The translations under genes and the position numbers were made by a program. A stretch of 64,000 nucleotides of DNA from Ignavibacteriales bacterium. Lineage in GTDB: Bacteria > Bacteroidota > Ignavibacteria > Ignavibacteriales > SURF-24. This document shows positions 1 through 64,000 of this stretch, in pieces. The DNA is taken from positions 34,481 to 98,480 of the forward strand of contig QZKB01000133.1 of assembly GCA_003599415.1 (NCBI GenBank). Reading direction: 5' to 3'. The notes below the pieces were generated by a model. The model worked only from the letters and a program-made list of their open reading frames with translations, made no database searches and had not been told where the DNA came from. Within the stretch, counting starts at the first letter, position 1. Each line of letters starts with the position of its first letter.

Positions 1-287
1 CCGGTATAAAATGAACAGTTCGTCAATCCTTTTTCATTCCTGGTTTTGTTTGCTATTTCAATCTCAACTTCTGAAATATCGATGCCGACAATCTTTTCAC
101 AATTAAATTTCTCAGCAATCTGGAATACTAATTTGCCTGATGCACAACCAATATCAAGTACTTCAGATTTTTCATCTAGTCCTAATCCCAGGATTCTTTG
201 AAAGAATTCATCGGAAGGCAGAGTGTTGTAAATACCTGCAAACTGATTGTAATGCAACTGTATGTTTTTTTCGTTAAATGAGTTCAT
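1..287 (-). CDS. SAM-dependent class I methyltransferase, C-terminus truncated by window edge
   Basis: My reverse-strand translation from ATG at 287: MNSFNEKNIQLHYNQFAGIYNTLPSDEFFQRILGLGLDEKSEVLDIGCASGKLVFQIAEKFNCEKIVGIDISEVEIEIANK...; motif I VLDIGCASG and GIDIS. Confidence 0.8.
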   Translation of the reverse strand, partial: MNSFNEKNIQLHYNQFAGIYNTLPSDEFFQRILGLGLDEKSEVLDIGCASGKLVFQIAEKFNCEKIVGIDISEVEIEIANKTRNEKGLTNCSFYT

Positions 288-330
288 TATACTTCCTTTG
301 ATTTAGCCATAATGCATGTACCATAATTTT

Positions 331-2112
331 TTATTCCATACTCTTTTCTTTATAAAACTTTTGAAGTGTACTGAACGCTTTCTTTTTATTTCCTTCATTT
401 GAAATTAAACCTTTACGATTAAAATAATCCTGTATGTTTGGTAAAGGTCTTCTCGGAGAACGGAAATCATACAAAATCCAAGGACACATTCCTTTCATAA
501 AACTAATTTTACTCAGCATCTTTACCTGTTCGCGGTAAATTGCGTCCTGGTATTCTTCTGTCCAGCGTGTATCTTCATCGCCGTGTAATCCAAATTTAGC
601 ACCTCCGCCGAATTCAGAAATTATTAGTGGTTTATTAAATTTCGTCTCCCACGTAAAATCTTTTATATCTTTAATTGAATAAGAATACCAGCCAAGGTAT
701 TCATTTGCACCTATAACATCTAAGTATTCAGATAGCGGATCATCAACTGTTATAACTTTGTCTTTATATGTCAGTTCAGTTGCTGCAGATACTAATCTTG
801 TCGGGTCATTCTTTTTTGCTTTTGCAATTAAGCTTGTTAAAAAATCCAGACGTTTCTCTGAGCGTGGTGTTTCATTTGCAACCGACCAGATAATTACTGA
901 TGCACGGTTTTTATCACGGCAAATCATCTCAGCAAGCTGCTGCTCTGCAAGTTTATAAGTATTCTTATTTTCCCAAAGTATTGTCCAGTAAACCGGAATT
1001 TCAGACCAAACCATGATTCCCATTTTATCTGCAAGCCGTGTCATATATTCATTATGAGGATAATGTGCAAGACGAACAAAATTGCACCCAAGTTCCTTAG
1101 CGCTGTTCAATATTTTCTCTGCATCTTCAATCGAGTTAGCTCTTCCGCCACGGATAGGCGATTCTTCATGAATTGATATTCCTCTTAAGAAAACCTGAGT
1201 TCCATTAAGCAAAATATTAGTGCCTTCAGTCTTTATTGTCCTGAATCCCATCTGGTCTTTAACTGTATCAGTTTCCGTTTCAAGAATTACATCATAAAGT
1301 TTTGGAGATTCAGGTGACCATAAGTTTACTTCGGCATTAATTGAAAATGAATAAAAGTTTTCCTCTGTCCTCACAGGAATTGTTTCAATATTTAATTCCG
1401 GAATTTTCAATTTAACGGTTTGCTCATTTGAATCGCCGTTTAACTTTAACCAACCGGAAATAACATTATTATTATTCGGGTCAAGCTGAACAAAATAATC
1501 CTGGATAAAGACTTCCGGTACTTCTACAATATTAACATCTCTTGTTATTCCTCCATAATTCCACCAATCCGTATTCAGGGTTGGAACACCATCTCTCAGC
1601 CGCTTATTATCTGCTTTTACAACAATAAAGTTATCACCTTCTTTCAGCAGGTTTGTAATTTCAAAATTGAATGGGGTAAATCCACCTGTGTGATGACCTG
1701 TTTTTTCACCGTTTACATATACATATGCATCATAGTTAACAGCGCCAAAGTGAATGAAAGTCCGCACGCCGCTTTTAGGTTTGTAGCTGAAAGATTTTTT
1801 ATACCATACTGTGCCTTCATAAAAGAAAAGATCCTGGCGCTGAGTGTTCCAGTCACCCGGTACTTTTAATAAATCAGATTTGTCAAAATCATATTCAACA
1901 AGATCTGATTTGGATTTTGGTTTTGCATTTTTAAAGTATCCCCATTTACTTTCCTCATACCTGTAATTGTAAAATCCGTTCTCATAGGGATCAACAATGA
2001 TTGACCAGTCACCGTTAAGTGAAATTATCTTTCTGTTTAGAACATTATTAATCTGGTCTTGTGAATAGAGAAACGAAGTACAAAACAAAATGGAAAGTAT
2101 AAAATTTTTCAT
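331..2112 (-). CDS. Glycoside hydrolase family 2 protein, beta-glucuronidase-like, secreted
   Basis: Signal peptide MKNFILSILFCTSFLYSQ; GH2 sandwich, Ig and TIM regions; acid/base in IIWSVANETP and nucleophile in LIISEFGGGAKFGLHGD. Confidence 0.85.
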   Translation of the reverse strand: MKNFILSILFCTSFLYSQDQINNVLNRKIISLNGDWSIIVDPYENGFYNYRYEESKWGYFKNAKPKSKSDLVEYDFDKSDLLKVPGDWNTQRQDLFFYEGTVWYKKSFSYKPKSGVRTFIHFGAVNYDAYVYVNGEKTGHHTGGFTPFNFEITNLLKEGDNFIVVKADNKRLRDGVPTLNTDWWNYGGITRDVNIVEVPEVFIQDYFVQLDPNNNNVISGWLKLNGDSNEQTVKLKIPELNIETIPVRTEENFYSFSINAEVNLWSPESPKLYDVILETETDTVKDQMGFRTIKTEGTNILLNGTQVFLRGISIHEESPIRGGRANSIEDAEKILNSAKELGCNFVRLAHYPHNEYMTRLADKMGIMVWSEIPVYWTILWENKNTYKLAEQQLAEMICRDKNRASVIIWSVANETPRSEKRLDFLTSLIAKAKKNDPTRLVSAATELTYKDKVITVDDPLSEYLDVIGANEYLGWYSYSIKDIKDFTWETKFNKPLIISEFGGGAKFGLHGDEDTRWTEEYQDAIYREQVKMLSKISFMKGMCPWILYDFRSPRRPLPNIQDYFNRKGLISNEGNKKKAFSTLQKFYKEKSME

Positions 2113-2210
2113 AATTACCTTTGAATTGTGAAAATCCGGGATTCAATTTAAGAAATAATGATAAATGAATGAAGGGATGAGCGAGTAAAATTATCGGGAA
2201 GAGATGTTGA

Positions 2211-2239
2211 AACAAAAAACTCCGGCATTAATGCCGGAG
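2211..2239 (-). terminator. Rho-independent terminator of the efflux operon
   Basis: Perfect 20-bp palindrome CTCCGGCATTAATGCCGGAG followed on the minus strand by TTTTTT, just after the permease stop. Confidence 0.75.
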
Positions 2240-2278
2240 CTATTTTGAAAACATCTATTTTGAAAATATCAATTTTAG

Positions 2279-3514
2279 TTATTCATATCTTAGTGCTTCA
2301 ATAGGATCCAGGTTTGAAGCTTTATATGCGGGATAAGTACCGAATGTTACACCGACAACTACACACAACAGTATACCTACCATGACAGAAGAAATTGGTA
2401 TTGTCGGATCAGCCTGTAAAAAAGAACCTGCAAGATTACCAACCATAACACCAATTACAATTCCAAGCACACCACCAAACAATGAGAGGACAATCGATTC
2501 AATTAAAAACTGGATTAGGATATTACTCTTTCGAGCACCAATTGCTTTTCTTATTCCAATTTCCCGTGTTCTTTCTGTTACCGATACAAGCATTATATTC
2601 ATAATACCAACTCCGGCTGCAAGCAAAGCAATTGCAGCAATAACAACAGCGCCAATTTTTACATACTTGGTTGTATTGTTAATAGTAGTCATAATTGTTT
2701 CATTAGAGAATATTTCAAAATCGTTATCTTTTCCCGGTTCAACTTTTCTAATCGCCCTGAAATGACCAATTGCCTGTTCAATGGTTGCTTCGTACTGATC
2801 TCTTCCGGTTGCCATAACTGTTATGTTAACACTTCTGTTATACTTACCGTAAAAACCCTGGAATGTAGTAATAGGAATGATAGCAAAGTTATCCCGGCTT
2901 TGACCGAATAATTCGCCCTGACCTTCATACACACCAATTACCTGCAGCCTGTTGCCATCAATCCTTATATATTGTCCAACCGGATCAATAAACTGGAATA
3001 ATTTATTGGCAACATCCTTACCTAACACAACAACTCTGTTAGATCTTTCAACATCATTATCATTTATTGGTCGTCCTTCTTCAACAATCCATTTGTTGTT
3101 TGGTTGGGCTTCAGGAGTAATACCGCAGAACTGTACATTCGGATTTGTTTCAACATTACCATACTTGGCTTGTTTTGCAAAGCCCCACATTTCTGCACCA
3201 ACAGACTGAGCAATTGTTAATTTATCTTTTAGCCTGTAAAATTCTTCAAGTGTAAGATCGTGCCTGTTCCTGTATTTCTCCCAGAATTCAGGTCCACCAC
3301 CTTCCATTACAGGAAATTTCTGGATCTGAAAAGTATTCTGGCCAAGCTGAGATACACCGGATTCGATGCTATTCTCTAACATTGTAAGAATTGTGCTTAT
3401 AGAGATAATTGAAAAAATTCCAACTACAATTCCAAGAATTGTAAGTAAAGATCTCAGCTTATTTGTCCTTAATGATCTTAACGCGACTAATAGAATTTCG
3501 ACATATTTCATCAC
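2279..3514 (-). CDS. ABC transporter permease, MacB/FtsX family
   Basis: N-terminal ALRSLRTNKLRSLLTILGIVVGI and C-terminal GVGIMNIMLVSVTERTREIGIRKAIGAR / PIEALRYE. Confidence 0.9.
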   Translation of the reverse strand: MMKYVEILLVALRSLRTNKLRSLLTILGIVVGIFSIISISTILTMLENSIESGVSQLGQNTFQIQKFPVMEGGGPEFWEKYRNRHDLTLEEFYRLKDKLTIAQSVGAEMWGFAKQAKYGNVETNPNVQFCGITPEAQPNNKWIVEEGRPINDNDVERSNRVVVLGKDVANKLFQFIDPVGQYIRIDGNRLQVIGVYEGQGELFGQSRDNFAIIPITTFQGFYGKYNRSVNITVMATGRDQYEATIEQAIGHFRAIRKVEPGKDNDFEIFSNETIMTTINNTTKYVKIGAVVIAAIALLAAGVGIMNIMLVSVTERTREIGIRKAIGARKSNILIQFLIESIVLSLFGGVLGIVIGVMVGNLAGSFLQADPTIPISSVMVGILLCVVVGVTFGTYPAYKASNLDPIEALRYE

Positions 3515-4746
3515 TCATACCTCAATGCTTCCACAGGATCCATTTTGGCAGCAGTGTAAGCTGGAGCAAATCCTGCTATTAATCCTGTTATTAATGAAAT
3601 CACAATCGCAAGTATAACGGAATCAAATTGAACAGAAGTTGGAAGGAACTGGTTAACAATCATACTTAGAATTATAGCACCTATTAATCCTATAAAACCA
3701 CCAAGCAAACAGATAATTGTAGCCTCAGAAATAAATTGAGTCCATATAGTTCTTCTCTTTGCTCCAATCGCTTTCCTTATACCAATTTCTTTTGTCCTTT
3801 CTTTTACGGAAACAAACATGATGTTCATAATTCCGATTGCGCCGACAAACAAAGACAATCCTGTAATAAACAAGCCTGCAATCTGAATAACACCGACTGT
3901 TTGATTGTATTGTTCGGTAAGTCCTTCCTGCTGGTTTACTGAAAAATCATTTTCTTTGTAGTACGGCAGTCCGCGTACTTTTCTCATTATTCCATCAGCT
4001 TCTTCTTTCGTTTCAGCAATCATTGCTGTGCTTGGAGCTCTTACAACAATGGTAACGCTTCTGAAATCTTCCGGCAGCCAGTATTTGAATATCGTTCCAA
4101 TGGGAACAAAGACCTGTTTATCAGGATTGAAGCTACCCATTATAAAACTGCCAAGTTCATTAAGAACACCAATAACCTTGAAATTTATGTTACCGATTTT
4201 AATAATTTTATCCGTAGCAGTTAAATTCGGGAAAAGATTTTTAGCGACTTCGCTGCCTAAAACAACAACATTTCTTGAACCTTTGCTTTCAAGCTCATTA
4301 AAAAATCTACCTTCGGCAAAAGTAAAATTAGTTGTAGCAAGATAATCTGAGGTTGAGCCCGAAATTATAGTTGTACTTGTTTTCTGGTCTCCATATTTCA
4401 AATTTTGAGTAGCCCAAAGAGACGGTGCAATTGCAATAGGGGTTTTGGCCATACTTTTAAATTTTTCATACTCGTCCATCGTAATATTTTTCCGGTTCCT
4501 TATTTTCCACCATTCATCATCTGAGAACCAGGCCCATTTATCTATATATAAATTATCAGAGCCCATTGCACTTATTCCCCTCTGAAAAGCTCCGTCAATT
4601 CCTTTTATAGCTGTTGACATAAGTACAACAGAAGTAACACCGATAAAAATTCCGAGTGTTGTAAGTGCTGCTCTTATCTTGTTTGCCCTAAGCGCTCTTA
4701 AGGAAATGATTAAACCTTCTTTCAACTCATAAAAATAATTTTTCAT
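3511..4746 (-). CDS. ABC transporter permease, MacB/FtsX family (paralogous second subunit)
   Basis: Same architecture as 2279..3514; GAIGIMNIMFVSVKERTKEIGIRKAIGAKR; 4-bp overlap with the next permease. Confidence 0.9.
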   Translation of the reverse strand: MKNYFYELKEGLIISLRALRANKIRAALTTLGIFIGVTSVVLMSTAIKGIDGAFQRGISAMGSDNLYIDKWAWFSDDEWWKIRNRKNITMDEYEKFKSMAKTPIAIAPSLWATQNLKYGDQKTSTTIISGSTSDYLATTNFTFAEGRFFNELESKGSRNVVVLGSEVAKNLFPNLTATDKIIKIGNINFKVIGVLNELGSFIMGSFNPDKQVFVPIGTIFKYWLPEDFRSVTIVVRAPSTAMIAETKEEADGIMRKVRGLPYYKENDFSVNQQEGLTEQYNQTVGVIQIAGLFITGLSLFVGAIGIMNIMFVSVKERTKEIGIRKAIGAKRRTIWTQFISEATIICLLGGFIGLIGAIILSMIVNQFLPTSVQFDSVILAIVISLITGLIAGFAPAYTAAKMDPVEALRYE

Positions 4747-4755
4747 ATTTATCTT

Positions 4756-5481
4756 CTATTGTTGGAAAGATAATTTTTGTCCGTTTGGAATATACCTGTT
4801 TTTTACTTCTTCATCTTTTTCAATCAAACCATCACGAAGCCTTATAATTCTTGCTGCATGCTCTGCAATATATTCTTCGTGTGTAACGAGAATAATTGTG
4901 TTGCCCTGAAGATAAATCTCATTGAACAGAGTCATAATATCTTCACCTGTTTTTGAGTCGAGGTTACCTGTAGGTTCATCTGCAAGAATAATTGCGGGAT
5001 TAGTAACAAGTGCTCTTGCAATTGCAACACGTTGTCTTTGTCCGCCGGATAATTCATTTGGTTTGTGATGAACTCTGTCTCCAAGACCAACATTAATTAA
5101 AGCCTGCCTTGCACGTTCTTTTCTTTCATTGGAGGGGACGCCTGCGTAAATTAAAGGCAATTCAACATTATGCAGGGAATCAGATCTTGGCAGCAAATTG
5201 AAAGTCTGGAACACAAAACCTATTTCTTTATTTCTAACTTTGGCAAGCTCATTATCAGTCATGTTGCTTACATCAACACCTTTGAATTCATATTTGCCGT
5301 GTGTTGGAGTATCAAGACAGCCAAGCATATTCATTAAAGTTGATTTACCGGAACCTGAGGGTCCCATAATCGCGACATATTCATTCTTATTGATTGTAAG
5401 AGAAACATCGTGTAAAGCATGCACCCGCTCTGATCCTACCTGATAAATTTTAGCTATATGTTCTATATTTATAATATTCAT
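4756..5481 (-). CDS. ABC transporter ATP-binding protein (MacB/LolD type)
   Basis: Walker [10 protein letters not shown], signature [15 protein letters not shown], Walker [13 protein letters not shown]. Confidence 0.95.
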
Positions 5482-5488
5482 TTTATTT

Positions 5489-5543
5489 CCGGTTTTATTT
5501 AAAAGTGATTAAAACCGGGAAGCGGATAACTTAACCCGGTTTT
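5489..5543 (-). repeat. Three-copy complementary repeat able to form two mutually exclusive hairpins upstream of the ATPase start
   Basis: Plus strand CCGGTTTT (5489-5496), AAAACCGGG (5511-5519), CCCGGTTTT (5535-5543) in the 72-bp gap between adaptor and ATPase genes. Confidence 0.6.
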
Positions 5544-5553
5544 AATTAATCAT

Positions 5554-6861
5554 TTAACTTGCTTGTTCTTTATTGCCGGTTTTTTTGCCGCCGCCTTCAA
5601 CTCTTACATTCAGCTTATCCTGAAGTTCTCTTGATATTGCACGGTAAGGACCGCTAATAACTTTTTCGCCGCCTTTTAATCCGTTTTTTATTTCAATATA
5701 ATTATCATCACTAATACCGGTTTCAACTTCAACCATTTTAGCTTTATTATTTTCAGCAAGGAAAACTACTTCTTTAGGTTTTTTATCTTTTTTATTTTCT
5801 TTTGTAGTTGGAGCTGCTTCATCTTCACCTGCAGGATTAGCTTCCGGCATCTTACCTCTTGCAGTAACACTTTGGATTGGGACTGACCAAACATCAAGTT
5901 TAGTTTCTGTTTCAATATCTGCATTGCAGGACATACCCGGTCTAACCGATTTATCAACATCAACCAATCTGATTTTCACTTCGAAATTAACAACTTCCTG
6001 CTGTGTACCTGTTCCGGTTGTAGTAGCACTGTTTGCAATTTCAGAAACCACACCATTAAAAATTTTATCACCATAAGCATCAATGGTAATACGTGCTGTA
6101 TCTCCTATTGAAACAAGCACAACATCATTTTCATCAACTTCAACCGTAGCTTCCATAACGGAGAGATCTGCAACGGTCATTATATCCGTACCCTGACTAA
6201 ATCCACTACCTAAAACTCTCTCACCAAGTTCAACATTTAAAGCGCTTATTGTTCCGTTCATCGGAGAATAGATTGTTGTTTTATATAAATTTTCCTGTGC
6301 TTCTTTTAATGAAGCCTGAGCCTGGGCAACATAGGATTGCTGGGATTCATAATCACTCTGCGTTGTAAGAAAATTTGATTTGGCAGCTTCCAGTTCAGCA
6401 TCACTTGAAAGTTTCTTTTCATACAAACCTTTCACTCTATCAAAATCAGATTTAACTTTATCCAATAAAGCTTTTGCCCTGCTTAATCCTGACTTGGCAG
6501 ATTCAAGAGTTGCTGCTGCTCTATCTCTTGCAGCAAGGTAAGTATCAGGTTTTATCTTGATAAGAAGCTGACCTTTTTTAACCTGGTCTCCTTCCTTAAC
6601 CGGAAGTTCTACAATTTCGCCAGTTACTTCAGGGGTAATAACAACTTTGTATTCAGGATTGATTTTTCCTGTTGCAGTGACAATCTGGGTTATATCGCGT
6701 TTAATAACGTCATCAACCTGAACAATCGAGATTTCTTCTTTATTCCCGCTAAGAACTACAAGTAAAATTAATACAACAACCAGGGTACCAATGCCACCAA
6801 AAATATAAAGTTTCTTTTTTGATTTCTTTTTATTGCCGTTTGTAGCCATTTTGTTTTGCAC
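5554..6861 (-). CDS. Efflux periplasmic adaptor subunit (HlyD/MacA family)
   Basis: N-terminal TM, biotinyl-lipoyl-like EIVELPVKEGDQVKKGQLLIKI, coiled coil, beta-barrel; adjacent to ABC and TolC genes. Confidence 0.9.
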   Translation of the reverse strand: MQNKMATNGNKKKSKKKLYIFGGIGTLVVVLILLVVLSGNKEEISIVQVDDVIKRDITQIVTATGKINPEYKVVITPEVTGEIVELPVKEGDQVKKGQLLIKIKPDTYLAARDRAAATLESAKSGLSRAKALLDKVKSDFDRVKGLYEKKLSSDAELEAAKSNFLTTQSDYESQQSYVAQAQASLKEAQENLYKTTIYSPMNGTISALNVELGERVLGSGFSQGTDIMTVADLSVMEATVEVDENDVVLVSIGDTARITIDAYGDKIFNGVVSEIANSATTTGTGTQQEVVNFEVKIRLVDVDKSVRPGMSCNADIETETKLDVWSVPIQSVTARGKMPEANPAGEDEAAPTTKENKKDKKPKEVVFLAENNKAKMVEVETGISDDNYIEIKNGLKGGEKVISGPYRAISRELQDKLNVRVEGGGKKTGNKEQAS

Positions 6862-6876
6862 TCCTATTTCAAAATT

Positions 6877-8226
6877 TTATTCGAACTTTTTATAATCTAA
6901 AATGCCAAGATAATATTCTAATTGAGATTTCAACCTGAAGAACTCAAACCTGTTATTAATGTTGGTCTGAAGCGCAGATGTATATTCTGAACTTGCCAGA
7001 AGAAGATTTACCAAAGTACTTGAACCAAGGTTATACTTTTCCTGTTCAATCTTCCTGTTTTGTTCTGCAGATAAAACGTTATTCTCACTTACGGATAAAC
7101 GTTTTTCAGCAGTCTGAAAATCAAGATAGGTTTGTTTAAGATTTATTTTAATTGTTCGTTCAAGTTCAGTTAATTCAACTTCCTTATTCTTAAAATTAAC
7201 CTTTGCGGACTGCACCTGGTTCTCTGTAGACCAGCCATCAAAAATCGGGATATCAAGTGAGAGACCAATATTATAAGATCTTGAATCACCGATTTCACTC
7301 AACTTGTTTGCACGTGAATAAAAGGAATAACTGTTAGATAAACGCGGAAAGTAACCGCTTTGAGCCATCGTTACACTGTTATCCGCACTTTTCAAACTTA
7401 ACAGCGCACTCTGATAATCAAACCTGTTGTTTAAAGTTTCGTTTACATTCTGCTGCAAATCTTTATATTGTTCAATAAGATTTTTGCCTGCCTGCAATTC
7501 AGCTTTATCCCCTGAAATCGGATCAACTAAATCAAGTTCCTGGAATACATCCAATCCTAAAGAATTAAGAAATTCACTCTGCAATGTTGCCACATCATTA
7601 CCGGCCTGAATCAATGCTAATTCAGAATTACCAACTTTTACCTGTGCGGCGTAAACATCTGCTAATGTAACAGAACCCAAACGATTTCTTTCTGTAATAA
7701 CTTCAAGGTTCTTTTTATTCCAGGCCAAATCATCTTCTCTTACTTTAAGAACTTCCTTAGCATTCAGCACCGCATAAAATCTTGTTATAATTTCAAAAAT
7801 AATATCCTGTTTTAATCTTTGTAAACTAAGTCTTGCCGCTTCAAGATTGTTTTTACTTTGAGAGATTGAAGCGAAGTTTGCAAGTCCGTCAAATAATGTC
7901 CAGTTTGCACTTGCATTCACAGAATAAGATCTGCTCTCGGATGTTTGAGCCGGTGTCGTAATTGGAATTCCAAAAAAGATAGAGGTATTACCTTTTTCTT
8001 CGGAACGAGACCAGTTGAATGATCCGCCGGCGCTGAATGACGGTAGTAACCCACCGTAAGCACTTTTTACACTGGATTCATTTCCTTCAAGACTATTGAT
8101 ACCTTTTTGCAAAACAGTATTCTTCTGAAGACCAATTTTAATAGCGTCATCTAAAGTCAGTTTCTTCTGGGCAGAAAGATTAATAGATAAGCCAACAATT
8201 AAGAGAATCGAAAGAAAATATCGCAT
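6877..8226 (-). CDS. TolC family outer membrane efflux protein
   Basis: Signal peptide, LTLDDAIKIGLQKN and repeated outer-membrane efflux protein helices, NLGSSTLVNLLLASSEYTSA. Confidence 0.9.
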   Translation of the reverse strand: MRYFLSILLIVGLSINLSAQKKLTLDDAIKIGLQKNTVLQKGINSLEGNESSVKSAYGGLLPSFSAGGSFNWSRSEEKGNTSIFFGIPITTPAQTSESRSYSVNASANWTLFDGLANFASISQSKNNLEAARLSLQRLKQDIIFEIITRFYAVLNAKEVLKVREDDLAWNKKNLEVITERNRLGSVTLADVYAAQVKVGNSELALIQAGNDVATLQSEFLNSLGLDVFQELDLVDPISGDKAELQAGKNLIEQYKDLQQNVNETLNNRFDYQSALLSLKSADNSVTMAQSGYFPRLSNSYSFYSRANKLSEIGDSRSYNIGLSLDIPIFDGWSTENQVQSAKVNFKNKEVELTELERTIKINLKQTYLDFQTAEKRLSVSENNVLSAEQNRKIEQEKYNLGSSTLVNLLLASSEYTSALQTNINNRFEFFRLKSQLEYYLGILDYKKFE

Positions 8227-8404
8227 TCTACACTCCTATGGGATAAGCAAAAATTTTCAAATTGTTATTAGTTTTGACGAGAACCGTAGATAAAAGTTAC
8301 ATCTCTGGTTAATAAAATAAAAAATTATAGTTCTATTTCCTACTTTGAAAAAAGATAGTGACAATTAATTACAATTAGAAAAGTTTAAATGAGGATTTAA
8401 TTTT

Positions 8405-9832
8405 CTATTGTCCCAGGTACTCATCCTTTATCTTTAAAAGATAAGAGTATGCTTCTTCATAATTGTTTCCGATTTTTCCATCAAGGATAGCGTCTTCTAT
8501 CGCTTGCTTAATCAGTCCTACAGTTTTAGAAGGTTTTAATTTGCAGATTTCCATAATTGTATCACCTCTGACCGGCGATTGAAATGCACGCAGCCTGTCC
8601 TTATCTTCAACGTCTCTCACCTTCTGCATTACTAATTCATAATTGGAAAGGTACTTGGAAACTTTTTTAATATCCTTACTTGTAATATCCGCACGGCAAA
8701 GTGTAATAAGATCTTCAAGATCTTCACCTGCATTTACTATTAGTCGTCTGATTGCAGAATCTGTTACTTCCTCATCGACTAATGCGATCGGGCGTAAATG
8801 TAACCGTACAAGTTTTTTAACATAATCAAGTTTATTAAGCGGTAGTTTCATCCTATGAAAAATACCATCCATCATTCTTGCGCCAATTTCTTCGTGGCCA
8901 TGAAATGTCCAGCCAACTTCTTCGTTGAATCTTTTGGTCTGTGGCTTTGCGATATCATGAACCAAAGCGGCAAACCGAAGCCAGACATCATTCGTATTTA
9001 CAGATATATTATCAACAACAAGACAGGTATGAAGAAAAACATCTTTATGATGATAGTCTTTTCTCTGCTCAACGCCAATCATATTTGAAATTTCCGGAAA
9101 GATAATTTTCATTACCTGGGTTGCCTGCAATAATTTTAATCCTACAGAAGGTTTTGGTGAAGAAAGGATTTTCAGAAATTCATCCGTTATTCTTTCCTGT
9201 TTAATTATTTCAAGCCGGTTTGCCAAAGAGCTTATTGCATTAAATACTTCTTCGTTAATATTAAAATCAAGCTGAGATGCAAAACGTATTGCCCGGAGAA
9301 TTCTTAAGGGATCATCATTAAATGTTATGTTTGGATCAATCGGAGTCCGGATTATTTTATTTTTCAGGTCATCCATTCCGTTAAATGTATCAACAAGTTC
9401 ACCGTATTTTTTTTTATTCAATGATACAGCTAATGTATTAATTGTAAAATCACGGCGGTTAATATCATCCTGGAATGTTCCTGTTTCCACCACAGGATTT
9501 CTGCTGTTTTTCTTATAGGATTCTTTACGGGCACCAACAAATTCAAGATCGATATCATTATACCTGAAATGCGCGGTACCGAAATTTCTGAATACTGCAA
9601 TCTGATTTATACCCAGGGCCTGGGAATATCTTGTTGCAAATTCAATTCCGTCACCAACAATTAAGAAATCAATTTCGCTTGTATCTCTCTGAAGTATAAA
9701 GTCGCGTACAAATCCACCGACAGCATAAATTTCAAAATTCATCCGCTCAGCAATGTCAGAAGCTAATAAAAATTCCTGGGCTGAGAAATATTCTGAAAAC
9801 TTTTCTTTATATAATTCTGATTCGTCCATCAT
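8405..9832 (-). CDS. CCA tRNA nucleotidyltransferase / poly(A) polymerase family with HD domain
   Basis: VGGFVRDFILQRDTSEIDFLIVGDG nucleotidyltransferase motif; HHKDVFLHTCLVVDNI...AALVHDIAKP HD domain. Confidence 0.9.
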   Translation of the reverse strand: MMDESELYKEKFSEYFSAQEFLLASDIAERMNFEIYAVGGFVRDFILQRDTSEIDFLIVGDGIEFATRYSQALGINQIAVFRNFGTAHFRYNDIDLEFVGARKESYKKNSRNPVVETGTFQDDINRRDFTINTLAVSLNKKKYGELVDTFNGMDDLKNKIIRTPIDPNITFNDDPLRILRAIRFASQLDFNINEEVFNAISSLANRLEIIKQERITDEFLKILSSPKPSVGLKLLQATQVMKIIFPEISNMIGVEQRKDYHHKDVFLHTCLVVDNISVNTNDVWLRFAALVHDIAKPQTKRFNEEVGWTFHGHEEIGARMMDGIFHRMKLPLNKLDYVKKLVRLHLRPIALVDEEVTDSAIRRLIVNAGEDLEDLITLCRADITSKDIKKVSKYLSNYELVMQKVRDVEDKDRLRAFQSPVRGDTIMEICKLKPSKTVGLIKQAIEDAILDGKIGNNYEEAYSYLLKIKDEYLGQ

Positions 9833-12060
9833 TCAGTTAACTTATTAAAATAGAATTTTGATTTTATTTCATCTGCAAAATTACACATCCAATTTACTTT
9901 TTTTAATTGTGAATATAAAACTTCATTCAGATTTTTATCCTGCTTGTATCGCATCGCTCTGATTGTAAGAAGTTTAGCTTTTTCAAAATCTTGTTCCTGA
10001 AAACATTTTTTTGCCAGGCTTAATATTCCAATAGCTTTTATTGTTGAATTAGGCATTGAAATATCTTTAACTATCGCACTTGTAATTCGGCTGACCGTAC
10101 TATCATCATATTTTTCATCAACTAATAGTGGCAAGGAAGCATAAAAAATACTATCGGAATTCATGCTCTTTAAAATAGATAAGCTGGTTGAATCATTACC
10201 TGCAATATATTCTCTTAGCATACCAGGTCTTTTGGATAATCCTAATTTAATTTGAGATGATATTAGAAAACCATAAGAAGGACTTTCCACCAGCAATTCA
10301 GAATATAACTTCAAGGCAGTTTCAAAATCACTTATGAGGACATATTGATCAGCCAGCATATTTTTCAGACTATACTCAAACGAAGTTGAGTCGTATTTTT
10401 TTATTTCTGTTTTTAGAATTTGAAATGCTGAATTGTAATTTCCAAGCTTATTTAAACTGGTTATATAACCAAACAGTGCAGGATAAGAACCGGAATAATT
10501 CAACAGGTTCTTAAACTTATTCATTGCATTGTTATAATCCTTTAAGTTGAACAATCTCCAACCATCATCTATCTGCTCTGAAAAAAATCTTGCGCAAACT
10601 TTTTTAAAAATTGGTGGTCTTGCAAAATACAATCTTGCCGAATGAATGTTGTTTTGATAATCCTGTTGTTTCAAAAACATTAAATATTCTTTTTCAACCC
10701 GCTCAACTGATTTGCCGTAAATTAAGTCAAACTCATTTTCAGAATAGTATCGTTTAAATTTTTCTGCTCCGTAAGTATCAATCAAATATTTGCAGAATGA
10801 ACCGGAATAGATGTAGGATAACGAAGACGCCTGGCCGAAAAAATTAAAACCGGAAAATAATTTTGCAACCGGGATTGAGTAACCGTTTTTATATGCTAAG
10901 TACGCAAGGTAGTGATTGGAATAATAGCCAGGGCAGTAATCAATGGCAGATGCAATACCTTCTGTTAATGCCATACTTAAATTGCCCGGAATTTTAAAAA
11001 TCGTTTTTCCAAATTCGCTTGAGACAGCATGCACAATTTCATGTTTTAATGTTGATGAAAAACTATTTGCATCAACAAAAATTTGCTGTAACCATGGTTT
11101 GGAAACGTCTGCATTTGCAGAACCAAACAGATTTTTCTTCTGGATATTATCTCTGAAAACGAAAATGGTTACAGGAATATCATTTTTAATCTTAAGTTCA
11201 GTCCTTATTTCTTCATAAAAATATTCGGATGATAATCCAATTACTTCTACTTTAGATTTGCTTAAAGACTTATCAAAATAAAATTCAAAATGCTGTGTCT
11301 TAAGCAATCCTCCTAAATTGTTTTTCAGTAATCCGGTTGTTAAAGAGTAACCCATATAACCGGAACAGAAGTAAAACAGTACTGCCGGTAAAAAAAAGAT
11401 TGTAAGAAATAAATACTTCCTATTGACAGATATAGTTTTGGTTTTTAGAAAAATTCTTAACAGTATTGCACTAACTGATCCGAAGTAAACCAGATTTATC
11501 AATCTGTATGAAATTAGCTTCCAATCAATTTTAATCGTCTCATCATAAATCGTCCCAGGATAATATCCAAAAACCGGGTTATAAAAGTAAACCTGCGGAT
11601 TGAAGTAAAATTCAAAAAGTGGAATCGATAAAACCAGCAGAAACATTACAGTAAAGATTGTCTTGTTAAATTTTTTCCAGGTTAGAAATGAAATTAACGC
11701 AAGTGAAATTCCAACAAGACCCGATGGAACTGCAAGTACAAAATAAAAATAAATTCCGTCAAGCAGTGAACAGTTCAGAATAAAAAATGAAGCGATGAGT
11801 GAAATTACAAACGGCAGACTTAAGAAAAACAGAACTGCCCAAAGAAGTTCTGATAAAAATTTTTTATCAAATATAAATTGGTTTTTCCGGATGGATATTA
11901 CTGTGAACAAACCAACCAGGAAACCAAGTAATATACTATTAATAAAAGAGTATTCGAAACCCAGAATATTTGTAAGAGGAAATTGAAGCAATACAAAATC
12001 GATCAGAACAATAAACAGGCAAATTACTATAAAGGATCTGTTCCTGTAGTAAGGCATCAT
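9829..12060 (-). CDS. Multi-TM protein with zinc-peptidase-like HExxH motif (peptidase MA-like) and C-terminal TPR-like repeats
   Basis: About 6 N-terminal hydrophobic segments; TLKHEIVHAVSSEFG; C-terminal FNLKDYNNAMNKFKNLLNYSG...; 4-bp overlap with the CCA enzyme gene. Confidence 0.6.
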   Translation of the reverse strand: MMPYYRNRSFIVICLFIVLIDFVLLQFPLTNILGFEYSFINSILLGFLVGLFTVISIRKNQFIFDKKFLSELLWAVLFFLSLPFVISLIASFFILNCSLLDGIYFYFVLAVPSGLVGISLALISFLTWKKFNKTIFTVMFLLVLSIPLFEFYFNPQVYFYNPVFGYYPGTIYDETIKIDWKLISYRLINLVYFGSVSAILLRIFLKTKTISVNRKYLFLTIFFLPAVLFYFCSGYMGYSLTTGLLKNNLGGLLKTQHFEFYFDKSLSKSKVEVIGLSSEYFYEEIRTELKIKNDIPVTIFVFRDNIQKKNLFGSANADVSKPWLQQIFVDANSFSSTLKHEIVHAVSSEFGKTIFKIPGNLSMALTEGIASAIDYCPGYYSNHYLAYLAYKNGYSIPVAKLFSGFNFFGQASSLSYIYSGSFCKYLIDTYGAEKFKRYYSENEFDLIYGKSVERVEKEYLMFLKQQDYQNNIHSARLYFARPPIFKKVCARFFSEQIDDGWRLFNLKDYNNAMNKFKNLLNYSGSYPALFGYITSLNKLGNYNSAFQILKTEIKKYDSTSFEYSLKNMLADQYVLISDFETALKLYSELLVESPSYGFLISSQIKLGLSKRPGMLREYIAGNDSTSLSILKSMNSDSIFYASLPLLVDEKYDDSTVSRITSAIVKDISMPNSTIKAIGILSLAKKCFQEQDFEKAKLLTIRAMRYKQDKNLNEVLYSQLKKVNWMCNFADEIKSKFYFNKLTE

Positions 12061-12077
12061 AAATTTCGCAAGGGACT

Positions 12078-13970
12078 TTAATTAAAACTTAGTTTCATTA
12101 TTGCACCATTAACTCCAACACCCATCCAGGATTTATCATTAGTCAAAATAATCCTGTTAAGTGATTTTTTCAACTTTGGTTCGTGCAATTTCCAGTTCTT
12201 TCCGCTGTTGGTTGTATATAAAATTAATCCCTTTGAACCAATAACAATTCCATGCTGAATATCTTTAAAGGTTACGTCGAATAAACCATTTGGAAAATTC
12301 TCTTCAGACTTCGACCAGGTTTCACCTGAATTTTCCGTTCTTAAAATATTTCCATCGCCACCAACAATAAATCCAAGACGATTATTTACAAAGTTTATAC
12401 TTTTCAGGTAGCTTGAAGTTAACTGGTTTTGATAAATCCAGGTTTCTCCTTTATCAGTAGTTTTAAGCAAATCACCGTTTTTACCAACAATAAAACCGGT
12501 TTTGTCGTTAAGGAAAAAGATATCATAAAATGTACTTAGTGAATTAGATTTGATTCTAAGCCAGTTCAGGCCTGCATCATTTGTTTTAAGTATTAATCCT
12601 TTATTACCTACAATAAATCCCTCGGATTGATTTACGAATTTTATTCTGAGGAATGCATTGTCAGTTTCAAAAATTTGTTTTTCCCAGGTATAACCACCAT
12701 CTGTTGTTTGCAAGAGGACTGAGCTATCGCCTATTGCAAATCCCTTCTTTTCATTAATAAATATTACATCAAAAATATCTTGTGTTATATTGGTGTTCAG
12801 TATTAACCAGTTACTTCCGTTATCAGATGATTTCAAGATTACCCCATATTCACCGCAACAAAAAATATTGTTATTAAACTGATTAATAGAATTCAGGTTT
12901 TCGTAGACTGGGCTTTTAAGTGCTTTAATTACCAGAGATGATTTTTTCTGCTCTGTTTTATTTCCTCCTTTGTCTTCATTTTCATTCAGAAGCAATAGAT
13001 CCTTTCCCGATTTCCAGTTTGCAAGTACCTGGTCCATAATGTAATAGATCGAACCTACGGCAAATATCAGAATTAAAGCAGAATAAATAATGGCTTTGAT
13101 CTTATATCTTTTATTATTCCTTGCCCCTAAGTGCTGATTAATTGAATTAGCATTTTTATCATCTCCCAATAAATTTACCAATTCATAAAAGTCTTTCAGA
13201 TTTTTTAATCTTTCATTTGGGTTTTTAGCTAAAAGAGTTAAAATTATCTTGTCAATTTGTTCGGGCAGTTCAGGCGCATAATGCAAAATTGAAGATGGCT
13301 GGTAATGTAAATGTCCATTGATAATTTCATCTGCACTGTTTGCTTCAAATGGAGTAACACCAGCTAACATTTCGTAAAATGTTATTCCTAAAGAATAGAT
13401 GTCGCTTTGAATAGTGGGATCGCCACTTTTAAACAATTCAGGACTCATATAAGGTAAAGTCCCCGGATTGGTTCTTGCAATATTAATATTCTTAACGAAT
13501 AAGGATTTTGAAATTCCAAAATCCATTATTTTAACAACACCATCTTTACTGATAATAATGTTCGAGGGTTTAACATCTAAATGCAGGAAACCTTTTGAAT
13601 GAGCATAATCCAACCCGTTAATAACTTGCTTGATAATCTCAATCGCCTCTTGAAGATCAAGCCTTGACTTTCTTACAATCAGGTTTTCAAGAGTTTCTCC
13701 CTCAACATATTCCATTACAATTCCAAGAGTCCCGCTTTCCTGGATAAAATCATATATGGGCACAATGTTGGGATGAGAAAGTTTTGCCTGGTTCCTTGCT
13801 TCCTGTTTAAATTTTTTAATTGTATCCATAAAATCTTTGGATTGTATATTCAGAAATTTTATGGCTACTTCTCTGTCTAAGACGGAATCATAACCTTTAT
13901 AAACCATCCCCATTCCACCTTTGCCAATTTCTTGGATAATTCTAAAGTTACCATATTGATTTTGGCTCAT
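12078..13970 (-). CDS. Transmembrane Ser/Thr protein kinase with extracytoplasmic Ycf48-like beta-propeller
   Basis: GKGGMGMVYKGYD, VAIK, LDVKPSN, DFG, SPE motifs; one TM; six GxxGxxLxTxDxGxxW repeats plus a partial seventh. Start set at MSQNQYGNF rather than the longer ORF start at 14015. Confidence 0.9.
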   Translation of the reverse strand: MSQNQYGNFRIIQEIGKGGMGMVYKGYDSVLDREVAIKFLNIQSKDFMDTIKKFKQEARNQAKLSHPNIVPIYDFIQESGTLGIVMEYVEGETLENLIVRKSRLDLQEAIEIIKQVINGLDYAHSKGFLHLDVKPSNIIISKDGVVKIMDFGISKSLFVKNINIARTNPGTLPYMSPELFKSGDPTIQSDIYSLGITFYEMLAGVTPFEANSADEIINGHLHYQPSSILHYAPELPEQIDKIILTLLAKNPNERLKNLKDFYELVNLLGDDKNANSINQHLGARNNKRYKIKAIIYSALILIFAVGSIYYIMDQVLANWKSGKDLLLLNENEDKGGNKTEQKKSSLVIKALKSPVYENLNSINQFNNNIFCCGEYGVILKSSDNGSNWLILNTNITQDIFDVIFINEKKGFAIGDSSVLLQTTDGGYTWEKQIFETDNAFLRIKFVNQSEGFIVGNKGLILKTNDAGLNWLRIKSNSLSTFYDIFFLNDKTGFIVGKNGDLLKTTDKGETWIYQNQLTSSYLKSINFVNNRLGFIVGGDGNILRTENSGETWSKSEENFPNGLFDVTFKDIQHGIVIGSKGLILYTTNSGKNWKLHEPKLKKSLNRIILTNDKSWMGVGVNGAIMKLSFN

Positions 13971-14134
13971 TCCATTTCCCTCAAAAAAAATAAGTGAGCA
14001 GATTTTTTGAAACAAAAGTAAAAATTTGATAATCTAATTACAATTGCTACTACCTATATTATCTTGTCTTATGCAATTATTTATATTATTCGTATATTTG
14101 TGCGGCAATTTTTAATGATTGCTTTGTTTATTTT

Positions 14135-14218
14135 GCGAGAATGGCGGAATTTGGCAGACGCGCTAGACTTAGGATCTAGTACCGCGAAGGTGTCGGGGTT
14201 CGAGTCCCCGTTCTCGCA
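14135..14218 (+). tRNA. tRNA-Leu (anticodon UAG), CCA not encoded
   Basis: Acceptor GCGAGAA/TTCTCGC, anticodon stem CTAGA/TCTAG with loop CTTAGGA, T-arm GGGGTTCGAGTCCCC, long variable arm. Confidence 0.95.
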
Positions 14219-14268
14219 CAAGTTTTTTCTTAATTTCATCATATTATTTAACTTTTTTTGAGGATTTA

Positions 14269-15570
14269 TTGGAAACAAAAATAAATGTCATTTCCGCAGG
14301 TGAACATGAATTAGAAGCTACTCTTACTTATGAAGAAATCCTACCTGAAATTGAACAAGCATATAAAGAAGAAGGTAAAAAAATTGAAATGCCCGGTTTT
14401 AGAAAGGGTAAAGTTCCGTTGGCATTACTAAAGAAAACTTATGGTGAAGCAATTGAATATAAAGCAAGTGAGAAAATTGCTAATAAAAAATTCTGGGAAA
14501 TAGTTGAAGAGCAGAATCTCAATCCGATTAGTACCCCTAAAATGGTAGATCTCGATTTTGAACGTGGTTCAAAAATTATGTTCAAAATTCAATATGAAGT
14601 AATGCCTGAACTTGAATTAAAAGATTATACCGGAAATGAGATTTCAAAAATTGAACTTAAAGTAAACGATGAAATGGTTGACGATGAAATTACTTCATTA
14701 AGAAAAAGAAACAGCAAAGATGAAGTGACTGAAGTTGTAGAAGATAAAATGAATGTGATTAATGTAAATCTTAAGAAACTTGATGAATCCGGGAATATAA
14801 CAGATGAAAAAGGACAGGATTTAAATATTGACCTCTCCGATTCAAGAGTAAATAAAGATATAGTTGAAAATGCGATCGGAAAGAAGAAAGGCGAAACATT
14901 TAAATTCAGCTTTAAGGATATGCATGAAGTTGATGAGGATGGAAATAAAAAAGTTATAGAAGAGACTTATAATTACGAGGCAACCATCAATTCAATTAAT
15001 AAAATTGTGTTACCTGAATTTGATGATGAGTTCGTTAAAAAAATATCTAAAGAAAAATTTTCCAATGTTTCTGACTGGACAGAAAACATCCGTAAAGGAA
15101 TACAGAGCTATTATGATTTACAATCTGAAGATATGTATATAAACGGACTTCTTTCCACTATTGTTAAGAATAATGATTTTGAACCACCACACGGTTATGT
15201 CCATAAAATACTTGATAATCTTGTTGCAATGGAACAAGATAAAGCAAAAAGAGAAGGTCATAAACATTTTGATGCTCATCAGGTAGAAAAACAACTTCAC
15301 AGCCGCGCTGAATGGAATGCTAAATGGCAAATTATTGTTAATAGTTTAGCTAAGAAGGAAAATATTGCTGTTTCAGAAGAAGAATTAAAAGAAACTGCAG
15401 AAAAAGAAGCTGCTGAAACCGGAATTTCTGTTGAGAAACTTCTGAAGTTTTATAAAGATTCCGGCCGTAAGGATACTCTTCTTGAACAAAAGGTAATTGA
15501 TTTCCTTAAAGCTAATAATTCCGCAAAAGTCATAAATCCTAATGAACAAAAACAAACTGAGAAAGAGTAA
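14269..15570 (+). CDS. tig: Trigger factor (TTG start)
   Basis: N-terminal ribosome-binding signature [19 protein letters not shown]; upstream of clpP. Confidence 0.9.
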
Positions 15571-15572
15571 AA

Positions 15573-16202
15573 ATGAAAACTGAAATTTATAACCAGCTTG
15601 TTCCTTATGTAATTGAACAAACCGGTCGTGGTGAACGTGGTATGGATATATTCTCCCGGTTATTAAGGGATAGAATAATTTTCATAGGTACACCAATTGA
15701 CGATCATATTGCAAGTCTTGTTATAGCACAGCTTATTTTCCTGGAATCAGAGGATGCGGAAAAAGATATTAATCTTTACATCAATTCACCCGGTGGCAGT
15801 GTCTCAGCCGGTCTTGCAATTTATGATACTATGAAATACATCAAACCGGATGTAGCTACAATTTGTGTCGGATTAGCGGCAAGCATGGGCGCTATTTTAT
15901 TAGCCGGTGGTGCAGATGGCAAAAGATCATCACTCCCCCATTCAAGAATACTGATTCATCAACCCTGGGTAAGCGGATTACAAGGACAGACTACCGATAT
16001 TGAAATCCATGCTAAGGAGATGGTTAAAACAAGGGAAACATTATATAAAATCTTAGCTGAACATACGGGTAAACCGCTTGAGCAAATTGCAAAAGATAGT
16101 GATCGTGATTATTATATGTCCCCTGAAGAAGCTAAAGAGTATAGACTTATCGATCATATTTTTGAAAAGAGAATAGTACCTAACTTAGATAAAAAAGATT
16201 AA
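15573..16202 (+). CDS. clpP: ATP-dependent Clp protease proteolytic subunit
   Basis: [32 protein letters not shown] (Ser), [10 protein letters not shown] (His). Confidence 0.97.
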
Positions 16203-16230
16203 TGCAAGATTTGCATATTCAATTTTGAAA

Positions 16231-16256
16231 GAGATTGTATCAACAATCCCTTTTTT
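16231..16256 (+). terminator. Probable rho-independent terminator after clpP
   Basis: GATTGT-ATCA-ACAATC hairpin followed by TTTTTT. Confidence 0.55.
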
Positions 16257-16353
16257 GTTACCTATTGTAGAAAATAAATAACAATGAAATTGCTTCATAA
16301 TAATTCTATTGTTCAACGTGTTTTTTTTATGCTATTATAGTAAGATATATTTC

Positions 16354-16382
16354 TTGACATTAGGAATATTGTAAGCTATTTT
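16354..16382 (+). promoter_or_regulatory. Possible housekeeping promoter of the nuo operon
   Basis: TTGACA (16354-16359), 17-nt spacer, TATTTT (16377-16382), 22 bp before the nuoA ATG. Promoter consensus in this lineage may differ. Confidence 0.4.
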
Positions 16383-16404
16383 TGCTAAAAATTTCTACAA
16401 AATT

Positions 16405-16881
16405 ATGTTAACAGAATTCGGAAAAATTTTTATTTTCCTGCTTATAGCAGTTATCTTCGTAGTCGTTGTTCTATTCGTTTCCAAAATCCTTAGACCACAG
16501 AGACCTACCAAGGAAAAGCTTCTAACTTATGAATGCGGCGAAGATACAATAGGTTCTCCCTGGGTTAAATTCAATATAAGGTTTTATGTTGTAGCGCTTA
16601 TATTTTTAATATTCGATGTTGAAGTTGTTTTATTATTTCCCTGGGCGCTGGCGTACAAAGAATTTGGACTTGCAGGTTATCTAGTTGGTCTTATATTTCT
16701 ATTTGTACTTGGACTTGGAATGGCTTACGAGTGGCGAAAAGGTGATTTAGACTGGGCCAGACCTGCCATTAAAAAACCAGAAGTTGATGTTAAAACCTCC
16801 GGAGAAAAATATCTGTCTAAGGAAATTGAAAAACCAACTTCACTTAAACCTGAAATTGTCGAACCAGTTCAAAAAAATTAA
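16405..16881 (+). CDS. nuoA: NADH-quinone oxidoreductase subunit A
   Basis: [40 protein letters not shown]. Confidence 0.95.
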
Positions 16882-16886
16882 TACAT

Positions 16887-17381
16887 ATGAAAAGTTTATT
16901 AGATACTGAATTCCAGGATGGAAATATAGTAATAGCAAAAACCGAAGACTTCCTTAACTGGGCAAGGTTATCATCAATCTGGCAATTGAGTTTTGGTTTG
17001 GCCTGCTGCGCCATTGAAATGATGGCAACATCAGCCTCTCATTACGATTTTGACCGGTTTGGTGTAATACCTCGTCCAACTCCCCGGCAGGCAGATGTAA
17101 TCTTAATCTCAGGCACAGTCACATTGAAAATGGCTACGAGAATCAAAAGACTTTACGAACAGATGTCTGAACCAAAATATATTATTTCTATGGGAAGTTG
17201 TTCAAACTGCGGTGGACCATACTGGGAACACGGTTACCATGTTCTAAAAGGAATTGACCGTGTAATTCCGGTTGATGTTTATGTGCCGGGCTGCCCTCCC
17301 CGTCCTGAAGCTTTGCTTGAAGGACTTTTAAAATTACAAGAAAAAATCAGAAATGAATCATTGATTAAGAAAACTGTATGA
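16887..17381 (+). CDS. nuoB: NADH-quinone oxidoreductase subunit B
   Basis: [36 protein letters not shown]. Confidence 0.97.
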
Positions 17382-17905
17382 AAACTTCAGAAGAAATTTT
17401 TCAGATTCTAAAAAATAAATTCCAGGATAAAATAATTGAGTTTAAGAATGTTCAGTTCGAACCTCATATTATTGTTGATCCTCTTGCCATTAAAGCTGTT
17501 TGTTTGTTCCTTAGAGATGAGGTAGAATTAGAGTTTGATTCGTTAATGAATTTGTCCGGTGTAGATGATGCTAATGGTGAAAAGAAGCAGGAAGAAGATG
17601 GTACAACTACAATTATCGGTGGAACATTAAGCGTCTATTATCATCTTGATTCAATTCTATTAAAACATAAAATTACACTTAAAGTATCAACAACTCGAGA
17701 AGAACCTGAAGTTGAATCTGTTGAAAGCGTTTGGAAATGTGCAGACTGGCACGAACGCGAAGTTTATGATCTGTTCGGGATCAAATTCCTGAACCATCCG
17801 GATTTAAGAAGAATACTTATGCCTTATGATTGGGATGCAGGTCATCCTTTAAGAAAAGATTATAAGAATCCTGAATTTTACCAGGGAATGAAAGTCCCTT
17901 ATTAA
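17378..17905 (+). CDS. nuoC: NADH-quinone oxidoreductase subunit C
   Basis: [39 protein letters not shown]. Confidence 0.95.
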
Positions 17906-17949
17906 TTCTTTTATTTCAAAGTGAACATGAAATTTTAACAAATAAATCT

Positions 17950-19068
17950 ATGGCTCTAAAAACTGAACATATGGTTTTGAATATGGGTCCTCAGCACCCC
18001 TCAACGCACGGTGTGCTGCGACTCGAAGTTGAACTTGAAGGTGAACTGATTATGAAGGTTACTCCGCATATCGGTTATCTTCACAGGTGTTTTGAAAAAC
18101 ATTGCGAAGCTATGACTTATCCGCAGGTTATACCCTATACGGATAGATTAGATTACCTTGCTTCGATGAATAATAATTTCGGTTACGTTGTTACAATGGA
18201 AAGGTTCCTTGGAATACAGGTGCCGGAAAGAGTTGAGTATATTCGTGTTATAATGGCAGAGCTAAACCGAATTGCTTCCCATCTTGTTGCACTGGGTACT
18301 TATGGTGTAGATATTGGCGCATTCACTCCATTCCTTTTTTGCTTTGCTGACAGAGAAAAAATTTTAACACTGTTTGAAATTACCTGCGGGGCAAGACTTC
18401 TTTATAATTATATGTGGATTGGTGGTCTTTCACATGATATTCATCCTGATTTTATAAGATTGACAAAAGAATTTTTAACTTCCTTTAAGCCAAGCATTAT
18501 TCAATTGAATAATCTTCTTTCCTATAACAAGATATTTGTTGAAAGAACTGCTAATGTTGGAATTTTACCAGTAACTACTGCAATTAATTATGGCATAACA
18601 GGACCAAATTTAAGAGGAAGCGGAATTAAGTATGATTTAAGAAGGGACGATCCTTATTCAATTTATGACAGATTTGATTTTGATATTCCAGTTGGACAAG
18701 GATTACAAGGAACCGTTGGCGATTGCTGGGACAGGTATTGGGTACGTGTAAGAGAAATGGAAGAAAGCGTTAAAATAATTGAACAGGCTTTGGCAACATT
18801 CCCTGCAAGCGGTGATGTTCAGTCAGCAATACCAAAAAGAATTAAACCGCCTGCCGGTTCAATTTATGGAAGAGTTGAAAATCCTAAAGGTGAACTTGGT
18901 TTCTTTATTGTTAGTGATGGCACAACGAATCCTTACAGAATTAAAGTCAGAGGACCATCGTTTGTAAACCTTGAAGTTCTTGGAGAACTTTGCAAAGGCC
19001 ATCTTGTAGCAGATGTAATTGCTATACTTGGTAGTATAGATATCGTTCTTGGTGAAGTTGATAGATAA
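17950..19068 (+). CDS. nuoD: NADH-quinone oxidoreductase subunit D
   Basis: NMGPQHPSTHGVLRLEVELEGE; C-terminal LGSIDIVLGEVDR. Confidence 0.97.
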   Translation: MALKTEHMVLNMGPQHPSTHGVLRLEVELEGELIMKVTPHIGYLHRCFEKHCEAMTYPQVIPYTDRLDYLASMNNNFGYVVTMERFLGIQVPERVEYIRVIMAELNRIASHLVALGTYGVDIGAFTPFLFCFADREKILTLFEITCGARLLYNYMWIGGLSHDIHPDFIRLTKEFLTSFKPSIIQLNNLLSYNKIFVERTANVGILPVTTAINYGITGPNLRGSGIKYDLRRDDPYSIYDRFDFDIPVGQGLQGTVGDCWDRYWVRVREMEESVKIIEQALATFPASGDVQSAIPKRIKPPAGSIYGRVENPKGELGFFIVSDGTTNPYRIKVRGPSFVNLEVLGELCKGHLVADVIAILGSIDIVLGEVDR

Positions 19069-19180
19069 ATAAAAGCCACATAAATCCCTCACGGGGGACT
19101 TAAGGAAGAATTTAAAACGGCTTTAAATAACTTGCCTCTATGCATATCAGCCTGGAGGATTTTAGGAGTAAGTTAATATA

Positions 19181-20248
19181 ATGCATGAGATTTTAAATAA
19201 TTTAATCGGGAATGAGTTAATTGCAACAGTAATAGCTTCTGCTTTCCCGTTAGTCTTTATTTTAATCTATACGCTTTTTGCTGTATGGTGGGAAAGAAAA
19301 GTATCTGCTCATATGCAGGATCGTTTGGGACCGATGAGAACAGGCTGGCATGGAATCTTCCAGACAATTGCAGATATGACTAAACTTCTCATGAAAGAAG
19401 ATATAATTGCTACTCAGAACGATAAGAAACTTTTCAATATTGCCCCGGTTCTTGTATTCGTTGGAAGTTATGCAGCATTTGCGGCAATTCCGTTTGCCGG
19501 AAATTTTATTGGTTCAAACATTGATCTTGGTCTTCTTTATATCATTGGAATATCTTCTTTAGTTGTTATTGCCATTCTAATGGCGGGATGGGCTTCAAAT
19601 AATAAGTATACATTGCTTGGTTCTATCCGCTCAGCTTCACAGTTAATCAGTTATGAAATTCCCACTGCGATAGTTATTCTTACAATGGTAATGCTGCTTG
19701 GAACAATGAACCTGAGAACAATCAGTGAAACACAAACAGCTTACTTTTGGAACTGGAACATATTTGGTGGTGTAGCGCCAATTGGCATTAAAATTTTACT
19801 CATCCCTTTTATGTTTATTTCATTCACAATAATATTTATCAGTACTCTTGCAGAATCAAACAGAGTTCCATTTGATTTACCTGAAGCCGAATCCGAATTG
19901 GTCTCCGGATATTTTACCGAATATGCAGGTATGAAGTATGCAATGTTTATGCTTTCGGAATACGGCAATATGTACGCTGTCTCAGCAGTCATCTCTGCAT
20001 TGTTTCTTGGGGGTTACCAATCGCCTTTTGGTTACATTGGGAATTCATTGGGAATAAGCTGGCTCGTTCCATGGGAACAGTTTTTCTGGTTTACCGTTAA
20101 GGGCTTAAGCTTTGTTACAGCCCATATGTGGTTAAGATGGACTTTACCTCGTTTGCGTGTTGACCAGGTAATGCACCTTTGCTGGAAATATTTAATTCCT
20201 TATTCATTTGCGACTTTAATTATTGTTGGATTTATAACATTGATTTAA
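19181..20248 (+). CDS. nuoH: NADH-quinone oxidoreductase subunit H
   Basis: WWERKVSAHMQDRLGPMRTGWHGIFQTIADMTKLLMKED; ESNRVPFDLPEAESELVSGYFTEY. Confidence 0.97.
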   Translation: MHEILNNLIGNELIATVIASAFPLVFILIYTLFAVWWERKVSAHMQDRLGPMRTGWHGIFQTIADMTKLLMKEDIIATQNDKKLFNIAPVLVFVGSYAAFAAIPFAGNFIGSNIDLGLLYIIGISSLVVIAILMAGWASNNKYTLLGSIRSASQLISYEIPTAIVILTMVMLLGTMNLRTISETQTAYFWNWNIFGGVAPIGIKILLIPFMFISFTIIFISTLAESNRVPFDLPEAESELVSGYFTEYAGMKYAMFMLSEYGNMYAVSAVISALFLGGYQSPFGYIGNSLGISWLVPWEQFFWFTVKGLSFVTAHMWLRWTLPRLRVDQVMHLCWKYLIPYSFATLIIVGFITLI

Positions 20249-20250
20249 TT

Positions 20251-20823
20251 ATGAAAGAATATTTTAAAAATACATGGCTGGGAATATGGACAGCGCTCGT
20301 TGGTATGAAGATTACTTTAAAACATGTTTTCGTACCTGCAGTTACAATTCAATATCCTGATGTAAAAGTTCAGATGCCCGAAAGAGCAAGGAACAGGCTT
20401 TACGTAAATATGGATGATTGTATCGGATGCGATCAATGTGCGCGTGCCTGCCCCGTTGATTGTATTACAATTGAAACTGTTAAAGGAATTCCGGGTGAAG
20501 ACCTTGGACTTACCTCAAACGGAAAAAAGAAAGCGCTTTGGGTTACTAAATTTGATATTGATATCGCTAAATGCTGTTATTGCAGTTTATGTGTTTACCC
20601 CTGCCCTACCGAATGTATTAAGATGACGGATGTTTATGAATTTTCCGAGTATGAAAGAGAAAACTTAGTTTACAAGTTTGCTACTTTAACTGAAGAAGAA
20701 TCAAAAATTAAAATAGAAAATTATGCTAAGCTTGAAGCCGAAAAAGCTGCTCAAAAAGCCGCAGCTGCTGCAAAGCCAAAACCGTCCGCTTCAACTGATG
20801 CACCTAAAACCGAAACCAATTAG
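20251..20823 (+). CDS. nuoI: NADH-quinone oxidoreductase subunit I
   Basis: Two 4Fe-4S motifs CIGCDQCARACPVDC and CCYCSLCVYPCPTEC; start at MKEYFKN. C-terminal Ala/Lys/Pro-rich tail. Confidence 0.95.
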   Translation: MKEYFKNTWLGIWTALVGMKITLKHVFVPAVTIQYPDVKVQMPERARNRLYVNMDDCIGCDQCARACPVDCITIETVKGIPGEDLGLTSNGKKKALWVTKFDIDIAKCCYCSLCVYPCPTECIKMTDVYEFSEYERENLVYKFATLTEEESKIKIENYAKLEAEKAAQKAAAAAKPKPSASTDAPKTETN

Positions 20824-20833
20824 TAAAATAGAT

Positions 20834-21334
20834 ATGGCACTTTACGATATATTTTTTTATTTGTTTGCTGCAGTAACTTTATTATCGGCTCTGGCTGTTG
20901 TATCAACAAGAAATATAGTCTACTCGGGTTTTTACCTGTTATTAACTCTGTTTGGAGTTGCCGGATTATATGTTCTACTTGCTGCAGATTTTATAGCCGT
21001 TGTTCAGATTATAGTTTATGTAGGTGGAATTCTTATCCTGGTTTTATTTGGTATTATGCTTACAAGTAAAATCACTAATGTTCAGATAAAGACAGGGACA
21101 ATACAGATTGTACCTGCAGTTATCGGTGTTGGATTACTGGCTGGAATATTGGCTAATATTCTTTTAAACACCGCCTGGAAATCTACAAACGCTGAACTTC
21201 CTTTAAATACGACAGCTTATGAACTCGGTAAATATCTTGTAACAGATTATGTTTTGATTTTTGAGTTGCTCGGTATACTGCTGCTTGTTGCATTGATTGG
21301 TGCAGCTTCAATTGCAAGACGAGAACAAAATTAA
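20834..21334 (+). CDS. nuoJ: NADH-quinone oxidoreductase subunit J
   Basis: MALYDIFFYLFAAVTLLSALAVVSTRNIVYSGFYLLLTLFGVAGLYVLLAADFIAVVQIIVYVGGILILVLFGIML; start refined from the longer ORF. Confidence 0.93.
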   Translation: MALYDIFFYLFAAVTLLSALAVVSTRNIVYSGFYLLLTLFGVAGLYVLLAADFIAVVQIIVYVGGILILVLFGIMLTSKITNVQIKTGTIQIVPAVIGVGLLAGILANILLNTAWKSTNAELPLNTTAYELGKYLVTDYVLIFELLGILLLVALIGAASIARREQN

Positions 21335-21351
21335 TTTTTAAGGAGTTTATT

Positions 21352-21663
21352 TTGGGTCAGGTTGGTTTAAATCATTTTCTTTTTGTCAGCGCAATTCTTT
21401 TCTCGCTTGGAATTTTTGGAATTGTAACAAGAAAAAATGCAGTTATGGTTTTAATGGGAATTGAACTGATACTTAATGCTGCAAATATAAATTTTGTTGC
21501 GTTTGCACGGTTTGGAAACTTTGGTATCAGCGGACAAATAATTGCTCTCTTCGTTATTATTCTTGCTGCTGCAGAAGCAGCTATTGCACTGGCAATAGTA
21601 TTAAATATTTATAAAACATTTTCTCATGTAAATATTGATGAGATAGATAATCTAAAAGAATAG
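21352..21663 (+). CDS. nuoK: NADH-quinone oxidoreductase subunit K (TTG start)
   Basis: MGIELILNAANINFVAFARF, AAAEAAIALAIVLNIYK; AAGGAG upstream. Confidence 0.95.
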   Translation: MGQVGLNHFLFVSAILFSLGIFGIVTRKNAVMVLMGIELILNAANINFVAFARFGNFGISGQIIALFVIILAAAEAAIALAIVLNIYKTFSHVNIDEIDNLKE

Positions 21664-21666
21664 CAT

Positions 21667-23772
21667 ATGAATGAAATAACTCTACTTTATACATCAATAG
21701 CAATTCTTATACTTCCCCTGCTGGGTTTTGTATTGTTAATTCTTGGAGGTAAGATACTTCCTAAAGCACATCTTGTGGAAACCTTCATAATGTTTGTTAC
21801 ACTTGCATTATCTGTTTTTGTTTGCTTTGGAAAACTGGCGTATTATGTTAATACTGATCTTGTTACTGAAAGCAGCTGGATTTACTTATGGAATGTTCCT
21901 GTAGTTGGAAGTATTGATATTGTTCTTGGAATTAAGATCGATAACCTTACAGCAATAATGCTAATTGTAGTTAACCTTATAAGCTTTCTCGTTCATTTAT
22001 TTTCAATAGCATATATGGAAGGCGACGTAAGGTACAGAAGATATTTTGCTTACCTCGGCCTTTTCACTTTCTCAATGCTTGGTATCGTACTAACTCATAA
22101 TTTGTTAATGATGTACATTTTCTGGGAATTGGTTGGCTTATCATCTTATTTATTAATCGGTCACTGGTTCGAAAAGAAATCTGCTTCCGATGCTGCAAAG
22201 AAAGCTTTTCTTGTTAACCGTGTTGGCGATACAGGTTTCTTTATCGGAATAATGATTTTATTTACTCACTTCAGAACTTTTACTCTTGATACAATTTTCA
22301 ATCAGATCTCTGCAGGTAACCTTCCGTTTAACAGTCAGGCTGCATTAACTGCTGCCGGTATTTTATTATTTATGGGTGCAGTTGGAAAATCTGCCCAGTT
22401 CCCTCTTCACGTATGGTTACCGGATGCAATGGAAGGTCCTACACCTGTAAGCGCATTAATTCATGCTGCTACAATGGTTGCCGCAGGAGTTTATCTTACA
22501 GCAAGAATATTTGTTTTATTAACTGCCGATGCTATGCTGACAATTGCTATTATCGGTATGGTAACTTCTTTCGTTGCTGCTACAATCGCATTAACTCAAA
22601 ATGATATTAAAAAAGTTTTAGCTTACTCCACTGTTAGTCAGCTTGGATATATGATAATGGCCCTTGGTGTAGGAGCATATTCTTATGCTTTCTTCCACCT
22701 TGTTACACACGCGTGGTTTAAAGCATGTTTGTTCCTCGGTTCTGGTTCGGTAATTCATTCAATGCACCACGAGCAGGATATTAGAAATATGGGCGGATTA
22801 AGAAAAAAGATGCCGCTTACCTATTACACATTTTTAATTTCCACACTGGCAATTTCAGGTGTACCTTTTACATCGGGTTTTTTAAGCAAGGACGGAATTT
22901 TAGCAGGAACTCTTGCATTTGCTAATCTTACCGGTCATTGGTTAATTCCAATTGTTGCTTTTCTTGTTGCAATGATGACTGCATTTTATATGTTCCGGTT
23001 AGTAATTTTAACTTTCCATGGTGAACCAAGAGATCATCACAAGTATGAACATGCACACGAATCACCCTGGGTAATGACATTGCCTTTGGTTATTCTTGCC
23101 GGTTTATCAGTATTCTTCTGGTATACAATAAATCCAATTGATCCTGCAAAAGGCTGGTTCCTTGATAAATGGATTCATACACCTGCTACTGTAGTTCCGC
23201 AGGAACAAAGATTTGATTTTATGAAAACCGAACCGGCAGCTTTAACTCATAGTGCAGAAAAGACGGTTCAGGAAAGTATTGTTCACTCTGAAACTTATAC
23301 ACATACAATGCATTCGGTTCATTACACGGCAATGACGTTATCTCTTATTGTTGCGGGATTAGGTATCCTGTTCGCTTTTATTATGTACCAATGGAAGAAA
23401 GTTGATCCTGATAAACTAGCCGGTAAGCTGAAACCGCTTTATAATTTTTCGCTTAATAAATGGTATATAGATGAATTGTATCAATATACATTTATCGGCG
23501 GTACACTGTTGTTCAGTAAATTTTTAGCCTGGTTTGATAATACGATTGTTGATGGAATTGTTAACGGTTCCGCTTTCATAACAAGATGGATTTCAAAGAT
23601 TAGCGGTGTGTTTGATACTTACGTTATTGACGGCTTTGTAAATTTTGTGGCTTACCTGAATGGTTTCTTCGGAATTGCTTTCAGGAAGATTCAGACCGGA
23701 AGAGTACAGACTTATGTTGTTTATATTGTTTTTGCAATAATCATTTTGATGTTCATTTTTAAACCATTCTAA
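21667..23772 (+). CDS. nuoL: NADH-quinone oxidoreductase subunit L
   Basis: FWELVGLSSYLLIGHWFEKKSASDAAKKAFLVNRVGDTGFFIG; HVWLPDAMEGPTPVSALIHAATMVAAGVYL. Confidence 0.97.
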   Translation: MNEITLLYTSIAILILPLLGFVLLILGGKILPKAHLVETFIMFVTLALSVFVCFGKLAYYVNTDLVTESSWIYLWNVPVVGSIDIVLGIKIDNLTAIMLIVVNLISFLVHLFSIAYMEGDVRYRRYFAYLGLFTFSMLGIVLTHNLLMMYIFWELVGLSSYLLIGHWFEKKSASDAAKKAFLVNRVGDTGFFIGIMILFTHFRTFTLDTIFNQISAGNLPFNSQAALTAAGILLFMGAVGKSAQFPLHVWLPDAMEGPTPVSALIHAATMVAAGVYLTARIFVLLTADAMLTIAIIGMVTSFVAATIALTQNDIKKVLAYSTVSQLGYMIMALGVGAYSYAFFHLVTHAWFKACLFLGSGSVIHSMHHEQDIRNMGGLRKKMPLTYYTFLISTLAISGVPFTSGFLSKDGILAGTLAFANLTGHWLIPIVAFLVAMMTAFYMFRLVILTFHGEPRDHHKYEHAHESPWVMTLPLVILAGLSVFFWYTINPIDPAKGWFLDKWIHTPATVVPQEQRFDFMKTEPAALTHSAEKTVQESIVHSETYTHTMHSVHYTAMTLSLIVAGLGILFAFIMYQWKKVDPDKLAGKLKPLYNFSLNKWYIDELYQYTFIGGTLLFSKFLAWFDNTIVDGIVNGSAFITRWISKISGVFDTYVIDGFVNFVAYLNGFFGIAFRKIQTGRVQTYVVYIVFAIIILMFIFKPF

Positions 23773-23865
23773 CTAAGCTTAGCAAATGGTTTTAAACATA
23801 GAGTTATATCACCTTAAGTGATAAATACTAAATAAAGTTTTTAAAATTTAGAGGCATAAATAATT

Positions 23866-25470
23866 ATGGGATTTTTTCCTTATCTATCGTTTGTAACCTT
23901 CCTGCCAATTCTTGGAATGCTGATTATATTGTTTATTCCGGGAAAGCAGGAAAAGTTTATTAAATGGTTTTCGCTTGCTATAACTGCATTACAGTTGGTT
24001 GTTGCCGCACTGATTTTAAATGGTTACAATTACAACCTTGCAGGTGTATTTGAGCAGAATTCATTTCAGTTTGTTGAAAAATTCAGATGGATAGAAATCT
24101 CTGGCATATCCTGGATTGGCACCGTTAAAGTTGATTACTTTCTCGGTATAGATGGTTTAAGTGCACCAATGGTTCTCCTGACTGCTTTAATCTCATTTAT
24201 AGCCTGTATGTCATCCTGGACTATCAACAAAGCTGTTAAAGGCTACTTTGCCATGTTCCTTCTTCTTGATGCCGGAATGATGGGTGTGTTTGTTTCTCTG
24301 GATTTCTTCCTGTTCTATATCTTCTGGGAATTAATGCTTCTTCCTATGTACTTCTTAATCGGAATCTGGGGCGGCCCAAGAAAAGAATATGCAGCTATCA
24401 AGTTCTTTATTTACACATTGTTTGGCAGTGTGTTTATGCTTCTTGTAATGATCGGTTTGTATTTCAGTACAACTGAAATTTTAGCTGACGGAACAAAAGT
24501 TTTTACATTCAACTTATTATCAATGATGGATCCCAAGAATTTCACTCCAACCGGAATTCTTTCTCCGTTAAATCCGCATAACCTAAGATTTATAGCGTAC
24601 CTTGCATTGTTTGTTGGGTTTGCAATTAAAATTCCAATGTTCCCGTTTCATACCTGGTTACCTGATGCGCACGTAGAAGCACCAACTCCAATTAGTGTTA
24701 TTCTTGCCGGTGTACTTTTAAAAATGGGTACTTACGGAATTATAAGAATCAGTTATCCTGTCTTCCCTGAAATTACAAAACAACTGATGTGGTGGATAGC
24801 ATTATTCGGAATGATAAATATTATTTACGGTGCACTTGTTGCAATGGCTCAAAAAGATTTCAAGAAATTGATTGCCTACTCGTCAATTTCTCATATGGGT
24901 TACGTTTTACTCGGAATGTCTTCATTAACTTCAACAGGAATGACCGGTGCAATCTTTCAGATGTTTAACCACGGAACAATTACTGCAATGCTCTTCTTAA
25001 TTGTTGGTGTTATCTATGATAGAGCACATACAAGAGGCTTGGATGACTTTGGCGGATTAGCATTAAAGATGCCGGTATACTCAGGATTTGTTACTGTTGC
25101 ATTCTTTGCCGCTATAGGTTTACCAAGTTTAAGTGGTTTCATCTCAGAAGCATTTGTTTTCCTTGGTGCGTTCAGCGCAGAAAGTATCCGCGTTCTTACT
25201 ATAATTTCAACCTTAGGAATTTTACTTGGCGCATGCTATATGTTGTGGACACTCCAGAGAGTTTACCTTGGCAAGCTGAATGAAAAATGGGCTGACCTTA
25301 AGGATATAGATTTAAGGGAATATGCTATGTTCATTCCTTTAACAATAATAATATTGTTCCTTGGTATTTATCCATCTGCTATGCTGAATATTATGAATAC
25401 CTCGGTTAATACCTTAGTTGATTTTGTTGCTAAATCACCCATATCGCTTATGTCATTAAGTGGTTTATAG
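23866..25470 (+). CDS. nuoM: NADH-quinone oxidoreductase subunit M
   Basis: FWELMLLPMYFLIGIWGGPRKEYAAIKFFIYTLFGS; FHTWLPDAHVEAPTPISVILAGVLLKMGTYG. Confidence 0.97.
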   Translation: MGFFPYLSFVTFLPILGMLIILFIPGKQEKFIKWFSLAITALQLVVAALILNGYNYNLAGVFEQNSFQFVEKFRWIEISGISWIGTVKVDYFLGIDGLSAPMVLLTALISFIACMSSWTINKAVKGYFAMFLLLDAGMMGVFVSLDFFLFYIFWELMLLPMYFLIGIWGGPRKEYAAIKFFIYTLFGSVFMLLVMIGLYFSTTEILADGTKVFTFNLLSMMDPKNFTPTGILSPLNPHNLRFIAYLALFVGFAIKIPMFPFHTWLPDAHVEAPTPISVILAGVLLKMGTYGIIRISYPVFPEITKQLMWWIALFGMINIIYGALVAMAQKDFKKLIAYSSISHMGYVLLGMSSLTSTGMTGAIFQMFNHGTITAMLFLIVGVIYDRAHTRGLDDFGGLALKMPVYSGFVTVAFFAAIGLPSLSGFISEAFVFLGAFSAESIRVLTIISTLGILLGACYMLWTLQRVYLGKLNEKWADLKDIDLREYAMFIPLTIIILFLGIYPSAMLNIMNTSVNTLVDFVAKSPISLMSLSGL

Positions 25471-25520
25471 AATTAACGAAAGGAATATTTTAGAATAATT
25501 TGAAGCAGTAAATAAAAATT

Positions 25521-27035
25521 ATGGACTTTACGAAAATATATAACAGCGTTTCAATAATTTTACCGGAAATAGCAATTGCCGCATTCCTGGTAATTATTTT
25601 ATTAGTTGATTTGATCTGGGCAAAAAATAAAAAAGCAATTCCGTTTGTTGCTTTGGCAGGTACCTTTGTTTCGCTTTATTTTGTTTTAGTACAGATTGAT
25701 TTTAATGGTTTCGCTTTTAGTAAAATGGTTGGCAGCGCTGAGAATTATGGTCTTGTTGCTATCGATGCGTTTGGTTCATTCTTTAAAGTATTAATACTTG
25801 TTGCAACAATTTCCGTAATACTGTTTTCATATTCTTCGGATGAAATAAAGAAAAGTGTAGACAGGCTTGGAGAATATTATGTCCTTATCTTTGGAATGGT
25901 ACTTGGAATGTTTTTAATGGTTTCCGCTTCAGATCTCATCCTGATTTATCTTTCTCTTGAACTGCTTTCTTTATCATCTTATGTACTTGCAGGCTTTACA
26001 AAATTAAGAGACAGAAACAGCGAAGCTGCATTAAAATATTTTATTTACGGCGCTATTTCATCAGGATTAATGCTTTTCGGTATTTCTCTTTTCTACGGTT
26101 TAACCGGAAGTACAAATCTTTATGTCATAAACTCGCTTTTACAAGCGCCGCAGATTAATGCCCTTACTTTAATAGTTGCCACTATTTTGGTCTTTGTCGG
26201 CATCGGATATAAAATTTCTGCTGCCCCATTTCATTTCTGGACGCCTGATGTTTATGAAGGTGCCCCGATTACAATCACAGCGTTTTTATCTGTTGCAAGT
26301 AAAGCAGCCGGTTTTGCATTGCTTATAAGATTTGTTAAAACAACATTCCTTGATTCTATTAATCCATCTGGTCATTGGCAAATGAACGGATTATTTCCCT
26401 GGAAAGAATTACTTGCTGTAATATCAATCCTTACAATGACTCTTGGAAATTTCTCAGCCTTATGGCAAAACAATCTTAAGAGAATGCTTGCCTATTCAAG
26501 TATTGCTCATGCCGGTTACCTGCTGCTTGGTTTAGTAGTTTTATCGAACCAGGGATTGACGGCAATTCTTATTTACCTCGCAATTTATGCGTTCATGAAT
26601 CTTGGAGCATTTTTTATTGTAATGCTTATTGCCAATAAAATTGGAAGTGAAGATATAGAAGATTACAGAGGACTTGGTTACTCAACTCCGTTTTTAGGAG
26701 TGGCATTAGGAATGTTTTTAATTTCCTTAATCGGCCTGCCTCCTTCTGCTGGTTTTATCGGAAAGTTGTATTTGTTCATTGCTCTTATTGATTCAAACAT
26801 GATTACGCTTGCAGTTATTGCAATTCTTAATACAGTTATCTCTTTATTCTATTACATAAGAGTATTAAAAGAAATGTTTCTTGCAAAACCATCAACCAAA
26901 GTTGAACCGTTCAGAGTATCCGTATTTAACATTATAGTTGTTACTATTCTGCTTGCTCCAATTGTAATATTCGGCGTTTACTTTACACCGGTTGTGGATT
27001 TTGCCAAGAATTGCGTTACAATTTTCGGGTTATAA
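25521..27035 (+). CDS. nuoN: NADH-quinone oxidoreductase subunit N
   Basis: LELLSLSSYVLAGFTKLRDRNSEAALKYFIYGAISSGLMLFG; FHFWTPDVYEGAPITITAFLSVASKAAGFALL. Confidence 0.96.
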   Translation: MDFTKIYNSVSIILPEIAIAAFLVIILLVDLIWAKNKKAIPFVALAGTFVSLYFVLVQIDFNGFAFSKMVGSAENYGLVAIDAFGSFFKVLILVATISVILFSYSSDEIKKSVDRLGEYYVLIFGMVLGMFLMVSASDLILIYLSLELLSLSSYVLAGFTKLRDRNSEAALKYFIYGAISSGLMLFGISLFYGLTGSTNLYVINSLLQAPQINALTLIVATILVFVGIGYKISAAPFHFWTPDVYEGAPITITAFLSVASKAAGFALLIRFVKTTFLDSINPSGHWQMNGLFPWKELLAVISILTMTLGNFSALWQNNLKRMLAYSSIAHAGYLLLGLVVLSNQGLTAILIYLAIYAFMNLGAFFIVMLIANKIGSEDIEDYRGLGYSTPFLGVALGMFLISLIGLPPSAGFIGKLYLFIALIDSNMITLAVIAILNTVISLFYYIRVLKEMFLAKPSTKVEPFRVSVFNIIVVTILLAPIVIFGVYFTPVVDFAKNCVTIFGL

Positions 27036-27137
27036 TTTTGTACAGAGGAGATACTCTGCTGTCTCTTCAATTCTGATTTTATATCAAGTAAAACCTGTAA
27101 CAAAAATAAATCCAGGAATCGTTTAGATAGTGTTTGC

Positions 27138-27160
27138 ATCACATTACAAATTAATGTGAT
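27138..27160. repeat. Perfect inverted repeat ATCACATTA-N5-TAATGTGAT, possible operator
   Basis: 9-bp arms, no following T tract; 59 bp upstream of ORF 27220. Confidence 0.5.
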
Positions 27161-27219
27161 CTGATTTAAATATTTGATTAGTAAATTTTTATAAGTTGAA
27201 ATAAAAAATCTGGTGTTAC

Positions 27220-27510
27220 ATGCTTAAGAACCACGAACGACAAGTATTTTTATCCAACAGCAACTTGTTTTTTAATTACTTGAAGGAAAGATATCCGGTT
27301 TTCAATAACTCAAATATATTTCTCAGAGATATTCAGTACGGAGTAAAATCATTTTTTGAAAAAAGAGGCATAAAACTATCCTACTCTGATTGCGAGATTT
27401 TGGCAGACGAAATAATAAAAGTATTTGAATCTCAGAATATTTTTCAAAAGCTCACAAAAAATAGTTGGAAAGTAAACTTTCCCAGGGAAAACGTTGTTGT
27501 AGAATCATAA
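27220..27510 (+). CDS. Hypothetical protein, 96 aa
   Basis: ORF in the correct orientation and spacing between nuoN and the A-type carrier; no family recognised. Confidence 0.6.
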   Translation: MLKNHERQVFLSNSNLFFNYLKERYPVFNNSNIFLRDIQYGVKSFFEKRGIKLSYSDCEILADEIIKVFESQNIFQKLTKNSWKVNFPRENVVVES

Positions 27511-27543
27511 AAGTTATTATTCATAAATTCCGAAAGGGAAAAA

Positions 27544-27897
27544 ATGACCGATACTGATTATGATCTGCAGGAGATTAAAATAACAGATAAAGCCGTTAAT
27601 CAGGTAAAACGCCTGAAAAACGAAAATGACATTCCTGAAAACTGGGGACTTAGAATTGGCGTTAAAGGCGGGGGTTGCTCCGGATTTTCCTACACATTAG
27701 GCTTTGATGAAAAAGCTAAAGAAAGCGATAAGATAATTGAAAAGGACGGGTTGAAATTATTTATCGATGGGAAAAGTTTATTCTATTTAACCGGTACCGA
27801 ATTAGATTTTTCTGATGGTTTAAACGGGAAGGGATTTACATTCAGTAATCCGAATGCAGCCAAAACCTGCGGCTGCGGCCAATCATTTGCAGTTTAA
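27544..27897 (+). CDS. A-type iron-sulfur cluster carrier (HesB/IscA/ErpA family)
   Basis: [17 protein letters not shown] and C-terminal TCGCGQSF (three conserved Cys). Confidence 0.93.
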
Positions 27898-27926
27898 TAA
27901 AATCACCTTGTAATGAAAGGACGAAA

Positions 27927-28649
27927 ATGAATAGAAGAGATTTTCTATTTTCAACCTCGTTGGTTACAGCAGGTTTGTTTACACAAAAATATTTTGCATT
28001 TCAAAACAATAATATAATTGAAAGGAGCACTTTTAAAATGGCTAATTTTGAATTGCCTAAACTTGGTTACGATTACAATGCTTTGGAACCTTATATAGAT
28101 GCGCAGACTATGGAAATTCATCATAGTAAACATCATGCAGCTTATGTTGCTAATCTGAATAAAGCTATTGAAGGAACGAATTTAGCAAATAAATCACTAA
28201 ACGATATTTTAGCAAACGTTTCTAAAAGTCCTGTTGCGGTTAGAAATAATGGTGGCGGACATTATAATCATACTCTCTTCTGGGAAATTCTGAAGGTTAA
28301 TAAAGATGGAAAACCTTCAGGTAAACTTGCTTCGGCTATTGATTCTGCTTTTGGAAGTTTTGAAGATTTTAAAAAGAAATTTTCCGATGCAGCAACTGGT
28401 CGATTTGGTTCAGGATGGGCATGGTTAATTAAAAAATCTGATGGAAGCCTTGCGGTTACATCAACACCCAACCAGGACAATCCTCTTATGGACGTTGTTG
28501 AAGAAAAAGGTTTCCCGGTTCTTGGTCTTGATGTCTGGGAGCATGCATATTATCTTAAATATCAGAACAGACGACCTGAATACATCTCTAATTTCTGGAA
28601 TATTATTAACTGGGATGTAGTTAGTAAAAGATTTGAATCCGGAAAATAA
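27927..28649 (+). CDS. Superoxide dismutase (Fe/Mn family) with N-terminal Tat-like signal
   Basis: [17 protein letters not shown] signal; [70 protein letters not shown]. Confidence 0.95.
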
Positions 28650-28671
28650 ATCTGATTCTGTCTAATTAAAG

Positions 28672-28704
28672 TGCCCTGGATATCCTGATCCGGGGCATTT
28701 TTTT
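28672..28704 (+). terminator. Rho-independent terminator after the SOD gene
   Basis: TGCCCTGGAT-ATCCTG-ATCCGGGGCA 10-bp stem (one T-G pair) followed by TTTTTTT. Confidence 0.85.
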
Positions 28705-28757
28705 ATTTGTATCAAACTTTGATATTTTTACACTGAATCATAGCACCAGGAATTAAC

Positions 28758-29378
28758 ATGCAAAGAATTCCACTATTCCCGTTAAACTTAGTTGTGTTCC
28801 CCGGTTCAAGCTACCCGCTTCATATTTTTGAAGAACGCTACAAAAAAATGATCAACCGATGCATTGAAGAAAAAAAATATTTTGGAATAGTAGTTAACTT
28901 GACAAATAATATTGCCAAAGTTGGTACGCTATCAGAAATCACTTCCGTTACTAAGTTTTATGAAGACGGCAGGTTAAATATAATTGTGAAGGGAATCCAA
29001 AGGTTCATAATAATCAATACTGAAACTCATGAAGACGGTTATCTTATTGCAGAGATTCACCCCTATTATGATACAATGTTTGAGGTTGATAACAGAATTA
29101 TTAAGGAAACCTATAATAAATTCGTTGAAGTATTCACAAAGATAAATCTGAAATTAGATGATGCCTACTGGAAGAATCTTAATTCAACACCAATAAAATC
29201 TTTTAAGTTTGCCGAAAAATCAGGATTATCACTTGAACAGCAGCAGGAATTGTTAACGTTTCAGGATGAAACTAAAAGGTTAAGTTTTATTAAATCCCAT
29301 CTTGAAAAAATGATGGATTATCTTGATGAAAGCAGTAAGATAAAAAATATTTTAATGCGGGACGGATACTTAAATTAA
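28758..29378 (+). CDS. LON N-terminal (PUA-like) substrate-binding domain protein
   Basis: IPLFPLNLVVFPGSSYPLHIFEERYKKMI...KYFGIV; standalone, without ATPase or protease domain. Confidence 0.88.
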   Translation: MQRIPLFPLNLVVFPGSSYPLHIFEERYKKMINRCIEEKKYFGIVVNLTNNIAKVGTLSEITSVTKFYEDGRLNIIVKGIQRFIIINTETHEDGYLIAEIHPYYDTMFEVDNRIIKETYNKFVEVFTKINLKLDDAYWKNLNSTPIKSFKFAEKSGLSLEQQQELLTFQDETKRLSFIKSHLEKMMDYLDESSKIKNILMRDGYLN

Positions 29379-29785
29379 TTTGTCCTGTACTTTGTAAAGA
29401 TGTTAATCCTGTTCTTAGCTCTTGCCATTGCTCCTTCCGCGCGCTGAATATCTATGTCCTTCTTTGTAAGTAATCTTTTCTGTGCCCTGTCTAAAGATTC
29501 TTTTGCTCTTTCAAGATCAATATTTTCAGGAAGTTCAGCCGTCTCTGCTAAAACAAGAATTTTATTATTCGAAACCTCTACGGTACCGCCGCTTGTAGCA
29601 AAGTTAAGTTCTCTGTCATCAGTATCAACAATTTTAATTCTACCAATTTCAAAAGTACTGATTATTGGAGCGTGATTATATAAAACCTGGAAACTCCCTT
29701 TAGTTCCGGGAACAGTAATTGATTTAACATTACCGGAATAAATTACTTTTGACGGAGTTATAATTTCTAGAGATATTTCTTTCAT
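29375..29785 (-). CDS. atpC: F-type ATP synthase epsilon subunit
   Basis: LEIITPSKVIYSGNVKSITVPGTKGSFQVLYNHAPIIS; downstream of atpD. Confidence 0.93.
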   Translation of the reverse strand: MKEISLEIITPSKVIYSGNVKSITVPGTKGSFQVLYNHAPIISTFEIGRIKIVDTDDRELNFATSGGTVEVSNNKILVLAETAELPENIDLERAKESLDRAQKRLLTKKDIDIQRAEGAMARAKNRINIFTKYRTN

Positions 29786-29863
29786 ACTGATAATCGTTTA
29801 AACAGAATTAAAAATTTACTAAAAGGAAGTGAACAGAATTTCCTCTGTTCACTTATAAAAAAA

Positions 29864-31276
<1,413 letters not shown>

Positions 31277-31353
31277 TCACCTAATTTTCGATTTATTTGA
31301 GTGATAATTTAAAGAAATGAGCTATGTTTTGCAAAGTGCTTACAGTTAAAAAT

Positions 31354-33699
31354 TTATTTAAGAACAACAAATTTTCTGTTATAAAGTTTAGCTCCGTTAT
31401 TTAACGTAAAGAAATAAATTCCACTGGCAAGTCCGCCGGGAACATTTGAAACATCAAAATTGATTGTGTTATTTCCTTTTTGAGCATATCCTTTATATAA
31501 TGAAAATACTTTGTTTCCAAGAATATCATAAACAGAAAGCTCAACTACCTGCGCAGCAGGTAAATAAAATCTTATTGTTGTAACAGGATTAAAAGGATTC
31601 GGAAAATTCTGATTTAAACACACCTGATCCGGTACAAGCATTTCATTTCGATCATTCACATTAGTAACCACCGGTTCAGGAAAAACAGTTGATCCGCCAA
31701 GTTCATTATAGCGTTTTTTGAATTCCTGCATATACTGGTTTGCAATTTTGAAATCATGAATTATAAGTGTGTTCTCATCGTTATCTTCGTTGGCGGCACG
31801 TGACCAGTTGTGAGAACCTGTAATTACAATTGGATCTGATCCGGAATAAGCAGCATCAATAATTCCATATTTATGATGGAAAGTTGCCGACAGGTTATAA
31901 TCAAATACTTCGGATATCGGCTGCAGGTAAGTATATTCCGAACCATTATCATTAACATTATCAATAATTCCCCTTATATCCTTAGCGCCGGCATTGTACC
32001 TGTTCTTAATTGCATTAAAAATATTATTGCTTGTGAATGTAAGATTGCCAAAATAAATTGACGAATCAGCCGATGAAATTGCATTGCTTATTTGAGTTTC
32101 GGTCTGATCAGAAGGACTGAAATACAAATAAACCTGCTTTCCGGCAATTACAAATGAATGAGGAGTATTATTTGTTTTGTAAGGACCAAACTTTGCATTA
32201 GCAGAATTCGGAGTATCATTATTACTTCCCCACATTTCATCAAACTCTGTTGTATATGCATCGGCTAACTGTGCATCGTTTATCTCAACAACATTATTCT
32301 TCCATTCCAATTCAGATGAAGTAACATTCCAGGAACCTGTCCAAACCCAGTCATTATCAGTATTATTATCCCGCGCATCAAAAATGAAAAATTTATTATG
32401 CATAATTCCGTCCATTGCCGGGCGCTGACTCATTTTGATGCCTGCATTAAGAAGCATTTGCATTGAACTCTGCATTGTTCTGTTATCATAAACAATTCGT
32501 ACATTTACTCCACGGTTCTTAGCAGCAATTATTGCATTGGCAATGTCATTCATTCCGAAAAAACTATACAATGCAAGATCAATTGAATATGATGCTGAAT
32601 TTATCCTGTTCAGTAGTTTGTAAATAAAATTCGAACTGCCGTTTGCGTAATTCCCCTCAAGAGCAACGCTCGTATCAACACTAAAATTGAAGTAAACATT
32701 TATCTGTCCCTTTTCAGGATTTGCGGACAAAGTATAAAAGCTTTGTAGTGTTCCTTCACTTCTTCCGATTTCATTATCGGAATAAACTTCAAAATAATAT
32801 TTTGTAGAAGGCTCTAATTCATTTAAAGTAATTTTATGAAATGTTGTATCCTCATCAATGATGATCGAATCAATTTCTAGAGAAGTAGTCAATCCATACT
32901 TAACCTGTGAATTTCCTTTCCTCGAAGTGTTGAAAAAGATATTTGTAGTAGCTGAATCAACGCCTACAGCAAGAACCGGAGTTAAAATAATTGGTCTGCC
33001 GTCATCAATTAAATCTGATCTGAATCTTGGTAAAAGCTGGTAACCGGAGCTATACGGTGAAGAGTTATCATACTGACTGAGTATTCCGATAATATCAATC
33101 TCATCTGTTGGAATGGAAGTGCCGACAATTGAAGTAACATCTTTATCAATGCGTAATCCGCTTTCCAACTGACCGGTAGCATCAGTAATAGTATAATTTT
33201 TCCCGGATGATGATCCAATATCAAAAGTACCTGAACCATTTATTTTAACATTATTAATTCTGATTAAGCTGCTCTCAAACTCTTCAATACCATTCCACTG
33301 CTGATTCTTAATCTGATCAATAGTTACAATTAAAGTATCAAATAAACAACCGGATTTGTGTTTCGTAAATGATGATCCTGTTTTAGACATATCAAGTTCG
33401 GCAAGCCCGTTATAGTTTGTTAAAGTTGAAATAACAGTAACAGAATCTCCAATACTTACCTGGCTTGCAATTGTATTTCCGTAAACTGCAACTCCGCCGG
33501 TAGGATCCTGAATTGTTGCCGGGCCTGCGGTGCCAAGCTGGCTTGATGATGTTACAATTCCACTTACTTTAAATACCTGGTTAACTCCGACAGGTGCACC
33601 GTTTGCATCATTAGTCTTTACTGTAGAAATAGGAACAAGGTCCTGTGCAGTAATTAAGCCGACAAGAATTAAACAAAGAAAAAATATTTTTTTTATCAA
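31354..33699 (-). CDS. Secreted PLD-superfamily protein (putative nuclease/phosphodiesterase) with OB-fold-like N-terminus, Fn3-like domain and T9SS C-terminal sorting domain
   Basis: Signal peptide; IMHNKFFIFD...TGSWNVTSSE and FHHKYGIID...TGSHNWSRAANEDNDEN (two HKD motifs); QNFPNPFNPVTTIRFYLP...YNRKFVVLK. Confidence 0.85.
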   Translation of the reverse strand: MIKKIFFLCLILVGLITAQDLVPISTVKTNDANGAPVGVNQVFKVSGIVTSSSQLGTAGPATIQDPTGGVAVYGNTIASQVSIGDSVTVISTLTNYNGLAELDMSKTGSSFTKHKSGCLFDTLIVTIDQIKNQQWNGIEEFESSLIRINNVKINGSGTFDIGSSSGKNYTITDATGQLESGLRIDKDVTSIVGTSIPTDEIDIIGILSQYDNSSPYSSGYQLLPRFRSDLIDDGRPIILTPVLAVGVDSATTNIFFNTSRKGNSQVKYGLTTSLEIDSIIIDEDTTFHKITLNELEPSTKYYFEVYSDNEIGRSEGTLQSFYTLSANPEKGQINVYFNFSVDTSVALEGNYANGSSNFIYKLLNRINSASYSIDLALYSFFGMNDIANAIIAAKNRGVNVRIVYDNRTMQSSMQMLLNAGIKMSQRPAMDGIMHNKFFIFDARDNNTDNDWVWTGSWNVTSSELEWKNNVVEINDAQLADAYTTEFDEMWGSNNDTPNSANAKFGPYKTNNTPHSFVIAGKQVYLYFSPSDQTETQISNAISSADSSIYFGNLTFTSNNIFNAIKNRYNAGAKDIRGIIDNVNDNGSEYTYLQPISEVFDYNLSATFHHKYGIIDAAYSGSDPIVITGSHNWSRAANEDNDENTLIIHDFKIANQYMQEFKKRYNELGGSTVFPEPVVTNVNDRNEMLVPDQVCLNQNFPNPFNPVTTIRFYLPAAQVVELSVYDILGNKVFSLYKGYAQKGNNTINFDVSNVPGGLASGIYFFTLNNGAKLYNRKFVVLK

Positions 33700-34787
33700 T
33701 CAGTCTCCGTAGATAAAATGAATCGCAGAATTCTATTGTTGCCGGTATCAACAACATAGAGAGTCTTATCAAAGAAGGCAACTGCATGAGGAGATTTGAA
33801 AACTGCCGGACCGCCAAAGGATTGCAGTTCATCTCCGTACGAATTGAATTTATATATGCTATCCTTACCAGCATCGGCAATAAAGATATTGTCTAAATCA
33901 TCAATTGCAACATCTTCAGGTTGAGTAAATTTGTTTACACTCATCATCGTTGCGTTTGATGGTGACAGCTTGCTGACATAACCTGAGAATTCAGATGATT
34001 CTATATATTGAAGCCATTGTGTTCTGAAACTATTGTTTCCAACCAAAGTTAGAATGAAATCCATATTCCTCTTGTTAAAAGAAGTAAGCGAGCTTATTTT
34101 GTTAGCAGATAAAAGTCCTGTGCCTTCCGGAGTTAACAAAGGAACAGTACCGATTAATGTATCTGCTTTTACACTGTTCAATACAGCCTTCTTCTGATAA
34201 ATTAAAATTGCATTATCCGGATCAAATATACTTGAGTTGTTCGGCCCGATTCTGCTTACAAAAAAAGAATTATCATAGAATGCACAAACGCCTGTGTATT
34301 CTCTTCTTTTGGTTTCATTCAGGTAAAGAAAATCTTTAGCAGTAGGAATAATCCTCACTGGTACGGTATTTTCAATATTATGTCCGGCTGAGTACAAATC
34401 CAATTTATAAACAGCGCTGAAAGTTTCTGTCACTCCCTGGATTAAAGTATCAAACTCAGCACATACTATTAAATTGAGCTGATAATCCTGCGCCAAGGCA
34501 ATTGGATGTTTAATTGATCTTTTACCTAAAACCTGTCCTGCAAGATTAAGCATTACAATCTGGTCATTGTCTGTATCTGCTACATATAAAAACGGTTCAC
34601 GTCCCACAAGAATGTCCTGTGGATTATTAAAACCTGTCCAGTCGGGATTTTGCTTGACGTATACAGTGTCATTAATCTTACCTGTATCGGTATCTTCTGT
34701 TGCAGTTATTTTGTCAAGGTCGAGTTTCCCGGTATTGCATCCTGAAAATAAAACTACGGCTGCAAGTAATAAATAAACTATCTTCAT
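33696..34787 (-). CDS. Lipoprotein with NHL/six-bladed beta-propeller repeats
   Basis: Lipobox LLAAVVLFSGCNTGK; PQDILVGREPFLYVADTDNDQIVMLN, DLDNIFIADAGKDSIYKFN, FDKTLYVVDTGNNRILRF; start refined. Confidence 0.8.
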   Translation of the reverse strand: MKIVYLLLAAVVLFSGCNTGKLDLDKITATEDTDTGKINDTVYVKQNPDWTGFNNPQDILVGREPFLYVADTDNDQIVMLNLAGQVLGKRSIKHPIALAQDYQLNLIVCAEFDTLIQGVTETFSAVYKLDLYSAGHNIENTVPVRIIPTAKDFLYLNETKRREYTGVCAFYDNSFFVSRIGPNNSSIFDPDNAILIYQKKAVLNSVKADTLIGTVPLLTPEGTGLLSANKISSLTSFNKRNMDFILTLVGNNSFRTQWLQYIESSEFSGYVSKLSPSNATMMSVNKFTQPEDVAIDDLDNIFIADAGKDSIYKFNSYGDELQSFGGPAVFKSPHAVAFFDKTLYVVDTGNNRILRFILSTETD

Positions 34788-34842
34788 CTTATAAATCATT
34801 TTTGTCTGTATTGAAAAAATCTTTACTCTGTTAGAACGCATT

Positions 34843-35820
34843 TTACAAACCTAAAATAAGTGAGAATCTGTGAGCGGAACCTAATCTGGTGAAATTTGCA
34901 AAAGCATAATCAACACTTACATTAACACTACTTAGCGGCATGTTTAGACCGGCACCAAAAGTATAATTCTGTTCTTCAACATTAAACTTATAACCTCCTC
35001 TAAGGAAGAAGAAATTATAAAATTTATATTCGGCACCGAGAGAAACGTTTTCACTATTATCATTCGGGTGATTTAGCTGCACTGATGTTGTAATCATATG
35101 ATTCTCAGTCTGGTATGGTTCAAACGCAAATCCAATTCTGAAAATTGTTGGAGGCGAGAAGGATTGCCAGTCTGATTTCTTAGTCTTATCCAATAGCGTT
35201 ACTTCACCATCCGGGGCAAGGTTATTGCCAAAGTTTGAAACGGTAACTGCAAATCTTGTAGAACCTAATCCTGTCCAGTAGAATGTACCAAGGTCAACCA
35301 TTACTCCCCGCATCTTAAGCTTATCGAGTGTCTCTTCTATATATTTAATCGTACCGCCAAAGCTGAACTGTTCAGTCATTTTTCTTGAATAAGTAAGGGC
35401 AAAAGCAATATCTCCATAACTGAAATACTCGCCTGTTCCCTGCGGCATAAACTCGGTAGTAACCTTCATATCTTCCATATGCAAAGCAGTTACAGAAGCG
35501 CCTATAACATCATTTGAAGTAAGATGATAAACTGCTCCGGCAAATTCATGTTTAATGTCCACAAGCCATTCATTGTGAGAAAATATAACTTCATTTTTAG
35601 AAGACTGAACAAGACCGGCGGGATTCCAATATAAAGCCGAAGCATCATTAGCAACTGCAACAAAGGCATCACCCATTGCAGAAGCTCTTCCACCTACTCC
35701 TATCTTAAGGAATTGAAGTCCGGATATACCGGCACGCTGACCACCTAACGTTGGAAACAACTGTGCTTTCGTTTCAACGAACAAACTTACAATAAGGATT
35801 AAAAAAATTATTTTCTTCAT
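34843..35820 (-). CDS. PorV/PorQ family outer membrane beta-barrel protein
   Basis: GLQFLKIGVGGRASAMGDAFVAVANDASALYWNPAGLV, typical of PorV/UPF0164-like proteins. Confidence 0.85.
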   Translation of the reverse strand: MKKIIFLILIVSLFVETKAQLFPTLGGQRAGISGLQFLKIGVGGRASAMGDAFVAVANDASALYWNPAGLVQSSKNEVIFSHNEWLVDIKHEFAGAVYHLTSNDVIGASVTALHMEDMKVTTEFMPQGTGEYFSYGDIAFALTYSRKMTEQFSFGGTIKYIEETLDKLKMRGVMVDLGTFYWTGLGSTRFAVTVSNFGNNLAPDGEVTLLDKTKKSDWQSFSPPTIFRIGFAFEPYQTENHMITTSVQLNHPNDNSENVSLGAEYKFYNFFFLRGGYKFNVEEQNYTFGAGLNMPLSSVNVSVDYAFANFTRLGSAHRFSLILGL

Positions 35821-35833
35821 ACTCTATATTTTT

Positions 35834-35892
35834 TCTTTGCATCTTTGTGTTTGGACGGTAAAGAATCCTTAACCGGCACAAAGCGTCAAAGG
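35834..35892. repeat. Degenerate copy of an intergenic inverted repeat (CTTTGCATCTTTGTGTTTGGACGG...CCGGCACAAAGCGTCAAAG)
   Basis: Resembles the better-preserved copy at 45751-45816. Confidence 0.45.
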
Positions 35893-35894
35893 TT

Positions 35895-38702
35895 TTAAAA
35901 TCTAATACTCATTCCGAATTTTACATTTCTTCTGGTTAAATATCTTGCCGGATCAGTTTGATAAGGCGAAATAGGCGCCTGATAATCCGGGTATAACGGA
36001 TCATTCCATGTTAAAGGAGTCGGATCACCAACTTCATAAGCTTCACCGGTAACAGGATTTATAATTGCCGAATTCTTGGTATCAAGCAGATTATTAACTT
36101 CAACAAACACACTTAACTTTATTCTTCCGATTGAAAAATATTTTTCAAAATTTAAATCAATCCAGAACCAGTCGGCACCAATCTTTGCATACCTGTTTTT
36201 TCTGTCTGAGTCATATTCAGGTCTGCCGTTAGCTTCATAATTTCCTGTAAAATAATAACCCGTGTATCTCTTACCTGATTCGTAAAAGAATCTAAGATAA
36301 ATGTTATAGTCATCTAAAATTCCCGGCAGGAAGCCAAATAAAGGATTTCCTTTTTCAACATTAAATGTTGTTGTTAATGTACCGGTAAACGGCCTGTCCC
36401 AGGACATATATTCTTCTTTTATAGATTCATCAAGATCACCGCGTTCAATTAGCACACCTTCATCTGCAGAAGAACTTTTACCGGTTATGATTGCATAAGA
36501 AAATGAACCGACTCCGGTAAACCATTTTCCTATTCTTTTGCGGTATTCAAGTTCAAGTCCTCTCGAACGTGCATAATCCATATTTGCATAAGTTATAAAA
36601 CTTTGTGTTGCAAAACGTGCAGAAGTGATTTTAGCGCTGCGTGTTCTTATATAATCAAAAATGTCTTTATAATATGCCGTAATAGTAAATACGTCATCTT
36701 CCGAGAATTGATTTTTTAATCCAAGCTCATAAGATACAGTTGTTTCCGGATCAAGGTTCGGATTCCCGAATTTCTGGAATGAGGATTTTGCAGATGTAGG
36801 ATTCAACTTTGCATAAACAAATTGCGGCTTTGGCCATTTGCTAAAGTGACCATAAGAAAAGAATAAAACCTGGTTATCTGAAATAGGATGTGAAATACCA
36901 AGTCTTGGACTTAACCTTGCCTTAAATCTTCTGCCAAAGAAATTATAAGTATTCTCTTTATACTCCTGTCTAATCTGGTCCGGAATAGTAATTACATCCG
37001 GGTTATCAACTGCATCATCAACATATTTACCCGGGAACCAATAATCAACTCTAAGACCGAAGTTCAGAATCATTCCACTGAAATTAATATTATCCTGCGC
37101 ATAAAATGCGCCTGTTGCAGGGTAAACTTTATAATAGTCATTATTCAAACCAAGAGTACCAATCCACGGTTTATAAATATCAAGCAGCTGCATTTCAGTT
37201 AATGAAAGATTAAAGCCTGCTTTAAATTTATTTTTTTCATCAAAGAAACTTGTAACATCACCCCTTATAGAAAATTCATCATAATGGTGATCGTGCCAGG
37301 TGAATGGATTACCAACATCCCAGAAACCATCACCCGGTATTACCCTGATTGAATCCGTGTTGGTGTTGTAATACTCAATCGGGAAGTTTGTAATATCCTG
37401 CGGTTCTACATATTCATTATAATTTCTTCCGTTGGCATCAGAACGTAAGTGAGTAAAATATTTGCTAAGCTTTAATTCATAAAACGTTTTTTGATTCAGC
37501 GTGTGCGTCCAGGTTAAGGTATTATAAATATTTAAATGAGTATAAACGTTTGCATTATCAAGTATATTCTGGAATTCATACTGGTAACCGGGACTTGGTT
37601 CAACATATTCAAGATTTGACTGAAGCGATTGAGAATTCTGGTTGATGTCAATGGATTCATTGAATGAATAAACCAGCTTCATTGTAGGCGAAATTTTATA
37701 TGTTAGTTTCGCTAAACCGTACCAGCTGTTTTCTTCGCGCGGAGCAAATCTTGTCCCATTAAAAATTGATGAATACAATCTTCTTGAAGTTGCTTTATTA
37801 TATCCCTGTGTAATACCATCACTTAAACCTACATAAAAGTTACCGAAGAAAAATAATTCTCCCGGAAGTTGAACACCTAATGCGGGCAATAAATATTTTG
37901 TCAAAGGTTCAGGTCCGCTTAAATTTGCTTCAACAACATCAAGATTAAAAACATGATTTGATTCTTTATTGCCCCAGTTATCGCGTTTATAAGAAAGATA
38001 ACCGCGGTAACCTTCGCCACCTTCTCTTGTTTTAACATTAACAATACCGGAAGTAGCCTGACCAAATTCGGCATTGAACCCGCCGGTTATAACTTCCATT
38101 TCTTCAATTGAATTAGCGCTCAACTGTAAACCGAAACCAGTACCAGATAAAGGATCCTGAACGGAAACGCCGTCAATTAAAAATGCGTTCTCATAACTTC
38201 TGCCGCCCCGGATATGAATTGCATTATCTGATTTGATAACACCTGCCTGCTGAGTAACAAGATCATTTACGTTCTCAACAACAGCCATCTCAATCTCATC
38301 ACGTGAAATTGTTTTTTTACTTTGTGTTTCCTCAACATCAACAAGCGGTTTTTCGCCGATGATTACAATGTCCTTATCCATTGTAAGGGCAGTTTCCGTC
38401 ATGTTAACATCCAAGGTTTTTGGTTTGCTGCTCTCTATTTTTATACCTGTAAACTGAGTTGTCTTGTAACCAATAAATGAAAACTCAATGGTGTATGTTC
38501 CTTCATTTACATTATTAATAACATATTTCCCGTTAACATCTGTAACTGCACCGTAATATGTACCTTTCACAACAACATTCACCCCGGGCAACGGGTCATT
38601 GGTTCTATCATCAACAATCTTACCTTCAAGTCTTCCCTTGGATTGAGCAAAGGAAACAACTGAAACAAGTATCAAAATAAAATATGTAAAAAATTTTGTC
38701 AT
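35895..38702 (-). CDS. TonB-dependent receptor with carboxypeptidase-regulatory-like N-terminal domain
   Basis: GRLEGKIVDDRTNDPLPGVNVVVKGTYYGAVTDVNGKYVI; plug IHIRGGRSYENAFLIDGVSVQDP; C-terminal NVKFGMSIRF. Confidence 0.93.
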   Translation of the reverse strand: MTKFFTYFILILVSVVSFAQSKGRLEGKIVDDRTNDPLPGVNVVVKGTYYGAVTDVNGKYVINNVNEGTYTIEFSFIGYKTTQFTGIKIESSKPKTLDVNMTETALTMDKDIVIIGEKPLVDVEETQSKKTISRDEIEMAVVENVNDLVTQQAGVIKSDNAIHIRGGRSYENAFLIDGVSVQDPLSGTGFGLQLSANSIEEMEVITGGFNAEFGQATSGIVNVKTREGGEGYRGYLSYKRDNWGNKESNHVFNLDVVEANLSGPEPLTKYLLPALGVQLPGELFFFGNFYVGLSDGITQGYNKATSRRLYSSIFNGTRFAPREENSWYGLAKLTYKISPTMKLVYSFNESIDINQNSQSLQSNLEYVEPSPGYQYEFQNILDNANVYTHLNIYNTLTWTHTLNQKTFYELKLSKYFTHLRSDANGRNYNEYVEPQDITNFPIEYYNTNTDSIRVIPGDGFWDVGNPFTWHDHHYDEFSIRGDVTSFFDEKNKFKAGFNLSLTEMQLLDIYKPWIGTLGLNNDYYKVYPATGAFYAQDNINFSGMILNFGLRVDYWFPGKYVDDAVDNPDVITIPDQIRQEYKENTYNFFGRRFKARLSPRLGISHPISDNQVLFFSYGHFSKWPKPQFVYAKLNPTSAKSSFQKFGNPNLDPETTVSYELGLKNQFSEDDVFTITAYYKDIFDYIRTRSAKITSARFATQSFITYANMDYARSRGLELEYRKRIGKWFTGVGSFSYAIITGKSSSADEGVLIERGDLDESIKEEYMSWDRPFTGTLTTTFNVEKGNPLFGFLPGILDDYNIYLRFFYESGKRYTGYYFTGNYEANGRPEYDSDRKNRYAKIGADWFWIDLNFEKYFSIGRIKLSVFVEVNNLLDTKNSAIINPVTGEAYEVGDPTPLTWNDPLYPDYQAPISPYQTDPARYLTRRNVKFGMSIRF

Positions 38703-40246
38703 GGAGTTAATCCGAAATCATCAAAGAAAACTTTTTCAAAAAGTGTTTTAACGTTAGTCTGAATGCTGTTCGTCTTGTTCAACGGCAAACCGATAAAGAA
38801 AAGTTTTTTGTCAATATCTCTAAACGCAATTGCTTTATTTGTCGAAAGCGTTGTTGCTTCAACATTGTAAACCGGGATAGCGCTGCCTGCCAAAGGATAG
38901 AAAGTTCTTATCCTGAATATTGTTGTGGAAGTTCTTAAAACAGGGTAAGGTAATGATGCATCGCTGGCAGTAACGGTAGAATTTCCAATTAATGAGTTGG
39001 TAAAGTTTTTACCGTTCATTGTACCGGCCGAATCAATTGGTAAGAAAGATTGCAGTTCCTGCTGATCAATTGTTTGCGGGAATATCATTGAGAAAAATAT
39101 CTTGCCGCCGTTATTAACAAATTTCTTTGTCACCAGAGTAGCAAGCGTTAAAGAAGGATTATTGTCCGTGTACCAGAAAAGATATTTGAAAAGCTTTAAG
39201 GTTTCGTAAAACGTAACTGTTTCGTATGGTACTTTATTCTTTGCCAGGTCCCACACATCGTATTTATTTTTAACGGAACCGTTGCCTAATGAATCAAACA
39301 TCATCTTATAAAAAGATTGAGCGTTATCTGCAGTCTGGTAATCATCAAGAATAAGAAGTTTGCCCGCCGGCTTTTTAACATACCATTTTTTATTATCGCC
39401 GGGCAAAGGAATAAATTTACTTTTAGCGCCTGAAATATCTTCCGCCTGAATATAAAAGATGTTATTATCATTCAGTTTAATTCCGGATAATTTTTCCGGA
39501 TTAATGCCGCTTTCCAAACCGTTAATCAGAACCTCGGCTTTATAATCAGTAGTTGAATAATCTTTTACCCTGATAAGAATTAACCGGGTTGCTCCGGGTA
39601 AAGAAATAAAGTTTGTGGTGTCATTTAACGAGATATTGATTTTCAGAATTGTCTCGTCACCATCAATATCGGATGCTTCCCAGCCGAAACTCATAACCGG
39701 GAAAGAAGTGTCCGGCAAAACAGAAAGAGCATTCCATTCAACAACAGGTGCGGAGTTCTTAATTGGATATTTAATTTGAGCAGGAGTCGGATCAATTACG
39801 CCAATATCATAAAACGAATCGCCCTTATCATAAACACCATTTTTATTTTTATCCAGGTATGGTTCTGGTCCGTAATTAATTCCATTTTGAACAATTGAAT
39901 TATCGTAAACGCCGTTACCAGCATTATCAACAGCAGAAACTTTGAAATAGTAACTTGTATCTTTAGCGCCAATCTGCAATGCAAATGTGCTGTCGTTAGA
40001 AGATGAAAAATGCCAGTTTAAATTATCCCAGGTAAAATAATAACCAACAATTAAACCGTCCGGGTCATCACCCCACCAGTGAACCTGAACCTTGCTTTGC
40101 TGCTTTGATATTTCGGTATCAGGGTAAAGCGAGATAAATGTTTCCGGCGCTTTATTGCCAATGAGATTATCCGTAATCTTCTCATTGCATGAAGCTAACA
40201 GAAGTATCAATAAAATTAAAAATGTATTTCGAAAATATTTCATCAC
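38699..40246 (-). CDS. Putative outer membrane lipoprotein, function unknown
   Basis: LILLLASCNEK lipobox; 4-bp overlap with the TonB receptor gene. Confidence 0.7.
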   Translation of the reverse strand: MMKYFRNTFLILLILLLASCNEKITDNLIGNKAPETFISLYPDTEISKQQSKVQVHWWGDDPDGLIVGYYFTWDNLNWHFSSSNDSTFALQIGAKDTSYYFKVSAVDNAGNGVYDNSIVQNGINYGPEPYLDKNKNGVYDKGDSFYDIGVIDPTPAQIKYPIKNSAPVVEWNALSVLPDTSFPVMSFGWEASDIDGDETILKINISLNDTTNFISLPGATRLILIRVKDYSTTDYKAEVLINGLESGINPEKLSGIKLNDNNIFYIQAEDISGAKSKFIPLPGDNKKWYVKKPAGKLLILDDYQTADNAQSFYKMMFDSLGNGSVKNKYDVWDLAKNKVPYETVTFYETLKLFKYLFWYTDNNPSLTLATLVTKKFVNNGGKIFFSMIFPQTIDQQELQSFLPIDSAGTMNGKNFTNSLIGNSTVTASDASLPYPVLRTSTTIFRIRTFYPLAGSAIPVYNVEATTLSTNKAIAFRDIDKKLFFIGLPLNKTNSIQTNVKTLFEKVFFDDFGLTP

Positions 40247-40261
40247 ATCAAATTATAATTT

Positions 40262-40297
40262 AAAAAATATGATATCCCGGGAATACCGGGACATCAT
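40262..40297 (-). terminator. Rho-independent terminator after gene 40309
   Basis: Stem ATGATaTCCCGG / CCGGGAcATCAT followed on minus strand by ATTTTTT. Confidence 0.7.
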
Positions 40298-40308
40298 CCT
40301 GAAAACAT

Positions 40309-42453
40309 TTATTTAACAAGCATCATCTTCTTTGTAAAGTTGTAATCGCCGGCCTGAATCTGGTACAAATAAATTCCGGACGTCATATTGTCAGCATTAA
40401 AAATAACTTTGTATTCACCTGCTTTCTGGTTAGAATTAACAAGTGTTTTTACTTCCTGACCAAGCACATTAAATATCTTAACCTTAACAAATCCATCCTT
40501 TGGAATGCTGTAGGCGATTACAGTTGACGGATTGAAAGGATTAGGATAGTTCTGTGCTAAATTATATGATGCTGTTCTAACATCTTTTTTATCTTCAACT
40601 GAAACAGGAATATATCCAACGAAGTCATCATTCTTTCTTGGACACAACTTATAATTGCTGAATGACTGCCATAAAACACCCGAAAGACTTTCAAATTTAT
40701 CGCCAATCAGTAATTCTACATTAGGAACAACAACCATCGATGAATCCCAAAGGTTATGATACTTACTGTTGCCATCCTGCAATTCCACTCTTGTATTAAC
40801 ATTTGAAACATCTGCAACTAAAATTTCGCCGTAATTATAATTTGTTCCGGCATTTGGACCATGACCACCGTCAGCGTTATCATCTGTTACATTAAGGTCT
40901 GTATATTTAATCAAAACACCTTCGTACATTTCTGCACTTAGGGTTCCATTTGATAAAGTACCAATACCAGATGTAGATACCTCAGTTGCTTCTGGAACAG
41001 GGTTGTTAGATGATTGAACAATGATCTGAGAGATTGTATCAATTCTTGTATTGTTATTACTCTCAACAATAACACCGGAAACAGTAACTAGGTCACCTTT
41101 CTTTAATGTTAATGGTTCAACACCATACAGCCATATACCGCTCCATGGTCCATTTCCGTTCTGCATATAAACTCTTGCTCCACCTGATCCGCCATCACCA
41201 TTTAAATCAGATGTATCTGCCGAAACCACTCCAGAAACGGTAACATGATAATTATTAAATCCTGTGTACCCGCTTCCAAATGGTGAAAACTGAATATCCT
41301 GGATTATAAGATCACGGTTAAGCACGAGGTAGAAATAATTGCTTTTTGCAGTATCGGCAGGAGTCATTGAAGTATTACCAGTATTATCTGTTGCTTTAAT
41401 AAAGAATTCAACAAGTGCTGAATCTTTTACTCCGGGAATTGTACCTACCAATAAAGTTGTGTCTGCTGACTTCGTCATTGCAATACTATCAAAAGCAGCG
41501 CCGTTCAAACTATAAAAAACTTTTGCGTCTTTTACCCAGCCATCAGGATCTTTAATTGTAGCAGAAACATTAACAGGTGCATCAGGTCCAACCACATCAA
41601 CATTTCTCCTTATGTTTGCGATAGAAGGAGGATAAACTGAAATTTTCATATCGTTTGGATAGATCGGAACAAGGTAATAACCATAGTCGTCATTCCTTGT
41701 AGTAACTATTCCGCGAATATAATCAAGTACGCTGCCATTAATAGGTGGATCATAATCTCGTAATTTTATACTGCTTCTTTTGTAATAACAGGACTGACCA
41801 TAAATCATAATTTTATTTCCCTGGTCATCATTTATTACGAATGTATTTGTAGCGCTTGTACCTGCATCTCTGTCGCTTGTTATAACATTTCTGAACTCAA
41901 CATACATACCTTCATATTTTTCTGCTTCATTTTTAAGCTTATTATTCTCTTTGATATCAGAAAGTTTAAGAACTATAGGGTCAGGTCTTTTAGGCAATTG
42001 TTCAACAATATTTACCGGGGTAACCGGATTTAATAACATCATGAGCTCTGTTGTAGTATTGTACTCAGTAACAACACCTGTAAATTCAACTACCTGGGCT
42101 GTATCAACCAGATCAAAGAATGTATTCTGAACACCAGCAGTACTGGTATCATTCTGAAGTACATTTAAACCGCACCATGCGCTGTCATTCGGATCCTGGA
42201 TGTATGTCACCCATCTTCCACCAGCTGAAATAATTATATGTCTGTTTGATGAAGGATCAACAACCGGGCTAACCATAATAACGCCTCTTACTCTTACGGT
42301 ATCACCGTTAAGAGGAGAAGGAGCATCGCCTTTAGCAATAACAGAGTCAGCGAGGTATTGAATATCCCGTAAACTAACAAGCGGATATTCAGTTTGAGCA
42401 AACTGGGATACCATCGCGAGCAAGACAAATAAAAATAGTAAACGTGTTTTCAT
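40309..42453 (-). CDS. Secreted protein with OB-fold-like repeats and T9SS C-terminal sorting domain
   Basis: Signal peptide; VRVRGVIMVSP..., VTVSGVVSADTSDLNG..., LVTVSGVIVESNNNTRID; QNYPNPFNPSTVIAYSIPKDGFVKVKIFNVLGQEVKTLVN. Confidence 0.75.
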   Translation of the reverse strand: MKTRLLFLFVLLAMVSQFAQTEYPLVSLRDIQYLADSVIAKGDAPSPLNGDTVRVRGVIMVSPVVDPSSNRHIIISAGGRWVTYIQDPNDSAWCGLNVLQNDTSTAGVQNTFFDLVDTAQVVEFTGVVTEYNTTTELMMLLNPVTPVNIVEQLPKRPDPIVLKLSDIKENNKLKNEAEKYEGMYVEFRNVITSDRDAGTSATNTFVINDDQGNKIMIYGQSCYYKRSSIKLRDYDPPINGSVLDYIRGIVTTRNDDYGYYLVPIYPNDMKISVYPPSIANIRRNVDVVGPDAPVNVSATIKDPDGWVKDAKVFYSLNGAAFDSIAMTKSADTTLLVGTIPGVKDSALVEFFIKATDNTGNTSMTPADTAKSNYFYLVLNRDLIIQDIQFSPFGSGYTGFNNYHVTVSGVVSADTSDLNGDGGSGGARVYMQNGNGPWSGIWLYGVEPLTLKKGDLVTVSGVIVESNNNTRIDTISQIIVQSSNNPVPEATEVSTSGIGTLSNGTLSAEMYEGVLIKYTDLNVTDDNADGGHGPNAGTNYNYGEILVADVSNVNTRVELQDGNSKYHNLWDSSMVVVPNVELLIGDKFESLSGVLWQSFSNYKLCPRKNDDFVGYIPVSVEDKKDVRTASYNLAQNYPNPFNPSTVIAYSIPKDGFVKVKIFNVLGQEVKTLVNSNQKAGEYKVIFNADNMTSGIYLYQIQAGDYNFTKKMMLVK

Positions 42454-42487
42454 TTATTCTCCAAATGAATTTTCTTTATAAACTTTT

Positions 42488-44569
42488 CTATTTTATGATT
42501 AAAAATTTTCCTTTTTTAATATCACCGTTGGCTAAATCTTTTACGGTAAACAGATATAAACCGGTTGCAATTGCCTGGTCACTACCAGAAACCAGATCCC
42601 AGGCATGTTCTCCTCCAGACATAGTTTGCATAGCGTCTTTAGCATAAGTTTCAAACCATCTTAAGTCAGAAGAATTACTTGTCTGGTCATGATCAATTCT
42701 TTTTATAACGTCACCTGAAAGTGTGTAGATTGTAATTTCACATTTTGCAGGAAGGTTATAAAAATAAATCTTTCTAAGTCTCTCAGATGAACCATCCCAA
42801 TAAGCATTACCATAATAAGGATTTGGGTAAACGCCAATCTCAACATCTTTATCCGAAGTTGCAGGTGTACCTGGTAAAACGCGTTTTGCATTAACAAGAA
42901 CACTTGATTCAAGACTGCCGAGATTATTATCTGCATCACCTTCATCAAAAGCTGTAACTGAGAATGTGTACTGCCACCCATTCAACAGGTTATCAATTTC
43001 AAACCTGTAATAATATTTTGTTGTATCATCATCAAAAGTTACTGGTGAATCAAGTTTGATATAACTGAAGCCGGTATTATAACCAATTGAATTTCCGGTG
43101 CTGTCAAAATCAGCAACCAGTATCATAGATTCCTGTAAATTCTGCGAAGTTGTAAGATCATAACCTGAGTTAGTTCTGTATATTCTGTAACCTTCAAAGT
43201 CTTTCTTGGATGAAATCGGATCGATTGATTCTTCTGCTCTCTTATTCCAGTAGATTGTTGCTTTCTGGCTTTCTGGAATCACCTTTACTTTTGGAGGAAG
43301 TGGTGGCGACGGTAAAATATAACGGGTAATCTTTCCGTTACCGTCAAGATCTTCTGATGATTCAAGAATACCATTCCCGTTTTTATCTTCACCATTATAT
43401 GCTCTTAATGCCCACCCCGCATTTAAATATAAATTTTTTCTCTGTTCCGGCGAATCAAGCGCCGGTGCATCATATCCGAATTTCTTAGCGCATACAATTG
43501 CATAAGTTACATTAATTGAATCACCGGGAGCAATGCTTGTGTATGGCCCGGAAGACAACATAATTGAACGGTTACTTGGCACTTTCAGATCGGAAGGTTT
43601 AATGCCGATATTATACCTGTTGTTACCACCAAAGTAACCAAGCATTTTTTTGTAGCGGTCATTATCATTTTGAGGAGCAAAAAAGTTTGGATCGGCAGTA
43701 TTTCTGAACTGCCAGCTTACAAAATTTACACTGTCGTATTTCGTATTCGATCCCAGGAATTGAACGCCAAAGTAACTATCTGTAAATCCAATATCACCGG
43801 TCGCATCAAATTCATATGCAATTTTTAATGTATCTGCGTAACCATCACCACCTTTATTAAAAAAGGATGACCCTGTTCTTGGTGAGGTAATATTTGTATT
43901 TCTAACAACTGCATCTGTCCATAAGCCAACATAAACATCATTCACATATTTGCTGGAAGTATTTTTAATCCAGTAATTCATAATCACAAAAAAGTTGGCA
44001 AAGGAATAATTCCATGCATAGCATTCCTGGTGAATTGATAAGCCGAGCGGTACGTGATCGGTTATTAACTCTCCGTTTGAGAGTGTAAGATTTGTATCTA
44101 CATAATCCATCACAAAATCCTGGTGAGAAATTGCGTTAGGACTAAAATATTTTGAGTCAAGCAGAGATGATCTTTCTACAACTTTACTGCCTTCATCATT
44201 TGTAAATTCAAATCCGCCGCCGCGTACAGATACAGAAGCTGCATCAACTGCGGCAGTTGTAACATACGGTCCGCTTTTACCGTTTCCATTTGCGTCATTA
44301 CTAATATAACCGCCAATCCATAAACCGCCGTCAAAAACATGCTCAATTCCACTGCCCAAAGGATATTCGCAGGATGGCTGATCCGGCCACAAACTGAAGC
44401 CATGACCATAACTGCCAAAATTTGTTACGGTCAAACCAATGTTGCCAACATTTGTATATTTTGAGTTATCATCATCGAGAGTTTTTGCGAGCCTGGTTTC
44501 ATCATTACCATTATTCTGGGCAAATAAGGAAGAAAAACAAAGCAGAAATAGTATAGTTCTAAATTTCAT
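42488..44569 (-). CDS. Large secreted protein with Fn3-like segment and C-terminal sorting-like domain
   Basis: Signal peptide; VEIGVYPNPYYGNAYWDGSSERLRKIYFYNLPAKCEITIYTLSGDVIKRI...GKFLIIK. Confidence 0.65.
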   Translation of the reverse strand: MKFRTILFLLCFSSLFAQNNGNDETRLAKTLDDDNSKYTNVGNIGLTVTNFGSYGHGFSLWPDQPSCEYPLGSGIEHVFDGGLWIGGYISNDANGNGKSGPYVTTAAVDAASVSVRGGGFEFTNDEGSKVVERSSLLDSKYFSPNAISHQDFVMDYVDTNLTLSNGELITDHVPLGLSIHQECYAWNYSFANFFVIMNYWIKNTSSKYVNDVYVGLWTDAVVRNTNITSPRTGSSFFNKGGDGYADTLKIAYEFDATGDIGFTDSYFGVQFLGSNTKYDSVNFVSWQFRNTADPNFFAPQNDNDRYKKMLGYFGGNNRYNIGIKPSDLKVPSNRSIMLSSGPYTSIAPGDSINVTYAIVCAKKFGYDAPALDSPEQRKNLYLNAGWALRAYNGEDKNGNGILESSEDLDGNGKITRYILPSPPLPPKVKVIPESQKATIYWNKRAEESIDPISSKKDFEGYRIYRTNSGYDLTTSQNLQESMILVADFDSTGNSIGYNTGFSYIKLDSPVTFDDDTTKYYYRFEIDNLLNGWQYTFSVTAFDEGDADNNLGSLESSVLVNAKRVLPGTPATSDKDVEIGVYPNPYYGNAYWDGSSERLRKIYFYNLPAKCEITIYTLSGDVIKRIDHDQTSNSSDLRWFETYAKDAMQTMSGGEHAWDLVSGSDQAIATGLYLFTVKDLANGDIKKGKFLIIK

Positions 44570-44715
44570 TAAGATTATTTTTTTAGTCTTTTAGGACAAG
44601 AAAAATAGCGAATAAGGGCATCGATATCAATAGATAAAATGTTATTTAAAGGTTAAGAGTTTATTGTTTTATTTAGCAATTTAAGTATCTTTTTTTCTAA
44701 CAGATTGAGCTAAAA

Positions 44716-45744
44716 ATGAAAGCATTCGTGATTAACGAAATCAAAAATCTTTCTGTCGATATGAGACCATTAGAAAGTATTGAACTACCGGAACCAAAAC
44801 CTGAACAAGATGAAATAGTTATCAAGGTTTCTGCATGTGGAGTTTGCCACACTGAGCTTGATGAAATTGAAGGAAGAACTCCGCCGCCTAAGTTTCCGGT
44901 TGTGCCCGGTCATCAGATAGTCGGAAAAGTTATCCATACCGGTAAGTATGTAAAGAAATTCAAAGTAGGAAGCAGAGTTGGAATTGGATGGATAAACTCA
45001 TCATGTGGCAATTGTGAACATTGTTTGCAAGGCAATGATAATTTGTGCAATGAATTTAAAGCTACTGGAAGAGATGTTAATGGCGGTTATGCAGAGTTTA
45101 CCAAAGTAAAAGAAAACTATGCTTTTGATATTCCGGGGTTCTTAAGTGATGCTGAAGCTGCTCCCCTGCTTTGTGCAGGTGCAATCGGGTATCGCTCGTT
45201 GAGATTAACAAACCTGAATAATAACCAGATATTAGGATTAACAGGATTTGGTGCCTCTGCTCATCTTGTTCTTAAAGTCGCAAAATATCTTTATAAGGAT
45301 TTGAAAGTTTTTGTTTTTGCAAGGAGCGAAAAAGAAAGAGAATTTGCAAAAGAACTTGGTGCTGATTGGACGGGAGATACTGATGAGACTCCGCCTGAGA
45401 TGATTAACTCAATTATTGATACTACTCCTGTCTGGAAACCAATTGTTAAAGCTTTGGAATTTCTACAACCCGGAGGTAGATTAGTTATAAATGCAATCCG
45501 CAAAGAAAGCATTGATAAAAGCGAATTACTGAATATTAATTATGAAAAACATCTTTGGATGGAAAAAGAAATTAAAAGTGTTGCCAACGTTGCCAGTAAA
45601 GATATTTCAGAATTTCTTGAAGTCGTTTCAAGATTAAAAATTAAACCGGAAGTTGAGTTATATAATCTTGAAGATGCAAATATAGCATTAGTTGACTTGA
45701 AGGAAAGAAGAATACGAGGGGCAAAGGTATTGGTGATTAAATAA
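44716..45744 (+). CDS. Zinc-dependent alcohol dehydrogenase family protein
   Basis: GVCHTELDEIEGRTPPPKFPVVPGHQIVGKV; four-Cys zinc site SCGNCEHCLQGNDNLC. Confidence 0.9.
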   Translation: MKAFVINEIKNLSVDMRPLESIELPEPKPEQDEIVIKVSACGVCHTELDEIEGRTPPPKFPVVPGHQIVGKVIHTGKYVKKFKVGSRVGIGWINSSCGNCEHCLQGNDNLCNEFKATGRDVNGGYAEFTKVKENYAFDIPGFLSDAEAAPLLCAGAIGYRSLRLTNLNNNQILGLTGFGASAHLVLKVAKYLYKDLKVFVFARSEKEREFAKELGADWTGDTDETPPEMINSIIDTTPVWKPIVKALEFLQPGGRLVINAIRKESIDKSELLNINYEKHLWMEKEIKSVANVASKDISEFLEVVSRLKIKPEVELYNLEDANIALVDLKERRIRGAKVLVIK

Positions 45745-45750
45745 TTATTT

Positions 45751-45816
45751 TCTTTGTGCCTTCGCATCTTAGCGGTATAAAGGTTTACCTCACCGCTAAG
45801 ACACAAAGACGCTAAG
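45751..45816. repeat. Intergenic long inverted repeat between convergent genes
   Basis: TCTTAGCGGT (45767-45776) perfectly complementary to ACCGCTAAGA (45792-45801); flanks CTTTGTGCCTTCGCA / CACAAAGACGCTAAG partly complementary. Confidence 0.7.
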
Positions 45817-45823
45817 TTAAAGT

Positions 45824-46408
45824 TTATGCAATAGCATTTACTGCTTCCGCTAACTCCATTCCCTTCTTAAGGGCTTCTTCATTAAGCGGAATTAAATGAT
45901 GATATCTTTCAGGCAAAACTTTCTTTAAACCTTTCAGAATGTTTTCGAATTCTATAATTGGTTTCTTCTTCAAGAAAGCACCAAGCATAATCATATTAAG
46001 AATTTTTGTATTCTTCATTTTTGCAGCTTCATTAGCAGCATCAATTCCCACAATATCAATATCTGTTCTTGTGGGAGGATTAACTGCGGCAGAAGTATCA
46101 TATAAAAGAAGTCCGCCCGGTTTAACCGCTTTTTCAAATTTATCAATTGAAGGCTGATTCAATGCGATGACAGTATCAAATTTTGTAAGTATAGGTGAAC
46201 TGATTTCCTTATCGCTTACAATAACAATACAATTCGCAGTTCCGCCGCGCATTTCAGGTCCGTAGGAAGGCATCCAGCTTACTTCTTTGTCTTCCATTAC
46301 TCCTGAGTAACAAAGTATTTGTCCCATTGAAAGAACACCCTGCCCGCCGAATCCGGCAATTACCATTTCTTCTGTTCCGGAAAAATTAAACTTCATTGTA
46401 TTAGTCAT
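45824..46408 (-). CDS. 2-oxoacid:ferredoxin oxidoreductase, gamma subunit
   Basis: MVIAGFGGQGVLSMGQILCYSGV...VSWMPSYGPEMRGGTANCIVIVSD; start MTNTMKF after AAAGGAGG. Confidence 0.92.
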   Translation of the reverse strand: MTNTMKFNFSGTEEMVIAGFGGQGVLSMGQILCYSGVMEDKEVSWMPSYGPEMRGGTANCIVIVSDKEISSPILTKFDTVIALNQPSIDKFEKAVKPGGLLLYDTSAAVNPPTRTDIDIVGIDAANEAAKMKNTKILNMIMLGAFLKKKPIIEFENILKGLKKVLPERYHHLIPLNEEALKKGMELAEAVNAIA

Positions 46409-46409
46409 A

Positions 46410-47231
46410 CTATTTTCCCTCCTTTGGAACTTTGATATCACCAAGTGGATAATAAGGGAGCATATTTTCTTCGAGCCATTTATTTGCTGCTAATGGTGTC
46501 ATTTTCCAGTTTGAAGGGCAGTTTGAAACCAATTCCACAAAGCTTAATCCTTTATTTAATTTCTGGTATTCAAATCCTTTGAGAATAGCCTTCTTAGCTT
46601 TACGGACATTTGCAGGAGTATTTAATGCCTGACGTGTACAGTAATAAACTCCGGGAAGCTGTGCGACAAGTTCGGTTATCTTTAATGGATTACCCATTGT
46701 AACGACATCTCTTCCAAATGGTGATGTAGTTGATTTCATTCCGGGTAAAGTAGTAGGTGCCATTTGTCCGCCTGTCATTCCATATATTCCATTGTTTATA
46801 AAAACGATAAGAATATTTTCACCGCGGTTACATGTATGAATTGTCTCTCCTGTACCTATTGCAGCAAGATCACCATCACCCTGGTATGAGAATACATATT
46901 TTTCCGGCATAACTCTTTTAATGCCGGTAGCCACAGCAGAGGCTCTTCCGTGTGCAGCCTCCTGCATATCAATATTAAAATAATGATATGCAAAAACGGA
47001 ACAACCGACAGGTGCAACCCCAATTGTTTCAGATTGTATTCCAAGTTCACTGATTACTTCTGCAATAATTCTATGTGCAACACCATGACCGCAGCCAGGG
47101 CAATAATGGAAAGGAGTATCCGTTAAGGTTTCAGGTTTTTCGTAAACAAGATTATCCTTGACACAAACGCTTTCTTCTGCAATAACATTTTCGTAATGCT
47201 TTTCTTCTTCTAATAAAATTTTCTCGTTCAT
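46410..47231 (-). CDS. 2-oxoacid:ferredoxin oxidoreductase, TPP-binding beta subunit
   Basis: FHYCPGCGHGVAHRIIAEVI; YQGDGDLAAIGTGETIHTCNRGENILIVFINNGIYGMTGGQMAPTT. Confidence 0.93.
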   Translation of the reverse strand: MNEKILLEEEKHYENVIAEESVCVKDNLVYEKPETLTDTPFHYCPGCGHGVAHRIIAEVISELGIQSETIGVAPVGCSVFAYHYFNIDMQEAAHGRASAVATGIKRVMPEKYVFSYQGDGDLAAIGTGETIHTCNRGENILIVFINNGIYGMTGGQMAPTTLPGMKSTTSPFGRDVVTMGNPLKITELVAQLPGVYYCTRQALNTPANVRKAKKAILKGFEYQKLNKGLSFVELVSNCPSNWKMTPLAANKWLEENMLPYYPLGDIKVPKEGK

Positions 47232-48301
47232 ACTAATTCTCCTACAAACTTTTCTTCAAGTTTAGCAAGTACTTCTTCCGGTGATGGAATTATTCCACCC
47301 ATTCTGCCATGGAACTCAACGGGTACTTTGCCGTTAACAGCTAATCTAACATCTTCAACCATTTGACCAGCGTTCATCTCAATATCAAGTATTCCTTTAA
47401 TACTATTTGTAAGGTTTGTTATTTCATCATGAGGAAACGGGAACAGAGTTTTGGGTCGGAACACACCAACTTTAATTCCTTTTTCCCTTGCAAGCTGCGC
47501 TGCCTTATGGCAAACACGGGCTACTAAACCATACGCTGTTAGTATATAATCAGCATCATCACACATATATTTTTCAAATCTTGTCTCTTCATTTTCAATT
47601 TCCTTATATTTTTTCTGGAGATGAATATTTATTTCCTCCATCTTATCAGGTTCCATATTAAGCGAAGTAATATAATTTCTTTCACGGGTTTTAGGTTTAC
47701 CAACAGTTGCCCAGGGTTCTATTGTAGTTTTTCTTGGCTGCTGTTCAAAAAGTTCAACCTTTTCCATCATCTGACCAATTGCACCATCAGCAAGAATCAT
47801 AACCGGATTTCTCCACTTGAATGCAAGTTCAAATCCCAGTTTAACAAAATCCACCATTTCCTGAACAGTAGATGGAGCAAGAACAATCATTCTATAGTCA
47901 CCGTGTCCGCCACCTTTAACAGCCTGGAAATAATCTCCTTGTGAAGGTTGAATTGTACCCAAACCAGGACCGCCTCTGACAACATTTACAAGTAAACAAG
48001 GAAGTTCAGCGCAGGCAATATAAGAAATGCCTTCCTGCATTAAACTTATACCAGGGCTCGATGATGAAGTCATTGCAAGTTTACCACATCCTGCAGCGCC
48101 ATAAATCATATTTATAGCAGCAACTTCACTTTCAGCCTGAAGTATAACCATTCCTGTTCTTTTAGTAGCTTCCTGACTTAAATATTCAAGAACTTCTGAT
48201 TGTGGAGTTATTGGATAACCGAAATAAGCATCGCAACCGCTGCGTATTGCAGCCTCTGCCATAGCCTCGTTGCCTTTCATTAATCTTAGTTCTTTTTTCA
48301 T
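47228..48301 (-). CDS. 2-oxoacid:ferredoxin oxidoreductase, alpha subunit (VorB/KorA-like)
   Basis: MKGNEAMAEAAIRSGCDAYFGYPITPQSEVLEYLS; TSSSSPGISLMQEGISYIACAELPCLLVNVVRGGPGLGTIQPSQGDYFQAVKGGGHGDYR. Confidence 0.92.
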   Translation of the reverse strand: MKKELRLMKGNEAMAEAAIRSGCDAYFGYPITPQSEVLEYLSQEATKRTGMVILQAESEVAAINMIYGAAGCGKLAMTSSSSPGISLMQEGISYIACAELPCLLVNVVRGGPGLGTIQPSQGDYFQAVKGGGHGDYRMIVLAPSTVQEMVDFVKLGFELAFKWRNPVMILADGAIGQMMEKVELFEQQPRKTTIEPWATVGKPKTRERNYITSLNMEPDKMEEINIHLQKKYKEIENEETRFEKYMCDDADYILTAYGLVARVCHKAAQLAREKGIKVGVFRPKTLFPFPHDEITNLTNSIKGILDIEMNAGQMVEDVRLAVNGKVPVEFHGRMGGIIPSPEEVLAKLEEKFVGELV

Positions 48302-48585
48302 GTTGTCACCGTTACTGTTATATCTTTAGTTACATTAGTTATGGTTGCCACCGGGTCTTTTTTATCTAAAGTTTTTCGGTAAACTTTAATTATACCTTCG
48401 GGGCAAACCAAAGCACAGTTTGTACAGCCGGTGCAGTTATCCTCCACCTTAACAATAAAGTGATAACCTTTTGAGTTGATTTTCCTGGATAGTTCGAGGG
48501 AGTCTTGTGGACATGCAGCAGCGCATAACTCGCAGCCTTTGCATTTCTCAATATCAATCCAGATATCACCTTTTACTTTTGCCAT
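48298..48585 (-). CDS. 4Fe-4S ferredoxin-type delta subunit of the 2-oxoacid oxidoreductase
   Basis: CKGCELCAAACPQDSL and CTGCTNCALVCPEG. Confidence 0.92.
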   Translation of the reverse strand: MAKVKGDIWIDIEKCKGCELCAAACPQDSLELSRKINSKGYHFIVKVEDNCTGCTNCALVCPEGIIKVYRKTLDKKDPVATITNVTKDITVTVTT

Positions 48586-48606
48586 TTTTCACCTATGATT
48601 TAATAA

Positions 48607-48639
48607 ACAAAAAAGGTTACTAATTGTGTTAGTAACCTT
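48607..48639 (-). terminator. Terminator/attenuator hairpin upstream of the 2-oxoacid:ferredoxin oxidoreductase operon
   Basis: Minus strand AAGGTTACTAA-CACAA-TTAGTAACCTT (11 bp) followed by TTTTG; about 22 nt from the hairpin to the ferredoxin gene start region. Confidence 0.75.
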
Positions 48640-48715
48640 CACATTGGTTTAAATTTCCAACTAAAATGAATAGAATATTAAGGACGATTACATTTATAAA
48701 ATTAAATAATGACAT
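48629..48715 (-). CDS. Putative leader peptide, 28 aa: MSLFNFINVIVLNILFILVGNLNQCEGY
   Basis: ATG at 48715 after AGAAAGG; 12 of 28 residues are Ile/Leu/Val; TAA stop (48631-48629) lies in the 5' arm of the hairpin. Codon-by-codon translation; too short for the ORF track. Confidence 0.45.
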   Translation of the reverse strand: MSLFNFINVIVLNILFILVGNLNQCEGY

Positions 48716-48772
48716 TTACCTTTCTTCTCTTTTGATGCTAAATTACATTTTTCTTAATTGAAAAAAAAGAGT

Positions 48773-49672
48773 TTACAATTCAGCATGTTTATGTGCATGA
48801 TAAGAGCTTCTGACCAATGGACTTGATTCAACAGCTTTGAATCCCATTTCCAGTCCTTTTGTCTTGTACATACCGAATTCTTCCAAAGTAACATACCTGT
48901 CAACCGGTAAATGAATTTTTGTCGGTTGAAGATATTGTCCAATCGTTAATATATCACATCCGTGCTCACGCAAATCTTTCATAAGTTCTACGACTTCTTC
49001 AGGTTGTTCACCAATTCCAACCATAATTCCGCTTTTGGTTTTTAATCCTTTATTCTTGAACCATCTTATCAACTCCAGACTTCTTTCATATTTAGCCTGA
49101 GGTCTTACTGCATGATATAATCTTGGTACAGTCTCAAGGTTATGATTCAGAATGTCCGGAGGATTCTTCATTATTATTTCAAATGCTTCTTCATCACCTT
49201 TAAAATCAGGAATGAGTATTTCAATTGTGCATCCTGGCTTTTTGTTTCTTATCATTCTAACAGTTTCAGAAAATATTGATGCACCGCCATCTTTAAGTTC
49301 ATCACGATTAACTGAAGTTATAACTACATGATTGAGATTCAGTTCTTCTACTGCTTCGCTAACTCGTCTTGGTTCATCAAGATCAAGTTCGTTTGGTAAA
49401 CCAACTTTAACGTTACAAAAACCGCAACTACGGGTACAGGTATCACCAAGAATCATAAATGTAGCTGTCCTGTTATTCCAGCATTCGCCCATATTCGGAC
49501 ATTTAGCTTCTTCGCAAACTGTATGAAGCTTTGATTTTCTCATCAGGGCAAGAACATCTTTATAATTATCACCTGAAGGTAAACGGACTTTTAACCATTC
49601 AGGGCGATGACCCAAATCTTTTTTTTCCTTTTCTACCTGCTCTTTAAATTCTCTTTGATGCTGATTTATCAA
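48773..49672 (-). CDS. lipA: Lipoyl synthase
   Basis: CEEAKCPNMGECWNNRTATFMILGDTCTRSCGFCNVK; C-terminal VRSSYHA. Confidence 0.97.
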   Translation of the reverse strand: MINQHQREFKEQVEKEKKDLGHRPEWLKVRLPSGDNYKDVLALMRKSKLHTVCEEAKCPNMGECWNNRTATFMILGDTCTRSCGFCNVKVGLPNELDLDEPRRVSEAVEELNLNHVVITSVNRDELKDGGASIFSETVRMIRNKKPGCTIEILIPDFKGDEEAFEIIMKNPPDILNHNLETVPRLYHAVRPQAKYERSLELIRWFKNKGLKTKSGIMVGIGEQPEEVVELMKDLREHGCDILTIGQYLQPTKIHLPVDRYVTLEEFGMYKTKGLEMGFKAVESSPLVRSSYHAHKHAEL

Positions 49673-49698
49673 TTTTAGAAAACCTTTCTTTATTAAAA

Positions 49699-51342
49699 CT
49701 ACATTATACTAAAATCAAAATTTTCCAGATAATCTTTAACATATTTTAAAAATCTGCCGCTTAACATTCCATCAACCAATCTGTGGTCATGACTCAATGA
49801 TAAATACATCATTGGTTTTATAGTTATTGAGTCAATACCTTCTATTTCAACAACAACCGGTCTTTTTGTTACAGCTCCTACGCCAAGTATAGCCACTTCC
49901 GGCTGGTTTATTATCGGTGTTCCGAATAAAGAACCAAAAACGCCGTAATTAGTTATTGTAAATGTACCACCGGTAATATCATCTACCGATAATTTTTTTG
50001 TTTTTGCTTTGTTAGTAAGATCCACCAGGGCTTTTGCCAATCCTTTTATGTTTTTTTCATCGGCGTTTTTTATGTTAGGAACAATTAAACCGTTTGGTTC
50101 AAGAGCAACAGCAAAGCCAAGGTTAATATGCTTTTTTAAGACAATATTAGTGCCATCGATAGAAGCATTAACATAAGGATAGTGCTTTAACGCTTTAATT
50201 ACAGCAAACGCAATAAAAGGCAGATAGGTCAGCTTTACATTTTCTCTCTTAAGGTAAACATCTTTATTGTTTTTGATAAAATTATGAATCTTTGACATGT
50301 CAATTTCATTTATTGCCGCCACGTGAACCGATGTGTCCCTGCTTTTAACCATATGCTGCATAATTTTCTGGCGGATATTATCCATGGGTTCCTTGATAAA
50401 ATCCTCATCTTCTTTCCACTGTACTTTATTTTCAGTTTTAATTTTTTCAATTGGTTCTACTGAGATAGCGAGTTTCTTAACAGGTATGTTCTTTCTGTTT
50501 TCCAGGTAAGTAAAAATATCTTTTTTTGTCACCCTGTTTTCAATTCCGGTGCCTTTGATGTTCTCTAATTCTTCAAAACTAATATTTTCCTTTTGTGCGA
50601 TACTTAAAACCAATGGAGAATAAAATTTATTACCAGGTTTATTCCTAAGAGATTGAGGAGAAACTGTATCAAATCCTTCAATAACATTAGCAGATGAATC
50701 TGAAAAGGCGGCAGATTCAACAAATTCCATTTTAGTTTGTTTATTTTGAATTTCAGGTTCAGGAGTTATTCCTCCTTTAGCAGAAATTTTTGCAACTATA
50801 GTTCCCACATAAACTGTCTCCTGCTCGCCCACAAGAATCTCTGTAATAGTACCTTCTTCCGGAGATGGTATTTCGGTATCTACTTTATCAGTCGTAATTT
50901 CAAAAAGTATTTCGTCTTTCTTTACAGCATCACCGGCTTTTTTATGCCATTTGATGATTGTACCTTCCATAACAGATTCACCCATTTTAGGCATTGGAAT
51001 TTCTATTATAGCTCCCCCAACCTGTTTAGTAGAAAATGCTTCCGCCGGTTTGCTTTCTTCAGCAGGATTATCAGGTCCAGGACTTTCCGCTTTAAAATTA
51101 TTTATATCAGTTTCAAGAGTAGCAACAACTGTATCAACTGCAACAGTTTCCTGTTCAAAAACTTTTATATCAACTAAAATACCATCGTTGGGTGATGGAA
51201 TTTCCGTATCAACTTTATCAGTAGAAATTTCAAAAATAATTTCATCTTTTTTTACAGCATCGCCAACTTTCTTATGCCATTTTATTATTGTGCCTTCATT
51301 GATGCTCTCTCCCATCTTGGGCATTATAATATTAATTTTCAT
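49699..51342 (-). CDS. Dihydrolipoamide acyltransferase E2 of a 2-oxoacid dehydrogenase complex (two lipoyl domains)
   Basis: Two EI(S/T)TDKVDTEIPSP lipoyl motifs; SHDHRLVDGMLSGRFLKYV. Start refined to MKINIIMPKMGES; the upstream ORF extension derives from a repeat. Confidence 0.95.
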   Translation of the reverse strand: MKINIIMPKMGESINEGTIIKWHKKVGDAVKKDEIIFEISTDKVDTEIPSPNDGILVDIKVFEQETVAVDTVVATLETDINNFKAESPGPDNPAEESKPAEAFSTKQVGGAIIEIPMPKMGESVMEGTIIKWHKKAGDAVKKDEILFEITTDKVDTEIPSPEEGTITEILVGEQETVYVGTIVAKISAKGGITPEPEIQNKQTKMEFVESAAFSDSSANVIEGFDTVSPQSLRNKPGNKFYSPLVLSIAQKENISFEELENIKGTGIENRVTKKDIFTYLENRKNIPVKKLAISVEPIEKIKTENKVQWKEDEDFIKEPMDNIRQKIMQHMVKSRDTSVHVAAINEIDMSKIHNFIKNNKDVYLKRENVKLTYLPFIAFAVIKALKHYPYVNASIDGTNIVLKKHINLGFAVALEPNGLIVPNIKNADEKNIKGLAKALVDLTNKAKTKKLSVDDITGGTFTITNYGVFGSLFGTPIINQPEVAILGVGAVTKRPVVVEIEGIDSITIKPMMYLSLSHDHRLVDGMLSGRFLKYVKDYLENFDFSIM

Positions 51343-51350
51343 ATTAGAAG

Positions 51351-51380
51351 CCTCTCCCAAACCCTCTCCCAAGGAGAGGG
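51351..51380 (-). repeat. GAGAGGG-type short palindromic repeat between E1 and E2 genes
   Basis: Minus strand CCCTCTCCTTGGGAGAGGGTTTGGGAGAGG; translates to SLGEGLGE in the ORF extension. Confidence 0.65.
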
Positions 51381-51389
51381 CTTTTAATT

Positions 51390-53474
51390 TCAATAATCCA
51401 ATAATTCTTTAATTGCTTTAGTGATTTTATCTTTTGTTGGTAGTATTGCCGTTTCCAGATTTGGGTGATATGCAATTGGCGTATCTTCAGATGCTAACCT
51501 CTTTACTGGTCCATCAAGATATTTAAAACATTTATCTGATATTCGAGCAGCAATTTCAGCACCGAATCCACCTGTTAGTGTATCCTCATGAATTACAATT
51601 GCTTTGCCGGTTTTCTTAACAGAATTAACAATTGTTTCCTCATCAAGCGGATTAATAGTTCTGATATCAATAACTTCAACCGAGTAACCATTCTCTTCAA
51701 GTTTATGTGCAGCAAATTTCGAATCGTGAACCATTGCACCATATGTAATCACCGAAAGGTCATTCCCATCTTTAACAATCTTAGCTTTACCAAACGGCAG
51801 CAGGTAATCCGCATCTGGCTCAGGTACAGTTGCATAACTCTGCCTGTACAAACCTTTATGCTCAAGAAACAGAACCGGGTCGTTTAATCTGCAGGCAGTT
51901 TTTAATAATCCTTTTGCATCTGCAGCGTTTGATGGATAAGCGATTAACAATCCCGGTATATGAGCAAAGAATGATTCAATATTCTGGCTGTGATAAAGTC
52001 CGCCATGAATATAACCTCCGACCGGAACTCTTGTAACTACAGGAGCTTCCCAGAAATTATTTGAACGATACCTGAACATAGATACTTCATTCCTGAACTG
52101 CATAAATGAAGGCCAGATATAATCACCGAACTGAATTTCAACGACAGGCTTTAATCCTTTTAACGCCATACCTACAGCAACGCCAATTATGCTTGCTTCA
52201 GCAAGCGGCGAATTAAAAACTCTTTCATTGCCAAATTGTGTAGATAACCCTTTGGTTGCGGTAAACACTCCACCTTTTCCATCGGCTACATCCTGCCCGA
52301 AGACATACATCTTTTCATTTCTTTCCATCTCTTCACGAAGTGCATGATTGATAGAATCAACCATAACGACAGGTTTACCATTTACTGTTGTCTTCTCATA
52401 ACCAAGTTTATCTTTTTTACCGCTTTCATCATAAACATAAAGTGTTGCAGAAGAACTTTTAGGATTAGCTTGCTGAAGAGCCCAGTCAGCAGCTTCTTCA
52501 ACATGATTATTTACTTCCTTTTTCAATTCATTAAAAGCCTGATCTGTAAGAATTCCTTTTTTAATAAGTAGCTGAGAAAAATTATTTATTGGACATCTTC
52601 TAAGCTCCTCTTCAAGTTCTTCTTTATTTCTGTACTTCCTCTGGTCATCGGAAGAAGAATGAGGAAACAACCTAACTACTTCAGCTTCAATTAAAGCAGG
52701 ACCTTTACCCTGGCGCGCATATTTAAAAGCAGATTGTGCTGCCGCATGAATCTGGAGGTATTCAAGACCATTCACTTTCTGCCGGAAAAGATTTTCGTAA
52801 CCTTTCATCATTTCTGCAATTGAATAATCCTTGCCGCCTGTCTGATTCTGAACAGGAACAGAAATAGCAAATTTATTATTCTGAATAACAAATACTACGG
52901 CAAGTTTATCCCGGCTTGCCCAGTTAACCGCTTCATGAAATTCACCTTCGCTTGTAGTACCTTCACCGCTGCTTACGTATGTAACTGCGTTCGATCCGCT
53001 TTTTTTATGAGCTAATGCAACACCAACTGCCTGCAAAAATTGTGTACCAGTAGGACTTGACTGTGTAGGGACATTTAATTCTTTCGATCCCCAATGATTC
53101 GGCATTTGTCGTCCGCCGGTCATTATATCATCTGCCTTGGCAAGATGCTGCATAAAAAAATCCTGAGGTTTTATTCCAAGTGCCAGCATAAATGCCAGAT
53201 CACGGTAATAAGGAAAAGCCCAATCAATTCCGGGATGCATAGCAAGTCCGCAAGCAACCTGAGCTGCCTCGTGCCCTGCTGCTGCAAGGTGAAAAAAAGA
53301 TTTACCCTGCTTTAATAAATTCATGGCTTTACTGTCAAGCTGGCGTGAACTGTACATTAAACGTAGTGCGTTCATCAGTTCGTCTTTGGTTAGACCACCA
53401 TATGAATCTATTTTGCCCGTAGGAACTTCGGCTAAAAGTTCATCCTTCAAAATACTCATCCCTTTTCCTTTCAT
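51390..53474 (-). CDS. 2-oxoacid dehydrogenase E1, fused alpha and beta subunits (branched-chain type)
   Basis: N-terminal alpha domain YVSSGEGTTSEGEFHEAVNWAS; C-terminal beta domain FGQDVADGKGGVFTATKGL...FNSPLAEASIIGVAVGMALKGLKPVVEIQFGDY. Confidence 0.93.
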   Translation of the reverse strand: MKGKGMSILKDELLAEVPTGKIDSYGGLTKDELMNALRLMYSSRQLDSKAMNLLKQGKSFFHLAAAGHEAAQVACGLAMHPGIDWAFPYYRDLAFMLALGIKPQDFFMQHLAKADDIMTGGRQMPNHWGSKELNVPTQSSPTGTQFLQAVGVALAHKKSGSNAVTYVSSGEGTTSEGEFHEAVNWASRDKLAVVFVIQNNKFAISVPVQNQTGGKDYSIAEMMKGYENLFRQKVNGLEYLQIHAAAQSAFKYARQGKGPALIEAEVVRLFPHSSSDDQRKYRNKEELEEELRRCPINNFSQLLIKKGILTDQAFNELKKEVNNHVEEAADWALQQANPKSSSATLYVYDESGKKDKLGYEKTTVNGKPVVMVDSINHALREEMERNEKMYVFGQDVADGKGGVFTATKGLSTQFGNERVFNSPLAEASIIGVAVGMALKGLKPVVEIQFGDYIWPSFMQFRNEVSMFRYRSNNFWEAPVVTRVPVGGYIHGGLYHSQNIESFFAHIPGLLIAYPSNAADAKGLLKTACRLNDPVLFLEHKGLYRQSYATVPEPDADYLLPFGKAKIVKDGNDLSVITYGAMVHDSKFAAHKLEENGYSVEVIDIRTINPLDEETIVNSVKKTGKAIVIHEDTLTGGFGAEIAARISDKCFKYLDGPVKRLASEDTPIAYHPNLETAILPTKDKITKAIKELLDY

Positions 53475-53501
53475 TTTTTCCTTTGGTTAATTAGAAATTT
53501 T

Positions 53502-54230
53502 TCAGGAATCAAGTTTAATTTCATGTTCTCTATGTTCCCTTATAAAATCAATTCCTTTTTCATTGCTTCGGTTAAAGCTGAATACGAGTTTGAAATTCTT
53601 AAGTATAAAGTTTTTGACTTCATACATATCAATTTCTTTCCCGAGTTCATTTTTAAGAGAAGTAACGGTTTTATCTTTAATACCGCAAGGAATAATTCCG
53701 TTAAACAAATTAAGGTTGGTATTTATATTAAAGGCGAAGCCGTGCATTGTTATCCATCTGCTTACTTTAATTCCGATAGCAGCAATCTTTCTGTTGTCAA
53801 TCCAGGCGCCTGTTAATCCATCTATTCTGGTACAATCCAAACCATAATCTTTACAGGTAAGTATAATAACTTCCTCAAGTCCGCGTAAATAGCGATGTGT
53901 ATCCTGGTACCATTGAGATAAATTAATTATCGGATAACCGACTAATTGCCCGGGGCCATGATAGGTTATATCTCCGCCTCTGTCAATTTCATAAACCGAA
54001 ATTTTGTTTCGTTCCAGATATTCCTTGTTGCTAACAAGATTATTTTTGTCAGTTACTTTTCCTAATGTATAAGTATGAGGGTGTTCAAGTAAAAGAAAAG
54101 AATCATTGATAAGATTTTTCCCTCTTAATTCGAAAATATCTTTTTGTAAATCCCATGCCTGTTTATAATCAATAAGGCCGAGATCGTAATAATCAAATTC
54201 TCTATATGTGAATTGCTTCGTTGTATGCAT
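53502..54230 (-). CDS. lipB: Lipoyl(octanoyl) transferase
   Basis: LLLEHPHTYTLGKVTDKNNL; RGGDITYHGPGQLVGYPIINL; HGFAFNINTNLNLFNGIIPCGI; start refined to MHTTKQF. Confidence 0.94.
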   Translation of the reverse strand: MHTTKQFTYREFDYYDLGLIDYKQAWDLQKDIFELRGKNLINDSFLLLEHPHTYTLGKVTDKNNLVSNKEYLERNKISVYEIDRGGDITYHGPGQLVGYPIINLSQWYQDTHRYLRGLEEVIILTCKDYGLDCTRIDGLTGAWIDNRKIAAIGIKVSRWITMHGFAFNINTNLNLFNGIIPCGIKDKTVTSLKNELGKEIDMYEVKNFILKNFKLVFSFNRSNEKGIDFIREHREHEIKLDS

Positions 54231-55602
54231 TTGCGACTGCTTCCATAACTGATTCTGATAATGTAGGATGAGCATGAACAGTTTTAATAATTGATTCAAA
54301 AGTTGCTTCCATAGATTTTGCCAGAGTGAACTCTGCAATTAATTCTGTTGCATTAGCACCTATTACATGGGCACCCAACAGTTCGCCGTACTTTGCATCA
54401 AAAATGACTTTTACAAATCCGTCTCTTTCTCCGGTCGCAAAGGCTTTTCCGCTTGCGGTAAAAGGAAATTTTCCCACTTTTATTTCGTAACCTTCTTCTT
54501 TTGCCCGCTGCTCAGTTAGTCCAACACTTGCTACCTGGGGCTGGCAATAAGTACAGCCAGGAATCGTAGTGTAATCAACTTCTGAAGGATTCAATCCATT
54601 CAAAGTTTCCACACAATGAATTCCTTCTGCAGATGCAACGTGCGCTAACCAGGGCGGACCAATAACATCTCCGATTGCATAAATATTTTTAATGTTCGTC
54701 TGGTATGAATGTTTATCAACTTTGATATGATTTTTGTAAAGCTCAACACCAAGTTCCTCAAGACCAAATCCTTCCACATTTCCAACAATGCCAATTGCAT
54801 TCAACACAATATCTGAAGAAATTATTTTACTTTCTCCGTTTATTGTAACATTCACTTCAACTTTATCATCAGCTGCTTTAACATTATCAACTGTAGCTTT
54901 GGTATGTATTACAATTCCCTTTTTCTTTAAAATCTTTTCAAGCGTTTCACTTACTTCTTTATCTTCAATAGGCAAGATATTATCCATCATTTCAATTAAT
55001 GTAACTTTAGTACCAAGAGCATTATAGAAATATGCGAACTCAACTCCAATTGCACCGGCACCAACAATAACCATTTCATTTGGTTGCTCACTAAGATTCA
55101 TAGCTTCAGTACTTGTAATAACCTTTTTTCTGTCCACAGGAATCTGCGGAATTGTTCTTGATCTTGCCCCGGTTGAGATAATTATTTTTTCAGTTTCAAT
55201 TGAATCGATAATCTTTCCATTATCATCAAGCACATCAATTTTATTGTTGCCGGAAAGTTTTCCAAAACCTTTTATTACTTCAATTTTATTTTTCTTCATC
55301 AGGAATTCAACATTCTTAGAAATCCTGCCAGAAATATCGCGGCTACGCATAATCACTTTTTTAAAATCAAAGCTTACGTTTTCTACTTCCAAACCATAAT
55401 CTTTCGAGTGTTTAATCTCTTCAAGAAGTTCAGCGCTTTTAAGAAGGGATTTTGTTGGAATACATCCCCAGTTAAGACAAACTCCGCCAAGCTTATCCTT
55501 TTCAATAATAACAGTTTTGTATCCCAATTGAGCAGCACGGATTGCAGCAACATAACCACCTGGTCCCCCGCCAAGAATGGCAATTTCGAATGATTTGGAC
55601 AT
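54202..55602 (-). CDS. lpdA: Dihydrolipoyl dehydrogenase
   Basis: GGGPGGYVAAIRAAQLG; GGVCLNWGCIPTKSLL redox disulfide; HAHPTLSESVMEA. Confidence 0.97.
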   Translation of the reverse strand: MSKSFEIAILGGGPGGYVAAIRAAQLGYKTVIIEKDKLGGVCLNWGCIPTKSLLKSAELLEEIKHSKDYGLEVENVSFDFKKVIMRSRDISGRISKNVEFLMKKNKIEVIKGFGKLSGNNKIDVLDDNGKIIDSIETEKIIISTGARSRTIPQIPVDRKKVITSTEAMNLSEQPNEMVIVGAGAIGVEFAYFYNALGTKVTLIEMMDNILPIEDKEVSETLEKILKKKGIVIHTKATVDNVKAADDKVEVNVTINGESKIISSDIVLNAIGIVGNVEGFGLEELGVELYKNHIKVDKHSYQTNIKNIYAIGDVIGPPWLAHVASAEGIHCVETLNGLNPSEVDYTTIPGCTYCQPQVASVGLTEQRAKEEGYEIKVGKFPFTASGKAFATGERDGFVKVIFDAKYGELLGAHVIGANATELIAEFTLAKSMEATFESIIKTVHAHPTLSESVMEAVANAYNEAIHI

Positions 55603-55788
55603 TCAACCCTCTTTTTGGTTTCTAAAATAAATTTAAGCCTTAAAATTCCAAATAACAAACTGTACAACGTATTTAAGGTCAAGTAAGTTTAATTTCAGAA
55701 TAAATATTTATTACAAATAATTAGATTGTAGAAATGGCTAAAACGGTTCGAAATCAATTTTTTAACTTAAAAAAACACTATTAAAACA

Positions 55789-56649
55789 TTAAGTGAAAAC
55801 TATAAACAATACACCAAGAAACATTAAGAAAGCTCCGAGTAATCTTTCGTGTAAATTTGGTTCATCTAAAACGAAATGGCCGATAAATACTGAGATTAAT
55901 CCAGAAACTCTTTTAAGTGAAATAACATAAGCAACAAGTGTTAAGGATAAAGCCATCATCTGACAGATGTAAGTGGTGGTTGTAAACAGACTCATAATAA
56001 TAAGATTTTTTTTGTCTTTCCGGATTTCGGAAATCTTAAACCTTTTCATTATTGTAACTACAACCGTAATTCCTAAAAACACAAATACGTTTACAAAAAA
56101 TATGTGCTGGAAAACTGATGAGTACTGGATTGAAAGTTTATCGAAGTTAGCTGAAATTGCCCAAAGCACCGCAACAATAAGCATGTATCTTGTTCCTTTG
56201 TTCAGAAGCAATGCTTTAAACGGGGCAAATAAATTTTTCGATTTGAGATCTACATTCAATAAGTATGAACCGATTACAATAAGTATCATTCCTATTATGC
56301 CCCATAGCTTTGGTAATTCTCCAACCAAAAATGGAGAAGTTATTAAAAGAAAAAGCGGTGTAAAACTAAGCATTGGAACAACAGCTGAAATATCACCCTT
56401 GGAAATAGCTTTCATATAAAGAATTGATGCGGCAACGTTTATTGAACCGGTAATTGAAAGAGCTGTAAAGAATTGAAAACTAAATTTCAGATCTAAAAAG
56501 AATATTACCGGAAGAAAAATGATGATAGGAATAATGTTGTTAAACCAGGAAATCATTAATGAATCAACTCCATTTATTGAAGCCTTTTTTGAAAACAGAT
56601 TTCTCAAAGCTTCTGAAAATGGATTTAATCCTGCAAATAAAAACCACAT
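55789..56649 (-). CDS. EamA/DMT family transporter
   Basis: About 10 TM segments, two EamA-like halves, C-terminal LISVFIGHFVLDEPNLHERLLGAFLMFLGVLFI. Confidence 0.8.
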   Translation of the reverse strand: MWFLFAGLNPFSEALRNLFSKKASINGVDSLMISWFNNIIPIIIFLPVIFFLDLKFSFQFFTALSITGSINVAASILYMKAISKGDISAVVPMLSFTPLFLLITSPFLVGELPKLWGIIGMILIVIGSYLLNVDLKSKNLFAPFKALLLNKGTRYMLIVAVLWAISANFDKLSIQYSSVFQHIFFVNVFVFLGITVVVTIMKRFKISEIRKDKKNLIIMSLFTTTTYICQMMALSLTLVAYVISLKRVSGLISVFIGHFVLDEPNLHERLLGAFLMFLGVLFIVFT

Positions 56650-56737
56650 TAGATTTACGATTTATGATTGACTATTACAATTGATTCGCATCTTGCGAAT
56701 TTAAATTCGAAAGATAAGATTTTCTATTCTATTCATA

Positions 56738-57745
56738 TTATTTCGGAAAGCAACCTTCATATTTTGAAATTACTTTATCCATAAAATCATTAGTTTCCTG
56801 TTTGATAATCATTCGTTCCGGCTCTGCTTCAAACCAATCGAGTGTTCTGCGTATTCCTTTGCTGAATGGAATTACTGCTTTAAATTCAGGGACAGATTTT
56901 TTAATCTTTGAATTATCAAAAATGACGCTGACTGCTTTATCTCCAACCAGGCTGCCAATTAATTCTTCCTTATACATTCCAAGAAGATCTGAAGGAATGT
57001 GAACAATATTTGCCTCTGCACCCACAGCATTTGCGAGAGCATTGTAAATCTGATCCCATGTTAATATTTCATCTGATGTAATATGAAATGAGTTTCCAAT
57101 TGCCTGCTGATGACCAAACAGACCGGCAATTCCAACTGCAAAATCATCTGCATGAGTAATTGTCCAAAGAGAAGTACCATCACCGTGAACAATAATTTTC
57201 TTTCCCTTTTTAATTCTATCAACAATTGTGTATTCTGTCCAGCCGCCAATTGGAACAGGGATGACTGTATTATAAGTGAGTGATGGGCGTACAATTGTTA
57301 TTGGAAAACCATTTTCTCTGTAAAGTGAATTCAGCTTCAGTTCACAGCCAATTTTATTACGAGAATATTGCCAGTATGGATTTGAAATCGGAGTTGATTC
57401 AGTTACAACAGGATGTGACAAAGGTTTTTGATAGCATGAAGCTGAGCTAATAAAAATATACTGTTTTGTTTTATCTCTGAATAATTCATAATCGCGGTTA
57501 ATATCTTTTTCTTCGAAGGCAATCCAGTTTACCACTACATCCCAATAATGATTCTTAAGTACATTAGTCATCTGTAAAGGATCATTAACATCAGCAGTAA
57601 GAAGTTTAGCTCCATCCAAATTATTTTTTCTGTTACCACGATTAAGAAGGTAAAGATCAACACCTTTGTTAATACAAAATGCTCTGACAGCAGAACTTAT
57701 ATTCCCAGTCCCCCCGATAAATAATACTTTCAAATCAAACCTCAT
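56738..57745 (-). CDS. NAD-dependent epimerase/dehydratase family (extended SDR)
   Basis: VLFIGGTGNISSAV Rossmann motif; YSRNKIGCELKL; HADDFAVGIAGLFG. Confidence 0.85.
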   Translation of the reverse strand: MRFDLKVLFIGGTGNISSAVRAFCINKGVDLYLLNRGNRKNNLDGAKLLTADVNDPLQMTNVLKNHYWDVVVNWIAFEEKDINRDYELFRDKTKQYIFISSASCYQKPLSHPVVTESTPISNPYWQYSRNKIGCELKLNSLYRENGFPITIVRPSLTYNTVIPVPIGGWTEYTIVDRIKKGKKIIVHGDGTSLWTITHADDFAVGIAGLFGHQQAIGNSFHITSDEILTWDQIYNALANAVGAEANIVHIPSDLLGMYKEELIGSLVGDKAVSVIFDNSKIKKSVPEFKAVIPFSKGIRRTLDWFEAEPERMIIKQETNDFMDKVISKYEGCFPK

Positions 57746-57804
57746 CTAATTGTTTTGATGATTGAATCTAAGAATGTTCTTCATAGATTAAATGTGATTT
57801 CTGT

Positions 57805-58680
57805 TTATTCTCTTCCTTTACCTAATTTGTTTGAAGTCAGGTAATCATAGCTTGATTTTATTCCTTCAAAAATATCGCCTGAGTATTCATCAAATTCAAC
57901 AATCAACCATTTTAAATTCTCACCACCAGCTTCAATAATCGGAGGGAAATTCATCATTCCTATTCCAACAGGAACCTGTTCGTAACCTTTTTCTCCTTTA
58001 ACAGCAGGTCCGTCTTTAATATGAAGTAAAGGTGCGCGGTGATTGAAATCCTTAATAACTTTTGCCGGATTTTTTCCACCAACAGTTGCCCAGTAGGTAT
58101 CAATCTCAAAGAAAATTCCACTATCAAGATTTTCAAGCAGATAATAAAAAGGAATTATGCCGTCGACCTCCTCAAATTCCCACCAATGATTATGCAGTCC
58201 AAACTTCAAACCATTCATCTTTAGAAACTCTCCCGCTTCATTATATTCTTCAACTGTTAATTTGATAGCATCTTTGTCTTTGTACCTTTCGCCGGCGGGC
58301 CAACCGTGGTAAACAACCGTATCGCAGTTATAAGCTTCTGCAAGTTTAAGGATATGTTCTTTCTGCTCACCCTCAGGAAATTCAACATGCATGCTAAAGA
58401 TTTCCAAATCATTATCCTTAAAAACCTTAGCCGCATGTTCTAACCTGATATTTTCGGGTAAGGCATATGTCTCCAAACCAAGGTAACCGTTTTCAGCAAC
58501 TCTTTTAATTGATGCTTCAAAGTTATCTGTAATCTGCTTCCTTATTGAGTAAAGCTGAAGACCAATTTTAGCAGATGATTCATTCATCCTAAATATATCA
58601 AATCCGGGAAGCGTTAATGCCATTGTACCAAGCCCCATAATTTTTAAGAAATCTCTGCGTGAACCCTCTGATTTATTCAT
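57805..58680 (-). CDS. Sugar phosphate isomerase/epimerase family (TIM barrel) with Tat-like signal
   Basis: SRRDFLKIMGLGTMALTLPGF; GLQLYSIRKQI; FEIDTYWATVGGKNPAKVI...LLHIKDG. Confidence 0.87.
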   Translation of the reverse strand: MNKSEGSRRDFLKIMGLGTMALTLPGFDIFRMNESSAKIGLQLYSIRKQITDNFEASIKRVAENGYLGLETYALPENIRLEHAAKVFKDNDLEIFSMHVEFPEGEQKEHILKLAEAYNCDTVVYHGWPAGERYKDKDAIKLTVEEYNEAGEFLKMNGLKFGLHNHWWEFEEVDGIIPFYYLLENLDSGIFFEIDTYWATVGGKNPAKVIKDFNHRAPLLHIKDGPAVKGEKGYEQVPVGIGMMNFPPIIEAGGENLKWLIVEFDEYSGDIFEGIKSSYDYLTSNKLGKGRE

Positions 58681-58828
58681 AACAGTTGCCTTATTATTTG
58701 GTCAGTTCATTTAAAATTTGTTTTAGTATTGCGAGCAAACAAAGGATTACGAAAATTACTCATAACAAATCTTCCGACTTTTAACATTTCAACTTCAATA
58801 CTTTTAATAATCCTTAGTTCAAACAACA

Positions 58829-60235
58829 TTAGAAATAACTTGAACCATCCCAGCAGTGAGTACAGATTTTTTCTTTCGGTAACCCGATAGCATCAACCAG
58901 ATCATTTAATTTTTGAAACATAAGCGTTGTAAGATCTAAACGTTTTCTAATCTGCTCCACCATTTCGGCATATTTACCATTGAGAGAATCAGCATATTCT
59001 TTTATATCAAAATCATCTTTGCCTTCAATTTCTCTAACAGCAGTATGAGTAGCCAATTCAAATCTTGATCTTGACCTGCTGAAATTTAAATATTCACACG
59101 GGAAGGATAACGGAGGACAAGCAATACGCATATGCACTTCTTTTATTCCTGCTTCGTGTAAATGGCGAACATTATCTTTAAGCTGTGTGCCACGAACAAT
59201 TGAATCGTCAAGAAATATTCCGCACTTATCTTTAACTATCGATTCGTTTGGTATCAGTTTCATTTTAGCAACAAGATCACGCATCTGCTGGCTTTGAGGC
59301 ATAAAACTCCTTGGCCATGTTGGAGTATATTTTGCATATGGACGTTTAAGTGGAATGCCGCTTTCACTGCTGTAACCCATTGCATGACCAATACCTGAAT
59401 CAGGAATGCCTGCAACAAAATCTGATTTAACGGAATCTCTTTTTGCAAGAGACGCGCCGCACCTGTAACGGCATTCATCTACATTTATATTTTCATAGAA
59501 TGATGGAGGATAACCAAAATAAACCCACAGGAAAGCACAAATCTGCATCTTTTCATTTGGTTTGCGTAACTGCTCGTATCCTTCAGAAGTTATACGAACA
59601 ATTTCACCAGGACCAATAAATTGTTCAACCTGAAAATTTAAATTAGGAAATGCACAAGTTTCAAAGGCAACAGCATATGCATCTTCTCTTTTACCAATTA
59701 TTATCGGTGTTCTGCCATTTTTATCACGCGCTGCAATAATGGAATTATCCGTTAAAATTAAAATTGAACAAGAACCTTTGACAAGATTAAAAACGTTTTC
59801 AATTCCCGAAACAAAATCTTCTCCTTCGGAAATAAGCATAGCAACTAATTCGGTTGGATTTATTTTCCCGTTGCTTAGTTCAGAAAAAGTACGGCGGTTT
59901 TTTAAACATCTCTGCTCAAGCTCATCTATGTTGACTATTTTGCTTACTGTAGCCACTGCAAAACGACCCATATGAGAGGTAATCAGAATCGGTTGTGCTT
60001 CAGTATCACTAATTACACCAATACCAAGGTTACCTTTAAAATTATTCAGGTTCTCTTCGAATTTGTTCCTGAAATAACCATCTTCAAGACTGTGAATCGC
60101 TCTTTGAAATCCTTCGTCTTCAGAATAAAAAGCCATACCAGCCCTTTTCGTTCCAAGGTGAGAATGATAGTCTGTTCCATAAAATACATCAGCGACTGCT
60201 GAATTTTTTGAAATGCTGCCGAAGAAACCGCTCAT
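58829..60235 (-). CDS. Amidophosphoribosyltransferase-like protein with degenerate glutaminase domain
   Basis: PRPP loop IFLDDSIVRGTQLKDNVRHL; candidate Fe-S cysteines ICAFLWVYF, FPCEYL, CTHC; N-terminus MSGFFG in place of MCGI. Confidence 0.85.
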   Translation of the reverse strand: MSGFFGSISKNSAVADVFYGTDYHSHLGTKRAGMAFYSEDEGFQRAIHSLEDGYFRNKFEENLNNFKGNLGIGVISDTEAQPILITSHMGRFAVATVSKIVNIDELEQRCLKNRRTFSELSNGKINPTELVAMLISEGEDFVSGIENVFNLVKGSCSILILTDNSIIAARDKNGRTPIIIGKREDAYAVAFETCAFPNLNFQVEQFIGPGEIVRITSEGYEQLRKPNEKMQICAFLWVYFGYPPSFYENINVDECRYRCGASLAKRDSVKSDFVAGIPDSGIGHAMGYSSESGIPLKRPYAKYTPTWPRSFMPQSQQMRDLVAKMKLIPNESIVKDKCGIFLDDSIVRGTQLKDNVRHLHEAGIKEVHMRIACPPLSFPCEYLNFSRSRSRFELATHTAVREIEGKDDFDIKEYADSLNGKYAEMVEQIRKRLDLTTLMFQKLNDLVDAIGLPKEKICTHCWDGSSYF

Positions 60236-60339
60236 GGTTTTCCTTTTGGAATTATTGTTTATTGAAAATAAAAAACTATGGCAGTTAAAATAACATTAGT
60301 TGATTGAAGAGCAAAACACAGGAATAAAAATTTCATTAT

Positions 60340-60376
60340 AAAAAAAGGCTGGCAATAAATTTCTATTACCAGCCTT
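60340..60376 (-). terminator. Rho-independent terminator of gene 60400
   Basis: Stem AAGGCTGGcAATA / TATTaCCAGCCTT followed on minus strand by a T tract. Confidence 0.8.
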
Positions 60377-60399
60377 AAGGTTTTCAGAATCAACCAGAA

Positions 60400-63300
60400 C
60401 TACTTTGTTAATATCATCTTATTTCTTAATGAAGTTTTTGCCTGGTTTGGTGAATTGTATTCCAACTGGTAAATATAAACTCCGCTTGCAAAATTTGACG
60501 CATTCCATTTTTCAACATGATTACCTGCTGTTCTGTTTCCATTAACTAAAGTAATTACTTCTTTACCAAGCACATCATAAATTTTTAATGTGATGCTACC
60601 TGCTTCAGGTATTGTATATTCAATGCTTGTTTCAGGATTAAACGGATTAGGATAATTCTGTTTTAATGAAAAGATATTTGGTACTTCACTTTGTTTATTA
60701 TTTACATCGGTTGTAGTATCAACAACCATTACAAGTCCGGCAACTCCTCTGAAACCAACATCACCTATTTGTGTTGCTGTTCCGGTATTAATATCAATTG
60801 AAAGAAATGTACTTGATTGAGTATCTTCTCCTATGGTACCGAAAAGATTTCCTTTTTCATCAAACACTAATGCTTTTGTTGTTTTTCCTAAACCTGTCTT
60901 TCCAAGGTAAGTTGTATCAGCATTAGCTTTGTTAATCCTGTAAAGTTTATCCTTGTTGCTGGATGCATCAACACTTGCAATTATATCACCAGAAGTCGGA
61001 TCAATTGTCATTGCAGCAACTTTAAAACCGATTTCGCCTATTAGAGTTGTATCTCCGGTTTCGGGATTAAGTTTAAAAAGTTTTTTATCATCTGATGCTG
61101 CATATAAAGAATTATCTGAGTCAAACAAGACTGCACTTAATTTAACAGGCGATTCGAACTGGAAAAGGCCATAGCCATCGGCTGCATTAACCCTCACAAT
61201 AGAAGATGGTGTAAACGCACTTGTATTCAAACCATATAATTCTCCGGTTTCAGGAAATACAGTTATACTTTTCAGAGGTTCATAACCCGAACTTCCGATT
61301 TCGGTGCCGGCACCGGTAGTTTTATCAATACTTAATAATTTTCCTTTGGCATTTGTTCCTTTGCCCGTAGAAGCATAGATAATATTTTTACCGGCAGGTT
61401 GAAGAAGCAAATTTTTAATATAAAAAGGAAGTGTCTTTTCCGGTCTGAATGGATCATTGGTTAAAATTGATAAATATCCTTTATAGTAACCAGCTTCAAA
61501 TTGTTCCGCATTAACAGTAAGAGTAACTTTGTTCTCATCATTTAATGTTGCCAATGCTCCTTTTTTAATGCTTGTATAAATCGGATTAGCATCTTTTAGC
61601 ACACTAAGCTGAACATCATCTATAAACCAGCCCTCATAATTCAGAAGCTGGTCACTTGTAAATCTGAAAGCAATTTTAACCGGATCAGAATTCCCAGCCA
61701 GATATGGCAATTGAATAGAAACTGACTGCCAAACAGAATCATTCCCAAGAATTCCACCATTAGAAGATGCTATTTCTTCAAAGGTTTTACCATCATCATA
61801 TGATACAAGAACATATGCATAATCATATCCAACCTCCGCCTGCAAATAATAATTGAAGGATAGGGTTATTAAATCTTGTGGAGCAATACTGCTTACATCA
61901 AAACTCTTACTGATAAGATATGCGTCTGAGTATGAACGGTACTGGATGGAGTCAGTATAATCAATTCCAAAGTGTGCCGCTGTTACAGGCGAATGACCTT
62001 CCAACATAGCAGGACCAGTTGTAATCCTGTGCCAGTCTTCAGAATAAATACCGGATGTATCAAAATCATTAAACCCTGATTCAAAATCCGCATTGAACAA
62101 TAACTGGGAATCATCAACCAATGCTTTATTATAAAATTTATAAAGTAAATTATCCCCGTTGTAGTTTGATGATTTTGCTAACCCGGAATATGGCGTATTA
62201 CTTTTATCAGATAATGATAAAAGAATTTTATAATCAAGCTGCTGGTTACCAAGATTTTTAATTGTAAGTTCTTTAGATTTTATTTTCTCCGGTGATTTGA
62301 TGTCAAATATAAAATCACCAAGTTCCTCCTGGTCCGTTATCAATGTAGGTTCAATTGCACCACCGACAGAAACTTTGAATGGAATATCAACTACCAACTT
62401 GTTTTCATCATTTGTATGAAATCTAATTACACCAAAAAAGACAGCCGGAACACTAATTCCGGATGCTGTAAAATTTATTGTACTGATAATACCACTGTTT
62501 ATAGATCCCTCAATTGCGTCAGCACCAATTGTATATACCACACCAGCCGGGAATACAACATCTACTATCGTTTCAATTTCATAATCAAGCATATTGTTTA
62601 AATCAAGATTCACCAGTTGAATTTCCGTTGACTTACTGCCATTTAAAGGAACATCCATCACTTTAACAGTATCTGTTGATTTATCAAGATCAAGTGTATC
62701 ACCTTCACTAATAAGCATTACAGATGCATATTCAGGTGAATAGTCAACATTCCAGCCAATCACCTCGAGCATCCTCAAATCGTTAGGTAGAATAATGTCA
62801 CGAGTTCCTGAATTAGCAGTAGGATCCATAATCCCCATAAATCTACTTTCACCTAATGAAGGAGGTCTTAATGCATCATCTTTCCAATGCCCAGCCTGCT
62901 GTCCATCTCCACCGGTTCTATCACTATTTTTTGCCGTTGATACCGGCAATTCCACGAGTCCGTCAAAAAAGACCTGGGTGGGTTTATAATATGTAACGCC
63001 GTTTTCAACAACATCAACTTCAGTAGCAACCGGGCCGGGAGTAACAACTCTTTCAGCATTTGCAAATCCGGTCAAATCTCCAGGTTCAACAGCTTCAGGT
63101 CTAACTCTGAAAAGATCCCATGGTGTAAAATAATCTTTAGTATCAGTTAAAAGGCCAATTATTGAATTAAATCCTAAAGCATGACCAATCTCATGAGTAA
63201 CTGTTCCGTCAAAATCATAATGTCCGCCCTCAATACCGTCTGACGGATCAAAGTCCCATTCGAAAGCAGAATTAAATCCAATTGCCGGAACATTACCAAA

Positions 63301-63999
63301 AGGATTCACATTAATATCAGGGTCAGCTTCCGCTTCAATAATTCCTAATCCCTGAAAATTAATCATCCCACCTACAACAGGTCCCAGGTTATTCCCTGAT
63401 GTACTTGGAGTAGGAACCGGAATAGCATTATATAAATTAAATAATTGTGTATCAGTTGAATGATTATTTATTAGAGCAGTTTTAATATCTGCAACGGACA
63501 GATAAGAACCATCCTGAGCTGTTACCAATTTAAATGCCGAAGAAGTGCTTCCAAGTACACCGGCAGCATATGCATTCCCCCACCTTGTAGGACCGAAATC
63601 CACATCAATCACTACTGTTACTCTGCTTGTCAAATATCTCTCCCATCTTGCTGCGGCTCTTCTGAAACTTAATAAAGCATCAGGATTAGCCAGGAGCTGA
63701 TCTGTAGCTCTTAAAATAATTTTAAGACCTCTGACACTATTAGGTTCATTTAATGAATTCACTAAAGTATAGTTTTGCTTAATCGAAGAATTTAATAAAT
63801 ATTCTTTTGTCTCATTATATTTTATCCCGCGTGAAGTAAGATTATTATTTCCATCGAGATATAAAATATGAGTATCAATATGCCTGATTTCCTCCGGCAG
63901 ATTTACTGCTTTACCTTTAACAAATTGGGGAAATAAATTACCGGCACTTAAAGATGATACGAGAATTACTAGAATTAATCGTAAGTAAAATGTTTTCAA
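60400..63999 (-). CDS. Large secreted zinc metalloprotease-like protein with T9SS C-terminal sorting domain; 5' end at window edge
   Basis: VTHEIGHALGFNS (HExxHxxGF) with Met-turn-like MGIMDPT; propeller-like repeats; QNYPNPFNPETSIEYTIPEAGSITLKIYDVLGKEV...NKMILTK. TTG start at 63999 is plausible but unverifiable at the edge. Confidence 0.8.
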   Translation of the reverse strand: MKTFYLRLILVILVSSLSAGNLFPQFVKGKAVNLPEEIRHIDTHILYLDGNNNLTSRGIKYNETKEYLLNSSIKQNYTLVNSLNEPNSVRGLKIILRATDQLLANPDALLSFRRAAARWERYLTSRVTVVIDVDFGPTRWGNAYAAGVLGSTSSAFKLVTAQDGSYLSVADIKTALINNHSTDTQLFNLYNAIPVPTPSTSGNNLGPVVGGMINFQGLGIIEAEADPDINVNPFGNVPAIGFNSAFEWDFDPSDGIEGGHYDFDGTVTHEIGHALGFNSIIGLLTDTKDYFTPWDLFRVRPEAVEPGDLTGFANAERVVTPGPVATEVDVVENGVTYYKPTQVFFDGLVELPVSTAKNSDRTGGDGQQAGHWKDDALRPPSLGESRFMGIMDPTANSGTRDIILPNDLRMLEVIGWNVDYSPEYASVMLISEGDTLDLDKSTDTVKVMDVPLNGSKSTEIQLVNLDLNNMLDYEIETIVDVVFPAGVVYTIGADAIEGSINSGIISTINFTASGISVPAVFFGVIRFHTNDENKLVVDIPFKVSVGGAIEPTLITDQEELGDFIFDIKSPEKIKSKELTIKNLGNQQLDYKILLSLSDKSNTPYSGLAKSSNYNGDNLLYKFYNKALVDDSQLLFNADFESGFNDFDTSGIYSEDWHRITTGPAMLEGHSPVTAAHFGIDYTDSIQYRSYSDAYLISKSFDVSSIAPQDLITLSFNYYLQAEVGYDYAYVLVSYDDGKTFEEIASSNGGILGNDSVWQSVSIQLPYLAGNSDPVKIAFRFTSDQLLNYEGWFIDDVQLSVLKDANPIYTSIKKGALATLNDENKVTLTVNAEQFEAGYYKGYLSILTNDPFRPEKTLPFYIKNLLLQPAGKNIIYASTGKGTNAKGKLLSIDKTTGAGTEIGSSGYEPLKSITVFPETGELYGLNTSAFTPSSIVRVNAADGYGLFQFESPVKLSAVLFDSDNSLYAASDDKKLFKLNPETGDTTLIGEIGFKVAAMTIDPTSGDIIASVDASSNKDKLYRINKANADTTYLGKTGLGKTTKALVFDEKGNLFGTIGEDTQSSTFLSIDINTGTATQIGDVGFRGVAGLVMVVDTTTDVNNKQSEVPNIFSLKQNYPNPFNPETSIEYTIPEAGSITLKIYDVLGKEVITLVNGNRTAGNHVEKWNASNFASGVYIYQLEYNSPNQAKTSLRNKMILTK

Positions 64000-64000
64000 T

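Follow-up and report, generated by a model that had tools for sequence, protein, structure and literature searches.

To our knowledge, the amino-acid-sensing leader peptides described so far all act as switches that starvation turns on, in biosynthetic operons or ahead of synthetase genes. In the Escherichia coli leaders ilvL, leuL, trpL, hisL and thrL, a short reading frame rich in codons for operon-linked amino acids is followed by a terminator that precedes the first gene. A 2010 survey knew of no such leaders outside the Proteobacteria, the Actinobacteria and, by its own finding, the Firmicutes (PMC2965389). The pyrBI operon of E. coli has a leader, pyrL, whose reading frame runs through the intrinsic terminator without any antiterminator; a ribosome that is close behind RNA polymerase stops the hairpin from folding and permits read-through (PMC5021804, PMC4824070), and a ribosome stall upstream of the terminator raised termination (PMC5021804).

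The locus described here lies in the window, by which is meant the whole analysed stretch of 64,000 nucleotides from the draft genome of an Ignavibacteriales bacterium, and it resembles both kinds of leader. It shares the codon-rich leader and the terminator before the first gene with the five amino acid leaders, and it shares the overlap of reading frame and terminator, the lack of an antiterminator and, in the proposed mechanism, the masking of the hairpin by a ribosome with pyrL. We hold with considerable confidence that it is a ribosome-controlled transcription attenuator of reversed polarity placed before the operon vorDABG.

The vor locus and its terminator

The operon lies on the minus strand of the window. 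Its first gene behind the attenuator is vorD (48298..48585), which encodes a ferredoxin-type delta subunit and for which orthologs were found; the genes of the alpha subunit (47228..48301), the TPP-binding beta subunit (46410..47231) and the gamma subunit (45824..46444, with a true start probably near 46409) complete the set in order. The alpha subunit matches the NCBIfam 2-oxoisovalerate:ferredoxin oxidoreductase model “VorB” (NF005507) at 555 bits, above the curated cut-off of 399, and the best matches of the beta, gamma and delta subunits lie below their curated cut-offs. Specificity of the enzyme for branched-chain 2-oxoacids is presumed at the level of annotation, from that one NCBIfam match.

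The upstream gene on the same strand is lipA (48773..49672), which is outside the attenuator; it ends at 48773, and the leader starts 57 nt further downstream. Further genes upstream on the same strand encode an E2 of a 2-oxoacid dehydrogenase and a fused E1. The minus strand from 45824 to 54338 thus carries a lipB-like gene, the fused E1, E2, lipA and vorDABG in one run, and lipoate-dependent and ferredoxin-dependent 2-oxoacid dehydrogenases thereby share one neighbourhood.

Of 146 related genomes, 140 have a homolog of VorD. The comparison covers the upstream DNA of 63 vorD loci from the Ignavibacteria, the group that contains the window genome; these belong to the window's own family (f1), to a second family (f2, assigned to the Melioribacteraceae from named GTDB records, among them Stygiobacter electus and Melioribacter roseus) and to a few others. 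Controls were run on individual loci. The vorD-like loci of Clostridia, Cloacimonadota and others have no such leader.

The intrinsic terminator hairpin of the window (GAAGGTTACTAA-CACAA-TTAGTAACCTTT, 48612..48640, minus strand) has an 11-bp stem at 48639-48613, formed by the arms AAGGTTACTAA (48639-48629) and TTAGTAACCTT (48623-48613) on either side of a CACAA loop, and it is followed by the T tract TTTTGTTTATTA (48601..48612), which is conserved in the alignment of the relatives. The first-pass annotation of this DNA had described a leader reading frame, an 11-bp hairpin and a T tract between lipA and vorD, and all three lie exactly where it had placed them. The hairpin is the only terminator within 48400-48900, where 0.1 would be expected, and the pattern AAGGTTAC...GTAACCTTTT has a single match in the 5.0-Mb genome.

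An intrinsic terminator is found 20-37 nt before vorD in 49 of the 63 loci, which represent 24 genera. In an alignment of 24 genus representatives that was built without reference to the structure, pairing in the nine-pair stem reaches 97.7%, there are 24 double-sided changes compared with 7.8 in shuffles, and slid registers fail. When a looser pattern is applied to 30 relatives, all AAGGTTAY-type matches sit at the vor locus and the other terminators that are matched are mostly of GC-richer AAGGCTGYC types, so that the vor terminator constitutes a distinct and weaker kind. The weaker AAGGTTAY forms the stem in most genera, with GGCTGCA or GGCTACA in a few. A search of eight loci against Rfam, including T-box and other leader families, gave no gathering-level match, and on the window region only unrelated sub-threshold matches appeared at E <= 1. 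The hairpin, its T tract and its covariation indicate that a putative intrinsic terminator stands between leader and first gene, as in attenuators of the broad class.

The first-pass annotation had cautioned that the hairpin might simply be the terminator of lipA and the small reading frame a product of chance, and there is something to be said for this: the window hairpin does come after lipA, and many short reading frames arise in AT-rich DNA. Among the 49 loci, however, 19 have no lipA within 700 nt, and the 20-37 nt that separate nearly every hairpin from vorD leave scant room for another promoter. Since the reading frame statistics (z 12) and the codon-level selection described below also argue against it, a lipA terminator accompanied by chance reading frames is very improbable.

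The promoter side of the locus varies between families. An element containing TGGCA lies upstream of the leader start in 35 of the 49 leader-bearing loci, mostly by 40-47 nt, and in the form TGGCAYG-N4-TTTC it occurs in L005-L008, L011, L013, L015-L030 and others. In genomes of the Melioribacteraceae type this conserved, promoter-like element stands a short way ahead of the leader. It resembles the -24 box of a sigma54 promoter; the -12 box is mostly non-consensus, in that it usually is not the consensus GC, and rpoN is present in all eight genomes tested. Further upstream, TTCTCA and TTCTCA...TGAAAA motifs recur, which could be activator sites. The TGGCA element is absent from f1, where the leader follows directly, at a short distance, behind lipA; in that family the attenuator would therefore act on read-through that enters from lipA or starts at an unseen promoter, and lipA is probably co-transcribed.

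The 14 loci that have no hairpin (L023, L028, L029, L031, L032, L034, L038, L048, L051, L052, L061, L082, L087 and L090) have no comparable leader rich in Ile, Leu and Val (ILV) either. A hairpin retained without the leader was the pattern that the first-pass annotation had named as contrary to its proposal; the two are instead retained together in 49 loci of 24 genera and are missing together in these 14. In nine of the 14 a TGGCA or TGGTA element precedes vorD by 39-83 nt, an arrangement that looks as though the cassette of leader and terminator were missing from between promoter and gene.

The leader reading frame and its codons

The leader of the window, for which the name vorL is proposed, is a reading frame of 28 codons (MSLFNFINVIVLNILFILVGNLNQCEGY*) at 48629..48715 on the minus strand, with its ATG at 48715 and its TAA at 48631-48629, the last three nucleotides of the hairpin's 5' arm. 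A possible ribosome-binding sequence, AGAAAGG (48719..48725), precedes it and is identical in the same-family locus L009. Isoleucine, leucine and valine make up 12 of the 27 residues after the methionine, and most stand in a control-codon core (I N V I V L N I L F I L V, 48659..48697) that occupies the same place as the ILV peak of the relatives.

A short ILV-rich reading frame is found in all 49 hairpin loci, where it starts 43-96 nt upstream of the hairpin and runs to, into or through it; the start codons were picked by hand, and a minority of the leaders use GTG or TTG. In the exceptional locus L021 the frame continues into vorD. Reading frames that reach the hairpin occur in 48 of the 49 loci compared with 23.5 when the upstream 110 nt are dinucleotide-shuffled, and when only ATG is admitted as a start the count is 39 compared with 12.3. 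The ILV codons in these frames have a genus-weighted mean of 9.4 over 24 genera compared with 2.5 +- 0.56 (z 12); for the window locus alone, shuffled upstream DNA matches the ILV-codon count of a hairpin-reaching frame in 1.3% of trials.

The codon composition of the leaders before the hairpin is specific in several respects. ILV codons account for 47% compared with 31% in base shuffles, and for 29% and 8.5% in the other two frames. Isoleucine contributes 25% (z 7.5), leucine 16% (z 2.8) and valine 5.6% (z 3.2), and Phe, Tyr and Ser are below expectation. CTA is the codon for 43% of the leucines (null 17%, z 5.9); its count is 30.8 in frame compared with 4.1 and 1.0 out of frame, and it encodes 5.3% of the 1424 leucines of vorD and vorA in the same loci. 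An origin of the hydrophobicity in AT-richness, the chance mini-ORF of the earlier caution, is rejected on account of the depletion of Phe and Tyr and by the frame bias of CTA.

Between related pairs of loci, ILV codons remain ILV codons in 73 of 84 cases (59.2 +- 3.7 expected), and substitutions are spread evenly over the three codon positions (40/38/47). The exact leader peptide is not conserved. These observations bear on the suggestion that the product is a specific arrest peptide or a hydrophobic microprotein, whose nascent chain would sense a metabolite in the manner of TnaC. A local motif, (I/L)(I/L/V)EI, recurs in many leaders and would suit such a peptide, but the flat substitution pattern with retention of the ILV class only, the range of lengths from 14 to over 30 residues, and a preference for CTA that points to decoding and not to peptide sequence all speak against an arrest peptide, which is scarcely credible. 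The conserved reading frame, the retained ILV class and the choice of CTA are, judged from sequence, the marks of a putative codon-sensing leader and not those of a conserved peptide or of AT-rich noise. A reading frame with in-frame ILV and CTA enrichment in 24 genera would also supply the upstream leader that an attenuator of the broad class requires.

If the ILV codons were incidental, or served a general sensing of translation speed, then translation of the leader might do no more than guard constitutively against early termination, or feed reinitiation at vorD. The leader does stop close to the vorD start in several loci, and reinitiation has been proposed as a general role of leader reading frames (PMC4833913). 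Such constitutive coupling does not explain why the enrichment is specific to Ile, Leu and Val, the parents of the enzyme's substrates, with no specific enrichment of Phe, Ala or Met, nor why a rare leucine codon is enriched in frame, nor why the ILV block is sharply positioned, as shown below; it is considered unlikely.

Geometry, folding and proposed polarity

The position at which the leader ends is variable. Relative to the base of the hairpin, the stops of the 49 loci range from -14 to +60, and they fall before the hairpin, in its 5' arm (as in the window), in the loop, in the 3' arm or beyond. The alignment of relatives suggested by the first-pass annotation bears out the reading frame and its ILV enrichment, but not a general placement of the stop within the 5' arm, which holds for about a quarter of the loci. 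What is conserved is that the reading frame never ends short of the hairpin region.

The control codons end sharply. At A-site positions -36 to -19 the ILV density is 0.56-0.80, and from -18 onward it is 0.31 or less; the step at -18 amounts to a difference of 0.437, compared with 0 +- 0.053 when codons are permuted within reading frames. CTA codons nearly vanish at -18 too, and the core of the window ends just before that position. The drop could partly reflect limits on base composition beside the terminator. It falls at about the place where a stalled ribosome would begin to hinder the hairpin. In E. coli, 10-15 nt of free mRNA past the A site lets a hairpin fold fully (PMC4824070). Since such a length suffices and the ILV block ends at -18, the terminator would be just clear of a ribosome held at the last ILV codon, and a ribosome that moved on would cover it.

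Folding of the leader RNA with a masked ribosome, for which a footprint from E. coli was assumed, gives predictions of the same kind. With the A site upstream of -12 the terminator has a probability of at least 0.84 in 49 of 49 loci, and with the A site at the end of the reading frame it falls below 0.5 in 45 of 49. Weak masking is predicted for four loci (L004, L010, L036 and L046), where the stop lies 6-14 nt before the hairpin.

Equilibrium folding of the full-length RNA with a mask is blind to antiterminators, and the E. coli controls, trpL among them, show none by it either; for this reason a second test folded transcripts that stop where the 5' arm ends. The positive controls thrL, trpL and leuL gave 5'-arm pairing of 0.64, 0.67 and 0.47 with a stalled ribosome compared with 0.01, 0.03 and 0.10 with the ribosome at the stop; hisL and ilvL were uninformative. 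In the 49 vor loci the pairing was 0.371, equal to the 0.371 of shuffled upstream sequence, so that no stall-dependent antiterminator was detected by this test. Two candidate pairings were set aside: the AACC/GGTT complementarity seen by eye upstream of several hairpins and the 5-bp TTAGT/ACTAA alternative that the first-pass annotation had noted, neither of which exceeds shuffles.

These results speak against attenuation of the classical ilv type, in which a stall on starvation would free an antiterminator and scarcity of branched-chain amino acids would turn vor on, for instance to make 2-oxoacids reductively. Some anaerobes can use vor enzymes in the reductive direction, and the leader has the ILV-rich composition (47% compared with 31%), the rare CTA codons and the terminator of a classical system, as well as the AACC-GGTT complementarity already mentioned. 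The mechanism is nevertheless unsupported, because the 5'-arm pairing of vor equals that of shuffles whereas thrL, trpL and leuL are positive. In addition, completed translation would block a terminator that is overlapped by the reading frame, whereas classical stops lie 21-64 nt upstream, and the control codons lie mostly at -36 to -18 and not at about -107 to -39. Classical attenuation is thus held to be improbable.

Masking with reversed polarity, which the first-pass annotation had proposed, fits better: it would agree with the geometry, with the abrupt loss of ILV codons at -18 and with the lack of an antiterminator above chance. If the tRNAs for Ile, Leu and Val are charged, the ribosome would trail RNA polymerase closely, would move onto the 5' arm of the hairpin and block its folding, and transcription would read into vorDABG. 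If one of those tRNAs is uncharged, the ribosome would wait at the ILV codons, too far behind to keep the hairpin from folding, and transcription would end before vor. It follows from masking with charged tRNAs that expression of vor would be tied to plentiful Ile, Leu and Val, and an operon for catabolism of branched-chain 2-oxoacids would be expressed only when the parent amino acids abound. That the conserved leader attenuator senses Ile, Leu and Val is very probable, and its polarity is most likely reversed; translation of the leader, actual termination, and the assignment of read-through to plenty and termination to starvation are what we infer.

The required sensitivity to stop position has a precedent in E. 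coli, where shifting a stop codon from 28 bp to 5 bp ahead of a terminator reduced termination from ~90% to <10% (PMC4824070). The weakest step of the model is its kinetics, since ribosomes seldom catch the polymerase within the first 100 nt unless it is paused; terminators in the first 100 bp of a reading frame usually escape ribosomes in E. coli unless RNA polymerase pauses (PMC4824070). A cultured type strain, Melioribacter roseus P3M-2T (locus L035), would allow a direct test of the proposal, and the loci form a natural comparative series for the question of how tight the coupling of ribosome and RNA polymerase must be in these bacteria.

Comparison with known systems

The vor leader differs from ilvL, leuL, trpL, hisL and thrL in that no antiterminator was found, the stop lies at or past the terminator and the control codons are near the hairpin; the predicted polarity is reversed and the operon is catabolic. 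It resembles leuL in its use of rare CTA leucine codons. By the distance between stop and hairpin, the vor leaders group with pyrL (+44) and not with thr, trp, ilv, leu and his (-21 to -64), and a reading frame that reaches or overlaps the terminator without an antiterminator, the layout of the pyrBI type, is found throughout, with four loci borderline. The likeness to pyrL is one of layout, and sequence homology is not claimed. pyrL differs in that it responds to UTP by way of polymerase pausing and contains no control codons, whereas the vor leader has ILV codons and precedes a catabolic operon; the ILV codons suggest a sensor other than a UTP-sensitive polymerase pause.

Control of branched-chain catabolism by plenty is also exercised at promoters. 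In Bacillus, sigma54 and BkdR control the branched-chain 2-oxoacid dehydrogenase, which is induced in plenty. The proposed vor control is alike in that branched-chain 2-oxoacid catabolism would be on in plenty, and the TGGCA element of the relatives and their rpoN recall it. The Bacillus system differs in acting at the promoter level, and the window's family is without the TGGCA element, the -12 box elsewhere being mostly non-consensus as described.

A comparison on the biosynthetic side is provided by ilvD, which served as the control; leuA of the window genome was unusable as it lies inside an operon. The ilvD leaders of the same genomes (L167-L174) are likewise ILV-rich and contain CTA codons, but their stops lie 7-10 nt before a conserved GTCAATCCC...GGGATTGAC inverted repeat and do not overlap a T-tract terminator. 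The leader of the window genome (L170, G000:C64) ends ...NILLGIIILVLVAIIISILG, and several of the ilvD leaders end ...ILG just before the repeat; longer-range pairing with the ilvD start region is possible. In a partial analysis these leaders gave no Rfam match, and a strong T-tract terminator was not identified. They look like a biosynthetic ilv leader nearer to classical attenuation, apparently undescribed in the Ignavibacteria. Because the ilvD operons carry ILV leaders of their own, such leaders are in general use in the clade, and if the present reading is true the same ILV codons could read one signal with opposite sign for breakdown (vor) and for synthesis (ilvD).

An earlier description of a catabolic or reversed-polarity amino acid leader was not found in the part of the open-access literature that was searched. 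The vor leaders probably form a conserved class of attenuators activated by charged tRNA, in which control codons stand right before a terminator reached by the reading frame, and in which the supply of amino acids, not starvation, would activate a catabolic operon by ribosome masking. In a deep branch near the Bacteroidota and Chlorobi, the same sensor thus appears to be wired to a catabolic operon in the opposite sense, and the reversal could have come about by a simple change, in which the reading frame was moved onto the terminator and the antiterminator was dropped. With respect to the known systems, the best reading of what is new is the combination of the geometry of pyrBI with amino acid codons of the kind found in the biosynthetic leaders and with a polarity, deduced from the arrangement, that is the reverse of theirs.
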